From the IMG/VR virus record IMGVR_UViG_3300044970_001318, positions 1-37,722 of that record: DNA of 37,722 nt; one strand, written 5' to 3'. Every line of letters starts with the position of its first letter. Within the stretch, counting starts at the first letter, position 1. This DNA is from a virus. The notes beneath the pieces were generated by a model that searched no databases, had not been told where the DNA came from, and saw only the letters and a program-made list of their open reading frames with translations. A program made the position numbers and the translations under genes. Positions 1 to 37,722 of this stretch are shown in pieces.

Positions 1-120
1 ATGATGCAGAAACTGTTCAATATTCCCGCTAACTTTGTCATGATGAGAGGTTTTACAATGTATGACAAGGATGGCACTGCATACAAGCCATCACTAGGCC
101 AATTGCCAGCATCGTCATGA
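1..120 (+). CDS. C-terminal part of an unknown protein (cut by window edge or 39 aa)
   Basis: The frame is open from base 1 and encodes 39 residues ending in LPASS before TGA. Two ATG codons sit at the very edge, so either this is a complete small protein or, more likely, the tail of a longer gene that begins outside the window. Its stop overlaps the ATG of the next gene (ATGA, 117-120), which suggests translational coupling. I do not recognise the family. Confidence 0.4.
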   Translation: MMQKLFNIPANFVMMRGFTMYDKDGTAYKPSLGQLPASS

Positions 121-347
121 CAACACCAAACTTTGGAGATGTTGTAGATACAAACTTTATTTACTCACAAGGACAAGATGATGTTCGCAAGTACGGTTTT
201 AGTGAGTTCCAGGTAAGTGGTCGGCCTACCATCTATCATGCCGGTGACGTCGTACACTTACCTTTTGCATCTGGTGAACTCTCAACAATTGAAGCTGTGG
301 GACTTGCCTGGTCTGGTTACGTGAATGGTATCCCGCCAGAAGAATAG
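117..347 (+). CDS. Hypothetical protein, 76 aa
   Basis: The ORF starts at an ATG overlapping the stop of the upstream frame by four bases (ATGA). The product is soluble and acidic, with no membrane segment and no motif I recognise. It ends 10 bases before a hairpin that works as a terminator on the other strand, so this gene and the HTH gene at 398-616 converge. It could be a small virion or tail accessory protein, but nothing in the sequence shows that. Confidence 0.6.
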   Translation: MTTPNFGDVVDTNFIYSQGQDDVRKYGFSEFQVSGRPTIYHAGDVVHLPFASGELSTIEAVGLAWSGYVNGIPPEE

Positions 348-357
348 ATAAAACAAA

Positions 358-377
358 AGCCCCGCGTTGACGGGGCT
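358..377 (-). terminator. Rho-independent terminator for the HTH gene
   Basis: A perfect 7-bp stem (AGCCCCG and CGGGGCT) closes a 6-nt loop. Read on the minus strand it is followed by TTTTGTTTTAT, the usual U-rich tail. No T-run follows on the plus strand. It lies 20 bases after the stop of the minus-strand HTH gene, so it most likely ends that transcript. Confidence 0.8.
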
Positions 378-397
378 CATGCACTCAAGTGTGTTTA

Positions 398-616
398 TCA
401 CACAGCCATGAGTTGTTTCTCAATTTTATCAAGGCGCTTGCGGACAGCAGCAACGTTCCAACGATAACTATCCCTGGAACGAGTCTCAGGAAAAGCAGCA
501 TAGTGGGGACCAAGCTTCAGAGTGCCGTCGTCGCGGTACTGGAAGAGGGTCTTGCGGTCAATGCCGAGGAGTTCTTCCACACGTTGCGCGGAGACCCATC
601 CAGGGTGCTTAGCCAT
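398..616 (-). CDS. Small helix-turn-helix (excisionase/MerR-like) DNA-binding protein, 72 aa
   Basis: Residues 7-30 (WVSAQRVEELLGIDRKTLFQ) fit the helix-turn-helix of the excisionase/MerR-like superfamily. They are followed by a short wing region with YRDDGTLKLGPHY and a basic C-terminal helix (VRKRLDKIEKQL). Proteins of this size usually bind direct repeats as regulators or as recombination directionality factors. The gene stands alone on the minus strand, with a terminator right after it and two direct repeats just upstream (651-669) that are candidate binding sites. No integrase is in the window, so a regulator role is as likely as excision. The ATG start follows a Shine-Dalgarno-poor leader. 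Confidence 0.75.
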   Translation of the reverse strand: MAKHPGWVSAQRVEELLGIDRKTLFQYRDDGTLKLGPHYAAFPETRSRDSYRWNVAAVRKRLDKIEKQLMAV

Positions 617-650
617 GGCTTGAGAAGCTGTCTACGTCACAAGCTTATCA

Positions 651-669
651 GCCGTCAAGAGGCCGTCAA
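651..669. promoter_or_regulatory. Two GCCGTCAA direct repeats, 11-bp period, upstream of the HTH gene
   Basis: GCCGTCAA occurs at 651-658 and again at 662-669, separated by GAG, so the repeats face the same side of the helix one turn apart. They lie 35-53 bases upstream of the HTH start, just above a weak -10-like TAAGCT (minus strand, 642-647). That position suits autoregulation. The link to the HTH protein is inference. Confidence 0.45.
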
Positions 670-724
670 CAGCTTTAATAAAGTTTTTATCTCTTTATTT
701 TCCCTTCGAAAAGTGAGGTGAAAT

Positions 725-730
725 TAAAAT
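725..730 (+). promoter_or_regulatory. -10 element TAAAAT for the HNH gene at 752
   Basis: TAAAAT ends exactly 21 nt before the ATG at 752, the spacing seen at many other starts in this window. Confidence 0.5.
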
Positions 731-751
731 AGGTTAACAGCACACAAGAGT

Positions 752-1114
752 ATGTTCAATTGCGAACAGGAACCCCTCGCCCTGCTCATTGAATTAACTC
801 CGAAACTAGCAAAAAAACGTTACCGCCAATCCATATACGACGCCTGGAATTCAAAATGTGCTTATTGTGAAGAAGTTGCTACTTCCCTGGACCATATTGT
901 CCCAAGGTTTAAATCAGGGTCTAGTAACAGAAATAATCTTGTACCCGCATGTCGCAGGTGTAACACTTCCAAGGCCAGTACCAAGGTGAATGAGTGGTTT
1001 GAAAAACAAGAATTTTTTACACAAGCTAAGATGGATAGAATCAACTCCTGGATCAAGCAAGAACCTATTGACGTTTTTGTTTATCAGGTAGATACATTAT
1101 CGGTGGCTGTTTGA
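752..1114 (+). CDS. HNH endonuclease, 120 aa
   Basis: The core is a standard HNH fold with one zinc ribbon: CAYC near residue 36, LDHIVPR with the catalytic His near residue 48, N..NLVPACRRCN, and the second Cys pair in that last motif. This is a McrA-like HNH of the size typical of free-standing phage homing nucleases. It cuts DNA and is often only a selfish passenger. It carries its own -10-like element and ends one base before the start of the 914-residue gene, so it may co-transcribe with it. Confidence 0.9.
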   Translation: MFNCEQEPLALLIELTPKLAKKRYRQSIYDAWNSKCAYCEEVATSLDHIVPRFKSGSSNRNNLVPACRRCNTSKASTKVNEWFEKQEFFTQAKMDRINSWIKQEPIDVFVYQVDTLSVAV

Positions 1115-1115
1115 C

Positions 1116-3860
1116 ATGGGACTTTCATATGACCCCGTAGCTAAAAAGTGGAATATAGGCTATGAAAAAATCGACAATAAAACAGATTATCCTACTAACT
1201 TGCAAACTGATGCACCTACAAATTTACCAACTGATTTGTCAACCAAAGTAACCAGACAGGTTTACGTTACTAAGTCCAGGAATGTTCCTGCACAGGAAAC
1301 GTATTCTCAATATGATTCTTGTGCAAGCAAGGACTACAAAGGGGTTTGTCAGCCAGGCTTTGTTCAAAAAACAAGGACGGTAACTAAAACTGAATATTAC
1401 GGTGAATGGGAAAATCAGTATGACGCAGCAACGTCTCAGCAAAATCAAACTACAAATGAAAACAACGCAAAAACAAATGCTCAAAACGCAAAAGCAAATG
1501 AAATAAACGCAGCCACAAATCAATTGAACATTAAATTAAACAAAGAAAATACGGATACAAATTTAAAGAACACAAAGTTAAATCAAGCCTATGACAAAAC
1601 AGTCAGTGCCGCTTCTGGTACCAGGGGAGGTGATTACGTTCAAATGCGTGATCAAATTCGAAAATTAGATGTAGACGCAACAACAAAAAGTGCACTAGAA
1701 AATTACTACAAAGCTTTCTACCAAACTGAAAAATTACAAAGATGGGACTCGGCACTTGGAGCCAAACCTCAATACGGAGACTTTGATCCTAAATATTACA
1801 AACAACAAAATCCAGTAGTTGAGGCTGCGTGGAAAGCTGCTGTAGCTAATGACGATATTGATATCACTCAGCGATATGGTGAGAACGCCTATTATCTGCA
1901 GCACTACACATCTCAAGGTAAACCATCTGGTTTAAGGGGCAACGCTCCAGAGCAAACAGCTGCCGCCCAGGTCTATGCAGAAAAAAAACCTACAGATGCA
2001 GACTTGCAACAGGTTAGGAATCTTCAATTGGGTGTGGACACCAATACACAAACCCAACGTTTACTGAATATTCCTGAGATTGCTGCTGAGTGGGAAAAGG
2101 CTAAGAATGGGGATCCTTACTGGGCAAAACAAGCAAAGGAAAAGTATTTGAACCCGGATAAGCCGGATGAATTTGCGGCGTTATTTAGATTGTCTGAGCG
2201 TCCAGAAGATCAAAAGGTGCGTTTACAGTACAACGCAAATACTGGCTATGGCATAACAGAGCTAGAGGATGCAGTTAATGAAGCTGTTGGCGAAAAAGCA
2301 ACAGTTGATGTCAAGCGGTTTGGAGCTTTGACGCAAGACGCATTGAAGACCACCATCGCCGAAATGAAAAAAGCAAAAGGCAAGGAACAAGCCTTGAGTC
2401 TTTTGGGTGGTTTTGGTGGTTTCAGTGAGGTCATGGACATCAACAAGGAGCTGACAAACAGCATCATGGGCGACTCTGGAGTTGGTGGCATGCTTTCCTT
2501 TATGTCAGGAGGCAAAGCCGAGGAGTCCTTGGAGAAAAGCCTGCAAAATATCACAGGCGTAAAGAACAATGTTACGTATAACTGGCAACAATGGTTTGAT
2601 AATACTCTTAAGAAAAAGTACGAACAAGACCTGGAATTAGGCTATACAGCGGGAGAAGCAAAAGAAGACGTAAAGATACAAGCTGACTTTGCACGCAACT
2701 TCATTGATAAATATTTGACTCCAAGATTTAACACTTCGCGTTCAATGGATGAATTTGTTGAATACTTGGATGTGCGTCAAGAAGAACAAAACCCGTTCCA
2801 GACGCAAGACATGCTAAACGCAACAAATCAAGTTGCAAACTTAAGAGCGCAGATGTACCTGGACCAGCTAAAGGCATCTTCTGATCGTTATTTCAACTCA
2901 GACTTTTACTTCAATCCAACAGGAGACAAGGCAAGGACTTCTAACTACGCAGAACAAGCGTCAACCGTAGCCTCTGACTGGGAAGCAGCTAAGAAAGGTG
3001 ATGCGTACTGGGCGCAGCAGGCCTATCGTTTTGGTGTGGACCTTAACGACAAGGACGCCTTTGCACGTATGCATTTCCAGGTCAAGGGTCAGGGACGTGG
3101 TTACGATGGGGCAGAGGACATTCTCAACGCTGGCAAGGTGCAAGATGAGATCTACTCAAATATTCTTCCCGCACTTAAGGATGAAGCCTTAAAGCAAGGT
3201 ACTGTCTTTGGTCAGTTTGTAACACCAGAAGAGTTTACCGATGAGTTACTAAAGGGTCTGGATCCAGCAGATAAAGATTCCTGGAACGAAGTTCTTCAGC
3301 GGTACGGTATTACAGATTTCAAGGGAACTGTTGAAGAGCTTAAAGAATATGTAATGGAAACATTGCGCACTGGATCAGCACAAAAGATTAGGGAAGAATT
3401 GAAGTACTTAAATGAAAAACGCAAGAAGCCAACACAACAGGTTCTTGGTTTAACTTATATTGAACGTCCAGAAGACTATAAAGACCAACAGGCAAAGCCA
3501 TCGACTGAGTTATATAAAACATTTCAGTCTGCTGGATACCAAGGAACTGAGGACGAGTTTTACGAAAAGTTTTTCCCTGATCTAGACCGCTCAGAGCAAA
3601 CCTTACTAACAAAAGCAGGCTCTGACTCGGCACTTAAGGTACAAGGATTAGACATGAGTGACCCATTCGCCTCCCTTGGTACTATTGAAAGTTTCTTTGG
3701 TGAAGAAACACCATCTAAAAAAGAAACCAAAACAACTAAAGATGCTGATATGGATAGTTATTTTAAACTGGGATTAGATGACGACGAAGATGAAGACTAC
3801 AAGTCCAAAACCGGTAGTCAGATTCTTGGTGAGTTCACGTCCATGTTCAAGGGTCTCTGA
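1116..3860 (+). CDS. Large protein (914 aa) with an Asn-core coiled coil, probable virion component
   Basis: Not recognised as a named family. Residues 1-100 are Thr/Asn-rich. Residues 110-156 form strict heptads with Asn at every a and d position (spacing 3-4 for 14 positions), which predicts a polar-core coiled coil, probably a trimer. The rest is helical and charged, with two copies of a short module centred on GDPYWAKQA (about residue 331) and GDAYWAQQA (about residue 628). The end is acidic (DDDEDEDYKSK) and then FTSMFKGL. Its length, lack of enzyme motifs and overlap (TGATG) with a small basic protein suggest an internal or tail virion protein. This is inference from context. Confidence 0.75.
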   Translation: MGLSYDPVAKKWNIGYEKIDNKTDYPTNLQTDAPTNLPTDLSTKVTRQVYVTKSRNVPAQETYSQYDSCASKDYKGVCQPGFVQKTRTVTKTEYYGEWENQYDAATSQQNQTTNENNAKTNAQNAKANEINAATNQLNIKLNKENTDTNLKNTKLNQAYDKTVSAASGTRGGDYVQMRDQIRKLDVDATTKSALENYYKAFYQTEKLQRWDSALGAKPQYGDFDPKYYKQQNPVVEAAWKAAVANDDIDITQRYGENAYYLQHYTSQGKPSGLRGNAPEQTAAAQVYAEKKPTDADLQQVRNLQLGVDTNTQTQRLLNIPEIAAEWEKAKNGDPYWAKQAKEKYLNPDKPDEFAALFRLSERPEDQKVRLQYNANTGYGITELEDAVNEAVGEKATVDVKRFGALTQDALKTTIAEMKKAKGKEQALSLLGGFGGFSEVMDINKELTNSIMGDSGVGGMLSFMSGGKAEESLEKSLQNITGVKNNVTYNWQQWFDNTLKKKYEQDLELGYTAGEAKEDVKIQADFARNFIDKYLTPRFNTSRSMDEFVEYLDVRQEEQNPFQTQDMLNATNQVANLRAQMYLDQLKASSDRYFNSDFYFNPTGDKARTSNYAEQASTVASDWEAAKKGDAYWAQQAYRFGVDLNDKDAFARMHFQVKGQGRGYDGAEDILNAGKVQDEIYSNILPALKDEALKQGTVFGQFVTPEEFTDELLKGLDPADKDSWNEVLQRYGITDFKGTVEELKEYVMETLRTGSAQKIREELKYLNEKRKKPTQQVLGLTYIERPEDYKDQQAKPSTELYKTFQSAGYQGTEDEFYEKFFPDLDRSEQTLLTKAGSDSALKVQGLDMSDPFASLGTIESFFGEETPSKKETKTTKDADMDSYFKLGLDDDEDEDYKSKTGSQILGEFTSMFKGL

Positions 3861-4228
3861 TGTCAGACAAGCGTAAAAAGGCAGCCTCTGCCGCTAAGTT
3901 ACATAAAGATTCAATGGCATGCAACAAACCCCGACGGACTCCTGGACACCCGACCAAGAGTCATGTAGTAAAAGCATGTGAAGGGGGCGAAGAAAAAATC
4001 GTGCGCTTTGGCCAACAAGGAGTAGAGGGAGCTGGTAAAAACCCCAAGACAGCAAAAGACAAAGCCCGTAAGAAATCTTATTACGCTAGACATAATGCCC
4101 AGGATCCAAACCCAGACAAAATGTCAGCCAGGTACTGGAGCCACCGTGTGAAGTGGATGATCCTAAGTGGTATGATAATTCCAGAGTTACTTCACGCATG
4201 TCTTCACGTTGGAACTACGTTGACGTAA
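3860..4228 (+). CDS. Small basic phage protein, C-terminus probably frameshifted
   Basis: The start overlaps the previous stop (TGATG). The product is Lys-rich with KSHVVKACEGGEEKIVRFGQ, a tract of positively charged helices, and ARHNAQDPNPDKMSARYWSH followed by RVKW. I know this pattern from small conserved proteins of marine phages whose function is unknown. Family members I recall end soon after the VKW motif. Here the frame runs on for 23 hydrophobic residues that look unlike the rest, while the other frame from base 4153 reads DDPKWYDNSR, which looks like the natural continuation. A single-base loss near 4154 would explain this. An HNH gene starts inside the tail. Confidence 0.75.
   Translation: MSDKRKKAASAAKLHKDSMACNKPRRTPGHPTKSHVVKACEGGEEKIVRFGQQGVEGAGKNPKTAKDKARKKSYYARHNAQDPNPDKMSARYWSHRVKWMILSGMIIPELLHACLHVGTTLT
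4171..4176 (+). promoter_or_regulatory. -10 element TATGAT for the HNH gene at 4198
   Basis: TATGAT ends exactly 21 nt before the ATG at 4198. It lies inside the end of the upstream gene, as expected for a mobile gene that brings its own promoter, and it decides the start of the HNH gene. Confidence 0.5.
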
Positions 4229-4620
4229 AGTGCACAAGCTGTCAAGCGGAGGGTTGTATTCGCATTGACCAATACAACCGCAAAGAAAAACAATGGACTT
4301 GTCGCTCTTGTGCTTTTTCCGGGCGAAAACTTGATATTAAAAACCCTTCTGCCAGACATGATCATAAAAAAACCGGTGCCTGGAAAAGTTATTGGAGAGC
4401 CAAAAAACGAGTTAGCGAAAATCACCATGGCGTATATGCGGACGTGCTTTTTAACTTTGAAAGTTTTGATCAATTTTGGAAAGAGTTAGGGGAAAGGCCT
4501 GAAGGCAAAAGCCTAGATCGGATAGATCCATGGGGCCATTACGAGCCTGGAAATGTGCGTTGGGCAACTCATGTAGAGCAATGCAACAACAAGAGGAGAC
4601 ACAAGCCCAAAAACTTGTAA
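4198..4620 (+). CDS. HNH-type homing endonuclease, 140 aa
   Basis: The N-terminal third is a zinc ribbon (CTSC then CRSC). The C-terminal third has SLDRIDPWGHYEPGNVRWAT followed by QCNNKRR, the signature of phage HNH homing nucleases that share a GxRPxGxSLDRID...GNCRWAT core. The same core is found at 29215-29679. The frame is open upstream to 4153, but the first 15 residues there look like the lost tail of the preceding gene, and the ATG at 4198 lies 21 nt after TATGAT, so I chose 4198. It sits between two small basic phage genes and has probably invaded there. Confidence 0.85.
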   Translation: MSSRWNYVDVKCTSCQAEGCIRIDQYNRKEKQWTCRSCAFSGRKLDIKNPSARHDHKKTGAWKSYWRAKKRVSENHHGVYADVLFNFESFDQFWKELGERPEGKSLDRIDPWGHYEPGNVRWATHVEQCNNKRRHKPKNL

Positions 4621-4646
4621 AATGGTAGTGCCTCACTCAACTGCAA

Positions 4647-4772
4647 GTGGCAAAACCCAAGTCCAGCTTAGCTCTCAAGCCTGAGTCCAAACCTAAGAAA
4701 ACTCGCCAAGGCCAGGGGCAGAACTCACTGCCTAGTCACGGACGCAAAAAGATGCGCGGGCAAGGTAAGTAA
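4647..4772 (+). CDS. Very small basic protein, 41 aa, GTG start
   Basis: A GTG-started frame encodes a Lys/Gln-rich peptide (AKPKSSLALKPESKPKKTRQ, then GQNSLPSHGRKKMRGQGK). It has no hydrophobic segment. Small peptides ending in a GRK...RGQGK motif occur beside basic structural genes of cyanophages, as far as I recall. It is likely a nucleic-acid-binding or virion peptide. The start codon is not certain: an in-frame CTG lies two codons upstream, and a TAG stop rules out any start beyond that. Confidence 0.6.
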   Translation: MAKPKSSLALKPESKPKKTRQGQGQNSLPSHGRKKMRGQGK

Positions 4773-4778
4773 ATTGTG

Positions 4779-4784
4779 TATGAT
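4779..4784 (+). promoter_or_regulatory. -10 element TATGAT for the lysozyme gene
   Basis: TATGAT ends 23 nt before the lysozyme ATG at 4808. The transcript would begin just before or within the hairpin at 4786-4807. Confidence 0.45.
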
Positions 4785-4785
4785 T

Positions 4786-4807
4786 GGGAGTAACTATAGT
4801 TGCTCCC
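4786..4807 (+). promoter_or_regulatory. Leader hairpin abutting the lysozyme start codon
   Basis: GGGAGTAAC and GTTGCTCCC pair over 9 bp (one G-T wobble) around a TATA loop, and the right arm ends on the base before the ATG. In RNA this would bury the ribosome-binding region. The loop and right arm also contain CTATAGT, a second -10-like hexamer. Confidence 0.5.
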
Positions 4808-5446
4808 ATGTCAGATCTTTCTCGTGCGATTAACTTAATTCGCAAATACGAGGGCTTTAACGAAAAAGCCTACCCAGATCCGATTACGGGCGCAGAACCT
4901 TACACAATTGGATACGGAACTCAATTCTACCCAGATGGATCTGCCGTTAGACGTGGGCAGTTCTGTACCATGGAAAAAGCACTGGAATATCTATTCAATG
5001 AAGTCAGTATTATTGAAACGCAGTTAGATAAATTAAACCTTGGCCTTGACAGCGTGATGCGTCAGGCATTGATTTCGTTCATTCATTCGATTGGCTGGGA
5101 GCCTTTCCTTTACAGTCACGTAATTGACTGTGTTGAAAACGAAGACTTCTGTACAGCAACAGAAGAAATGGGCCAGTGGATTTTTGATGCCGACCATCAC
5201 GTTGTTGGTAACCTACTGGAACGACGCAGAGAGGAAATCAATTTGTTCCTGGAAGACTTGGATGAAAGCCCTTTGCCCTCCAGTGAAATCCTCCTTGGTG
5301 CCTTCAGGAATTATTCAGCTTCTCAGCATGAGATCAACGCGATTCAGAAGCTGGAAGAACGGATCAGTCCTTACATCCTTTCTGAATTTGCCAATGAGTT
5401 TTGCAGTGGCAACAACCAATGGCTAGACAATCCTGCAAAGGACTAA
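4808..5446 (+). CDS. Phage lysozyme (GH24, T4-lysozyme family), endolysin
   Basis: It cleaves the glycan strands of peptidoglycan, for lysis or entry. The catalytic triad of T4 lysozyme is visible: Glu15 in RKYEGF, Asp24 in YPDP and Thr33 in YTIGYGT, in the right order and spacing apart from a short insertion. At 212 residues it is longer than T4 lysozyme (164), with an extra acidic C-terminal region of unknown role. No signal peptide or membrane segment is seen. I chose ATG 4808 over the in-frame TTG at 4784 because the upstream bases form the hairpin leader. A second, different lysin is at 14816, so this one may be virion-associated. Confidence 0.88.
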   Translation: MSDLSRAINLIRKYEGFNEKAYPDPITGAEPYTIGYGTQFYPDGSAVRRGQFCTMEKALEYLFNEVSIIETQLDKLNLGLDSVMRQALISFIHSIGWEPFLYSHVIDCVENEDFCTATEEMGQWIFDADHHVVGNLLERRREEINLFLEDLDESPLPSSEILLGAFRNYSASQHEINAIQKLEERISPYILSEFANEFCSGNNQWLDNPAKD

Positions 5447-5478
5447 GATTCGGTCTTTAGCAGCTAGGCTTAGAATAA

Positions 5479-5793
5479 ATGAAAGAAAGCATGAACAGCC
5501 GAATGGAGCGTTCAGTTGAACCACGGGAATTTGAACTTCCCTTAGAGCTTCAGTTCTCCATGCGCAAAGCTGAGCTTGCGGCCCAAGAGATGACCTGGGA
5601 CGACCTGTATGCAGCTCTCCTGAACCTCTACCATCAACGCCTAATGGAGTGGTATGCAGTCAAAGAGATCATGGCGGCTGAAAATATTGAGATTGACTTC
5701 GACATTCCCACTGACCTGGAGCTAGCAGAACTCGCCGCCGCATGTATATACGACGACGAGGACGAGGATGAAGACAATCTTCAGCCTTTCTGA
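5479..5793 (+). CDS. NblA-like (phycobilisome degradation) protein, 104 aa
   Basis: Residues 18-60 (ELPLELQFSMRKAELAAQEM, then a helix with LLNLYHQRLMEWYAVKEIM) match the NblA pattern of cyanobacteria: ELxxEQEFxxR, a helix, MSxExxxxxLxxLYxQxM, and a second helix. NblA bridges phycobilisomes to the ClpC protease and triggers their degradation. Phage NblA homologues are known from freshwater cyanophages such as Ma-LMM01. This protein is longer than NblA (about 60 residues) because of an acidic tail (DDEDEDED). ATG 5479 is only 2 nt after a TAGAAT box, so the starts at 5491 or 5503 are also possible. The assignment rests on motif likeness only. Confidence 0.55.
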   Translation: MKESMNSRMERSVEPREFELPLELQFSMRKAELAAQEMTWDDLYAALLNLYHQRLMEWYAVKEIMAAENIEIDFDIPTDLELAELAAACIYDDEDEDEDNLQPF

Positions 5794-6275
5794 ATTTCGT
5801 CAAGTTGAATAAGGCGGTCCAGATAAAACTGAGCTTTCTTCAGTGATTCTGTACCGCCTTTTGTGCGCTCACGCCAAAGATACTTGACGATGTTTCCTTT
5901 TAAAAAACCACGGAATTCTTCCAGAGTTTGCTGTGCTTCAATGGCATCAATACATTCAATTTTGCCCTCGTTGTAGTGATCGGGGTGATTGACTACTTCC
6001 CTTTGGATCACAGGAGGCTCTTCTTTGGTGGCCCAGGGAACTGGGCAAACACCATCCTTGCACTCAGTCGACTCGCTGATTATCGGCGCAAACCACGGCG
6101 CTTCAGAGATTCTTCCATCATCTCCTCGTTGGGTTCCCCCAGGGCCAGCACTAACGCCTTGGGTTTCGGTGATGCTCCCATCTCCAGACCCTGCTCCATT
6201 GTTGGAATATATCCCGTTGCTCCAGGCCGTCCCCCCTCGAGTGCCAAGTTTGTCCGTTCCCTTCCGTCCTGACAT
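5781..6275 (-). CDS. DUF3310 protein, 164 aa
   Basis: The last 70 residues (NHPDHYNEGKIECIDAIEAQ, then FLKGNIVKYLWRERTKGGTE and AQFYLDRLI) are a clear DUF3310 domain, widespread in phages and often placed near nucleotide metabolism genes, with unproven function. The first 90 residues are Gly/Ser-rich and low in complexity, with CKDGVCPVPW before the domain. The ATG at 6275 gives a 196-nt overlap with the gene 6080-6421 in another frame. The 3' end overlaps the NblA-like gene tail to tail by 13 bases. Confidence 0.85.
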   Translation of the reverse strand: MSGRKGTDKLGTRGGTAWSNGIYSNNGAGSGDGSITETQGVSAGPGGTQRGDDGRISEAPWFAPIISESTECKDGVCPVPWATKEEPPVIQREVVNHPDHYNEGKIECIDAIEAQQTLEEFRGFLKGNIVKYLWRERTKGGTESLKKAQFYLDRLIQLDEIQKG

Positions 6276-6421
6276 AGGGTTAACCCTCTGTTGTACATAT
6301 CCATTAAGGGTACATCATTTTCTTCGTTGGCGAGAGGTGCGCCAAAATCATCTTCATCAAGACAACGACACTGCAGTTCGTCTTGAACAAAGCTATCTAA
6401 AAAACCAGCGGCTCCATGCAT
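6080..6421 (-). CDS. Hypothetical protein, 113 aa, overlapping DUF3310 gene
   Basis: The first 49 codons lie in DNA not used by any other gene and encode an acidic segment (DEDDFGAPLANEENDVPLMD). The rest overlaps the low-complexity N-terminus of the DUF3310 gene in a different frame of the same strand. The amino-acid make-up is normal throughout (LALEGGRPGATGYIPTMEQG), so I believe it is real. The family is not recognised. If it is real, the DUF3310 N-terminal extension is either overprinted or not translated. Confidence 0.55.
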   Translation of the reverse strand: MHGAAGFLDSFVQDELQCRCLDEDDFGAPLANEENDVPLMDMYNRGLTLCQDGRERTNLALEGGRPGATGYIPTMEQGLEMGASPKPKALVLALGEPNEEMMEESLKRRGLRR

Positions 6422-6462
6422 GGTAGTATCTGGGCTTGATTTATTCCTACTACAATCATACT

Positions 6463-6837
6463 ATGGCAGATTTATTTAACTCTAATTACGATCCTCGCCA
6501 GCTATCAGGAACTTCTGGGGCTGAGGTATCAGACTTGCGTCCTGAGCAAGCCTATGACACTGACCTCAGACGTGTAGACGAAAGTGAAAGGGGTTCAGCA
6601 GAATCCTTGAACGACAATCAAAATCGTGTCGCGAAGTACATGCGTGCTGCCAAAAGCGCAGGCAAGTTTCGGCAAAGTGCTGGTATTGATGAGCCGAGCA
6701 TCCGAGGTAAAACGCCACGGTCAGAAGCGTCTATCAACGGGACAGTCCTGCCGAGCCTGGGAGATTCAGGTGGGCGCTCCGGAAGTACCGGATACGCCCG
6801 TAAGCCTCAGCCACAGTTCGGCAAACCGTTTGTTTAG
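6463..6837 (+). CDS. Hypothetical protein, 124 aa
   Basis: The frame is open from 6436, but the ATG at 6463 (MADLFNSNYDPRQLSG) begins the conserved-looking part. It is preceded 6 nt upstream by TACAAT, unlike the usual 21-nt spacing. The product is hydrophilic, disordered and Gly/Ser/Arg-rich at the C-terminus, with no membrane segment. It is flanked by minus-strand genes on both sides and overlaps the dCTP deaminase stop by 4 bases. It could be a virion accessory protein; no function is shown. Confidence 0.65.
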   Translation: MADLFNSNYDPRQLSGTSGAEVSDLRPEQAYDTDLRRVDESERGSAESLNDNQNRVAKYMRAAKSAGKFRQSAGIDEPSIRGKTPRSEASINGTVLPSLGDSGGRSGSTGYARKPQPQFGKPFV

Positions 6838-7421
6838 ACCTGGCTGTACACAACCTCATAGGGCTGGTTCTGGTACTTACCCTTGCGATCTTGATAGCTT
6901 GTCTCGCAGGGTTCACCACGATAAAACAAAAGCTGTGTAATGCCTTCGTTGGCGTAGATGCGGTTGAACAAACCGGTGCAGTTGCTGATCTCAAGTGTCA
7001 GGTGCCCCTGCCAAGCAGCTTCTGCAGGCGTAATATTTACTAAGATACCCGATCGTGCATAAGTAGATTTGCCAACGGCTACTACGGTCACGTCGCGAGG
7101 CAGCTTAATGTGCTCCATTGCCACGCCCAAACAATAGCCGTAAGGAGGGAGAAGGAAATACTCGCCCTTCTCGTCTTCCAGTAGCTCGGCAGGCTTCAGG
7201 ATGTTTTCGTCAAAATTCTTAGGGTCACAATCCCCCGCTTGAATCTTGCCAAAGATTAAGCATTGCTTGGGGGACAGGCGAATGTCATACCCGTATGAAC
7301 TCAGGCCATAGCTCAAAAGCTTCCTGCCATCCTCTTTGCTGATCAAGCGATCAACAAACGGTGAAATCATGTCATGCTCTTCGGCAAGTTGTTTGATTTC
7401 CCAGTCAGCAAGGACGCTCAT
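6834..7421 (-). CDS. dcd: dCTP deaminase
   Basis: It deaminates dCTP to dUTP, feeding dTTP synthesis. Several family features are visible: GLSSYGYDIRLSP near the N-terminus, the substrate-binding AVGKSTYARSGI segment (Ser and Arg of the active site), and AWQGHLTLEISN holding the catalytic Glu. The length of 195 aa matches bacterial Dcd. I chose ATG 7421 (MSVLADWEI) over the upstream TTG because a perfect TATACT lies 21 nt before it. It points to phage control of nucleotide pools during replication. Confidence 0.93.
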   Translation of the reverse strand: MSVLADWEIKQLAEEHDMISPFVDRLISKEDGRKLLSYGLSSYGYDIRLSPKQCLIFGKIQAGDCDPKNFDENILKPAELLEDEKGEYFLLPPYGYCLGVAMEHIKLPRDVTVVAVGKSTYARSGILVNITPAEAAWQGHLTLEISNCTGLFNRIYANEGITQLLFYRGEPCETSYQDRKGKYQNQPYEVVYSQV

Positions 7422-7442
7422 GGTGCTCAGCAATCGTTCTTT

Positions 7443-7448
7443 AGTATA
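7443..7448 (-). promoter_or_regulatory. -10 element TATACT for dcd
   Basis: On the minus strand TATACT ends 21 nt before the dcd ATG at 7421. It lies in the 33-nt gap between dcd and the stop of the methyltransferase gene, giving dcd its own promoter. Confidence 0.55.
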
Positions 7449-7454
7449 CGGAAC

Positions 7455-8042
7455 CTACGAAAGGATATGACCCTTTTCAGCGTATAAGTCAATAAACTTT
7501 TCTACGGCGGCACCAGAGCTGTCCACTGGAGGCAGGTATACAACAAGTGACGTGCACGTAGGTTGTTGTTTAACTTCATCACCAACGACTTTTAGCAGCT
7601 TTGGCGCGGTTCGCAAGATACATATAGGAAAGCTAAAGATTCGTGGGTCGTAACGAATCATGTCAGGGCAGTTGGTAAAATACAGGCCCTGCTTAATCTC
7701 CTTACTGAGCCAGGCATTGTACATGCGTTTAAACCAAACAGCATGTGACGATCTAAGCGTAGGGGAAGACCCTCGCGTAAACTTCCAGCGTTCGTTTGGT
7801 TTGTCCCAGTAATACGTGCCATTAGGTGGGAATAGATAGGCGTTCCCGTGCCATTGCTGGGCATTTAGTCCGTCATCGCTAGGAGTAAAAAACTGTGTTG
7901 CCCCCACATACTTATTTGCAATCTTGGAACTCGCCACATCAAGATCAATGCCACCCATCAGGGCATGTGCTGAAGCCACCAAGTCTGGGCTAGTGATCAG
8001 CTCATTGTTTTCTGTGTAGCCAGGGCGGAATGTTTTCCCCAT
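7455..8042 (-). CDS. Phage Dam-like DNA N6-adenine methyltransferase, altered motif IV
   Basis: The order of features follows the phage N-6-adenine methyltransferase family: an N-terminal ITSPDLVASAH, the SAM-binding region GIDLDVASSKIANKY, FFTPSDDGLNAQQWHGNAYL, then the position of motif IV. In active members this is (D/N/S)PP(Y/F/W). Here it reads FPPN at residues 71-74, so the catalytic residue is replaced. The protein may be inactive, or may have changed chemistry or substrate. It is the last gene of the operon 8042-9299 and begins directly at the previous stop (one-base overlap). Confidence 0.7.
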   Translation of the reverse strand: MGKTFRPGYTENNELITSPDLVASAHALMGGIDLDVASSKIANKYVGATQFFTPSDDGLNAQQWHGNAYLFPPNGTYYWDKPNERWKFTRGSSPTLRSSHAVWFKRMYNAWLSKEIKQGLYFTNCPDMIRYDPRIFSFPICILRTAPKLLKVVGDEVKQQPTCTSLVVYLPPVDSSGAAVEKFIDLYAEKGHILS

Positions 8043-8428
8043 CAGCTCTCTGCAGTTTTCTGGTAATCAACTTCAAAGTAACGCATGCCATCCTTGTCGT
8101 TAATGATGTAACCAGCTTTTTCTAATGGGTTGATTTTTTGTGCAGCGGCAAGAATGCGCCTAAAGCTTTCGGCCATGTCCCCATCATTCTCACGTTCGCA
8201 CTCCTCCTGGGCAGAGTGAATCTCTTTGAGCGTCAAAAAGAACATAGAACGTGATTTGTCCTGGGGCTGGAACACCATTACGCCGGGTCCTTCTGTATCC
8301 CAAAATTTGCAATATTGTTGCCCCAAGTCACCAAGAATCAGCTTTATGGTGGCATCAAGCATCTTGGCCTTTGTATCGTCAGCCTCCAAGCCAATGACTG
8401 AAGCGATTAATTTTTCACGGCGATTCAT
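8042..8428 (-). CDS. Hypothetical protein, 128 aa
   Basis: The third gene of an overlapping operon: its ATG overlaps the upstream stop by four bases (8425-8428). It is soluble and mixed alpha/beta, with VMVFQPQDKSRSMFFLTLKE and an acidic helix. No motif or family is recognised. The tight spacing with the HTH protein and methyltransferase genes suggests a shared early role. Confidence 0.75.
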   Translation of the reverse strand: MNRREKLIASVIGLEADDTKAKMLDATIKLILGDLGQQYCKFWDTEGPGVMVFQPQDKSRSMFFLTLKEIHSAQEECERENDGDMAESFRRILAAAQKINPLEKAGYIINDKDGMRYFEVDYQKTAES

Positions 8429-8886
8429 GGTTTAATCAGTCCTTGGCGAGAAAGTGCATCAATAAGCTTGGGCAAAGGCTTGTAGATCACTACAAGTTTT
8501 CCAAGGATGCCACGTTTTTTTACCAGCTTACCCCGTTCGTCACGTAATTTGTCAAATTCCCCTGAGCGGATAAGGTATTCGGCCACGCAGCGAAGCCTAC
8601 GTTTCAAGGGCAGCTCAGCAAGCGGAAATTTACCACAAATTGTATCTGGAACCATGTCCCTAAACGCCATACGCAAGCGATTGGCAAGTGTCATGTTTGA
8701 ATTTTCGTCTTCTTCTTCATAATTTTTTAAGATCTCCAGGTACCTTCTCAGGCACTTGTCATCAAATGAGCCTTCGGGTGGCAAGAAGATTGCAACCTGA
8801 TTAACCAATGACTCCGGCAAAACCTCTACGTGGTTTGCAACCGTTACTTTCTTGATTTCAACATTGGCAAAGCGATGTGACATCAC
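8425..8886 (-). CDS. Hypothetical protein, 153 aa
   Basis: It starts in an ATGA overlap with the HTH gene (8883-8886). It is helical, with a basic middle (RDERGKLVKKRGILGKLVVI) after a long region rich in Leu, Glu and Arg. No enzyme motif is visible. It could bind nucleic acid by its basic patch; this is only a guess from composition. Confidence 0.75.
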   Translation of the reverse strand: MMSHRFANVEIKKVTVANHVEVLPESLVNQVAIFLPPEGSFDDKCLRRYLEILKNYEEEDENSNMTLANRLRMAFRDMVPDTICGKFPLAELPLKRRLRCVAEYLIRSGEFDKLRDERGKLVKKRGILGKLVVIYKPLPKLIDALSRQGLIKP

Positions 8887-9299
8887 TGAAACTCCTTAAA
8901 CCGCTCGGGGATTTGGTATAAGCGTGCGTCTTTGCGGAGATCCAGGATATCAACTTTTTTATTCTTGGCAAATGCCTGGATCAAATGGTTCCACGGGATA
9001 CGAATCACCGGTTTTTTCATGTCACCAGGGGCGATATTCACATAGTGAATACCCTCTTCCCACCCTTTATCCACATTTTTCTTACCAACGGTAATCCAGT
9101 TTCTAATCGTTTGATCAGATATGTTTAGGCGCCTTGCGCATTCTTCTGTAGAAATGTATTCATCTGCGTATGCCTCTGGATTTAGCATGTCCGTTTCTCC
9201 GTTGGAATAACGACTGTGCCATAGGGACGCAAGGATATTTCGAATCCCTTTCAGTTCCCATGCAATGTCTTCAAGACCTTTCCTAATACCGTGGGTCAT
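8883..9299 (-). CDS. Helix-turn-helix DNA-binding protein, 138 aa
   Basis: Residues 48-68 (YISTEECARRLNISDQTIRN, then W) are a clear excisionase/MerR-like helix-turn-helix, followed by GIHYVNI...IRIPWNHLIQAF, typical of the wing and helix after it. It heads a four-gene operon linked by ATGA and 1-base overlaps (9299 to 7455), so it is likely the regulator of that set. Its promoter (TAGCAT, 21 nt upstream) overlaps the divergent promoter of the gene at 9351, so its binding could switch both. Confidence 0.75.
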   Translation of the reverse strand: MTHGIRKGLEDIAWELKGIRNILASLWHSRYSNGETDMLNPEAYADEYISTEECARRLNISDQTIRNWITVGKKNVDKGWEEGIHYVNIAPGDMKKPVIRIPWNHLIQAFAKNKKVDILDLRKDARLYQIPERFKEFQ

Positions 9300-9320
9300 A
9301 CGTCAATAATCTTTAAGTAG

Positions 9321-9330
9321 ATGCTAGTGT
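9321..9330. promoter_or_regulatory. Overlapping divergent -10 elements
   Basis: On the minus strand TAGCAT (9321-9326) ends 21 nt before the ATG at 9299. On the plus strand TAGTGT (9325-9330, extended by TG) ends 20 nt before the ATG at 9351. The two hexamers share two bases, so only one polymerase could bind at a time. Confidence 0.5.
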
Positions 9331-9350
9331 GTGGAGAAAGCATTTGCATC

Positions 9351-9638
9351 ATGGAAGAGCAGGTAACTCCCAGTCAGCAACCTATGCCTAGTCAGATTAC
9401 TGCCGAGCAATTGGCAGAGATGAAAGCAAGGGCTCGCGACATGGCCATACAGCAAACTATTGCACAGCAAGCAGCTGTTCCCCAGCAAAGGCCCCAGGTT
9501 GTTTACGTGCGGCGCAATTTGACAGTGGCAGAGTTGCTGCTGGTATTCCTTATTTCATGTGGCCTTGTCACAGGAGTACAGGCTGCATGGCACTTTGCCT
9601 CAACTACATTGCCTCGCATTGAAATCAAGGTTAAGTAA
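9351..9638 (+). CDS. Single-pass membrane protein, 95 aa
   Basis: The N-terminal half is Gln/Pro-rich and hydrophilic. A hydrophobic helix (VAELLLVFLISCGLVTGVQA) covers about residues 59-78, and the last 17 residues include a short basic end. I chose ATG 9351 because it follows TAGTGT by 20 nt; the frame is open to 9321. The gene precedes the tail-fibre genes. A role in lysis (holin or spanin-like) or in virion attachment is possible, but no family is recognised. Confidence 0.65.
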   Translation: MEEQVTPSQQPMPSQITAEQLAEMKARARDMAIQQTIAQQAAVPQQRPQVVYVRRNLTVAELLLVFLISCGLVTGVQAAWHFASTTLPRIEIKVK

Positions 9639-9658
9639 CTGGCTAGGCTCAGAGAAAC

Positions 9659-9664
9659 TATAAT
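9659..9664 (+). promoter_or_regulatory. -10 element TATAAT for the tail-fibre gene at 9692
   Basis: A consensus TATAAT lies 27 nt before the GTG start, with AGGAG between them at 9671-9675. This is a longer leader than at most other starts here. Confidence 0.5.
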
Positions 9665-9691
9665 TGATTTAGGAGTACCTGTGCGTATACA

Positions 9692-11668
9692 GTGGCCAAT
9701 CGTCGTATTTCCGAACTTCCGCTCCTAGCTGGGGCGGATGTAGCTGAGCAGGATCTGCTGACGATGGTCCACGTATTTGAAGTGGACCCTACTCTTAAAA
9801 ACAAAAAGATCACAATCTCTGGTTTTGGAGATTACCTCTCAACTAAATACGTAACGACCACTGGCGGCACAGTAACCGGCAACGTCCTGGTACAAGGGAA
9901 CCTAACTGTAACTGGCGTTACTGTTGTCAATGCATTCACTAGTAGTGGTCTTGGAACTTTTAGTGGCGTCTTAGTCCAAAACAACCTGACTGCAAGTGGC
10001 ACGATCAGCGGTCAAACAATTACAGGTCAAGCGCTTCAATCTGTAACAATCAACTCGGCAACGGCTACATTCACGACGGTTACCGGGGCGACTTCAAACT
10101 TTGTAAGTGGCAATTTCAGTACCCGACTCTCGGGTGCAACTATTACTGGTAACACACTTCAAGCAACGTCCGGACAATTTAGTTACCTGAGTGGCGCCAC
10201 AATTACAGGTGGTTTGGTCCAGGGTGTAAGTGGTGTTTTTGGTACGCTTGCTACGCCTGTTCTTGATGTAAGCGGCAACTTGTCTGTTGCTAGTGGACTG
10301 ACCGTTACTGGCCTTGCTCAATTTGCATCAGGCGTACAAGTCACTGGCACGTTATCAGGAACAACAGTCACTGGGACAACGGCACGTTTTACTAGTGTCA
10401 CTGGTGTAACTGGTGTATTTACAACTACGTTATCAGGTGCATCCATTACAGGGACAACCGTTAACGCAGCATCAATCACCGGTGTATCTGGTACGTTTAC
10501 AACAAGGGTATCGGGAGCAACCGTAACTGGTAACGTAGGTTCCTTTGGCTCAGTTAGTGGGATTTCAGGCGTATTCTCCCAGGTTCTTTCTGGTGCTGTA
10601 ATCACTGGAGACGCTGGTCAATTCACTGCAATCACTGGTGTGTCTGGTGTATATACCAATTTATCTGGTGCCACGGTCACTGGCGATACTGTTGCAGCCA
10701 CAAATGTATCGGGTGTTTCCGGTGTATTCACTAGCCGTATCTCAGGTACTACCGTTACTGGTACTACTGCAGCTTTTACAAGCATTACAGGTGTCTCTGG
10801 TGTATTCACTACTCAGGTATCAGGAGCAACCATCACTGGTACTAGTGGTCAATTCACAAATGTAACGGCAGGTACTGGGGCCTTTACTCTTGTTTCTGGT
10901 ACTACTGTCACGGGTAATACGGGTGCGTTCACTAACCTAACTGGTATTGCAGGTGTCTTTACCACAAGTGTTTCAGGTGCAACCGTAATAGGTACAACGG
11001 TTACCGGTGCGACAGGAATCTTTACCTATGTAACAGGTACCACGATTACCGGCGTCACAATCAACGCTGCTACTGGTGTATTTACCACACTTCAAGCAAC
11101 AAACCTTAGTTTTACTAACACCACAATCTCAGGTGATTTAAACGTTGTTGGATCTGGTTTTATTGGTTCAGGTTTGTCTGTAACTGGTACGATCAGCGGA
11201 CAAACGGTAACCGGTACAACGGCGGCTTTTACCTCAGTCACTGGAGTGTCCGGTGTCTTTACTACGCGTTTATCGGGTGCAACCATTACGGGTAACACTG
11301 GATTATTTGCGAATGTAACAGGTGTTTCGGGTGTATATACTTATCTTTCGGGTACAACCGTTACGGGTGATACTGCCAGATTTAGTAGTGCAACTGGGAT
11401 TAGCGGCACATTTACAACGCTTTTATCGGGTGCAACCATTACCGGTAACACGGGACAGTTTAGCAACATCACAGGTGTTTCCGGCACGTTTACTAGTACC
11501 CTTTCAGGCTCAAACATTTTCGGAACCAACGCAACTATCACCAACATCACCGGTGGCACACTTGCGATCACAACTCCGTCTGGTGCTACTCCCGCCATTG
11601 TTTGCTCAGGTGTTGTTTCTGGTAGCGCCAGCGGTTTTATAATCAAAGGCCCCTTGATTATTCTTTGA
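9692..11668 (+). CDS. Tail-fibre protein with 26-residue tandem repeats
   Basis: The N-terminus (ANRRISELPLLAGADVAEQD, then LLTMVHVFEVDPTLKNKKIT) matches the virion-attachment end of cyanophage tail fibres that I recall. From about residue 227 to 640 the protein is a tandem array of 25-26 residue units with the pattern TGtTaxFTsVTGVSGVFTTxLSGATI, at least 12 copies, predicted to form a long beta-rich shaft. There are no Cys residues in the repeats. The start is GTG at 9692, supported by the conserved N-terminus. It is followed by a second fibre gene with its own promoter-like box. It probably recognises the host surface. Confidence 0.88.
   Translation: MANRRISELPLLAGADVAEQDLLTMVHVFEVDPTLKNKKITISGFGDYLSTKYVTTTGGTVTGNVLVQGNLTVTGVTVVNAFTSSGLGTFSGVLVQNNLTASGTISGQTITGQALQSVTINSATATFTTVTGATSNFVSGNFSTRLSGATITGNTLQATSGQFSYLSGATITGGLVQGVSGVFGTLATPVLDVSGNLSVASGLTVTGLAQFASGVQVTGTLSGTTVTGTTARFTSVTGVTGVFTTTLSGASITGTTVNAASITGVSGTFTTRVSGATVTGNVGSFGSVSGISGVFSQVLSGAVITGDAGQFTAITGVSGVYTNLSGATVTGDTVAATNVSGVSGVFTSRISGTTVTGTTAAFTSITGVSGVFTTQVSGATITGTSGQFTNVTAGTGAFTLVSGTTVTGNTGAFTNLTGIAGVFTTSVSGATVIGTTVTGATGIFTYVTGTTITGVTINAATGVFTTLQATNLSFTNTTISGDLNVVGSGFIGSGLSVTGTISGQTVTGTTAAFTSVTGVSGVFTTRLSGATITGNTGLFANVTGVSGVYTYLSGTTVTGDTARFSSATGISGTFTTLLSGATITGNTGQFSNITGVSGTFTSTLSGSNIFGTNATITNITGGTLAITTPSGATPAIVCSGVVSGSASGFIIKGPLIIL
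10370..11523 (+). repeat. 78-bp coding tandem repeats in the tail fibre
   Basis: At least 12 units of 75 or 78 bp encode TG..a.FT.vTGVSGVFTT.LSGATI. Units diverge in sequence while keeping the frame. The 75-bp form lacks one codon, giving VYTNLSG in place of VFTTxLSG. Unit number could change by recombination and so change fibre length. Confidence 0.85.
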
Positions 11669-11686
11669 CTATAAGTTTTAAAAAGC

Positions 11687-11692
11687 TAGAAT
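11687..11692 (+). promoter_or_regulatory. -10 element TAGAAT for the second tail fibre
   Basis: TAGAAT ends 23 nt before the ATG at 11716, in the gap between the two fibre genes. Confidence 0.45.
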
Positions 11693-11715
11693 CGTAAAAA
11701 GGATTTGTTAAAACA

Positions 11716-14046
11716 ATGCCATACGGTGAAATTCGGGTTGATACTATTACCTTTACCAACGCGGGCGTCGATAAAAGCATTACCGTTTCTGGGTTATTTG
11801 CGTCTACCTCAGGTAATTTAACAGTCACTGGAACTGTTTCGGGTACCACGTTCACCGGGACAACCGCAAATTTTACAAGCGGTAACGTCACCACGTTTAG
11901 CGGTGGTACCTGCACTATTACTTCAGGTGTATTTGCCTCAGGTACAGCCACAAACCCGTCAATTAGTTTTATTGCAGACTCAAATACAGGTTTTTATTCC
12001 CCTGGTGCAGATCAAGTTGCTATTGCAACTAGTGGCACGGGGCGGTTACAGATAAACAACGATGGTTCCATTGGCATTAACACCGGAGCAAAGCTTGGTT
12101 TTGGTGGGTTGTCAGCTAATCCAGGAGCGCATTACATCAAATACGACTCAGGTATTGATGGCCTGGAATTGAATGGCTATGGCGCGATTGCGTTCCAGAC
12201 TTTAGGAACCGAACGACTCCGCATCGACAGCTCCGGCCGCGTGGGAATTGGGACTAGTTCGCCTGCGTCGACGCTTGAAGTTGGCGGCGTTGGGAAGTTC
12301 TATACAGGGATTACCGGGGGTCTTGGTACTGTTGCGCTCGGAGACAACGGAACTACGGCCTACAATGTGGGTATTTTCAGGGGCGGGGCAAATAGCATCA
12401 GCGGCGGAGGCGGGAACTGGCTTAACGTTGGTGGTTTTGACGGTATTACTTTTACCGTAAGCAATGCCGCACTTGGCTCGCAGACCGAGCGCATGCGCAT
12501 CGACAGCTCCGGCCGCGTGGGGATTGGGACTACTGGGCCGGTGGCGGCTCTTCACAGCCGTACAGACAACGCCGGATCTGGTTCAACACCGCTGCTAATT
12601 CAAAATCGTAATATTTCATCTAATACTGCCGTTGGGATTAGTTTTGCGCCGAATACGTCGGATACCGCAGACCGGTCTGCAATTATCTATGGTGTTAATT
12701 CTTCTGGCGGAAGTGGTAACGGTACCGATTTAACTTTTCACACTAACGCTAATGGCGTGTCGCCTACTGAAAAAGCCCGCATCGACAGTTCCGGCCGCGT
12801 GGGGATTGGGACTAGTAGCCCTCAGGTACTACTGGATTGCAGCGCCACTGGTTCGCAAGAAATACGCATTTCCAGTGTTACGTCTGGCGATGTTCGATTT
12901 GGAATGAGCGCTGTCGGCGCAACGTACAACTGGATTGATACCGAAAGGTCGTCGTCAGCAATGAAATTTGGTGTAGGTAACACCGAACGCCTTCGCATCG
13001 ACAGCTCCGGCCGACTGCTGGTGGGGACGAGTACTGGGCGCAACATTGCTGATGCAGCGCAAGGCAGTATCCAGGTTGAGACTGTTGGCTTCGGCGGAAT
13101 CTCAATTACTAATAATTTAGCGGATGCAAGTGGCCCAAATCTAGCCTTCGGCAAGCAACGCTCTGGATCAGTTGGTGGAACAACCATTGTTCAGAATGGT
13201 GATGGTATAGGTGCGATTCTTTTTGGCGGCGCTGACGGAACAGATCTTGAAAGTCAAGGCGCAAGAATTGAAGCAGTTGTAGACGGCACCCCCGGCGCTA
13301 ACGACATGCCGGGCCGCTTAGTTTTCAGCACTACCGCCGATGGCGCGAGCAGCCCGACGGAGCGGATGAGGATTACGAGTAGTGGAGACGTAAGGGTAGG
13401 AAGCGCAAGTGCGTATAACACTGAGAAATTTACTGTAAACAATGGAGGGGGCACAACCTCTGAAATCACAGCTTTTGGTGGCTCTGGTGGCGTTAATCAC
13501 CGTTTTTATTTTCACAATGGTACCGCTGGCAACGCCGCAGGAACCGTTTACTGGACAAATACCAACGGCACCACGGGCCGTTCGATAAACGCGGGTGGAA
13601 CAATAAATGCAAGTGGCGCCGACTATGCAGAATACATGACAAAAGCCGGCAATTTTACGATTGCCAAAGGCGAGATATGTGGCGTAGACGCAAACGCTAA
13701 GCTGACAAAAGCCTTTGCTGACGCAGTTAGCTTTTTGGTTAAGTCTACAGACCCATCGTATGTAGGTAACGATTCTTGGGGTGTGGGATACGAGGATGAC
13801 CCCGACGGCCTTGAAACCGAGCGCCAAAAAGTTGATCGCATTGCTTTTGCTGGCCAAGTTCCGGTCAATGTGATCGGTGCAACCCCTGGCCAATACATTG
13901 TCCCTATTGCTACCGAAGAAGGTGGCATCATCGGCATCGCCAAGGATGAAGCTGATTTGACCTTGGCTGAGTACATGCGAGCAGTGGGCAAGGTCATTGC
14001 CATTGATGACGATGGTCGCGCTCGCATCATCGTCAAAGTCGCTTAG
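11716..14046 (+). CDS. Tail fibre/spike with IDSSGRVGIGT repeats and a C-terminal chaperone-like domain
   Basis: The N-terminus (PYGEIRVDTITFTNAGVDKS) is an attachment-like region. The middle carries five copies of the TERxRIDSSGRVGIGTSSP motif, known from many phage fibres and spikes, at about 12210, 12487, 12772, 12985 and 13360. The last 140 residues begin with GADYAEYMTKAGNFTIAKGE and resemble the intramolecular chaperone / Peptidase_G2 type ending (ADYAEY...VVGN...), which helps trimer folding and may be cleaved. The GC-rich motif copies stand out from AT-richer linkers, a sign of mosaic recombination. It is 776 aa long. Confidence 0.85.
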   Translation: MPYGEIRVDTITFTNAGVDKSITVSGLFASTSGNLTVTGTVSGTTFTGTTANFTSGNVTTFSGGTCTITSGVFASGTATNPSISFIADSNTGFYSPGADQVAIATSGTGRLQINNDGSIGINTGAKLGFGGLSANPGAHYIKYDSGIDGLELNGYGAIAFQTLGTERLRIDSSGRVGIGTSSPASTLEVGGVGKFYTGITGGLGTVALGDNGTTAYNVGIFRGGANSISGGGGNWLNVGGFDGITFTVSNAALGSQTERMRIDSSGRVGIGTTGPVAALHSRTDNAGSGSTPLLIQNRNISSNTAVGISFAPNTSDTADRSAIIYGVNSSGGSGNGTDLTFHTNANGVSPTEKARIDSSGRVGIGTSSPQVLLDCSATGSQEIRISSVTSGDVRFGMSAVGATYNWIDTERSSSAMKFGVGNTERLRIDSSGRLLVGTSTGRNIADAAQGSIQVETVGFGGISITNNLADASGPNLAFGKQRSGSVGGTTIVQNGDGIGAILFGGADGTDLESQGARIEAVVDGTPGANDMPGRLVFSTTADGASSPTERMRITSSGDVRVGSASAYNTEKFTVNNGGGTTSEITAFGGSGGVNHRFYFHNGTAGNAAGTVYWTNTNGTTGRSINAGGTINASGADYAEYMTKAGNFTIAKGEICGVDANAKLTKAFADAVSFLVKSTDPSYVGNDSWGVGYEDDPDGLETERQKVDRIAFAGQVPVNVIGATPGQYIVPIATEEGGIIGIAKDEADLTLAEYMRAVGKVIAIDDDGRARIIVKVA

Positions 14047-14050
14047 TCCT

Positions 14051-14188
14051 ATGAAAACAACAGATTTGCAATCTCCAGCCGACGAAGAACTTCTTGATCT
14101 CTTTGATAAAATCTATCGCACAGGTGACACAGAAACGCCTACTTGCGTTGAGTTCGCCCAAGCGGTTTTAGAACGATGGGGCAAGTAG
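14051..14188 (+). CDS. Small acidic hypothetical protein, 45 aa
   Basis: The ATG at 14051 lies 4 bases after the tail-fibre stop; a longer frame from 13997 would only re-read fibre codons. The product is a helical acidic peptide (ADEELLDLFDKIYRTGDTET, then AQAVLERWGK). I do not know the family. The position suggests a fibre-assembly or virion accessory role, which is inference. Confidence 0.6.
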   Translation: MKTTDLQSPADEELLDLFDKIYRTGDTETPTCVEFAQAVLERWGK

Positions 14189-14237
14189 TCCTACTCACTA
14201 ATTATCCCCCTGGTAAAATAAAAGAAAACTATTTGTT

Positions 14238-14561
14238 ATGGCTAACACTGTTTGGGATATTGCACAGCTTGAGCGTCATCTTCCCGATGGCGATACTTGT
14301 CCTGATGGCGCTATCTACACTGTCCACTGGACAGCTTCCCTGGAAGAAGACGGCGAAACGGCAGGTGCATATGGCAGCATCGGCCTTGGTGAGCCCGACT
14401 CCTCCTCCTTTATTCCTTTCAATCAACTGACCAAAGAAGAAGTTGTTAATTGGGTATTGTCTGCCCTAGGTGTCGATCAAGTTGTTTCTATTGAAGAATC
14501 GCTTCACAACCAAATCCAGCAAAAACTTCATCCCACTTCTGCAGTTGGTGTTCCCTGGTAA
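14238..14561 (+). CDS. Conserved phage protein, 107 aa (near tail fibres)
   Basis: The pattern WDIAQLERHLPDGDTCPDGA, YTVHWTASLEE, AYGSIGLGEPD, FIPFNQLTKEEVVNWVLSAL and a final SAVGVPW matches a small protein often found just after tail-fibre genes in cyanophages; I recall it as a domain of unknown function. It has no catalytic motif. A TAAAAT box lies 18 nt upstream. Confidence 0.75.
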   Translation: MANTVWDIAQLERHLPDGDTCPDGAIYTVHWTASLEEDGETAGAYGSIGLGEPDSSSFIPFNQLTKEEVVNWVLSALGVDQVVSIEESLHNQIQQKLHPTSAVGVPW

Positions 14562-14569
14562 TTAGTTGC

Positions 14570-14575
14570 TATACT
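14570..14575 (+). promoter_or_regulatory. Extended -10 element TGCTATACT for the gene at 14597
   Basis: TATACT, preceded by TGC, ends 21 nt before the ATG at 14597. Confidence 0.55.
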
Positions 14576-14596
14576 TTTTAAAGTCATTTGTTTAAC

Positions 14597-14773
14597 ATGG
14601 CCTGCAAAAAGTCTGATCTTATTTCTGCAATTAATTCCTTTGGTTCTGCCCGTGTTACCGGCGATGGCAACCTCATTGCTTTTGCCGGTAACTTGATTGG
14701 TCAACTCCTGGATACCCTTGAGTTTGAGCCCGAAACACCCGAAGAAACCACCGAAACTGAAGTCGTAGAGTGA
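14597..14773 (+). CDS. Small conserved phage protein, 58 aa
   Basis: The ATG at 14597 (MACKKSDLISAINSFGSARV) is chosen over the ATG at 14588 because of the 21-nt spacing to TATACT. A hydrophobic, helical middle (AFAGNLIGQLLDTLEFEP) is followed by an acidic tail. I recall similar small proteins beside the fibre genes of cyanophages. Function unknown. Confidence 0.7.
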   Translation: MACKKSDLISAINSFGSARVTGDGNLIAFAGNLIGQLLDTLEFEPETPEETTETEVVE

Positions 14774-14789
14774 TTTGGTACACCTGATT

Positions 14790-14795
14790 TAGAGT
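14790..14795 (+). promoter_or_regulatory. -10 element TAGAGT for the lysin gene
   Basis: TAGAGT ends 20 nt before the ATG at 14816. Confidence 0.45.
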
Positions 14796-14815
14796 TAGTA
14801 AAAAGCTCTAGGTCG

Positions 14816-15928
14816 ATGTCTATAAAACTTGTTGAAGCTGCTCGGTACTTCAAAGAACAGCCCCATCAAATTGATGCGTGGAATTGGCTCCAGGCTCAGA
14901 TACCTTCTGAGATCCTGGAGTCTTTTGCTGTTAAATACCGCACAGCGCCAAAACCTGTGGAAACCTACCCCAATACTTGGGAAGGTGTAATGAAAGCAGG
15001 TAAGGACGCTGGCGCAAAATACCCTGAATGTGTTGCTGCTCAATGGGCGCTTGAGTCAAATTGGGGGAAGGACACCTCAGGTACGCATAACTACTACGGT
15101 CTTAAGGGATCTGGTACTACGGTCAATACTCAAGAATTTATCAACGGTCAATGGGTAACGATCAAGGCTGGGTTTATTGATTTTCCCGACCTCTACACAT
15201 GCACTTGTTACTTGGTTGACCGCTGGTACAAAGACTACGGCACATACAAAGGTGTGAACCGTGCCACAAGTAGAAATAACTGCGCGCAACTATTGGTCAC
15301 CGAAAAATACGCTACAGATCCTGGCTACAGCACCAAGTTAATCCAGATCATGGACAAACAACTTGGCACGCCAGGTGTTAATACCGCTGATGTAACAGCA
15401 TCTAAAACGCTGTCCGTACCTTACTTCTATCAGCTTGACAATCAGTCAGGAACAGGATATCGCGAGTGTTTTTCTTCAAGTTGTGCCATGGTAGCCGGTT
15501 GTTACAACTTGGTAAAATCGGACGACGAATATAATAAAATCCGTGCCAAATACGGAGACACGACCAGCAAAGATGCTCAGCTAGCAGCTTTGCGTTCCCT
15601 GGGACTCAAGGCGACATTCATCACCAACGGTAATGCAGCCCTCCTAGAAAATGAAATTCGCAACGGCAGGCCAGTAGCTGTTGGTTGGCTTCACCAGGGG
15701 AGCATCAACTACCCAACTGGTGGTGGACACTGGACTTGCTGCATCGGGTTTACACCAGATACATTTGTACACAACGATCCAAATGGACAAGCCGATATGT
15801 TAAACGGTGGTTACGTCAGTAATTCTGCTGCGCGTGGCAAAGGCGTCAAGTACAGCAGAAAAAATTGGTTGCGCCGCTGGGAGTGCGACGGTAATAATAC
15901 AGGTTGGGCAATTCTTGTATCCAAGTGA
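14816..15928 (+). CDS. Two-domain lysin: glucosaminidase plus C39-like cysteine peptidase
   Basis: Residues about 66-180 form a glucosaminidase (GH73-like) domain with AAQWALESNWGK, where Glu80 is the likely catalytic acid, and NYYGLKG. Residues about 198-370 form a C39-type peptidase: VPYFYQLDN, ECFSSSCAM (probable nucleophile Cys218), GGHWTCCIGF (His305) and HNDPNG (Asp321). Together they could cut both the glycan and the peptide part of peptidoglycan. There is no signal peptide, so release needs a holin; a small candidate lies at 16087 on the other strand. The phage also has a GH24 lysozyme at 4808. Confidence 0.88.
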   Translation: MSIKLVEAARYFKEQPHQIDAWNWLQAQIPSEILESFAVKYRTAPKPVETYPNTWEGVMKAGKDAGAKYPECVAAQWALESNWGKDTSGTHNYYGLKGSGTTVNTQEFINGQWVTIKAGFIDFPDLYTCTCYLVDRWYKDYGTYKGVNRATSRNNCAQLLVTEKYATDPGYSTKLIQIMDKQLGTPGVNTADVTASKTLSVPYFYQLDNQSGTGYRECFSSSCAMVAGCYNLVKSDDEYNKIRAKYGDTTSKDAQLAALRSLGLKATFITNGNAALLENEIRNGRPVAVGWLHQGSINYPTGGGHWTCCIGFTPDTFVHNDPNGQADMLNGGYVSNSAARGKGVKYSRKNWLRRWECDGNNTGWAILVSK

Positions 15929-16086
15929 AACGTAATAAAGATTTAAGAATCCGCATTAACATGTGCTGGGAGGTTGGCGACGAAAAAAAGTGCGCAACCC
16001 TCAGTAAAGAAGAGGCTTACGCAACAAGAAAATGGGTTGAAGACAACGATGGTGTTGTGTTCTGGAGTCAGGTCTTACCTGATTGA
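15925..16086 (+). CDS. Small hypothetical protein, 53 aa, GTG start
   Basis: GTG 15925 overlaps the lysin stop (GTGA), a coupling pattern seen elsewhere in this window. The product starts KRNKDLRIRINMCWEVG and ends KKWVEDN-like (ATRKWVEDNDGVVFWSQVLP). I recall small phage proteins with an EEAxATrKWVE...FWS motif, function unknown. Confidence 0.65.
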   Translation: MKRNKDLRIRINMCWEVGDEKKCATLSKEEAYATRKWVEDNDGVVFWSQVLPD

Positions 16087-16251
16087 TCAGCGTTGTTTGG
16101 CGCGACCGATCACTAAACCACCAATTTCAATTAACTTGTACAACTTACGGACGATCAGATCGTCTTTAGGCGTCGGGGTCAAAGCGCAAATAGCCGAACA
16201 TGCCGCGTGAATAGCAAGGGCTACTTCTAAGTACTGGTTAAGGTGTGCCAT
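16087..16251 (-). CDS. Small holin-like/conserved protein, 54 aa
   Basis: The peptide MAHLNQYLEVALAIHAACSA then ICALTPTPKDDLIVRKLYKL and IEIGGLVIGRAKQR has two hydrophobic helices separated by TPTPKDD, a motif I know from small phage proteins proposed to be holins. It is directly convergent with the lysin operon. A TAGAAT box ends 20 nt upstream of the ATG on the minus strand. The holin role is inference from size, helices and neighbours. Confidence 0.65.
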   Translation of the reverse strand: MAHLNQYLEVALAIHAACSAICALTPTPKDDLIVRKLYKLIEIGGLVIGRAKQR

Positions 16252-16269
16252 AGGTTTATCCTGTTTCTT

Positions 16270-16512
16270 TTATTCTACGAGACTTGATTTGTAAAAGAAA
16301 AAAGATTTATGCTCATCTGAGATTTCCCACCTGGAGTTCTCATGGCGCATGAACCATTTCTTCCACACTTGAAACTGTTTATCTGGTAATGCACACTCGC
16401 ATTTTAAGCAGATTGAATCCCCTGGTGGCAACTCAATAATCCATTGACGCACCTGACGAATGGCTAAAGCTTGAGTCTTAGGGCCAAACTTACCGGTCAA
16501 AGATGAATCCAT
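16270..16512 (-). CDS. Hypothetical protein, 80 aa
   Basis: The frame is open to 16695, but that part overlaps the better-looking frame 16490-16705. The ATG at 16512 (MDSSLTGKFGPK) leaves a 23-nt overlap with that gene. The product contains CLKCECALPDKQF, a possible small metal-binding turn, and an aromatic, basic helix (VWKKWFMRHENSRWEI). No family is recognised. Confidence 0.55.
   Translation of the reverse strand: MDSSLTGKFGPKTQALAIRQVRQWIIELPPGDSICLKCECALPDKQFQVWKKWFMRHENSRWEISDEHKSFFFYKSSLVE
16272..16277 (-). promoter_or_regulatory. -10 element TAGAAT for the holin-like gene
   Basis: TAGAAT on the minus strand ends 20 nt before the ATG at 16251; it lies over the stop codon region of the upstream gene at 16270. 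Confidence 0.45.
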
Positions 16513-16705
16513 CTGGCGCACTCGTTTGTTCTTGCGCCTGTTCATCCAATCGTTGAGTTGTCTCCCAGAACGGGACACTGCCATGCTGGCTAACCACACA
16601 CAACCATTCGTCGTCTTGATCCAAGGGATCAAACGCAGTTTTAGGCGCATGTTCTGGGCTAAAAAAATCGTCCCAATCTTTTTGCGTCGCTTCATAAATA
16701 GTCAT
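16490..16705 (-). CDS. Hypothetical acidic protein, 71 aa
   Basis: Starts at an ATG that abuts the stop of the 37-aa gene upstream. The product is acidic and Trp-rich (TIYEATQKDWDDFFSPEHAP, LDQDDEWLCVV). No motif is recognised. The gene order 16823-16705-16490-16270 suggests one operon of small proteins behind a virion gene. Confidence 0.6.
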   Translation of the reverse strand: MTIYEATQKDWDDFFSPEHAPKTAFDPLDQDDEWLCVVSQHGSVPFWETTQRLDEQAQEQTSAPDGFIFDR

Positions 16706-16818
16706 TAGTCTTCATAGATACGGCACTCTCGCGCCCAAGGATTATCTTGACAGTAAGTAGCAAAAGCTTTGGTGGGGTTGTGCTTTCTCTTCAGTAAGTG
16801 CAAAATAAATTTGAGCAT
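16705..16818 (-). CDS. Small protein, 37 aa
   Basis: ATG 16818 is 4 bases after the stop of the virion gene. The peptide MLKFILHLLKRKHNPTKAFA then TYCQDNPWARECRIYED has a short amphipathic N-terminus and a conserved-looking YCxDNPWAxECRIY end, which I have seen in small cyanophage ORFs. Function unknown. Confidence 0.6.
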   Translation of the reverse strand: MLKFILHLLKRKHNPTKAFATYCQDNPWARECRIYED

Positions 16819-16822
16819 TTTG

Positions 16823-17719
16823 TTACGGGCGGTCAACAAGAGGCAGGAAAATTTCAGGTAGACGTGCATCGGGATCTCTTTCGCGTTTCCATGCATCGGA
16901 CCATTCCGCTAATGAATGTTCATGTTCTACATCTGTAGTGTAGCTGTCACTTGGCTCTAATTCAAATTTGTCATCAGCTTCTGGTGACACAAACCCAATA
17001 AACCAAGTTGAAGTGGCTGGTATTGTTACTGTTGCACCACTGTTAATAGATGCTGCACTAAACGTATACGCATTAAACCCTACCGGTACTGAGTAATTAA
17101 CGTTGAAGTTTGGTCCAATGACAATAGTATTGGACAAGTCAAGTGTAGTCTCTGCAACCAAGAAGCTTCCATCTAAATCTTCCAGTAAAATGAAAGAATC
17201 CAGGGCAGGAAATTCAACAACTAACCCCAGGGAATAATCAAGGGGTTCGTTCCTGGTACTAGAAATACAGAGTAAATAACTGCCCGCTTCCAAGATAAAG
17301 TAAAGATCGTCTCCTTTGTTTAACGTGTAAGAGTTAAAGGTGTTTGCCAGATCAGAACCGGCCCCCATTGTATGGCCAAGATAGGGATAAAACTTTTCTC
17401 CGTCTGCATTGGTTGTTGAAACGCTGTCCGCTTGAAAGATCATGCGTCCTTCAATTGGAGTCTTATTTAGGTCGTATGTAGAAACCTGGATATAGTTAGG
17501 ACGCGGTCCGCCTTTCTGTGTAATGATCCAGGCTGGACTAGTAACGTTAATTTGAAACCAATGGTTCATGGTGCCGCCACCATAACCATTCAAACCCACT
17601 ATATTTTTAGGCCCTAGTTTTCCCGTTAGATAGCGAAGTGATGTTTCGCTGAACGTACCCAGGACAAGGGGATTATCTTGGGTACGTTGCCGCTGACTTG
17701 TATTAGATACTCTGCTCAC
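16823..17719 (-). CDS. Probable virion/tail protein, 298 aa
   Basis: The protein starts with a GTG codon and is beta-rich with many Gly, Asn and Tyr and no enzyme motif (KNIVGLNGYGGGTMNHWFQI, AWIITQKGGPRPNYIQVSTY). Two Cys at most are present. The composition fits a structural or receptor-binding protein. Two -10-like boxes lie upstream (TATACG, 16 nt; TACAAT, 25 nt), so the promoter is uncertain. Family not recognised. Confidence 0.65.
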   Translation of the reverse strand: MSRVSNTSQRQRTQDNPLVLGTFSETSLRYLTGKLGPKNIVGLNGYGGGTMNHWFQINVTSPAWIITQKGGPRPNYIQVSTYDLNKTPIEGRMIFQADSVSTTNADGEKFYPYLGHTMGAGSDLANTFNSYTLNKGDDLYFILEAGSYLLCISSTRNEPLDYSLGLVVEFPALDSFILLEDLDGSFLVAETTLDLSNTIVIGPNFNVNYSVPVGFNAYTFSAASINSGATVTIPATSTWFIGFVSPEADDKFELEPSDSYTTDVEHEHSLAEWSDAWKRERDPDARLPEIFLPLVDRP

Positions 17720-17763
17720 TGCATGATACTAACTCCGTATATCCATTGTACTCGGAGCGTGTT

Positions 17764-18798
17764 TTAGGCATCCTCGTGATAATCAGGGACATCATTGACT
17801 TCACAAGGATGCGCAATAGAAGGTTTGTAATCACGTTCAATTAACTCCTGGGTTTTTTTCAGGCGTATCGCACTGCTTGCCGCCATTAGTTTTTGTGCAT
17901 CAAAGTGTGTGTCAAAAGGTTCCAGGCGTTTTGGTGGCAGCCCGCGATTCCAACGAGAGAACATATGAAGGGGGTTGCCGCACCAAGGGTTACCACACAG
18001 TCTGGTCACTGACAAGAAGCCGACATCTCCCCATGCGCACTGGTAGAGGAGCTTATGGAAGTTAACGTTCTCAGAAGTCTGGTCACTGTAAAACGCCCTG
18101 TAGGAAGGGAAGCACACACGGCGGGGACTGACTTTCCCTGGGGCATTGATCTGCCAACACTCGTCTGGATGGCCGATCTCAACTTTCTCCCACAACCGAA
18201 AGTACTTGTACTTATACCGTTCGTTTAAAAAGTTAATGTCAAAGCCACATACGTTGGATTGAATTTTAATTGCACAGTGGTAGCACCAGTGCTCTTGACT
18301 GTTTCTGATGGTATGCCCATGGGCACATGGATACCCATTGTAGTAACCAAGTGTTTTTAACTCTTCTTCTGATAGGGAGTCAATGCCCTTGACGTAAGTA
18401 AAGAGTCCAGGCGCAGGTGGCTCGACAGAAGCGCCTATCAACTTGGGATCAATCATGGGTTCTAACTCGACAATAGTAGTGTTTTTTGATTTCAGTAGGC
18501 ATGACTTGAGTCCCAGGCGGTTGTCCTTGTTCTCATTGGCTGTCGTATGGACAACGGCATGCTCATCAGGGCATAGACCGGTACGTAGATAGTAGACGAT
18601 CCGGTGAGCCTGGTACTCCTGGCCGTCAATACAGACAATGTAGTGACCGGTTTTCTTGTGGATACGCCCCGCTTGATCCCCCTGGTTGTAGCCAGCTTTG
18701 TCAACGAGCCATTCAAGGCCACTGGGGTACCGGACGGAAAGCTTGTACTGGCTTTCCAGGTGCCAGAGCGGAGGCATTTCCTTGTAGTTGCGCGGCAT
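17764..18798 (-). CDS. HNH endonuclease-like protein with two HNH-type regions, 344 aa
   Basis: The N-terminal part has GHYIVCIDGQEYQAHRIVYY and HAVVHTTANENKDNRLGL, the layout of homing HNH_3 nucleases (YxxVxIDGxxYxxHRivy, then VDHxxxNxxDNR), but with VH in place of the usual DH. The middle has zinc-type pairs (CAHGH, CYHC). The C-terminal part has WEKVEIGHPDECWQI and RLCGNPWCGNPLHMF, a second HNH-like layout common in cyanophages. The frame is open to a TTG at 18858, but ATG 18798 lies 21 nt after TATGAT, so I use it. It is probably a homing nuclease. Confidence 0.8.
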   Translation of the reverse strand: MPRNYKEMPPLWHLESQYKLSVRYPSGLEWLVDKAGYNQGDQAGRIHKKTGHYIVCIDGQEYQAHRIVYYLRTGLCPDEHAVVHTTANENKDNRLGLKSCLLKSKNTTIVELEPMIDPKLIGASVEPPAPGLFTYVKGIDSLSEEELKTLGYYNGYPCAHGHTIRNSQEHWCYHCAIKIQSNVCGFDINFLNERYKYKYFRLWEKVEIGHPDECWQINAPGKVSPRRVCFPSYRAFYSDQTSENVNFHKLLYQCAWGDVGFLSVTRLCGNPWCGNPLHMFSRWNRGLPPKRLEPFDTHFDAQKLMAASSAIRLKKTQELIERDYKPSIAHPCEVNDVPDYHEDA

Positions 18799-18819
18799 GG
18801 GTGGGATGCGTACCCCAGA

Positions 18820-18825
18820 ATCATA
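18820..18825 (-). promoter_or_regulatory. -10 element TATGAT for the HNH gene
   Basis: TATGAT on the minus strand ends exactly 21 nt before the ATG at 18798. Confidence 0.5.
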
Positions 18826-18854
18826 CACGAGCGACGGAGGGGATTCAGTTACAT

Positions 18855-19045
18855 GCAAAAATTCAGGATAAGGTTAAATTCTTTTTGATATAGGGATTAA
18901 TGACACTTTTGCCATCTTATACGGAATTCTAACCAGCGCTTCACCCCTGTCTCACATGTGTCTCACTTTGCGAAATTCCGTATAAAAAGCTAAAAGTGTC
19001 ATTTTTCCCATATCTAAAACAAAACGAGCTTATCCTGAATTTTGC
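18855..19045. repeat. Long imperfect inverted repeat (arms about 74 bp) around a 44-bp core
   Basis: The left arm (18855-18928) and right arm (18973-19045) match as inverted copies. Identical blocks are AAAATTCAGGATAAG, AATGACACTTTT and TTATACGGAATT, with substitutions between them and two 1-base indels. The core (18929-18972) holds TGTCTCAC twice with an 11-bp period (18948 and 18959) around CACATGTG. No gene is seen here. The region from 18799 to 19138 is otherwise empty apart from the terminator. It could be an origin, recombination or attachment site, or an RNA hairpin. Confidence 0.8.
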
Positions 19046-19103
19046 CGACACTACTAATCGATCGCACTCTGGTCTTAACATGAGACTAGGTTGCCAGTAA
19101 AAA

Positions 19104-19123
19104 GCCCCCGCCGAAGCGAGGGC
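19104..19123 (-). terminator. Rho-independent terminator after the glycosyltransferase gene
   Basis: Read on the minus strand, GCCCTCGC-TTCG-GCGGGGGC forms an 8-bp stem (one T-G wobble) with a stable TTCG loop, followed by TTTTT. It lies 16 bases after the glycosyltransferase stop and so ends the speD/primase/glycosyltransferase side of the minus-strand block. Confidence 0.85.
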
Positions 19124-19138
19124 CTGATTCCACCCTGG

Positions 19139-20422
19139 TCAGGCTACTGCGCCTACCAGCCGCTTCTTGCGTTTTTCTTTTTTCTTCTCTTTCTTGCTTA
19201 CCGGTTCTTCCACCTGAGTCGAGTGCGCATCCCCATAGGAACCCTCTAGCACCTCCTGGAACAGCCCTGCAAACTGAGGTGCGATGTTATCCCAGTCGTA
19301 GCAGGGGGAGATGGCACGCTCGTAGCAGAGGCGTGCAGTCTCATCAAGTTTCTCACGGTTCTCATAGAGATCCGTCAAGATTTCGGCGAGGTGATCAGCG
19401 GATGGGCAGGGCATTTCCCGTGCGTAGTTCGTATCTACATCTACGTGGTCACAACGGATCAGACGGCCGGCACCCTCAAAGATCTCTTTGGTACTGGTAT
19501 GGTTAGGCACCACCTGAGCAACCCGGCAGCCCGCATGCTCATGGTTGACCAGCCCGTGGCCCTCACCCTTGCAAGTGTTGACGCCTACATCGGCTGCGTT
19601 GTAGATCGCATTCAGGAAATCCACCTCCACATTCGGCGGCCCTTCTGTTTGCGCCGTAAGGATGATGCGTCCATTGGGATTCAACCCTTCCCGACCCATT
19701 GCCCTGGCAAACAGTGGCATCAAGTCCCAACCTTGATCTTTGAGTCCCATATGTAGATACAGTTGCGTATCCGGTTTGTCCTTCGCAAACTTGGCAAAAG
19801 CCTCAACCGTAATGTCAATCCGTTTGCGGAACTGGTTGCGGTTACCGTTGAACACTACAAAGATGTCATCCGACAGGCCAAGCCGCTTACGAGCCTCACT
19901 CTTATCCATGGGATAGAACTGACCCTTGGTGACGCCGTGAGGAATTACAGCGATGGGCTTCTGGTAGCCAGCAGCCACCACCTCTTTTGCGCCAAATTCC
20001 GTATAACAGATAGACGCATCCCAATCATTCATGGTGTCAAGGATGCACCCAGTCCAGCCGTAGCTGTCCATGGGGTAGTAACCAACAAACTTGAAGGCGC
20101 CAGTCTTATGGATGTCCTGGATCTGACGATACAACTCATTCAGAATCCACAGGTCATTCATGATGAAGATAAGATCTGGCTTCTCTTTCTCTACAATCTC
20201 TCGAATGCGTTGCTCACCAAAGGGTGCGGTCTGGTGTCGAGTAGACGAGGGATAAATTAGGTACTTATCACAGAGTGGATGTGGGTCACCCCACCAGTTA
20301 TTACCGAGCACTACAACATCATACTCTTCACAGATGCGCTCAAGCACATTTTCCGTGACACGAGCAAACCCGGTCTTGGCGATGATGTCGCCGGACCAGA
20401 GCAGTTTAGGTTTTTTGTTCAT
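19139..20422 (-). CDS. GT4-family glycosyltransferase, 427 aa
   Basis: The GT-B fold pattern is visible: an N-terminal LLWSGDIIAKTGFARVTENV (donor-side Gly-rich loop), a hinge with AVIPHGVTKGQFYP, VVFNGNRNQFRKRIDITVEA, and a C-terminal GVNTCKGEGHGLVNHEHAGC (the EX7E region). The C-terminus is a Lys-rich tail (KKEKKKEKRKKR). It would transfer a sugar to phage DNA, a virion protein or the host surface; the acceptor cannot be told. A TATAGT box ends 22 nt upstream of the ATG, inside the end of speD. Confidence 0.85.
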   Translation of the reverse strand: MNKKPKLLWSGDIIAKTGFARVTENVLERICEEYDVVVLGNNWWGDPHPLCDKYLIYPSSTRHQTAPFGEQRIREIVEKEKPDLIFIMNDLWILNELYRQIQDIHKTGAFKFVGYYPMDSYGWTGCILDTMNDWDASICYTEFGAKEVVAAGYQKPIAVIPHGVTKGQFYPMDKSEARKRLGLSDDIFVVFNGNRNQFRKRIDITVEAFAKFAKDKPDTQLYLHMGLKDQGWDLMPLFARAMGREGLNPNGRIILTAQTEGPPNVEVDFLNAIYNAADVGVNTCKGEGHGLVNHEHAGCRVAQVVPNHTSTKEIFEGAGRLIRCDHVDVDTNYAREMPCPSADHLAEILTDLYENREKLDETARLCYERAISPCYDWDNIAPQFAGLFQEVLEGSYGDAHSTQVEEPVSKKEKKKEKRKKRLVGAVA

Positions 20423-20444
20423 TTAATAGAGAACGTCTTGATCA

Positions 20445-20450
20445 ACTATA
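20445..20450 (-). promoter_or_regulatory. -10 element TATAGT for the glycosyltransferase
   Basis: TATAGT (minus strand, after TG) ends 22 nt before the ATG at 20422 and lies over the speD stop. Confidence 0.5.
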
Positions 20451-20805
20451 CAGAAGTGCAAGGAGTTGTTGATCGTATAAGTTCTTTTTCTTCCGTTGCT
20501 TTAGCTTTGAGTTTTGTTTTTAAAAACTCAGCTGCTCGATGTGTTTGCGTTGTATCGCCACACGTATACAAATCGATTGCTGCATAACCAATCTCCGGCC
20601 AGGTGTGCACACTTGCATGGGACTCAGCCAGTAATGCAAGTAGTGTCACACCTTGAGGTTTAAATTTTTCACCAATGATCCGTAGGATATTGGCTTTCGC
20701 CAGAACTAAAGAAGCCTCAAGCAACCGTTGAAGCTCCTCATAGTTATCTAACAACTCTGGGTCACACCCATAGAGATCTAAAATTAAATGCCGACCGTCA
20801 CTCAA
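20446..20805 (-). CDS. speD: S-adenosylmethionine decarboxylase proenzyme
   Basis: It makes decarboxylated SAM for spermidine synthesis. The class 1B hallmarks are all present in 119 residues: Glu61-Ser62 (self-cleavage to give the pyruvoyl group), His67 and Cys82, within ESHASVHTWPEIGYAAIDLY then TCGD. speD is a known auxiliary gene of marine cyanophages. The ATG overlaps the primase stop (20802-20805), so it is probably translated with the primase-helicase, tying polyamine supply to DNA replication. Confidence 0.95.
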   Translation of the reverse strand: MSDGRHLILDLYGCDPELLDNYEELQRLLEASLVLAKANILRIIGEKFKPQGVTLLALLAESHASVHTWPEIGYAAIDLYTCGDTTQTHRAAEFLKTKLKAKATEEKELIRSTTPCTSV

Positions 20806-23438
20806 AGCTCTGCCTCTGCAGCTTCCATTGTCGCATCAGTCTTCTTATCTATGACATCGCCATAGTGAATACGCCATTCTTTTTTGTTCATGCCCACTTC
20901 AATAATGGAGGGGAACTTTGCGTACTTTTGGTCTGATGCCCTGCAGGCAACGTTGACTACACGCATGCCACGCGGATTCTTGAACTTGTAGACGTTCAAG
21001 CCAAGCTGGTGGATACACACGTCCATCAACAAGGTTTCAAAACGGCTACGCCCAAGGATGTTGCTGTTAGATGCACGGGCAAATTCACAGTAACTGGCAT
21101 ATAACCACGTATCCCAAGACACGTACACGTTTGAAGAACCTGCAGAAGAAGGTTTAGCCAGACCAATAGGAGTAGACACCCCTGGGTCAAACACCACACA
21201 ATGATCAAGCCAATCCATGATCTGGTTGGACTTAAGGATCTGTTCACGGTGATGCTTGGCAAAGAAACCAACTTTCTCATTGGTCTCCATCAGATACTCA
21301 CGCATCTCAGCCTCACTCATATCCAAGACCCAGTTGACAAGCCCTGGGAGCAAGGACGCAAATTCACCAAAGGGACGACCACGGTCATCCATATCAATTA
21401 ACGTGCGCTGCTCAGCAGAGTTACCAGTGAACGGTTTGTCAAAAGGAATAGTGAGGCGACGACGTGCAAGACCTGAGGTTGGGTCAGTCGTCTGGATGGG
21501 TTCGTTAGCCGTGATCATGACAAGGCCATTGAACTTAAACGGCTTCTGGGACCCAGTCTGAAACTTATGTTCGTTACGGATCAAGTCCCGACCTGTAATA
21601 GCTTTTAACACAGAGACCGAACCGCCATAGCGCTCAACATCATTGAAGAGCAATAATTTTTTCTTATATAGGTTGGCGGTTTCAAATCGGTTTTTCTCAA
21701 GGTGCTCAAGGGATGAGATCATTGCGTTGTCATCCCCAACCAAAGCATGTGCTAGGTTCGAGTATGTTGACTTACCAGATTTACCAGGTCCAACAATCTC
21801 AACAAACTTCTGAATATCAGAGTGACTTAAAAGGACAGCACGCAACCAAGCCCTTAACACCTGGACGCGACCCCAGTTGTCATCCTGTGTGTTCTTCAGC
21901 CACTTGACAATAGGCTCACAAGTTGCCCCTGGGTCATAGTCATAGGGCAGTTGTTGCGTGATGTGCATGCTCCTGTTGAAAGGCAGCAGTTCACGCGTGT
22001 TGACGTTAAGGATACCGTTGGTAAACAGTAGGTGATCGTTGCCTTCATACCAGTCATCAAAGATGAGGCTGATGCGTAGCTGCTCGTACACATCGTTGAC
22101 CAGCGTCATGCTGTAGCCATTCTTAAGGAAACCCTCCTTGATCAGGTCGAGCTGAGACTTGATCTCACTCTTCATCTCAGTCTCGGACAGACGAGACCAC
22201 AAGCCCTTTGACCTGTGGTGCTCATAGATGAAGAATGCGTTGTGGGCTTGACTAAACTGCAGCCTTCCTCTATAAACCTGCAGGAGTACGTCAGCAACTG
22301 CGTCAGATGAAGGTCCTCTTGTTTGTTGTTCTTTTCCTTGCCCCCGTCCCTGCCTTTTCAAAGACTTACGATTCTCCTGAGGAAGCTGCACAGTATCTTC
22401 AAGAGATAACTCAGTCTCAATGGTCGGCATCAGTGCAGCCTCAATTTCTTCCAGTTGTTTGGACATGTGCTCAAGTGTCGCATCATCAACACTCATCGCA
22501 CGATGGTTCTGGGACATCTCCCAGCCATGCTCACGGGCAATGTGAATAAGGGAACCTAGACCACGGCCACCGCCTTTACTAAAGGACAACCAACGGCGGT
22601 GGCATTCGCCATCTCGATACTTATCCGATTGCTTGGACCACTCATCCCATTGATCCAGCAACGATTCATCCAGTGAGTGAAGCGATTGTCCAATCGTGAT
22701 CCAGATGTCGTAATCGTCACAGGCTTCTGGCGGCAGCGCCCACATTGCTTCTGTTGCCAGCTGCATGTCCCGCTCTAGCGAGATCTCTGTGTTCACAGCA
22801 AATGTAGGACCAATTACCCTGGAGATTTCTTTGGCAGGAACCCCTTGCTTTACGTTCTTGTTGATGATGGCATTCAGTAGCCAGTCCGGAAACTCAGGCA
22901 GTTCCTGGACCCACTCAAATCCAGATTCTTCACCCGTGAAGTAACCATCAGTCTCAGGGTGCAAACCCATTAGCACACCTTGGTGCCGCTTCCAAAGAAT
23001 CTCAAGTTTTTCTTTGTTCTCTTCCCCGTGCCAGGTGTACTTATTTCTAACGAAATGCTTATGCTTTTCCCGTTTCAGGCGGTAAAGTTTGCGTTCACGC
23101 CCAATTTTGCCACTGAAAACGGTCAGCGTTTGGGGCAATGCTTCATTAAGAGGCAAGCCAGAGAGTTGTTCGATAAGTGGATAGATGCTCGGTCCATCAA
23201 CATCAACCCAGACCAGGCCATAAGGATAGTTGTAGACAGGCCCGCCAAGTAAACCGACAGCTTTGCACTTGCCGGTAAGGATTTCCTCCTCAATTTCCTG
23301 TGTACTAAATGGCTTGTTTTGCCAACCTGATACATATGGATCCTTGTTTGCGCCAAGCGGCGTGAGTGGCCAATCCTTGGGGATGTAGTCAAGACGTACC
23401 TCGCCGGGCTTCAGGGTCAATTGTTGTTTGCTTGTCAT
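20802..23438 (-). CDS. P4-type primase-polymerase/SF3 helicase, 878 aa
   Basis: Residues 1-200 form a bifunctional primase-polymerase (AEP) domain with the metal-binding DVD at 79-81 (VWVDVDG) and a basic motif (KIGRERKLYRL). Residues about 232-305 resemble the PriCT-2 domain. A D5-like region precedes an SF3 helicase: Walker A GPGKSGKST (549-557), Walker B LLLFNDVERYG (594-604) and motif C LVMITANEP (639-646). Such proteins both prime DNA and unwind the fork. It is unlike the T4 or T7 style replication modules and indicates a different phage lineage. The ATG overlaps the stop of the upstream 62-aa gene. Confidence 0.92.
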   Translation of the reverse strand: MTSKQQLTLKPGEVRLDYIPKDWPLTPLGANKDPYVSGWQNKPFSTQEIEEEILTGKCKAVGLLGGPVYNYPYGLVWVDVDGPSIYPLIEQLSGLPLNEALPQTLTVFSGKIGRERKLYRLKREKHKHFVRNKYTWHGEENKEKLEILWKRHQGVLMGLHPETDGYFTGEESGFEWVQELPEFPDWLLNAIINKNVKQGVPAKEISRVIGPTFAVNTEISLERDMQLATEAMWALPPEACDDYDIWITIGQSLHSLDESLLDQWDEWSKQSDKYRDGECHRRWLSFSKGGGRGLGSLIHIAREHGWEMSQNHRAMSVDDATLEHMSKQLEEIEAALMPTIETELSLEDTVQLPQENRKSLKRQGRGQGKEQQTRGPSSDAVADVLLQVYRGRLQFSQAHNAFFIYEHHRSKGLWSRLSETEMKSEIKSQLDLIKEGFLKNGYSMTLVNDVYEQLRISLIFDDWYEGNDHLLFTNGILNVNTRELLPFNRSMHITQQLPYDYDPGATCEPIVKWLKNTQDDNWGRVQVLRAWLRAVLLSHSDIQKFVEIVGPGKSGKSTYSNLAHALVGDDNAMISSLEHLEKNRFETANLYKKKLLLFNDVERYGGSVSVLKAITGRDLIRNEHKFQTGSQKPFKFNGLVMITANEPIQTTDPTSGLARRRLTIPFDKPFTGNSAEQRTLIDMDDRGRPFGEFASLLPGLVNWVLDMSEAEMREYLMETNEKVGFFAKHHREQILKSNQIMDWLDHCVVFDPGVSTPIGLAKPSSAGSSNVYVSWDTWLYASYCEFARASNSNILGRSRFETLLMDVCIHQLGLNVYKFKNPRGMRVVNVACRASDQKYAKFPSIIEVGMNKKEWRIHYGDVIDKKTDATMEAAEAEL

Positions 23439-23623
23439 GCTTCTGTTTGCTGCTTGATCTCCACTTTAAAGTCCCGCTCAGGGAATACCGTATCCTTAAC
23501 CAACATATATGCATGAAAATGCATGTCGGTAGGCAGACAAAAACAATCCCCGTCAGCCGCATTCATCATGAGGCTTTGGAGCGTATTCATCCACTCACCA
23601 ACGGAAATAACATGGATTTCCAT
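23435..23623 (-). CDS. Hypothetical protein, 62 aa
   Basis: Its stop overlaps the primase ATG (ATGA), so it is part of the replication operon. The sequence MEIHVISVGEWMNTLQSLMM...DMHFHAYMLVKD is mixed, with no known motif. Possibly a small partner of the primase; this is inference from the overlap. Confidence 0.65.
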   Translation of the reverse strand: MEIHVISVGEWMNTLQSLMMNAADGDCFCLPTDMHFHAYMLVKDTVFPERDFKVEIKQQTEA

Positions 23624-23696
23624 CGGGGGTTGGGTTGTGTGTCTTCTTATCCTACGGCCGCCAATCCAGGAGAGCCATCAAGATTTTGTTAAATCA

Positions 23697-23879
23697 CTAA
23701 GTCTTATTAGACTCATACGAAAAATTCCACGGATTCTTTTTATCGACCTCATCCCATTCGTCCATCAGTCTGTTGTAAACATCTACAGGATCCTGCCTAG
23801 TCTTAATGCAAGACGAAGTTGCGACAGACCAGGCAATACGCTTGCGTCTCTCCATGGGATCATCAGTATTCCAGGGCAT
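23697..23879 (-). CDS. Hypothetical protein, 60 aa
   Basis: Three bases separate its ATG from the nuclease stop. It is helical and charged (MPWNTDDPMERRKRIAWSVA, DVYNRLMDEWDEVDKKNPWN), with no recognised domain. It lies between the nuclease and the primase genes in the same operon. Confidence 0.6.
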   Translation of the reverse strand: MPWNTDDPMERRKRIAWSVATSSCIKTRQDPVDVYNRLMDEWDEVDKKNPWNFSYESNKT

Positions 23880-23882
23880 GGC

Positions 23883-24737
23883 TCAAATCAAATCAGGGTC
23901 ATAAACATTGCAGCGTTCGATTTGGCTGTAGTACTCAGCTACGACTGCCAGCCAGTCACCCCTCAAAGAATCCAAAAACTTCCTGGAGATCTTGAAGACT
24001 TGAGTGCGGACAGGCGTTGAAACCAAGATGGCTGCCTGCTGGACCCGCATCCCAAGAGTCTGCTCAATACCAAGGTCGTACGCAGCAAGTTGCTTGCACG
24101 TCTTTTTAAATTTCATGTGCCCACCCAAGATGTCGCGCCACTCCATCGACCCCTTCTCCAGGTCCTTGGGCCACTTGCGACTGTAGGGTTTGACGCTGGT
24201 CTTAAGGTCGGCAAGCGTCAGTTTGTTCCCCACAACACCAATGATGTCAGGCGAGCCAACCCAAGCCCTGCCCTCTTCATCGTGTGCCCACACCCTACCG
24301 ATACCATCGTCTGATAGCGTGAATTGATGCTTGTCGAGCAGAGGGGTTTCAGCCCACAGCACTTCGTCAAATTGATCGAGGATCCCTGGCATACCCGACC
24401 AAAAATCCTGGTAGTCAGGCGGGATCTCAGGGCTCTTGTCCCCTTTCAGGTAGCACTCCATGCCATAGTGGATAGCTGTACCGCGCTCAGCAGCTGCCTC
24501 TTTTACGCCTGGATTGTTTTTACTCCACATCTCCAGCTTCCGTTTGTTTGCTTCGGATGCTGTCTCTGAGATAATTGTTGTGACCGATGGCGCCGGCCCT
24601 GTTACAAACGGTGTATGGTAGTGTCGCTTTCCGTTAATTGTAATACGGGCGGGGCGGCTGTTCAGCTCCCGCATCAACTCTGGCTGCTCTTGATATTTCA
24701 GCGACCATGGATCGCTTGTTTCAATTCTAGCAACCAT
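23883..24737 (-). CDS. PD-(D/E)XK nuclease (RecB/Cas4-like), 284 aa
   Basis: The nuclease core motifs are visible in order: ERGTAIHYGME (His90), GSPDIIGVV (Asp164), LTLADLKTS (Asp177 and Lys179) and KQLAAYDLGIE (Gln216, the RecB-type QxxxY motif). Such phage proteins act as exonucleases in recombination or in degrading host DNA. It heads the replication operon on the minus strand, with a -10-like TAGGAT 23 nt upstream that overlaps the promoter of the divergent hli operon. Confidence 0.88.
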   Translation of the reverse strand: MVARIETSDPWSLKYQEQPELMRELNSRPARITINGKRHYHTPFVTGPAPSVTTIISETASEANKRKLEMWSKNNPGVKEAAAERGTAIHYGMECYLKGDKSPEIPPDYQDFWSGMPGILDQFDEVLWAETPLLDKHQFTLSDDGIGRVWAHDEEGRAWVGSPDIIGVVGNKLTLADLKTSVKPYSRKWPKDLEKGSMEWRDILGGHMKFKKTCKQLAAYDLGIEQTLGMRVQQAAILVSTPVRTQVFKISRKFLDSLRGDWLAVVAEYYSQIERCNVYDPDLI

Positions 24738-24759
24738 TGAAGGTTTTGTATATTGCTGT

Positions 24760-24766
24760 TATCCTA
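24760..24766. promoter_or_regulatory. Overlapping divergent -10 elements (hli operon and nuclease operon)
   Basis: TATCCT (24760-24765, plus, extended by TG) ends 24 nt before ATG 24790. TAGGAT (24761-24766, minus) ends 23 nt before ATG 24737. The two boxes share five bases, so the two operons probably compete for polymerase. Confidence 0.45.
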
Positions 24767-24789
24767 GCGTATATGCCTAGCAATCGACC

Positions 24790-24894
24790 ATGGAAAACCA
24801 AAGGCGAACAATCATGTGGCTGATTGCAGCTATTGTTCTTGTCGTAGGTCTTGACGCCTACCTGTTTGCGGCCGAAGTTTTTAAAAACCAATGA
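24790..24894 (+). CDS. Single-pass membrane peptide, 34 aa
   Basis: MENQRRTIMWLIAAIVLVVG then LDAYLFAAEVFKNQ: a basic start, one hydrophobic helix (residues about 9-28) and a short polar end. Its stop overlaps the hli ATG (ATGA), so the two are probably made together. The size resembles small thylakoid or photosystem subunits, but I cannot assign it to one. Confidence 0.65.
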   Translation: MENQRRTIMWLIAAIVLVVGLDAYLFAAEVFKNQ

Positions 24895-25130
24895 ACAAAG
24901 CAGTGCTCTGGATCCAAGGCTGGTACAACTGCCTGTCCTGGATCATCCAAGAAATTATCAGCCGCTACTGCCCAGACCTCAATATTGCAACCTTGCCAAC
25001 CCATCCTGAGGATTACCTCTGGTATGCCGAGCGTTTTAATGGCCGCGCCGCTATGCTTGCCGTGATTTTTATCCTGCAATGGGAGTTTGTGACCCACAAA
25101 TCCATCTGGGAGTTTGTAGGTGTCTATTAA
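24891..25130 (+). CDS. hli: High-light-inducible (Hlip) chlorophyll-binding protein
   Basis: The Hlip helix is clear: YAERFNGRAAMLAVIFILQW, with Glu47, Asn50 and Arg52 as the chlorophyll-binding ExxNGRxAM core, then a second Glu (EFVTH). Phage Hlips are thought to protect the photosystem during infection of cyanobacteria. At 79 residues it has a longer N-terminus than typical. It follows a membrane peptide by ATGA overlap and overlaps the next GTG-started gene by 11 bases, giving a compact operon. Confidence 0.9.
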   Translation: MNKAVLWIQGWYNCLSWIIQEIISRYCPDLNIATLPTHPEDYLWYAERFNGRAAMLAVIFILQWEFVTHKSIWEFVGVY

Positions 25131-25281
25131 TCTCACCAGGTTTTATTACGACATTGATGACGAAGAGCGCACTGGCCTCCTGAATCAATGCGTAGTTGAC
25201 GATGTTGAGACGATTGAAGCCGATGCGTTTGAATTGGAGTTACAATCCAAGGATATTGAATACATTCGAGTCGACCTGTGA
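25120..25281 (+). CDS. Small acidic protein, 53 aa, GTG start
   Basis: A GTG frame overlapping the hli end by 11 bases encodes SINLTRFYYDIDDEERTGLL then NQCVVDDVETIEADAFELEL and a short end. It is acidic and beta/alpha, with no known motif. The stop overlaps the methyltransferase GTG start (GTGA). Coupled position in the hli operon supports translation. Confidence 0.6.
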   Translation: MSINLTRFYYDIDDEERTGLLNQCVVDDVETIEADAFELELQSKDIEYIRVDL

Positions 25282-25874
25282 CCCAAGCAACGGACTGGAC
25301 CACGTATTTTTCCACGGTCAAACCCAAGCTTGGCGCTCGGGCTGACGGCTTCCAAAAAATTTTTCAACACCTAAATGGAGTCAAAAATCCCATCATTATT
25401 GAGACGGGTACATACCGAGAGGTAGACAATTACACAGGCGATGGCTGCTCTACCCTCCTCTTTGACGAATACGTTAGTGCCCATGGTGGCCAGCTGATTT
25501 CTGTTGACATTGACCCGAATGCTTGCGAGCTAGCCAGCTCAAGTACCAGCAGCAACACTGAAGTTATTGAGTCAGACTCGGTTGAGTTCCTTGGTACTCT
25601 GGAGGGGCGCTGTGATCTGTTGTACCTAGACTCGTACAACATCACCGACTGGAACAATGATTGGGAGCCGGCTGCTCACCACCTCAAAGAGTTGTTTGCC
25701 GCCAAGAATATCATCAACCCTGGCACCTTAATCATTGTTGATGACAATAGAAAATCTTTGCAAGGCAAGCGGCTGGGCAAAGGCCGTTTGATTTATGAAC
25801 TCATGGAATCTCTTGGCATCCCTTGTTTTATTGATGCTTATCAAGTGGGCTGGATCTGGGAAGAATTACAGTAA
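25278..25874 (+). CDS. Class I SAM-dependent methyltransferase (TylF/Methyltransf_24-like)
   Basis: The Rossmann motifs are: IIIETGTYREVDNYTGDGCS (motif I with the E-x-GTY turn), GGQLISVDIDPNA (the acidic residue that binds the ribose), DLLYLDSYNI (motif IV) and GTLIIVDDNR. The substrate is unknown; sugar or small-molecule O-methylation is typical of this fold. GTG start overlaps the preceding stop. It closes the hli operon. Confidence 0.8.
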   Translation: MTQATDWTTYFSTVKPKLGARADGFQKIFQHLNGVKNPIIIETGTYREVDNYTGDGCSTLLFDEYVSAHGGQLISVDIDPNACELASSSTSSNTEVIESDSVEFLGTLEGRCDLLYLDSYNITDWNNDWEPAAHHLKELFAAKNIINPGTLIIVDDNRKSLQGKRLGKGRLIYELMESLGIPCFIDAYQVGWIWEELQ

Positions 25875-25904
25875 TCCCTACCATTTTTTTAACTTATTCA
25901 CTAG

Positions 25905-25940
25905 ATATGTTAAGAAAAACGTGACATACTTAACATATCA
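25905..25940. promoter_or_regulatory. Perfect 11-bp inverted repeat (operator-like or recombination site)
   Basis: GATATGTTAAG (25905-25915) and CTTAACATATC (25930-25940) are perfect inverted copies 14 nt apart. They lie just upstream of a TAGAAT box (25952-25957) and of the gene at 26000. Likely a dimeric regulator site; a tyrosine-recombinase crossover with two arms is also possible. Confidence 0.6.
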
Positions 25941-25999
25941 TTTATGTGGATAGAATGCCACAAGTAATTCTTTTACCACGAAACCCCAAAGGTTCTGAA

Positions 26000-26206
26000 A
26001 TGACTCTTTCCAACCAGGTCAAACAAGCCCTTGATAATGCTACGGCAAGTCTGCGGGAAGCCCTTGCTTTTGCTGCACGTACCGAGCATCCTGTAACGAT
26101 CAGCACATTGACCGACACCCTGGTACGCCTAGAGTCAATCGAGTCGATCGAGGAAATCATGCACAAATTTGGTAAAGAGCACGACATCCCCACCAACTTT
26201 GGCTAA
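26000..26206 (+). CDS. Small conserved phage protein, 68 aa
   Basis: MTLSNQVKQALDNATASLRE then ALAFAARTEHPVTISTLTDT and a helical end. I recall cyanophage proteins with a closely similar start (MTLxxQVxxALxxAxxSLRxALAFAARTE), function unknown. An in-frame ATG at 25955 and GTG at 25946 exist, but the conserved part begins at 26000. Confidence 0.7.
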   Translation: MTLSNQVKQALDNATASLREALAFAARTEHPVTISTLTDTLVRLESIESIEEIMHKFGKEHDIPTNFG

Positions 26207-26369
26207 GTATCACATTCCAACGGAGGCTGAACGCCTCCAAAATTATTTTTGGGAACTTGAATCAAAGATCCCAAACCCTGGTAAGGACTGGGCACGGTCT
26301 GCCAAAGAATGTAAGTGGCTTAAAATATTAAAAGAAAGAGAACTAAAGTCGAGTGGCGCAGGACGATAG
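26199..26369 (+). CDS. Small hypothetical protein, 56 aa, TTG start
   Basis: The best start is the TTG at 26199 (AKYHIPTEAERLQNYFWELE), overlapping the previous stop by 8 bases. It is basic and helical with two Trp-rich stretches (DWARSAKECKWLKIL). The start codon is uncertain. No family known. Confidence 0.5.
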   Translation: MAKYHIPTEAERLQNYFWELESKIPNPGKDWARSAKECKWLKILKERELKSSGAGR

Positions 26370-26451
26370 CAAGTATTCCAAACCGGAATTGCGTGAGCGC
26401 ATCAAAGATCGTGTGATGGCTGGCTCTAAGGGTGGTAAGCCAGGTCAGTGA
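26353..26451 (+). pseudogene. Truncated first copy of a small basic gene (DUF5872-like 5' fragment)
   Basis: A GTG frame encodes AQDDSKYSKPELRERIKDRV then MAGSKGGKPGQ and a TGA. It matches the start of the second copy at 27088 (MAEDKSKYTKPDLRERIKNK...GGKPGEWS) but stops where that copy and the remembered family read W-S-A-R-K. The break falls inside the Trp codon (TG-A), right before the endonuclease promoter. I infer that endonuclease insertion cut this copy. Confidence 0.65.
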
Positions 26452-26452
26452 T

Positions 26453-26479
26453 TTTGTGCTATAGTAAGAAAAGCACAAA
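26453..26479 (+). promoter_or_regulatory. -10 TATAGT within an 8-bp inverted repeat, endonuclease VII-like gene
   Basis: TTTGTGCT (26453-26460) and AGCACAAA (26472-26479) are perfect inverted copies. TATAGT (26460-26465, extended by TGC) lies between them and ends 21 nt before ATG 26487. Position and symmetry fit a promoter with an overlapping operator or a leader hairpin. Confidence 0.55.
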
Positions 26480-26486
26480 CCAACCA

Positions 26487-27095
26487 ATGCAAAAACTTTG
26501 CCGGGAATGCGGAACTAGAAAGCCGTATGAAAATTTTGCAAACAAAGGGTACAACTCAGCCGGCAATATAAAAAGAGACAGCGTATGCAAGGATTGCAGA
26601 TCTTTGATCAACCGTCGATTTAGATTATTGTATGGAGCAGACGGTCAAAAACAATGCTCTAAATGTGCTCATTATTTAGATTGGGATTGCTTTAGAAGAA
26701 GAAAGCAAGACGGTAAATTATATCTTCATTCTTCATGCAAAACTTGCAATAAGTTAAGTTGGGATAAATGGGTAGATAACAATAAAGAACATTATCAAAA
26801 AGTTAAAAAACAAGGGCAAGATTTATTACATCACAATCACAAAAAATATGAGCGCAGAGGAATAACAAAAGAGCAATACAATATTGTGTTTGAGGCCCAG
26901 GAAGGTTTATGTGCAATTTGCCAAGAGCCTCCCAAGGATAAACAATCTTTAGCCATGGACCATAATCATCAAACCAATGAGTTCAGAGGTTTATTGTGCA
27001 AAGAGTGCAACAGAGCCCTAGGTTTATTTGGTGATAATATAGATGTATTGACAAACGCAGTCACTTATCTTAAAGAACGAGGAAGTTATGGCTGA
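26487..27095 (+). CDS. Recombination endonuclease VII-like HNH nuclease, 202 aa
   Basis: Two N-terminal zinc knuckles (CRECG...CKDC and CSKC...CKTC) precede a T4 endonuclease VII type core: LCAICQEPPKDKQSLAMDHN then HQTNEFRGLLCKECNRALGL and FGDNIDVLTNAVTYL. Phage homologues include Holliday-junction resolvases and homing nucleases. Here a truncated gene copy lies on one side and a second copy on the other, so a homing role is likely. I chose ATG 26487 over the upstream ATT-rich frame because it follows TATAGT by 21 nt. The end overlaps the next ATG by 8 bases. Confidence 0.88.
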   Translation: MQKLCRECGTRKPYENFANKGYNSAGNIKRDSVCKDCRSLINRRFRLLYGADGQKQCSKCAHYLDWDCFRRRKQDGKLYLHSSCKTCNKLSWDKWVDNNKEHYQKVKKQGQDLLHHNHKKYERRGITKEQYNIVFEAQEGLCAICQEPPKDKQSLAMDHNHQTNEFRGLLCKECNRALGLFGDNIDVLTNAVTYLKERGSYG

Positions 27096-27399
27096 AGACA
27101 AAAGCAAGTACACAAAACCAGACCTGCGTGAGCGTATCAAAAACAAAGTTATGCGGGAAGGCCGTGGGGGTAAACCGGGAGAATGGTCGTAGCCGTAAGG
27201 CTAACTAATTATTTCGGCACGTAAAGCTCAACTTGTAGCACAAGAGTATAAGTCGGAAGGTGGCGGATATAAAGGAGGTAAAGGTGAGAAGCAAAAGTCT
27301 TTGGAGAAATGGGGTAAAGAAAAGTGGCAAACCAAGGACGAGTACGAAAAACGTTCTAAGGCTAAAGCTGCAGCCAAGAGGTATAAAGATGGCGAGTGA
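27088..27399 (+). CDS. Small basic protein with a 27-nt stop-containing gap (possible bypass site)
   Basis: The first part (27088-27189) encodes MAEDKSKYTKPDLRERIKNK...GGKPGEWS and meets TAG at 27190. After a 27-nt gap (27190-27216, ending in a second TCG) the same frame resumes at 27217 with ARKAQLVAQEYKSEGGGYKG and runs to TGA at 27397. Joined at the TCG codons, the product of 95 residues matches a family I remember as DUF5872-like (GQWSARKAQLVxxEYxxxGGGY). The joined protein is very basic. The downstream frame stays open for 61 codons and overlaps the next ATG by 11 bases, which suggests it is still used. Alternatives are a split gene with an ATT start or a pseudogene. Confidence 0.55.
27190..27216 (+). 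other. Coding gap with stop-hairpin and matched TCG codons
   Basis: The take-off codon TCG (27187-27189) is followed at once by TAG. TAGCC-GTAA-GGCTA (27190-27203) is a perfect 5-bp stem with a GNRA-type loop that contains the stop. The matching TCG sits at 27214-27216. The gap has three in-frame stops (TAG, TAA, TAA) and a length divisible by three. An AAGG lies at 27197-27200. Confidence 0.55.
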
Positions 27400-27598
27400 T
27401 AAAGCAATTCAACCTGGCTACACCAAGCGTTACTTGCCGGAAAAGGCATGGGCCTCTTTATCCAAGGAGGAAAGAGAGGAGACTGATCGCAAGAAACGTG
27501 CTGGTAGTAGGGAAGGAAAACAGTTTGTACCTAACACAGAAACAGCAAAGAAAGCTGGTAAAGCAGCCCGTGCATCCAAACGTTACAAAGATAAATAA
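27389..27598 (+). CDS. Small basic protein, 69 aa (C-terminal domain of the split family)
   Basis: ATG 27389 overlaps the preceding stop by 11 bases. The product MASDKAIQPGYTKRYLPEKA then WASLSKEEREETDRKKRAGS and REGKQFVPNT carries the RYLPxxAW...KKxxGSxxGKQFVxNT motif that, in the family I remember, follows the GGGY domain within one polypeptide. So the family is divided here between two overlapping genes. Function unknown; the Lys/Arg content suggests DNA or capsid binding. Confidence 0.7.
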   Translation: MASDKAIQPGYTKRYLPEKAWASLSKEEREETDRKKRAGSREGKQFVPNTETAKKAGKAARASKRYKDK

Positions 27599-27604
27599 CT
27601 CACG

Positions 27605-27610
27605 TATACT
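27605..27610 (+). promoter_or_regulatory. -10 element TATACT for the gene at 27632
   Basis: TATACT ends exactly 21 nt before the ATG at 27632. Confidence 0.55.
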
Positions 27611-27631
27611 TAATAAAGATTCCTGATTATC

Positions 27632-27802
27632 ATGGAAAAGAAAAAGGCTATTCCCCCCAAGAAAGCTGTGCCGCCCGCAAAAGGTAAAGCTGCTCCCCCT
27701 GTCAAAGGCAAAGGCGGTGCATCTGCTAAACAAACTGAAGCCCGCGACAAGTTTAAAGAAATGATTGCAAAGAAGAAAGAAGCTGCTGCCAAAAAGAAAT
27801 AA
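27632..27802 (+). CDS. Lys/Ala/Pro-rich histone-like protein, 56 aa
   Basis: MEKKKAIPPKKAVPPAKGKA then APPVKGKGGASAKQTEARDK and a Lys-rich end. Nearly a third of the residues are Lys, with Pro/Ala/Gly linkers as in histone H1 tails, so it probably coats nucleic acid, perhaps in the virion. The assignment comes from composition only. It has its own promoter box and is followed by the non-coding region. Confidence 0.65.
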   Translation: MEKKKAIPPKKAVPPAKGKAAPPVKGKGGASAKQTEARDKFKEMIAKKKEAAAKKK

Positions 27803-27812
27803 GGTATCGCGC

Positions 27813-27905
27813 TATACTTTCAGTGCTCAATACACACGTCTCGTCCCGTAGGTATTGGCGGTAAGTAGTTAGTCTTAGTCCTGGTCTGAGCAACCAGGAT
27901 TTTTT
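27813..27905 (+). ncRNA. Small non-coding RNA unit (promoter, about 80-nt RNA, terminator)
   Basis: TATACT (27813-27818) has no start codon at the usual 21 nt, and no frame longer than a few codons follows. The unit ends in a terminator: TCCTGGT (27879-27885) pairs with ACCAGGA (27893-27899) and is followed by TTTTTT (27900-27905). The transcript would begin near 27825. No known RNA family is recognised. It might be regulatory or antisense. Confidence 0.5.
27879..27905 (+). terminator. Rho-independent terminator of the small RNA
   Basis: 7-bp stem TCCTGGT/ACCAGGA with a 7-nt loop, extendable to 9 bp by G-T and A-T pairs, then six Ts. It is placed for plus-strand transcription from the TATACT at 27813 or from the gene at 27632. 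Confidence 0.75.
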
Positions 27906-27908
27906 GTG

Positions 27909-27914
27909 TATAAT
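27909..27914 (+). promoter_or_regulatory. -10 element TATAAT upstream of the structured region
   Basis: A consensus TATAAT directly after the terminator, with no start codon in the next 21-27 nt. Transcription would start near 27921, at the structured RNA region. Confidence 0.5.
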
Positions 27915-27920
27915 AAAATT

Positions 27921-28137
27921 GATAGAGGTCAGGTCCCTGTGCGCGTTAGGCACATAGCCTAGAAGGCGACACACCTGATCCATCACACCACCCCTATTGC
28001 TCTGTCGGTAGGGTGCAGCCAAGTCCTCTAACACTTGGTTTGCGTGCTAAGTCCTGGATAACCAGGCCAGGGGGATGGCCTCTCCTGCATGTAACACCCC
28101 CTATGCCTCTCAACGATGCACAAACCTGGGGGTCACT
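27921..28137 (+). ncRNA. Structured non-coding region with several stable hairpins
   Basis: No believable frame is present. Hairpins seen: GGTCAGGT/ACCTGATC (27927-27934 with 27973-27980) closing TGTGC/GCACA (27938-27942 with 27950-27954) and GCCT/AGGC (27957-27967); CCAAGT/ACTTGG (28019-28038); CCTGG-ATAA-CCAGG (28053-28066); and ACCCCC with GGGGGT near 28095 and 28127. The first set forms a three-way-junction-like fold. I cannot match it to a named RNA family. With the tRNA-like element it explains most of the gene-free stretch 27803-28242. Confidence 0.45.
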
Positions 28138-28213
28138 CACCTGGTCCGAGACAATTGGATAGTACGGTTACTGCCGCTGCAGGACGATGTAGGTTCGAAT
28201 CCTATCCAGGTGC
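28138..28213 (+). tRNA. tRNA-like element without a normal anticodon arm
   Basis: CACCTGG (28138-28144) and CCAGGTG (28206-28212) form a perfect 7-bp acceptor stem. GTAGG-TTCGAAT-CCTAT (28189-28205) is a good T-arm that joins the acceptor directly, and TTGGATA gives a D-loop-like GG. The total of 76 nt is right for a tRNA. The D stem has a mismatch and no 5-bp stem with 7-nt loop and U33 can be drawn; CTGC-CGCT-GCAG forms instead. CCA is not encoded. It may be a degenerate tRNA, a mimic or an attachment-type sequence. Confidence 0.4.
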
Positions 28214-28215
28214 TT

Positions 28216-28221
28216 TATACT
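28216..28221 (+). promoter_or_regulatory. -10 element TATACT for the gene at 28243
   Basis: TATACT ends exactly 21 nt before the ATG at 28243, just after the tRNA-like element. Confidence 0.55.
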
Positions 28222-28242
28222 AAGTTCATCTTGGCAAGTTAG

Positions 28243-28875
28243 ATGAGCTACTTAAATCACAACCTGCCGACGTTCACCTGCTACATCCGAAACGAATTCT
28301 TATACAATCACAAACAAGGCCATGGTGACGTGACGTTATGCGACGTACACTCAGTGGCATCCCTGGAAAAACACGTACCTTTATTTGAGGTGTTCCTAGA
28401 GAATGGCGTCAACTGGACAAGGCGTCCGATCCATGCCCTTTGTTGGAAACCAGATGCGCCTAAGCCTGAGCTTAATGAGTGCATGTGGTGGGATTGTTTC
28501 TCTCCGTATATTGATGTACAGGTTAGGTCACGCCTCTCAAACTTACGTGCAGAGCTAATCAATTTCAAAGGTGAGAAGAAGGGTGGCATCTACATGTTTA
28601 CCCTTGATTGGTCTTGGGAATCCAAGTCAACCCTTAATACAAACTTCAGTGAAACACCTGAGCACAAGTGTGCACACTTTTTCCGAATGGACGACGGTAA
28701 TTTTTATGCGTACCCCAACAACCGAATCATTTGGTACGACGATGCATGGCTTAAGAATCGAATTGAAAAGAACCCTGGATACGAGATTGACTTGACTGAG
28801 TACAGTGTGGAGAACTCACGGATGATTGAAACGTCCGATCATTTCATATACGAGACATCCACTACGGACGGCTAA
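28243..28875 (+). CDS. Conserved cyanophage protein, 210 aa
   Basis: Starts MSYLNHNLPTFTCYIRNEFL; also shows CWKPDAPKPELNECMWWDCF, KGGIYMFTLDWSW and EHKCAHFFRMDDGNFYAYPN then NRIIWYD. I recall proteins with these stretches in cyanophages, without a known role. It is rich in Trp and Cys, with no membrane segment, and could be a soluble early protein. The start is fixed by the 21-nt spacing to TATACT. Confidence 0.8.
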   Translation: MSYLNHNLPTFTCYIRNEFLYNHKQGHGDVTLCDVHSVASLEKHVPLFEVFLENGVNWTRRPIHALCWKPDAPKPELNECMWWDCFSPYIDVQVRSRLSNLRAELINFKGEKKGGIYMFTLDWSWESKSTLNTNFSETPEHKCAHFFRMDDGNFYAYPNNRIIWYDDAWLKNRIEKNPGYEIDLTEYSVENSRMIETSDHFIYETSTTDG

Positions 28876-28886
28876 CTGTTTGTTGT

Positions 28887-28892
28887 TATATT
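28887..28892 (+). promoter_or_regulatory. -10 element TATATT for the HNH gene at 28916
   Basis: TATATT ends 23 nt before the GTG at 28916. Confidence 0.4.
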
Positions 28893-28915
28893 TAAGACAA
28901 CAATGATTGGCTTTG

Positions 28916-29164
28916 GTGCCAACTTCCAAGGAAATACTCCAGCGCAATAGACAGAAGTTTCTTGAGTACAAGAAGACTTTGAATTGCCAGCACTGTGGAC
29001 TGAATGATCATCGTGTCCTTGAGTTTCACCACATAGGCGAGAAGGACCATAACATATCAAATATGGTCAACCATGGATACGGCTGGCGCCGCATCGAAGA
29101 AGAGATAAAGAAATGTATTCCGCTGTGCTGCAATTGCCACAGGCTTGAACACTGGAGTGATTAA
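28916..29164 (+). CDS. HNH endonuclease, 82 aa
   Basis: CQHCG, VLEFHHIGEKDHNISNMVNH and CIPLCCNCHRLEH give a complete compact HNH with zinc knuckle (HH pair as the catalytic His and its partner). It is typical of small phage homing nucleases. GTG 28916 is preferred over the TTG at 28907 by promoter spacing; the first residues PTSKEILQRNRQKFLEY fit this family. Confidence 0.88.
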   Translation: MPTSKEILQRNRQKFLEYKKTLNCQHCGLNDHRVLEFHHIGEKDHNISNMVNHGYGWRRIEEEIKKCIPLCCNCHRLEHWSD

Positions 29165-29188
29165 CTATTCCTTAGGGTAGCTTTCTGC

Positions 29189-29194
29189 TAGAGT
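29189..29194 (+). promoter_or_regulatory. Extended -10 TGCTAGAGT for the HNH gene at 29215
   Basis: TAGAGT preceded by TGC ends 20 nt before the ATG at 29215. Confidence 0.45.
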
Positions 29195-29214
29195 GGCTGC
29201 ACTTGCAACTTTCT

Positions 29215-29679
29215 ATGAGCACGCAACGACACGGGCATTCTTTAAATGGAAAACGTTCTTTGACACACTCTACTTGGCACAACATGAAAACTCGTTGCCA
29301 AAATTCAAACACAAAAGCATATCGAAATTATGGCGCAAAAGGAATAAAAGTTTGCAGTAGATGGGATATATTTGAAAACTTTTTAGAAGATATGGGAGAA
29401 AGACCCGGACCAAACTATTCGCTTGAACGTATTGATTCAAGCAAAAACTATTGTCCCGAAAACTGTAAATGGGCGACGCGCACGGAACAAAACAGAAATC
29501 GCTCCATGTGCATTCTTATTACTATCGACGGCAGGCGTCAAACAGTAAAAGAATGGGCTATAGAGTTAGGTATAAATCGTCAAACAATTGAACGCCGTTT
29601 AAAACTAGGCTGGTCACATTACGATGCGGTAATGCAACCAGTTATTTTAGGTCAAAAATTCAAGAAGACCTCAGGGTAG
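29215..29679 (+). CDS. HNH/AP2-like homing endonuclease, 154 aa
   Basis: Begins STQRHGHSLNGKRSLTHSTW (start chosen by promoter spacing), then MKTRCQNSNTKAYRNYGAKG and IKVCSRWDIFENFLEDMGER, the metal-binding part, and YSLERIDSSKNYCPENCKWA then TRTEQNRNRS, the HNH core. The C-terminal part (WAIELGINRQTIERRLKLGW) is a helix-turn-helix that would recognise the target. Same core as the nuclease at 4198. The end overlaps the Dps gene tail to tail by 20 bases. Confidence 0.9.
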   Translation: MSTQRHGHSLNGKRSLTHSTWHNMKTRCQNSNTKAYRNYGAKGIKVCSRWDIFENFLEDMGERPGPNYSLERIDSSKNYCPENCKWATRTEQNRNRSMCILITIDGRRQTVKEWAIELGINRQTIERRLKLGWSHYDAVMQPVILGQKFKKTSG

Positions 29680-30214
29680 CTTTGATTTGCCAAGCAGCTT
29701 TAAAAGCCTGGCCCACGAGGTCAGCCATGTAGTTCTGGATGTCAATAGCCCCTACCTTGGCGGCCACAGGCTCTAGTTTCTTGGCCTTCATGCCAAGCTC
29801 CTCAAGGTTCTTGTAGTATACACCAAGCATTTCAGTGCCTTTATAGGAAGTCACTGCTTGCATGGGAGGAGCAGCATCCTTGAGACCACACCCACACATG
29901 GGCATCAGATAATCCATGCTACGGACAAACTCAGCAAGGGTATCGAACTGCTCAAGGTGCGCTTCGTACTGATCTTTGAGGAAGGCATGGACGCCCAAGA
30001 AGTTACCACCCTCGTAGTTCAAATGGATCAGATGACTCTGGGTCTCTAGTTCCTTTAGGTAGGCGCAAAGAGAGATGCACTGCTGGATGAAAGCACCCAC
30101 ATCACCACCAGCCTTGGACTTGGCAGGAGCTTTTGGCTTGTCCTGGGGCTGAGGAACAGCTTGAAGCTGAGGGGCTTCAACAGCCTGGTACTGTTGGGGT
30201 GCAGGGGTATACAT
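29660..30214 (-). CDS. Dps/ferritin-like protein, 184 aa
   Basis: The four ferroxidase residues of Dps are present with exact spacing: His64, His76, Asp91 and Glu95 (SHLIHLNYEGGNFLGVHAFL then KDQYEAHLEQFDTLAE), equal to His31, His43, Asp58 and Glu62 of L. innocua Dps. The fold would oxidise iron with peroxide and store it, or protect DNA. The first 38 residues are a Pro/Gln/Lys-rich tail, which in Dps proteins can bind DNA. The length of 184 is within range. Adjacent -10 TAAACT 20 nt upstream. Likely protects DNA in the infected cell under light stress. Confidence 0.8.
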   Translation of the reverse strand: MYTPAPQQYQAVEAPQLQAVPQPQDKPKAPAKSKAGGDVGAFIQQCISLCAYLKELETQSHLIHLNYEGGNFLGVHAFLKDQYEAHLEQFDTLAEFVRSMDYLMPMCGCGLKDAAPPMQAVTSYKGTEMLGVYYKNLEELGMKAKKLEPVAAKVGAIDIQNYMADLVGQAFKAAWQIKATLRSS

Positions 30215-30263
30215 AAGTCTTGATCAATAGTTCCAGTTTATCAGCCGTTAACACCTTAACGAC

Positions 30264-31592
30264 TTATCTTGAGATTTCCTCCCAGTCCATTGATGCATGC
30301 ACCGTAGAAGTACCTGCGGCAGCCGTTAAAACAAGACTTAACTCATACGGAGTATTCGTTAAACCGTCTCGCTCTAGCTGAAAACTAAACAATGCTTCTT
30401 TGAGGATGTCAATAGGAGCACTACTTTGATTACTAGAAGAGAAATACCCTTGCGCAAGAATACGACCACCCGTTGTAGCAGTACCTGTTAAGTTATATTC
30501 CACACTAGAGCTGGTTCCAGCACTAACCCAAGTGCCACCTGTAGTTGTAGCAGTAGCAACAACACGCCAAAGATAGTTGGTACTACTAACACCCAGCATT
30601 GAAAGGGCAGTAAGAATCACAATTGCATCTAAAGCGGTTGACTTAAGACGCAATGAGATAACAGGATAGAAAGTACCAGCCGTCGTTAAGTTATACGGTG
30701 CAGTAATGGTTGTACCAATAGCTTGTTGCAGGCCACGTAATTCATAGCCACCTTCCGAAAGTACGGTAGAACAAATTTGTTTTAGTGTGCTGCTACTAGC
30801 AGTTGTATTGGTATTGGTGATTTCGTAACGAAGCGGAAGTGATGCCGTGGTGATATAGGTTGAAGTAATTAAGTTGGCATGATGGAATGAATGGCAGTGG
30901 ACAAATTGACCGTTGATAATAAAACCAAGGCGCACCGTACCAAGCCCAAGCCATTCAATATCCATCCAAAAGATTTGAGCTTTGCTTAAATCCAGTGTGT
31001 ACCCAGATGGACCTGTGCCATCCATTGGGTCTACATTCCAGTCAGCCTTAGCAACTTTGGTGTCAACAGGAGAACCTGTAACTGAGCTACGCTCAACAAG
31101 AGATACGGTAGTACCATCCTGCTCAATGAACATACCATTACTTGCGCCATAGTAGCCAACACGTTGCCGCAGATTTGCTTTAGCTGCGTTCATCACAAAC
31201 GTGGACATAACCAACAGGGATTTCCCTGGCTGGTATGAAAAACATTTTGTTGTTTCTCGTACAATTGAAGAACCAGAAGCTGTGGTTGTATTGAGTGTTA
31301 CTAGTCCAGCATTAGCATCGAACGTTGTGGTACCACCAGTTCCTGTAGCCGTGGTCCACAGGCCATTATCTTTGTAGCGATGGCTTGAATCAAATAGTGT
31401 TAAAGGACTAGCAACACGTAAACGGCCAAATGCATCAGAGCCCGTACCACCAGCTTGAACAGTAACCGTCCCACTAGTTGTCGTTGTTACTTCAATAGGT
31501 TGTCCACTAGCAGTAGTGACGACAATTCCAGAACCGTAATCGGCGTAACCAGAGGTACCATCGCCGTAGTCATTGGTATAACGAATAATCAC
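30264..31592 (-). CDS. Virion structural protein (fibre or head decoration), 442 aa
   Basis: The frame is open to 31847, but that part overlaps the opposite gene, whereas GTG 31592 starts IIRYTNDYGDGTSGYADYGS, a natural N-terminus. The protein is beta-rich with many Thr, Ser and Gly, and shows AFGRLRVASPLTLFDSSHRY, QIFWMDIEWLGLGTVRLGFI and SSVEYNLTGTATTGGRILAQ, segments I have seen in phage structural proteins. No enzyme site is seen. It is divergent from the gene at 31669. Confidence 0.75.
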   Translation of the reverse strand: MIIRYTNDYGDGTSGYADYGSGIVVTTASGQPIEVTTTTSGTVTVQAGGTGSDAFGRLRVASPLTLFDSSHRYKDNGLWTTATGTGGTTTFDANAGLVTLNTTTASGSSIVRETTKCFSYQPGKSLLVMSTFVMNAAKANLRQRVGYYGASNGMFIEQDGTTVSLVERSSVTGSPVDTKVAKADWNVDPMDGTGPSGYTLDLSKAQIFWMDIEWLGLGTVRLGFIINGQFVHCHSFHHANLITSTYITTASLPLRYEITNTNTTASSSTLKQICSTVLSEGGYELRGLQQAIGTTITAPYNLTTAGTFYPVISLRLKSTALDAIVILTALSMLGVSSTNYLWRVVATATTTGGTWVSAGTSSSVEYNLTGTATTGGRILAQGYFSSSNQSSAPIDILKEALFSFQLERDGLTNTPYELSLVLTAAAGTSTVHASMDWEEISR

Positions 31593-31640
31593 TTTGCCAA
31601 CACAGATACTTTCTATTAGTTTAGTTGAGGCAACCTTTGT

Positions 31641-31646
31641 TAGACT
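31641..31646 (+). promoter_or_regulatory. -10 element TAGACT for the gene at 31669
   Basis: TAGACT ends 22 nt before the ATG at 31669. A weaker TAATAG (31613-31618, minus strand) lies 20 nt before GTG 31592. Confidence 0.4.
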
Positions 31647-31668
31647 TGTAAAAAATAGGTTATAAACA

Positions 31669-32301
31669 ATGCCTTTAGTACGCGAGAACTCACAACTGTA
31701 TGAAGTTATCAAAGTCGGTACAGTTGCTGGTGAAACTTTAAATACTTCAATTTCAGGTGTAACACCATCTAACGGTACTCTGCCAGTTAGCGATAGTAAT
31801 AGTAGCCTTACCGTAGATGGCAGGGCATTTCGTGCTGCAGTAACCATTACTCGTCCCAGTAATACTACTGCTTATACTGCCGGTGATGTTGTTGGTAGCA
31901 CTAGTGGCAGTGCAATCATTACATTGCCCAGCATTGGTCCTAGCGGCGGTTATGTATTGCTTCAATCAGTGCGTCTTCTGATTGGTAGCACCAGTGTCCC
32001 CAGTGGCATGGGCGCATTCCGGCTCCATCTATATACCGCAACTCCCAATGCTATTGCAGATAATTCTCCTTTTGATTTGATGAGTAGCGAGGTAGCTAAC
32101 TACGCTGGTTATATTGATTTACCTGCACCGCAAGACCTTGGCAGTACGTTATTCACGCAGGCTGATTACTGTGGTACGGCCATTAAGCTAGCCACTGCAA
32201 GCACCAGTTTGTTTGCCGAGCTGGAAACTCGTGGTGCATTTACTCCCGCAAGTGCCACTTTATTTGATCTCCGCGTGATGACGCTGGAGGCAGGACTCTG
32301 A
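31669..32301 (+). CDS. Virion structural protein, 210 aa
   Basis: The product MPLVRENSQLYEVIKVGTVA onward is beta-rich and Ser/Thr/Gly-rich, with SLTVDGRAFRAAVTITRPSN and RLLIGSTSVPSGMGAFRLHL, a pattern common in phage tail or head fibre proteins. No enzyme motif. It overlaps the next gene by one base (TGATG). Probably a component of the same structure as the two genes downstream. Confidence 0.7.
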   Translation: MPLVRENSQLYEVIKVGTVAGETLNTSISGVTPSNGTLPVSDSNSSLTVDGRAFRAAVTITRPSNTTAYTAGDVVGSTSGSAIITLPSIGPSGGYVLLQSVRLLIGSTSVPSGMGAFRLHLYTATPNAIADNSPFDLMSSEVANYAGYIDLPAPQDLGSTLFTQADYCGTAIKLATASTSLFAELETRGAFTPASATLFDLRVMTLEAGL

Positions 32302-33623
32302 TGCTCGGCTCAGCAGCATTTCGTACAGCAGTTGCCCCTGGCGGCGTATTAGCTGGCCCATGGGTTAAGAATGAACTGTGGCGTCGTGCTCGCGCTGTAC
32401 CCAGTCTCGATCTGCGTTTTGCTGACAACAAAACCCTGACCGACGCTGCTAGCGGCCAAAACCTCGTCACCTTCACCCGCGCCAGCAGCGCCACGTTTGT
32501 GGGCAGCGACGGGCTGATCAAGACGGCGACGACGGACGAACCACGCTTCGACCACAACCCAACGACCGGCGAAAGCCTGGGCCTGCTGGTAGAGGAGCAG
32601 AGGACGAATTTGGTACTTAACAGCGAACAGTTTAATGACGCAAGTTGGACAAAAACAAACTCCACTATTACAGCAAATACGATTGTTTCGCCCGATGGAT
32701 CGACAACAGGCGACAGCATAACGTCAAACGCTGGAATACTGGGTCATGTTGTTCAAAATGTAAGCCAAACTACAGGCACAACGTACACCCTTAGTACTTT
32801 TGCAAAAGCGAATCAATACACTTTCTGTCAATTAAGAATTACAGGCGCTGTTGTGGGGGCAATCACAAGGGCGTATTTTAACTTGGCAGCAGGAACAGTT
32901 ACTGGAGCGGTAAACTGTACTGCGTCCATAGCACCTGTTGGCAACGGTTGGTACAGGTGTTCAATTACCTACACCACTATTTCAACGGCAACAGCATCAC
33001 CAAGAATCTACGGTCAGGTGGATGCTTCTGACACGGTAGGCGACGGCACCTCTGGCATCTACATCTGGGGTGCCCAAATAGAAGCCGGCGCCTTCCCCAC
33101 CAGCTACATCCCCACCACCACTGCCACAGTTACCCGCAGTGCAGACGTGGCCAGCATCACGGGCGCGAACTTCAGCAGCTGGTATCGGCAGGATGAGGGG
33201 ACTATGTTTGCGGATAGCGTTCAAGCAAACGTTACCCCTGTTTCACGCATAGTTGCTGCTTCAAACAATGCAACTTCAAATAGAATTATTCTAAGCAGGG
33301 CATCTGCTTCAGGTGGTAACATTAACCTTACTGTTACTGATGCGGGTATTGTTCAAGTTTCTTCCGTATCTTTAGGAACTAGTATTGCCGCTGGAACATC
33401 AAATAAAGTTGCTGCTGTTTACAAGGCCGCTGATTTTGCAGGCAGCGTCAATGGTCTGACACCTGTAACTCAAGGAACTGGAACAGTACCTGGTGTGCTG
33501 ACGCAACTAACCATTGGCTGTGGGGAAATTCTAGGCGGTAACCCAATGACCGGCACCATCAAACGCTTCACCTTCTGGCCCCAGCGCCTCCCCAACAGCA
33601 CCCTCCAGGCGGTGACCCAATGA
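32301..33623 (+). CDS. Mosaic fibre/adhesin-like protein, 440 aa
   Basis: The N-terminal part has SLDLRFADNKTLTDAASGQN then LVTFTRASSATFVGSDGLIK and LLVEEQRTNL, and the later part IYIWGAQIEAGAFPTSYIPT, a module pair found in many phage proteins (concanavalin-like or carbohydrate-binding regions). A second beta domain follows. GC-rich modules (32380-32620, 33015-33200) alternate with AT-rich ones (32620-33010, 33200-33540), which is a sign of mosaic shuffling. It ends IKRFTFWPQRLPNSTLQAVT and overlaps the next gene by four bases. Probable host-recognition protein. Confidence 0.75.
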   Translation: MLGSAAFRTAVAPGGVLAGPWVKNELWRRARAVPSLDLRFADNKTLTDAASGQNLVTFTRASSATFVGSDGLIKTATTDEPRFDHNPTTGESLGLLVEEQRTNLVLNSEQFNDASWTKTNSTITANTIVSPDGSTTGDSITSNAGILGHVVQNVSQTTGTTYTLSTFAKANQYTFCQLRITGAVVGAITRAYFNLAAGTVTGAVNCTASIAPVGNGWYRCSITYTTISTATASPRIYGQVDASDTVGDGTSGIYIWGAQIEAGAFPTSYIPTTTATVTRSADVASITGANFSSWYRQDEGTMFADSVQANVTPVSRIVAASNNATSNRIILSRASASGGNINLTVTDAGIVQVSSVSLGTSIAAGTSNKVAAVYKAADFAGSVNGLTPVTQGTGTVPGVLTQLTIGCGEILGGNPMTGTIKRFTFWPQRLPNSTLQAVTQ

Positions 33624-33856
33624 CCCACTACCTACGCTTTCCCGACAAAGCCACCGGAATGGCCACGCTGACCAAGGCCGGCTTCACTGACGCCGAGGGC
33701 ACCGTGCTCACCGCCAGCCACATCCATGCTTTAGATGTGATTGGTTTAATTGATGGTTACTCCGGATGGCATGTAAATTACATTGGTGATTTACCAAGTG
33801 ACTGGACAGTTTACCTAGTAACCCCTGCAGAACCAATCAGAGTTTTTGCAACTTAG
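33620..33856 (+). CDS. Small fibre-associated protein, 78 aa, mosaic
   Basis: Starts in an ATGA overlap with the fibre gene. The first 36 codons (MTHYLRFPDKATGMATLTKA) are GC-rich, the rest (ALDVIGLIDGYSGWHVNYIG) AT-rich, with the change near 33728. Small proteins ending WHVNY(I/L)GxLPxxW are common beside fibre genes. It is probably a fibre-assembly or tip protein. The end overlaps the convergent zinc-finger-like gene by 20 bases. Confidence 0.7.
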   Translation: MTHYLRFPDKATGMATLTKAGFTDAEGTVLTASHIHALDVIGLIDGYSGWHVNYIGDLPSDWTVYLVTPAEPIRVFAT

Positions 33857-34079
33857 ATTTTTTTATATATAGCTTACGCATTTCTTTGTGGCTTAAACCA
33901 CCATAGTCTCGTGGCTCTGTAACAGGTACATCCTTGGAACCGCAAACACCGCAATCACCAACGTGGTAAGTAGCGTAATGAGACGGAGGTCCTACATATG
34001 CACTACCCTTGTACCAAATCCCGTGGGTTCTCCCACAGTCATCACAGATCCATTCAGGGTAATACTCTTGCGTTTTCAT
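33837..34079 (-). CDS. Small zinc-ribbon-like protein, 80 aa
   Basis: MKTQEYYPEWICDDCGRTHG then WYKGSAYVGPPSHYATYHVG and DCGVCGSKDVPVTEPRDYGG. Two Cys pairs (CDDC and CGVC) about 30 residues apart would bind one zinc. I chose ATG 34079 over the upstream in-frame codon at 34091. Function unknown; zinc ribbons of this size occur in many phage genes. Confidence 0.7.
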   Translation of the reverse strand: MKTQEYYPEWICDDCGRTHGIWYKGSAYVGPPSHYATYHVGDCGVCGSKDVPVTEPRDYGGLSHKEMRKLYIKKSKLQKL

Positions 34080-34081
34080 TA

Positions 34082-34483
34082 TTACTTGCAACGCAGCAGG
34101 TCAACTAGCTCTTGAGCTTTATCATGTTCTTTTTTGACATGCTCAGCATTGTTACATGCAGCAGCCAGGAAACATTCAAAGAGTTCAGCGCCTGACATCT
34201 CATTAAAGAACTCAGCAATTGTGTCAGCAAAATACTCAGTTGCTTTTTCTTTGCGGCTAGAAGCAAACCTTTCTTCAGTAAAGAACTCACTCCAAGTCAT
34301 GTTCTCAGGATTAACTCCATCCCATCCTGGCATAACACTCTTGACATTGCTTGTATCATGAAGAGACTCACGTGAGCTTTTAGAGGCACCAGGCGTATCA
34401 ATCTCAGCAATTACACGGTTAGCTCGATACCATTCTTGCCATTTACCAATGGCATTCATCGGTTCATTCACTTGATCTTTCAT
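34082..34483 (-). CDS. Hypothetical protein, 133 aa
   Basis: The product is helical and acidic with MKDQVNEPMNAIGKWQEWYR, VMPGWDGVNPENMTWSEFFT and AELFECFLAAACNNAEHVKK. No motif is recognised. It lies just after a terminator of the upstream genes, so it needs its own promoter, which I could not find. Confidence 0.65.
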   Translation of the reverse strand: MKDQVNEPMNAIGKWQEWYRANRVIAEIDTPGASKSSRESLHDTSNVKSVMPGWDGVNPENMTWSEFFTEERFASSRKEKATEYFADTIAEFFNEMSGAELFECFLAAACNNAEHVKKEHDKAQELVDLLRCK

Positions 34484-34492
34484 AACAAAAAA

Positions 34493-34518
34493 GAACGTAC
34501 CACTAGTGTGGCACGTTC
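34493..34518 (-). terminator. Rho-independent terminator between minus-strand genes
   Basis: GAACGT and ACGTTC, then CCAC and GTGG, pair (one A-C mismatch) around TAGT. Read on the minus strand it is followed by TTCTTTTTTG. It is placed after the 97-aa gene at 34547. Confidence 0.8.
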
Positions 34519-34546
34519 CATAAGTATAAATTGTTTAACTTGAACT

Positions 34547-34840
34547 TTAGGCTGCAACCTCAAGTTTATTTTGTTTTGCTACCAATTCCTCGTATTCTTT
34601 AACTGCGGCAAGCATTTCAAAGTACCGTTCACGCATTGTGGTACCAGCTTCGGTCAAGCAGAACCGTTCCCACAGACCCGTGTAGCAATGGTCAGCTGGC
34701 TTGTAGACCTGGTACAGGCGCTCCATAAAGTCAGCCTTCTTCTGCTCCTCCACCACGTCCCAGTTACGCAGTTGCTCTTTCAACCAAGGTGTATCGAAGG
34801 CACCAGTGGTATTCAGTTTCTTAAGAAGTTCTTCAGTCAT
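34547..34840 (-). CDS. Hypothetical protein, 97 aa
   Basis: ATG 34840 (MTEELLKKLNTTGAFDTPWL) is preferred over 34897, as the region before it lies inside the upstream gene. The product has CYTGLWERFCLTEAGTTMRE and helical ends. No family is known. A terminator follows. Confidence 0.65.
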   Translation of the reverse strand: MTEELLKKLNTTGAFDTPWLKEQLRNWDVVEEQKKADFMERLYQVYKPADHCYTGLWERFCLTEAGTTMRERYFEMLAAVKEYEELVAKQNKLEVAA

Positions 34841-35030
34841 TGGAATCAATTGCGGTGATGGAAGTGAAGACACCTTTGACGGCAGGGCTGGTTTCAAAGA
34901 GGAGATCGTCTAGCTCATCCTGGAGAGCAATAGCAATATCCTGTGCAGTGCGACCGCCAAAGCTGTCGTACTCAACCTCAAGATCAACCGCAAACGATAC
35001 GGTTAGCCGAGGAACAATAACTGGTTCCAT
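34833..35030 (-). CDS. Hypothetical acidic protein, 65 aa
   Basis: ATG 35030 (MEPVIVPRLTVSFAVDLEVE) begins the natural part; the frame is open to 35105 but that part overlaps the upstream gene in another frame. It overlaps the downstream gene by 8 bases. It is acidic, with EVEYDSFGGRTAQDIAIAL. Function unknown. Confidence 0.6.
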   Translation of the reverse strand: MEPVIVPRLTVSFAVDLEVEYDSFGGRTAQDIAIALQDELDDLLFETSPAVKGVFTSITAIDSND

Positions 35031-35055
35031 TGCTGGTAGTAAAGACTGAATTACT

Positions 35056-35313
35056 TTACAGCAACTTCTCCAAAGAGTGCACTTGATTTTGCTGATAGTA
35101 ACCAAGACGCTCTTGGATCAGATGCGTGTAATTGATGGCAGCATCAACCATCTCAGTTGCGTCCATTGATGAAGCAAGGTTTTCATTTGCTAACATCCCT
35201 GCTGTTAACGCAGTAACCTGCCATTCAAGCTTGGTACCCACCAATGCGGGAAGAGGTGTCCCTGCCTGAGTGAAACCCGCCAGTAAATCAACCAGCTTAC
35301 TTTCATCAGACAT
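35056..35313 (-). CDS. Hypothetical protein, 85 aa
   Basis: MSDESKLVDLLAGFTQAGTP, then ANENLASSMDATEMVDAAIN and YTHLIQERLGYYQQNQ. Helical and soluble, without motif. It has a TACAAT box 22 nt upstream, so it starts a unit of three small genes ending at the terminator at 34493. Confidence 0.65.
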   Translation of the reverse strand: MSDESKLVDLLAGFTQAGTPLPALVGTKLEWQVTALTAGMLANENLASSMDATEMVDAAINYTHLIQERLGYYQQNQVHSLEKLL

Positions 35314-35335
35314 GGAACACCTCTTGTATCTATTT

Positions 35336-35341
35336 ATTGTA
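35336..35341 (-). promoter_or_regulatory. -10 element TACAAT for the gene at 35313
   Basis: TACAAT (minus strand) ends 22 nt before ATG 35313. Confidence 0.45.
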
Positions 35342-35348
35342 TGGCAAC

Positions 35349-35567
35349 TTATTTATCACCACGTGCCAGGTAGTACCAGTAGGCACGAGCTGCGTTCTGG
35401 TGGAAGCGTTTACCAAGCAAAAGCTTAAGTTTCTTTTGCTCAAGCTCATCAACCTTATCGTTGTGATAAGGCACTGGCTCGTCACCGTCACACAGCATGG
35501 ACATCTCCAGTTCATTCATCTGGATCTGGAGATTGAAGTCATCAACACTATGGTTGTGACATGACAT
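35349..35567 (-). CDS. Hypothetical protein, 72 aa
   Basis: The longer frame upstream (to 35924) runs opposite in phase to the Gp157-like gene and is a shadow, so I start at ATG 35567 (MSCHNHSVDDFNLQIQMNEL). It is helical with a basic end (KKLKLLLGKRFHQNAARAYW). No family is recognised. It follows the Gp157-like gene by 22 bases. Confidence 0.6.
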   Translation of the reverse strand: MSCHNHSVDDFNLQIQMNELEMSMLCDGDEPVPYHNDKVDELEQKKLKLLLGKRFHQNAARAYWYYLARGDK

Positions 35568-35589
35568 GCGGATGTGTGCATCCTCGAGA

Positions 35590-36303
35590 TCAGTCGGTGG
35601 CTCCAGCTTCTGGTAGAAGTTCTCCGAGATGTTCGGATGCCTCCAGATCCACTGACTTGTCTGAGAAGATGCGCTTGGAACGGACCGAGTATTCTTGGAC
35701 AACTTTGACTCCGTGTGGTAGGTGCTGACCGGTTTGGTAGGCGTTGCGGATGGCATCGAGGTTGGGGAGAACTTCTTGTTTAGTTCGAGGTTCAGTCCTT
35801 TCTTCAAGGACTTCTCCTGACATTGAACGTACCACGATTCGTTTGGTTGTGGTTGTTTCTTCCTCAATGCAAAATTTGTTGCGTTCTTCAGTGTCCCAAA
35901 ACTCTGGGTCTGACGTGATCTCAACAGTTAACTCCTTCTTACGTATGAGGGTGAATTGATAATTGCGTCCACTGATCTTATTGGAATCAGATGGCAGTGC
36001 ACGCTTTAACCAATTTAGCAAACCCTTGAGGGATCGGAGTTGAGATTCATGGTGACGCTTGGCTTGGGTAATGAGATCCCCTTCCTTCTTGATGCGTTCA
36101 AGAGCATCCTCATGGGCCGCCATAGCGTAATAGATACGGTCGACCTTCTCTGAACGGAGAGAGGCACAGGCCTCCAGCTCAGCTTGCGCCAGCTCTTGGG
36201 ACTCAGGAGTAAGTAGAGGCAGTGATTTTTCAATAACACGGTAGTGCTCGTAGAGTTTGAGGATGTTTAGATCCTTGAGTTTAGCTTGAGTGAGTTGAGT
36301 CAT
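35590..36303 (-). CDS. Siphovirus Gp157-like protein, 237 aa
   Basis: The layout fits phage Gp157-type proteins: an N-terminal long helical region (residues about 20-80), LKGLLNWLKRALPSDSNKIS, then YQFTLIRKKELTVEI, and a KxxP-like helix. In lactococcal phages such proteins have been linked to phage resistance or to replication, but the role is not clear. It is part of a minus-strand operon of small genes. The match rests on overall pattern. Confidence 0.65.
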   Translation of the reverse strand: MTQLTQAKLKDLNILKLYEHYRVIEKSLPLLTPESQELAQAELEACASLRSEKVDRIYYAMAAHEDALERIKKEGDLITQAKRHHESQLRSLKGLLNWLKRALPSDSNKISGRNYQFTLIRKKELTVEITSDPEFWDTEERNKFCIEEETTTTKRIVVRSMSGEVLEERTEPRTKQEVLPNLDAIRNAYQTGQHLPHGVKVVQEYSVRSKRIFSDKSVDLEASEHLGELLPEAGATD

Positions 36304-36306
36304 GGC

Positions 36307-36426
36307 TCAGATGTTTTGGAGATGAGCTTGAAGTTTGTTTAGTGCATAGGCCAGCAGCGCTGCGGCTGCTGTCCAAAGAATATCTTTGAGAACAGGAAGA
36401 ACAATTGATGCAATGGCTTCGAACAT
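36307..36426 (-). CDS. Small hydrophobic (holin-like) peptide, 39 aa
   Basis: MFEAIASIVLPVLKDILWTA then AAALLAYALNKLQAHLQNI: a single hydrophobic amphipathic helix with a short basic end. Its size and composition resemble small membrane peptides of phages, including some holins. It lies between the 108-aa gene and the Gp157-like gene, with stop and next start three bases apart. Confidence 0.6.
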   Translation of the reverse strand: MFEAIASIVLPVLKDILWTAAAALLAYALNKLQAHLQNI

Positions 36427-36478
36427 GAGTTGGTTGTATATGGGGTGGTCAGTTTTACGTCATAACCAGGACGATTGA

Positions 36479-36805
36479 TCACTCTGGTTTTACCAGAAGT
36501 TCTTTAATAGATTTAATTTCATCCATTACATCTTGCCGACTAAAACCTGTGATTGGATCGTAGGCACGTTCTGCAATTTTCTCAGGGTTTTCAGTCTTCT
36601 GGAGAATACGAGCATCATCGTTTGCATCATACGTAACGCTTTCATACATCTTCCAGATCACGCTATGGGGCCACCCATTAAGATCCACGTCGTTCTCTCG
36701 TGCTACAGAAACAAGTGCACGCATTGTTACAAAAAGAAACCTTGCTTTGTCTTCAAAGATTTCAAGGTAACGATCTTCATCAAGGCCGTAAGTGTCAATC
36801 GACAT
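36479..36805 (-). CDS. Hypothetical protein, 108 aa
   Basis: ATG 36805 (MSIDTYGLDEDRYLEIFEDK) is chosen over the TTG at 36814. The product has RALVSVARENDVDLNGWPHS and AERAYDPITGFSRQDVMDEI. Helical, with no known motif. It overlaps the upstream stop by 11 bases. Confidence 0.65.
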   Translation of the reverse strand: MSIDTYGLDEDRYLEIFEDKARFLFVTMRALVSVARENDVDLNGWPHSVIWKMYESVTYDANDDARILQKTENPEKIAERAYDPITGFSRQDVMDEIKSIKELLVKPE

Positions 36806-36998
36806 AGCAATCAAGTGCGTTGGTTAATGCTTCGATGATAAAGGATTTTTGTCCTTCTTCACCAAGGTTTGTCCAGTATTCAAGATCTGGATCTTCATTG
36901 TCCCAGTGAATGTAGATAGTGCAACCACCATCCTCTTCATCAATGACTTCCACCTCTAGCTTTTCAAACCAATTGGTGGTTATTTTTTCTTTAGTCAT
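36795..36998 (-). CDS. Small acidic protein, 67 aa
   Basis: ATG 36998 (MTKEKITTNWFEKLEVEVID) is preferred over the TTG at 37004. Very acidic (EDPDLEYWTN, GEEGQKSFIIEAL). It could act as a DNA-mimic or inhibitor protein judging by charge, but there is no evidence beyond composition. Confidence 0.6.
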   Translation of the reverse strand: MTKEKITTNWFEKLEVEVIDEEDGGCTIYIHWDNEDPDLEYWTNLGEEGQKSFIIEALTNALDCYVD

Positions 36999-37000
36999 TG

Positions 37001-37645
37001 TCAAGCTCCTGCACGAAGCTCCTCATTCGTCGGCCCCTGCGGCTCGGGCTGGGGCTCAAGTTCACCCTTGATTTCTCCGCAGTCGCAATACTCAGGTCCC
37101 TGCTCGCATGGGCCCCCACACTCTGCAATGGTGACCGGGCTGTATCGATAGACCATCTTGGGCTCGGGCTGGTCCAGAGCGGCCCACTCTTTTAGTCGCA
37201 GTGCAACATCAGCGGCGGAGTGCCCGTCCCACGGGCGACCCTTCGCCATTTCAGTAGCACCCGTGGCCTGTGCGACTGGATAAAGCTCGGCGGGTAGGTG
37301 ATAGGTCACGCTGTTGCCGCCAGGTGGTTCGATGCCAATAATGAACCAGTCGCTGCCACCAAAGGGCCGCTCGCCATTGGCGTGGCGCAAGCTGAACCAG
37401 CAATGACGGGGCATCGCCCGCATTAGGGCCAGGCACAACGCATGACGATGCTCATAAAGTTCGGCAAAGGTGTGATAGCCGTCGCTGAGCTTCGATAAAT
37501 CTTGCGCCGGCTCGGGCTGGGCCAGGGCGGTTGCGGTGCGATTACGGAGTTCAGTTAAACAAGACGAACCGCTGTACTCGTCTTCCACTATTTCAAAAAG
37601 CTCAGCGCACAGCGCTCGCCAGTCGGTGGGGGTGGGGTTAGTCAT
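37001..37645 (-). CDS. Conserved phage/cyanobacterial protein, 214 aa, GC-rich
   Basis: MTNPTPTDWRALCAELFEIV at the start and EPQGPTNEELRA at the end frame a middle with YHTFAELYEHRHALCLALMR, FGGSDWFIIGIEPPGGNSVT then YHLP, and WDGHSAADVALRLKEWA. I recall the YEHRHxLF...WFIxGI...TYHxP...WDGHTsxDV pattern from many phage proteins, function unknown. It is much richer in G+C than its neighbours, which suggests recent transfer. Two CxxC-like clusters sit near the end (CGGPCEQGPEYCDCGE). Confidence 0.75.
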   Translation of the reverse strand: MTNPTPTDWRALCAELFEIVEDEYSGSSCLTELRNRTATALAQPEPAQDLSKLSDGYHTFAELYEHRHALCLALMRAMPRHCWFSLRHANGERPFGGSDWFIIGIEPPGGNSVTYHLPAELYPVAQATGATEMAKGRPWDGHSAADVALRLKEWAALDQPEPKMVYRYSPVTIAECGGPCEQGPEYCDCGEIKGELEPQPEPQGPTNEELRAGA

Positions 37646-37722
37646 TTAGCTGCAAAGCAGAATAGTTGGGCTGGACGGTTGTCATATAGTTTTTGGCAAC
37701 CTTGCCACTTTTGCGGCAACCA

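Follow-up and report, generated by a model that had tools for sequence, protein, structure and literature searches.

Proposed ribosome bypassing inside a mobile homing cassette in a DUF5872-like phage gene

Can two reading frames that are separated by a stop codon, a small hairpin and an A/T-rich linker still be expressed as a single protein? The question is raised by a small gene lying next to an endonuclease gene in a 37,722-nt stretch of viral DNA (IMG/VR record IMGVR_UViG_3300044970_001318; the whole stretch is called the window below), for which the first-pass annotation suggested translational bypassing as in T4 gene 60, holding at the same time that a nuclease-insertion scar or a split gene would explain the gap equally well. 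We propose that a mobile homing cassette here carries a signal for programmed bypassing by the ribosome, making the locus a counterpart of T4 mobA/gene 60 with a short gap, and put the probability of this reading at roughly 0.86. The anatomy of the locus, its empty site, the scattered distribution of the gap, the conservation of the take-off codon, stop, stem and landing codon, and selection on both halves of the gene are established at the level of sequence comparison. The hop, its efficiency, the placement of the hairpin in the A site and self-protection from cleavage are inferred, and no trans-gap peptide, protein or ribosome-profiling data are available.

The primase of the window is 63% identical over 98% to that of Synechococcus phage S-EIV1, and for this reason the window is probably, as judged from its sequence, a fragment of an S-EIV1-like cyanophage. 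Elsewhere in the window, a match to the abiF RNA (28097-28133, 52 bits) is directly followed by a tRNA-like cloverleaf (28137-28215, both within 28097-28217) with the T-arm GGTTCGAATCC, a fold z of -1.1 and no call by ARAGORN; the 79-nt cloverleaf stretch is 95% identical in another contig, L003. A ferritin-like domain protein (Pfam PF00210, E 1.5e-9) is encoded at 29660-30214 on the minus strand.

Anatomy of the interrupted gene and of the cassette

The gene at 27088-27399 reads MAEDKSKYTKPDLRERIKNKVMREGRGGKPGEWS, then TAG CCG TAA GGC TAA CTA ATT ATT, with three in-frame stops (TAG, TAA and TAA), and then SARKAQLVAQEYK and onwards to TGA (Table 1). The first-pass description of the TCG-TAG, the hairpin, the three stops, the second TCG, the 61 codons that follow and the 11-base overlap with the next gene is right to the base. 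Its characterisation of the peptide before the gap as very basic is overstated, since by our count the 34-residue 5′ half has 10 K/R and 6 D/E residues. The motif TAGCCNNNNGGCTA occurs once in the window, compared with a mean of 0.03 in 100 shuffles, three of which had one. Folding of a single 101-nt stretch of the window gave an unexceptional z of -0.5, and the evidential weight for the hairpin rests on its conservation among relatives rather than on the fold statistics of a single sequence. The joined product matches phrog_17747 (E 4.2e-19) and scores 25.4 bits against DUF5872 (PF19197; E 2.2e-5), which is below the gathering cut-off of 27.5, and we thus refer to the gene as DUF5872-like. 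A structure prediction of the intact protein, which is a weak model (pLDDT 68, pTM 0.46), puts the junction between two helices.

Table 1 Features of the interrupted locus in the window
Feature	Position	Strand	Remark
Orphan 5′ half of target gene, GTG start, ends GGKPGQ-TGA	26353-26451	+	Left upstream by insertion
Inserted mobile cassette, 763 bp: leader, endonuclease, replacement 5′ half, gap	26451-27213	+	L022 alignment
Endonuclease-leader inverted repeat (TTTGTGCT / AGCACAAA) with extended -10-like TGTGCTATAGT	26453-26479	+	Read from sequence
Endonuclease VII-type gene, 202 aa	26487-27095	+	Endonuclease_7 profile match
Replacement 5′ half, 34 codons, MAEDK...GEWS	27088-27189	+	ATG at 27088
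Take-off codon TCG, last codon of 5′ half	27187-27189	+	
Stop TAG directly after take-off	27190-27192	+	
Stem-loop TAGCC-GTAA-GGCTA, begins on UAG stop	27190-27203	+	Stem in 40/41 relatives
A/T-rich gap linker	27204-27213	+	Length and sequence vary among relatives
Landing codon TCG	27214-27216	+	27 nt after first TCG, 24 nt between
3′ half of target gene including landing codon, 61 codons + stop	27214-27399	+	TGA at 27397-27399
Next small basic gene	27389-27598	+	ATG 27389, 11-base overlap with 3′ half

The extent of the insert is given by one relative, L022, which carries the same region without it. Window positions 23659-26450 align to L022 1303-4098 with 92.3% identity and positions 27214-27939 align to L022 4100-4825 with 94.2%, and it is because the alignments break at these boundaries that the intervening segment is taken as the insert. 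Insertion took place at the Trp (codon 33) of Gly-Gln-Trp-Ser-Ala-Arg in the DUF5872-like gene, of which Trp-Ser-Ala-Arg is an invariant block of the family (alignments of 15 and 16 rows). The original 5′ half was left upstream as an orphan that differs from the empty-site allele by 6 nt and no amino acid over 96 nt, and its TGA was created by the insertion junction after 26450. A count of orphan decay, in which 31 'orphans' showed 105 departures from family-conserved residues compared with 44 in 40 cassette 5′ halves, was not used as evidence, because several of the 'orphan' rows are not orphans and most of the departures in the 5′ halves are one cassette-specific change at residue 26.

The enzyme encoded by the cassette matches Endonuclease_7 (PF02945) with 80.7 bits, above the gathering cut-off of 23.6. 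The stop of the enzyme gene and the beginning of the replacement 5′ half overlap, and we infer that the tail of the gene holds the likely ribosome-binding site for that half. A promoter role for the extended -10-like element in the leader repeat is likewise an inference. An inverted repeat with an extended -10-like TGTGCTANNNT is kept in many of the endonuclease leaders, although other bases change.

Gap signals and mobility among relatives

Relatives were collected with a pattern ending GAA/G-TGG-TCG-TAG-C, blind beyond TAGC, which returned 79 loci; together with the family-homologue loci, the endonuclease loci and the window these gave 65 distinct rows. The family 5′ half is present in 42 of the 65, comprising 41 with a readable landing and an open 3′ half and one degenerate copy (L149). 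The 41 gap-bearing genes are thus distinct rows and include the window, and their first 3′-half codons are partly selected, since the landing pattern asked for a Ser-Ala/Gly-Arg-like start. The intact homologues (60, 65 or 51, depending on the analysis) are a sample, most of them coming from the best 80 among 598 relatives. Every relative that carries the gap is an uncultured contig. Against 50,697 phage records the joined protein had four matches, none with a gap in the matched part, and no endonuclease at 60% identity or above was found in these records. S-EIV1 and Pelagibacter phage HTVC033P carry the gene uninterrupted, in a shorter form in HTVC033P.

Further scans for the signal added no members. 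A scan of genome contigs for the take-off hairpin had no match, and a scan of viral contigs with TCGTAGCCGNRAGGCTA (59 loci) returned 11 new loci (L201-L211) that have neither the DUF5872-like gene nor the endonuclease alongside and look like chance. A loose scan for TGGTCGTAG-gap-TCGGC (at least 120 stretches) yielded no family member among the 79 places checked (L223-L301), and one with a free take-off codon, TAG or TAA, and a fixed Gly-Lys-x-Gly-Glu-Trp upstream yielded seven unrelated loci (L212-L218). A wider endonuclease search gave 79 loci, of which 38 were inspected 3′ of the enzyme; two were known cassettes and no further bypass cassette was recognised in the other 36.

Across the 41 genes the gap measures 24 nt in 14 cases, 21 in 12, 25 in seven, 26 in five, 20 in two and 30 in one, so that all three frame relations between the halves occur (27, 7 and 7 genes by length modulo 3). 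Take-off TCG and stop TAG are present in all 41, the TCG being invariant while codons nearby vary. Since one scan required TCGTAGC, this was rechecked on sets that had not been selected for TCG-TAG. It is present in 12 of 12 family-homologue loci with a stop at that place and in 37 of 41 endonuclease loci, that is, in each of those 37 in which the enzyme is of this type and the 5′ half can be read; the remaining four are a contig that ends inside the enzyme (L193) and three distant enzymes (L197, L198 and L200). A scan open to any take-off codon, and to TAA besides TAG, found no family member with another take-off codon or stop. The TAGCC/GGCTA stem is present in 40 of 41 (the exception is L011), and the loops of these 40 all belong to the GNRA type (GTAA 25, GTGA 11, GGGA 2, GCAA 1 and GAAA 1). 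The stem never shows a compensatory change among the aligned rows, and covariation hence gives no test.

The landing codon is TCG in 39 of 41 genes and TCT in two (L084 and L160). In 65 sampled intact homologues the same Ser codon is TCT in 20, AGT in 19, AGC in 10, TCA in 7, TCG in 7 and TCC in 2. The comparison of 39/41 with 7/65 ignores shared descent, and part of the TCG excess at the landing must be due to the descent of the cassette ends. Similarly, the Gly codon three before take-off is GGA or GGG in all 41 compared with 16 of 65 intact genes, which creates a Shine-Dalgarno-like GGRGAR; a role in pausing may be inferred for it, and cassette descent explains the GGA/GGG equally well. The basic KYTKPxLRERIK stretch of the conserved 5′ half occurs in intact homologues too. 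Upstream of the take-off, RNAalifold (40 rows) found 3-bp and 2-bp pairings in each of which one pair is changed on both sides in some rows, a weak signal.

Two further observations concern the gap region. The take-off G-UCG can pair with CGGC at the landing (columns 75-78 and 113-116 of alignment A1), which would join the two codons around the hairpin; this RNAalifold pairing is nearly invariant, two of 40 rows breaking one pair, and does not allow a covariation test. The linker of L119, the relative with the 30-nt gap, contains a tandem ACTA repeat, which suggests that gap length may change by linker slippage.

The precise boundaries and the conserved hairpin would also fit the removal of 20-30 nt from the RNA or DNA before translation, by a micro-intron or by programmed excision. 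We consider this very improbable. A group I or II intron cannot be as short as 20-30 nt; in the window the abiF RNA alone reached its threshold, and no intron family did; and a UAG at the hairpin base with matched Ser codons is needed by bypassing and not by excision. Furthermore, we know of no phage or cyanobacterial enzyme that excises such segments.

In a tree of the 3′ half (41 gap-bearing and 51 intact genes) the gap-bearing rows are scattered, with 13 changes of state of which at least seven are forced by starred branches, and the window and L022 are sisters. A full-length endonuclease lies just upstream in 30 of the 41; it has been deleted to remnants in seven (L015, L084, L114, L119, L127, L130 and L145), was not found within 1.5 kb upstream in two (L100 and L131) and is cut by the contig end in a further two (L016 and L150). 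The nine of 41 without an endonuclease all keep the hairpin and an open 3′ half, with a pN/pS of 0.284. That the hairpin persists where the enzyme is missing speaks for a decoding function, not one in homing alone. The seven remnants retain the last codons of the enzyme, which by inference hold the likely ribosome-binding site of the 5′ half.

Distant relatives of the enzyme are also found at related genes. In L383 (1480-1965) the enzyme lies directly after ...GGTGAATGGTC of a DUF5872-like gene, without a bypass gap. In L381 and L382, where about 450 bases on either side of the endonuclease were examined, it follows GGGYRD and appears to split a DUF5872-like gene further downstream, again without a bypass gap. 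The positions in these three contigs suggest that this nuclease lineage targets the DUF5872-like gene.

Translation of the 3′ half

If the insertion had merely left a scar, with a pseudogene downstream, a 34-residue remnant upstream and the hairpin as a by-product of recombination, the downstream frame would have no reason to be maintained. Such a degenerate copy does exist: L149 (900-1258) is a degenerate or error-rich cassette whose 5′ half and landing site carry indels, and a recognisable endonuclease is absent just upstream, although what remains of its 3′ half is open. It is the only one of its kind, as the 3′ half is open from the Ser codon in 41 of 42 family members, and the random decay in relatives that would have refuted bypassing was not seen. 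The landing frame is stop-free over 48 codons in all 41 genes, compared with stops in 39 and 41 of 41 in the other two frames, and pN/pS, pooled over the 3′ halves, comes to 0.234 when they are read in the landing frame and exceeds 1 in either other frame. The window differs from L022 by 17 nt and no amino acid over the 186 nt of the 3′ half. The downstream part thus appears to be used, as had been surmised from its overlap with the next gene.

Selection after the insertion can be seen in a 13-row clade of the 3′-half tree that was chosen for this purpose (support 87, not starred), with no intact allele among the 51 sampled. Its gaps measure 25, 26 and 30 nt, its pN/pS is 0.167 and pN is 0 in the first seven codons, indicating that indels have shifted the frame relation and that the 3′ half has stayed open and constrained. 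With the low pN/pS in this clade, in the whole set and in the nine genes that lack an endonuclease, we give a scar hardly any credence.

A used 3′ half need not be joined to the 5′ half, and the main competing explanation is a split gene, in which a 34-residue 5′ product associates with a 3′ product made separately by re-initiation or internal initiation. Several features could serve such a route. The loop and stem together give a Shine-Dalgarno-like RAGG upstream of the landing in 40 of 41 genes, 25 of the 41, the window among them, have one of the rare start codons ATT or ATA after the last in-frame stop and ahead of the landing, and an ATG forms codon 7 of the 3′ half in 15 of 41. In the two 20-nt cases (L063 and L071) no stop interrupts the landing frame between a point ahead of the take-off and the landing, the hairpin included, and an out-of-frame ATG or GTG reads through the gap, so that here the ribosome could instead enter this frame by shifting ahead of the stop or by starting internally. 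Moreover, the 3′ part of the related gene that is apparently split in L381 and L382 has its own ATG.

However, no start codon is common to all. In 39 of 41 genes the stretch from the last in-frame stop to the landing contains no ATG, GTG or TTG; these codons are absent there and in the first 28 codons in 21 of 41, and there and in 45 codons in nine. None of the seven candidates ATG, GTG, TTG, ATT, ATC, ATA and CTG precedes the landing in 14 of 41, and in nine of these a TGA touches the landing codon. Ser-Ala-Arg-Lys-Ala-Gln after the gap is constant in 41 of 41 genes with varying codons, a constancy for which the landing pattern partly selects, and it continues the Trp-Ser-Ala-Arg block that is invariant in the family. 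Independent initiation of the 3′ half is therefore disfavoured on this comparative evidence, and we regard a split gene as unlikely. Nor can read-through or a frameshift before the UAG reach the 3′ half in the 39 of 41 genes that have a stop in the landing frame inside the gap.

The bypass interpretation is thus supported by the comparative evidence, that is, by a 3′ half that stays open under constraint, a gap that occurs in all three frame classes, a hairpin and TCG codons that persist and the lack of a shared start codon, with the hop itself remaining inferred. On the same grounds, the earlier view that a scar or a split gene would do equally well does not hold: a scar or pseudogene is unlikely and separate translation disfavoured.

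A possible mechanism and its precedents

We propose the following model of how bypassing might operate. A homing endonuclease cassette would have inserted into codon 33 (Trp) of the DUF5872-like phage gene, supplying its own 5′ half that ends in Trp-Ser(UCG), followed by a UAG on which a 5-bp hairpin with a GNRA loop has its base, a linker rich in A and T, and the UCG for landing. After translation of 34 codons the ribosome may pause with peptidyl-tRNA-Ser on the UCG and the UAG hairpin in or at the A site. It would then release the codon and slide along the message by 23-33 nt, measured from codon to codon (27 nt in the window), until it re-pairs with the following UCG, beyond which GCN-CGN/AGR would be read as Ala-Arg, restoring the family motif Gly-x-Trp-Ser-Ala-Arg. 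Were the two halves fused directly, the target site of the endonuclease might be restored. The gap would stop the rebuilt gene from recreating it, and the cassette would be immune to its own enzyme at little harm to the host gene. All 37 loci that have this enzyme and in which the 5′ half can be read contain the gap, as self-protection would predict. Self-protection has reportedly been demonstrated for T4 mobA by Bonocora and colleagues.

The closest precedent is T4 gene 60 (AF158101), in which the take-off GGA is followed by TAGCC-TTCG-GGCTA within an annotated bypass region of 50 nt. The first-pass comparison with this layout, namely matched codons, a stop, a hairpin over the stop and a neighbouring endonuclease, is borne out here. 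Both systems have a UAG right after the take-off, a TAGCC/GGCTA stem with a stable tetraloop that starts on this UAG, and an endonuclease gene upstream, as at gene 60/mobA. Once a stem of 5 bp is fixed to begin with TAG, chance agreement of the two further pairs is expected in about one case in 16 (simple arithmetic), so that the letters of the stem alone prove little and it is the shared layout that matters. An endonuclease insertion has also been put forward as the origin of the T4 arrangement, according to PMC5009743 and PMC3014915, the former stating that a homing endonuclease was inserted into the T4 topoisomerase gene and that the gap may derive from a cleavage-protective intron. By analogy, this cleavage-protection logic fits the cassette of the window. 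In T4, the mRNA after the take-off codon is described as forming a small stem-loop in the A site, to which, jointly with the nascent peptide, the avoidance of premature termination is attributed (PMC11194080).

The differences are equally clear. Take-off is on Ser UCG here and on Gly GGA in T4, the hop spans 23-33 nt rather than 50, and the loop is GNRA instead of UUCG. In the fold of the T4 sequence the pairing reaches into the take-off codon, which here lies outside the stem. A DUF5872-like gene is the target here, and it is entered by a cassette with a duplicate 5′ half, whereas in T4 gene 39 is split from gene 60. Furthermore, the present arrangement occurs in dozens of contigs with all three frame relations, and no 5′ stem-loop or KKYK-type signal has been established for it.

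Individual features are shared with other systems. The Byp elements of Magnusiomyces mitochondria are also many short bypassed inserts (81 instances according to PMC5009743) and are described as mobile in a title in its reference list. Unlike these elements, which are mitochondrial and lie in many genes, the cassettes described here occupy a single gene site in phage and include an endonuclease gene and a hairpin on the UAG. The terminase of Streptomyces phage Hau3 and a 29-nt hop in Prevotella loescheii are likewise suggested natural bypasses in phage or bacteria; as described in PMC5009743 they are single, suggestive cases, unlike the family-wide one here. As with homing endonucleases in or beside genes generally, there are empty and occupied alleles, a scattered distribution and lineages that have lost the endonuclease. 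In contrast to other homing endonucleases, this cassette adds a 5′ half that replaces the original one and, as we infer, a signal that acts in decoding.

A 2010 account presented the bypassing of gene 60 as apparently confined to T4 (PMC3014915), and a 2016 review treats the other bacterial and phage cases as suggestions only (PMC5009743). Among the matches listed, no report of bypassing in cyanophages or in a DUF5872-like gene was found in titles and the beginnings of abstracts, most subscription papers lying outside the search; one paper found, on an algal virus genome, names DUF5872.

We think it probable that T4 gene 60 is no one-off. It would instead be one instance of bypassing as employed by a class of homing cassettes that bring a replacement 5′ exon and a frame-independent hop signal, able to join whichever allele is entered, with UAGCC-tetraloop-GGCUA on the take-off stop having arisen independently in T4 and in S-EIV1-like cyanophages and the natural gaps of 20-30 nt offering a ready-made series in which to study the choice of a landing site by ribosomes. 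Genes of this type are, we infer, likely to be annotated as a short ORF, with the 3′ half missed. If the interpretation is true, this would be a second, family-wide case of bypassing, in which dozens of natural variants with a minimal hairpin and gaps of no more than 30 nt would show which signals are essential. It would supply a compact hop element for reporters, and it would put to the test the view that bypassing arises as a shield of homing cassettes against their own enzyme.

Follow-up and report, generated by a model that had tools for sequence, protein, structure and literature searches.

Dps is a bacterial protein that takes up iron and protects DNA against damage. Phage-borne members of the family have been described before. 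Dps was reported in Lactobacillus phages and in the gut 'Gratiaviridae', for which protection against oxidative damage was proposed (PMC6669764, PMC8008677); these belong to other hosts and lineages than the S-EIV1-like phages treated below. The kuraviruses and their relatives (phiEco32 gp67, SU10 CDS67, Salmonella phage 7-11, Aeromonas phage APT65, and Proteus phage Privateer) encode Dps proteins with the same ligand spacing as the protein described here. In all, relatives of the APT65 Dps occur in more than 130 phage records, most of them phiEco32-like. The kuravirus-type proteins were, however, distant from the S-EIV1-like clade in the phylogenetic tree, and they mostly carry HWN at the ferroxidase site, but APT65 has HLN (see below). 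Phage-borne Dps as such is already known, and our data give no support for a new kind of system. Among the papers available to us, a literature search on cyanophage ferritin or Dps yielded none on the gene considered here.

Assignment of the gene and its ferroxidase site

The DNA analyzed (hereafter, the window) is the whole stretch of 37,722 nucleotides of the IMG/VR virus record IMGVR_UViG_3300044970_001318. The following features were assigned to the gene.

29660..30214, minus strand: Dps-type ferritin, 184 aa with an ATG start (Pfam Ferritin, PHROG 3636, AlphaFold2 fold, S-EIV1 orthologue)
29930..30025, minus strand: ferroxidase motif H64-x11-H76-x14-D91-x3-E95 (HLNYEGGNFLGVHAFLKDQYEAHLEQFDTLAE), found in 82/82 loci and 13/13 homologues
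30110..30214, minus strand: N-terminal tail, residues 1-35, Lys/Pro/Gln-rich and predicted to be disordered (pLDDT, alignment)

The open reading frame matched the Pfam Ferritin family (PF00210; 38.3 bits, cut-off 24.5) and PHROG 3636, 'DNA binding protein' (87 bits, E = 2.7e-24). The best score with the NCBIfam Dps equivalog subgroups (PRK09448 and others) was 16.8 bits against a cut-off of 114; since these equivalogs model narrow subgroups, the failed cut-off excludes those subgroups and not the wider Dps family. The solved structures closest by sequence were those of Campylobacter, Treponema, and other Dps-family proteins. The ligands H64, H76, D91, and E95 are spaced by 12/15/4, which is canonical for Dps.

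A monomer model was built with AlphaFold2 from 35 aligned rows, taken from the window and IMG/VR (mean pLDDT, 78.5; mostly 85-97 in the core; low values mainly at residues 1-35 and in a loop near residues 101-110). The helices of the model (residues 36-66, 72-100, 105-114, 126-153, and 157-183) correspond to helices A, B, BC, C, and D of Dps, that is, a four-helix ferritin-like bundle that has the short BC helix characteristic of Dps and lacks a fifth helix. A ferritin of the Ftn/Bfr type was ruled out by the Dps-type ligand spacing and the absence of the fifth helix. When the model was compared with the PDB, the matches were mostly Dps or Dps-like; Dps-family proteins appeared throughout the first 50 Foldseek rows. 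The highest Z in VIA-align was 20.2, and the rmsd was 1.6-2.9 over 131-151 residues. Dodecameric Dps structures were the best matches, and the leading entries included B. subtilis MrgA, Thermosynechococcus Dps, and Nostoc Dps4. Note that unrelated helical bundles can score a Z of about 13; thus, the agreement among the listed proteins and the ligand positions carry more weight than Z alone. Bacterial Dps proteins (Thermosynechococcus, 2c41; B. subtilis MrgA, 2chp; Campylobacter, 3kwo) have the same fold and ferroxidase ligands, but their identity to the phage protein is roughly 10-25%, and the phage lineage stands apart by its PQ-rich leader and the replacement of Trp by Leu.

The conservation of the motif was evaluated in 82 loci (80 IMG/VR stretches, the window, and S-EIV1), which were selected for homology, without regard to the motif; a search of IMG/VR with the protein had turned up 224 stretches encoding relatives, of which the best 80 were taken. 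The regular expression for the ferroxidase motif was satisfied in every one of these loci (62 distinct proteins). The motif was also present in all 13 uncut homologues from contigs found via the primase, an independent marker; some of these contigs (e.g., G210 and G228) had also supplied loci of the first set of 82. Throughout the lineage, the tryptophan that follows the first ferroxidase histidine in typical Dps (HWN) is replaced by leucine (HLN), so the kinetics of the site may differ. By Nei-Gojobori codon comparison, the median dN/dS was about 0.09 for the Dps core versus 0.23 for the faster-evolving N-terminal tail, where the rows had been picked with the motif and the pairs are not independent, and the invariance of residues in these rows was not counted as evidence of conservation. 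The Dps core is under strong purifying selection. The loss of the tryptophan beside the site would suit a protein that has retained the fold without ferroxidase activity and acts as a scaffold or a DNA-binding protein; we consider this very unlikely, because the four ligands are invariant despite divergence to about 63% identity and a scaffold would not need them.

The initial annotation had described a phage-encoded Dps/ferritin-like protein with four ferroxidase residues at the exact spacing of Dps and a Lys/Pro/Gln-rich tail ahead of the core, and had proposed structure prediction as a check. The matches to Pfam and PHROG 3636, the predicted fold, and the ligand spacing back this assignment; the ligands recurred in all loci and homologues compared; the monomer is predicted to adopt the Dps fold, in agreement with the PDB matches; and the tail was confirmed in most members. 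The replacement of tryptophan by leucine had been missed.

Phage lineage and origin of the gene

A tblastn search of 50,697 phage records gave a single match at E of 0.01 or better, namely Synechococcus phage S-EIV1 (KJ410740), the orthologue of which (AHV82153.1, annotated as 'DNA-binding ferritin-like protein') has 63-66% identity. Many genes of the window, among them those for exonuclease, primase, glycosyltransferase, and endolysin, have S-EIV1 counterparts in corresponding order, and a 1.9-kb stretch matched S-EIV1 at the DNA level; the window is therefore part of an S-EIV1-like cyanophage genome, 37.7 kb of it. S-EIV1 resembles the window in the ferroxidase motif, in the kind of tail, and in the wider neighbourhood (primase, exonuclease, and glycosyltransferase genes), but the neighbours of its Dps gene are tail-like genes and one annotated as sulfate adenylyltransferase, where the window has a PHROG 1645 gene. 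The genome of S-EIV1 is 79 kb, and the longest relatives are mostly 78-88 kb. Dps was encoded by seven of the eight contigs of at least 72 kb that were found via the primase, and contig G233 was the sole near-complete relative among them without it. Dps is a near-core gene of the S-EIV1-like lineage, with all of the ligands kept and leucine in place of the usual tryptophan, which is of some note. The reading of the initial annotation that the gene lies in a phage of phototrophs agrees with the S-EIV1 orthologue and the shared gene order. Its remark that this is not a standard cyanophage gene stands for the phage records at large, among which only S-EIV1 matched at the level of an orthologue, but does not stand within the S-EIV1-like lineage, where the gene is nearly universal.

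As for photosynthesis genes, a psbA-type photosystem gene was found in G233 and G235 only and was absent from the other 24 of the 26 records tested. The presence of psbA together with the absence of Dps in G233 is a single case and forms no pattern.

In the tree, the phage Dps proteins formed one clade (100/100 support) outside the sampled cyanobacterial Dps groups; the stem of this clade is long, and its exact placement is unsure. A search of 194 cyanobacterial genomes with the phage profile gave two matches at E of 0.001 or better, both of which were weak. No relative was found in the GTDB contigs in a first scan with the phage alignment, and the plasmid Dps proteins had 28% or less identity to the phage protein. 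Recent capture from a cyanobacterial host was ruled out by the tree and the profile search. The chance that we are dealing with a recently caught host gene or an assembly artefact is practically negligible, in view of the separate long phage branch with its full support, the two weak matches among the 194 genomes, and the genes flanking Dps, which correspond to S-EIV1 genes on both sides. The gene was more likely acquired long ago, or from a source outside the sample, than taken recently from a host.

Gene neighbourhood and the virion

The surroundings of the gene include the following two features.

30264..31847, minus strand: upstream neighbour, homologue of PHROG 1645 'virion structural protein' (489 bits)
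29610..29641, minus strand: terminator-like hairpin, 13 pairs followed by TTTT, just past the Dps stop (consensus scan)

In 58 of the 91 loci, a PHROG 1645 gene precedes Dps in the same orientation at a distance of 8-90 nt. Relatives of the PHROG 1645 product are about 440 aa long, and the alignments begin at about residue 108; the open reading frames 30264-31847 (minus) and 31669-32301 (plus) overlap on opposite strands. Judging from the length of the relatives and this overlap at the 5' end, the true start of the gene is probably near residue 105-110. Terminator-like sites across the region were no more numerous than expected by chance, and the position of the hairpin fits the end of a transcription unit; the consensus scan for known promoters near Dps gave no excess over chance. 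The PHROG 1645 gene just upstream and the hairpin past the Dps stop suggest a shared late transcript, and from its position Dps is probably transcribed together with this virion gene, which would place it fairly late in infection.

This arrangement would also suit a virion or packaged protein, with a Dps shell in the phage head that protects or condenses the DNA or enters the cell with it. In the same direction point the matches of the viral structure search, which include Dps domains in 'prohead protease' proteins of uncultured phages, and a second conserved lysine-rich small protein encoded nearby. The SU10 Dps was moreover detected by mass spectrometry in concentrated phage; however, that sample was concentrated with PEG, not purified with CsCl, and also held early and middle proteins. 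In addition, the Dps genes of phiEco32, 7-11, and APT65 lie among nucleotide-metabolism genes and not among head genes, and S-EIV1 has no PHROG 1645 homologue beside Dps. We regard a packaged Dps as quite unlikely, and it is a little more doubtful still that the Dps of this lineage is virion-associated and travels with or around the packaged genome as the head's own defence against iron and peroxide.

Several further observations were made in these searches and in this part of the window. The 'prohead protease' entries with a Dps-fold region are BFVD A0A6J7XDU5, A0A6J7WPK9, and A0A6J7WIS1, and further viral structure matches of 498-679 aa hold a Dps domain; fusions of Dps to head proteins are possible in uncultured phages. 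Two small HNH-type open reading frames adjoin Dps on the opposite strand (28907-29679, plus), one of which (29203-29679, plus) shares its last 20 nt with the end of the Dps frame in a tail-to-tail arrangement. This frame had matches in only 7 of the 82 related loci, a pattern that would be expected if it encodes a mobile homing endonuclease. An abiF RNA (Rfam RF03085, 52 bits; 28097-28213, plus) directly precedes a tRNA-like sequence with a 7-bp acceptor stem and the T-arm TAGGTTCGAATCCTA, which ARAGORN called as tRNA-Asn only at a relaxed threshold. In locus L045 (7127-7238, minus), an abiF RNA again adjoins a tRNA. No AbiF protein was recognized among the neighbouring open reading frames tested. 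A 56-aa Lys/Ala/Pro-rich histone-H1-like protein (MEKKKAIPPKKAVPPAKGK...; 27632-27802, plus) has conserved counterparts in 38 related loci, S-EIV1 among them. A 210-aa protein (28243-28875, plus) matched PHROG 3704 'ferredoxin' without a Pfam match, and its S-EIV1 relative (31% identity) is annotated as 'PurM'; both labels look unreliable.

N-terminal tail and proposed role

Residues 1-35 are probably disordered according to the model (pLDDT 35-40 over residues 1-30). Most members of the lineage have a Pro/Gln-rich leader with the conserved end KPKxPxKSK. The charge of the tail varies: that of the window has 4 Lys and 3 acidic residues, and two relatives have 10-12 Lys/Arg. In the L306-L308 clade, the tail is shortened, acidic residues outnumber basic ones, and the tail lysines are largely missing. 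DNA binding through a basic tail is a trait of some Dps proteins only, and the N-terminal lysines of E. coli Dps bind DNA; by analogy, binding of DNA through the tail is plausible for most of the lineage. The L306-L308 clade argues that such binding is not essential to the family, and it would not be a fixed property of the lineage.

We consider it likely that the gene encodes a genuine phage Dps, a dodecameric mini-ferritin that would protect phage DNA from iron-driven oxidative damage; the iron detoxification and the DNA binding are inferred. Twelve subunits would form a shell with ferroxidase sites at the subunit interfaces, where Fe(II) freed in the infected photosynthetic cell would be oxidized, mainly with H2O2, and then stored as a ferric mineral. 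The removal of Fe(II) would lessen the harm done by hydroxyl radicals to phage DNA, both during replication and once packaged. The flexible lysine-bearing tail of most members may tether the shell to DNA, much as E. coli Dps uses its N-terminal lysines. The intact ligands and the tail lysines, which are not universal, would also agree with a main gain other than DNA protection, namely an iron store or supply for the phage or the host (turnover of the photosystem or ribonucleotide reductase). Dps shells have a small iron capacity relative to large ferritins, and no other iron genes were recognized in the window; we regard this main gain as unlikely, though deserving of some weight.

Dps is thus a selected, near-core gene for an oxidative-stress protein in a widespread freshwater cyanophage lineage, most sampled members of which lack psbA. 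A near-core Dps under selection makes iron and peroxide stress in infected phototrophs a testable cost for the phage.
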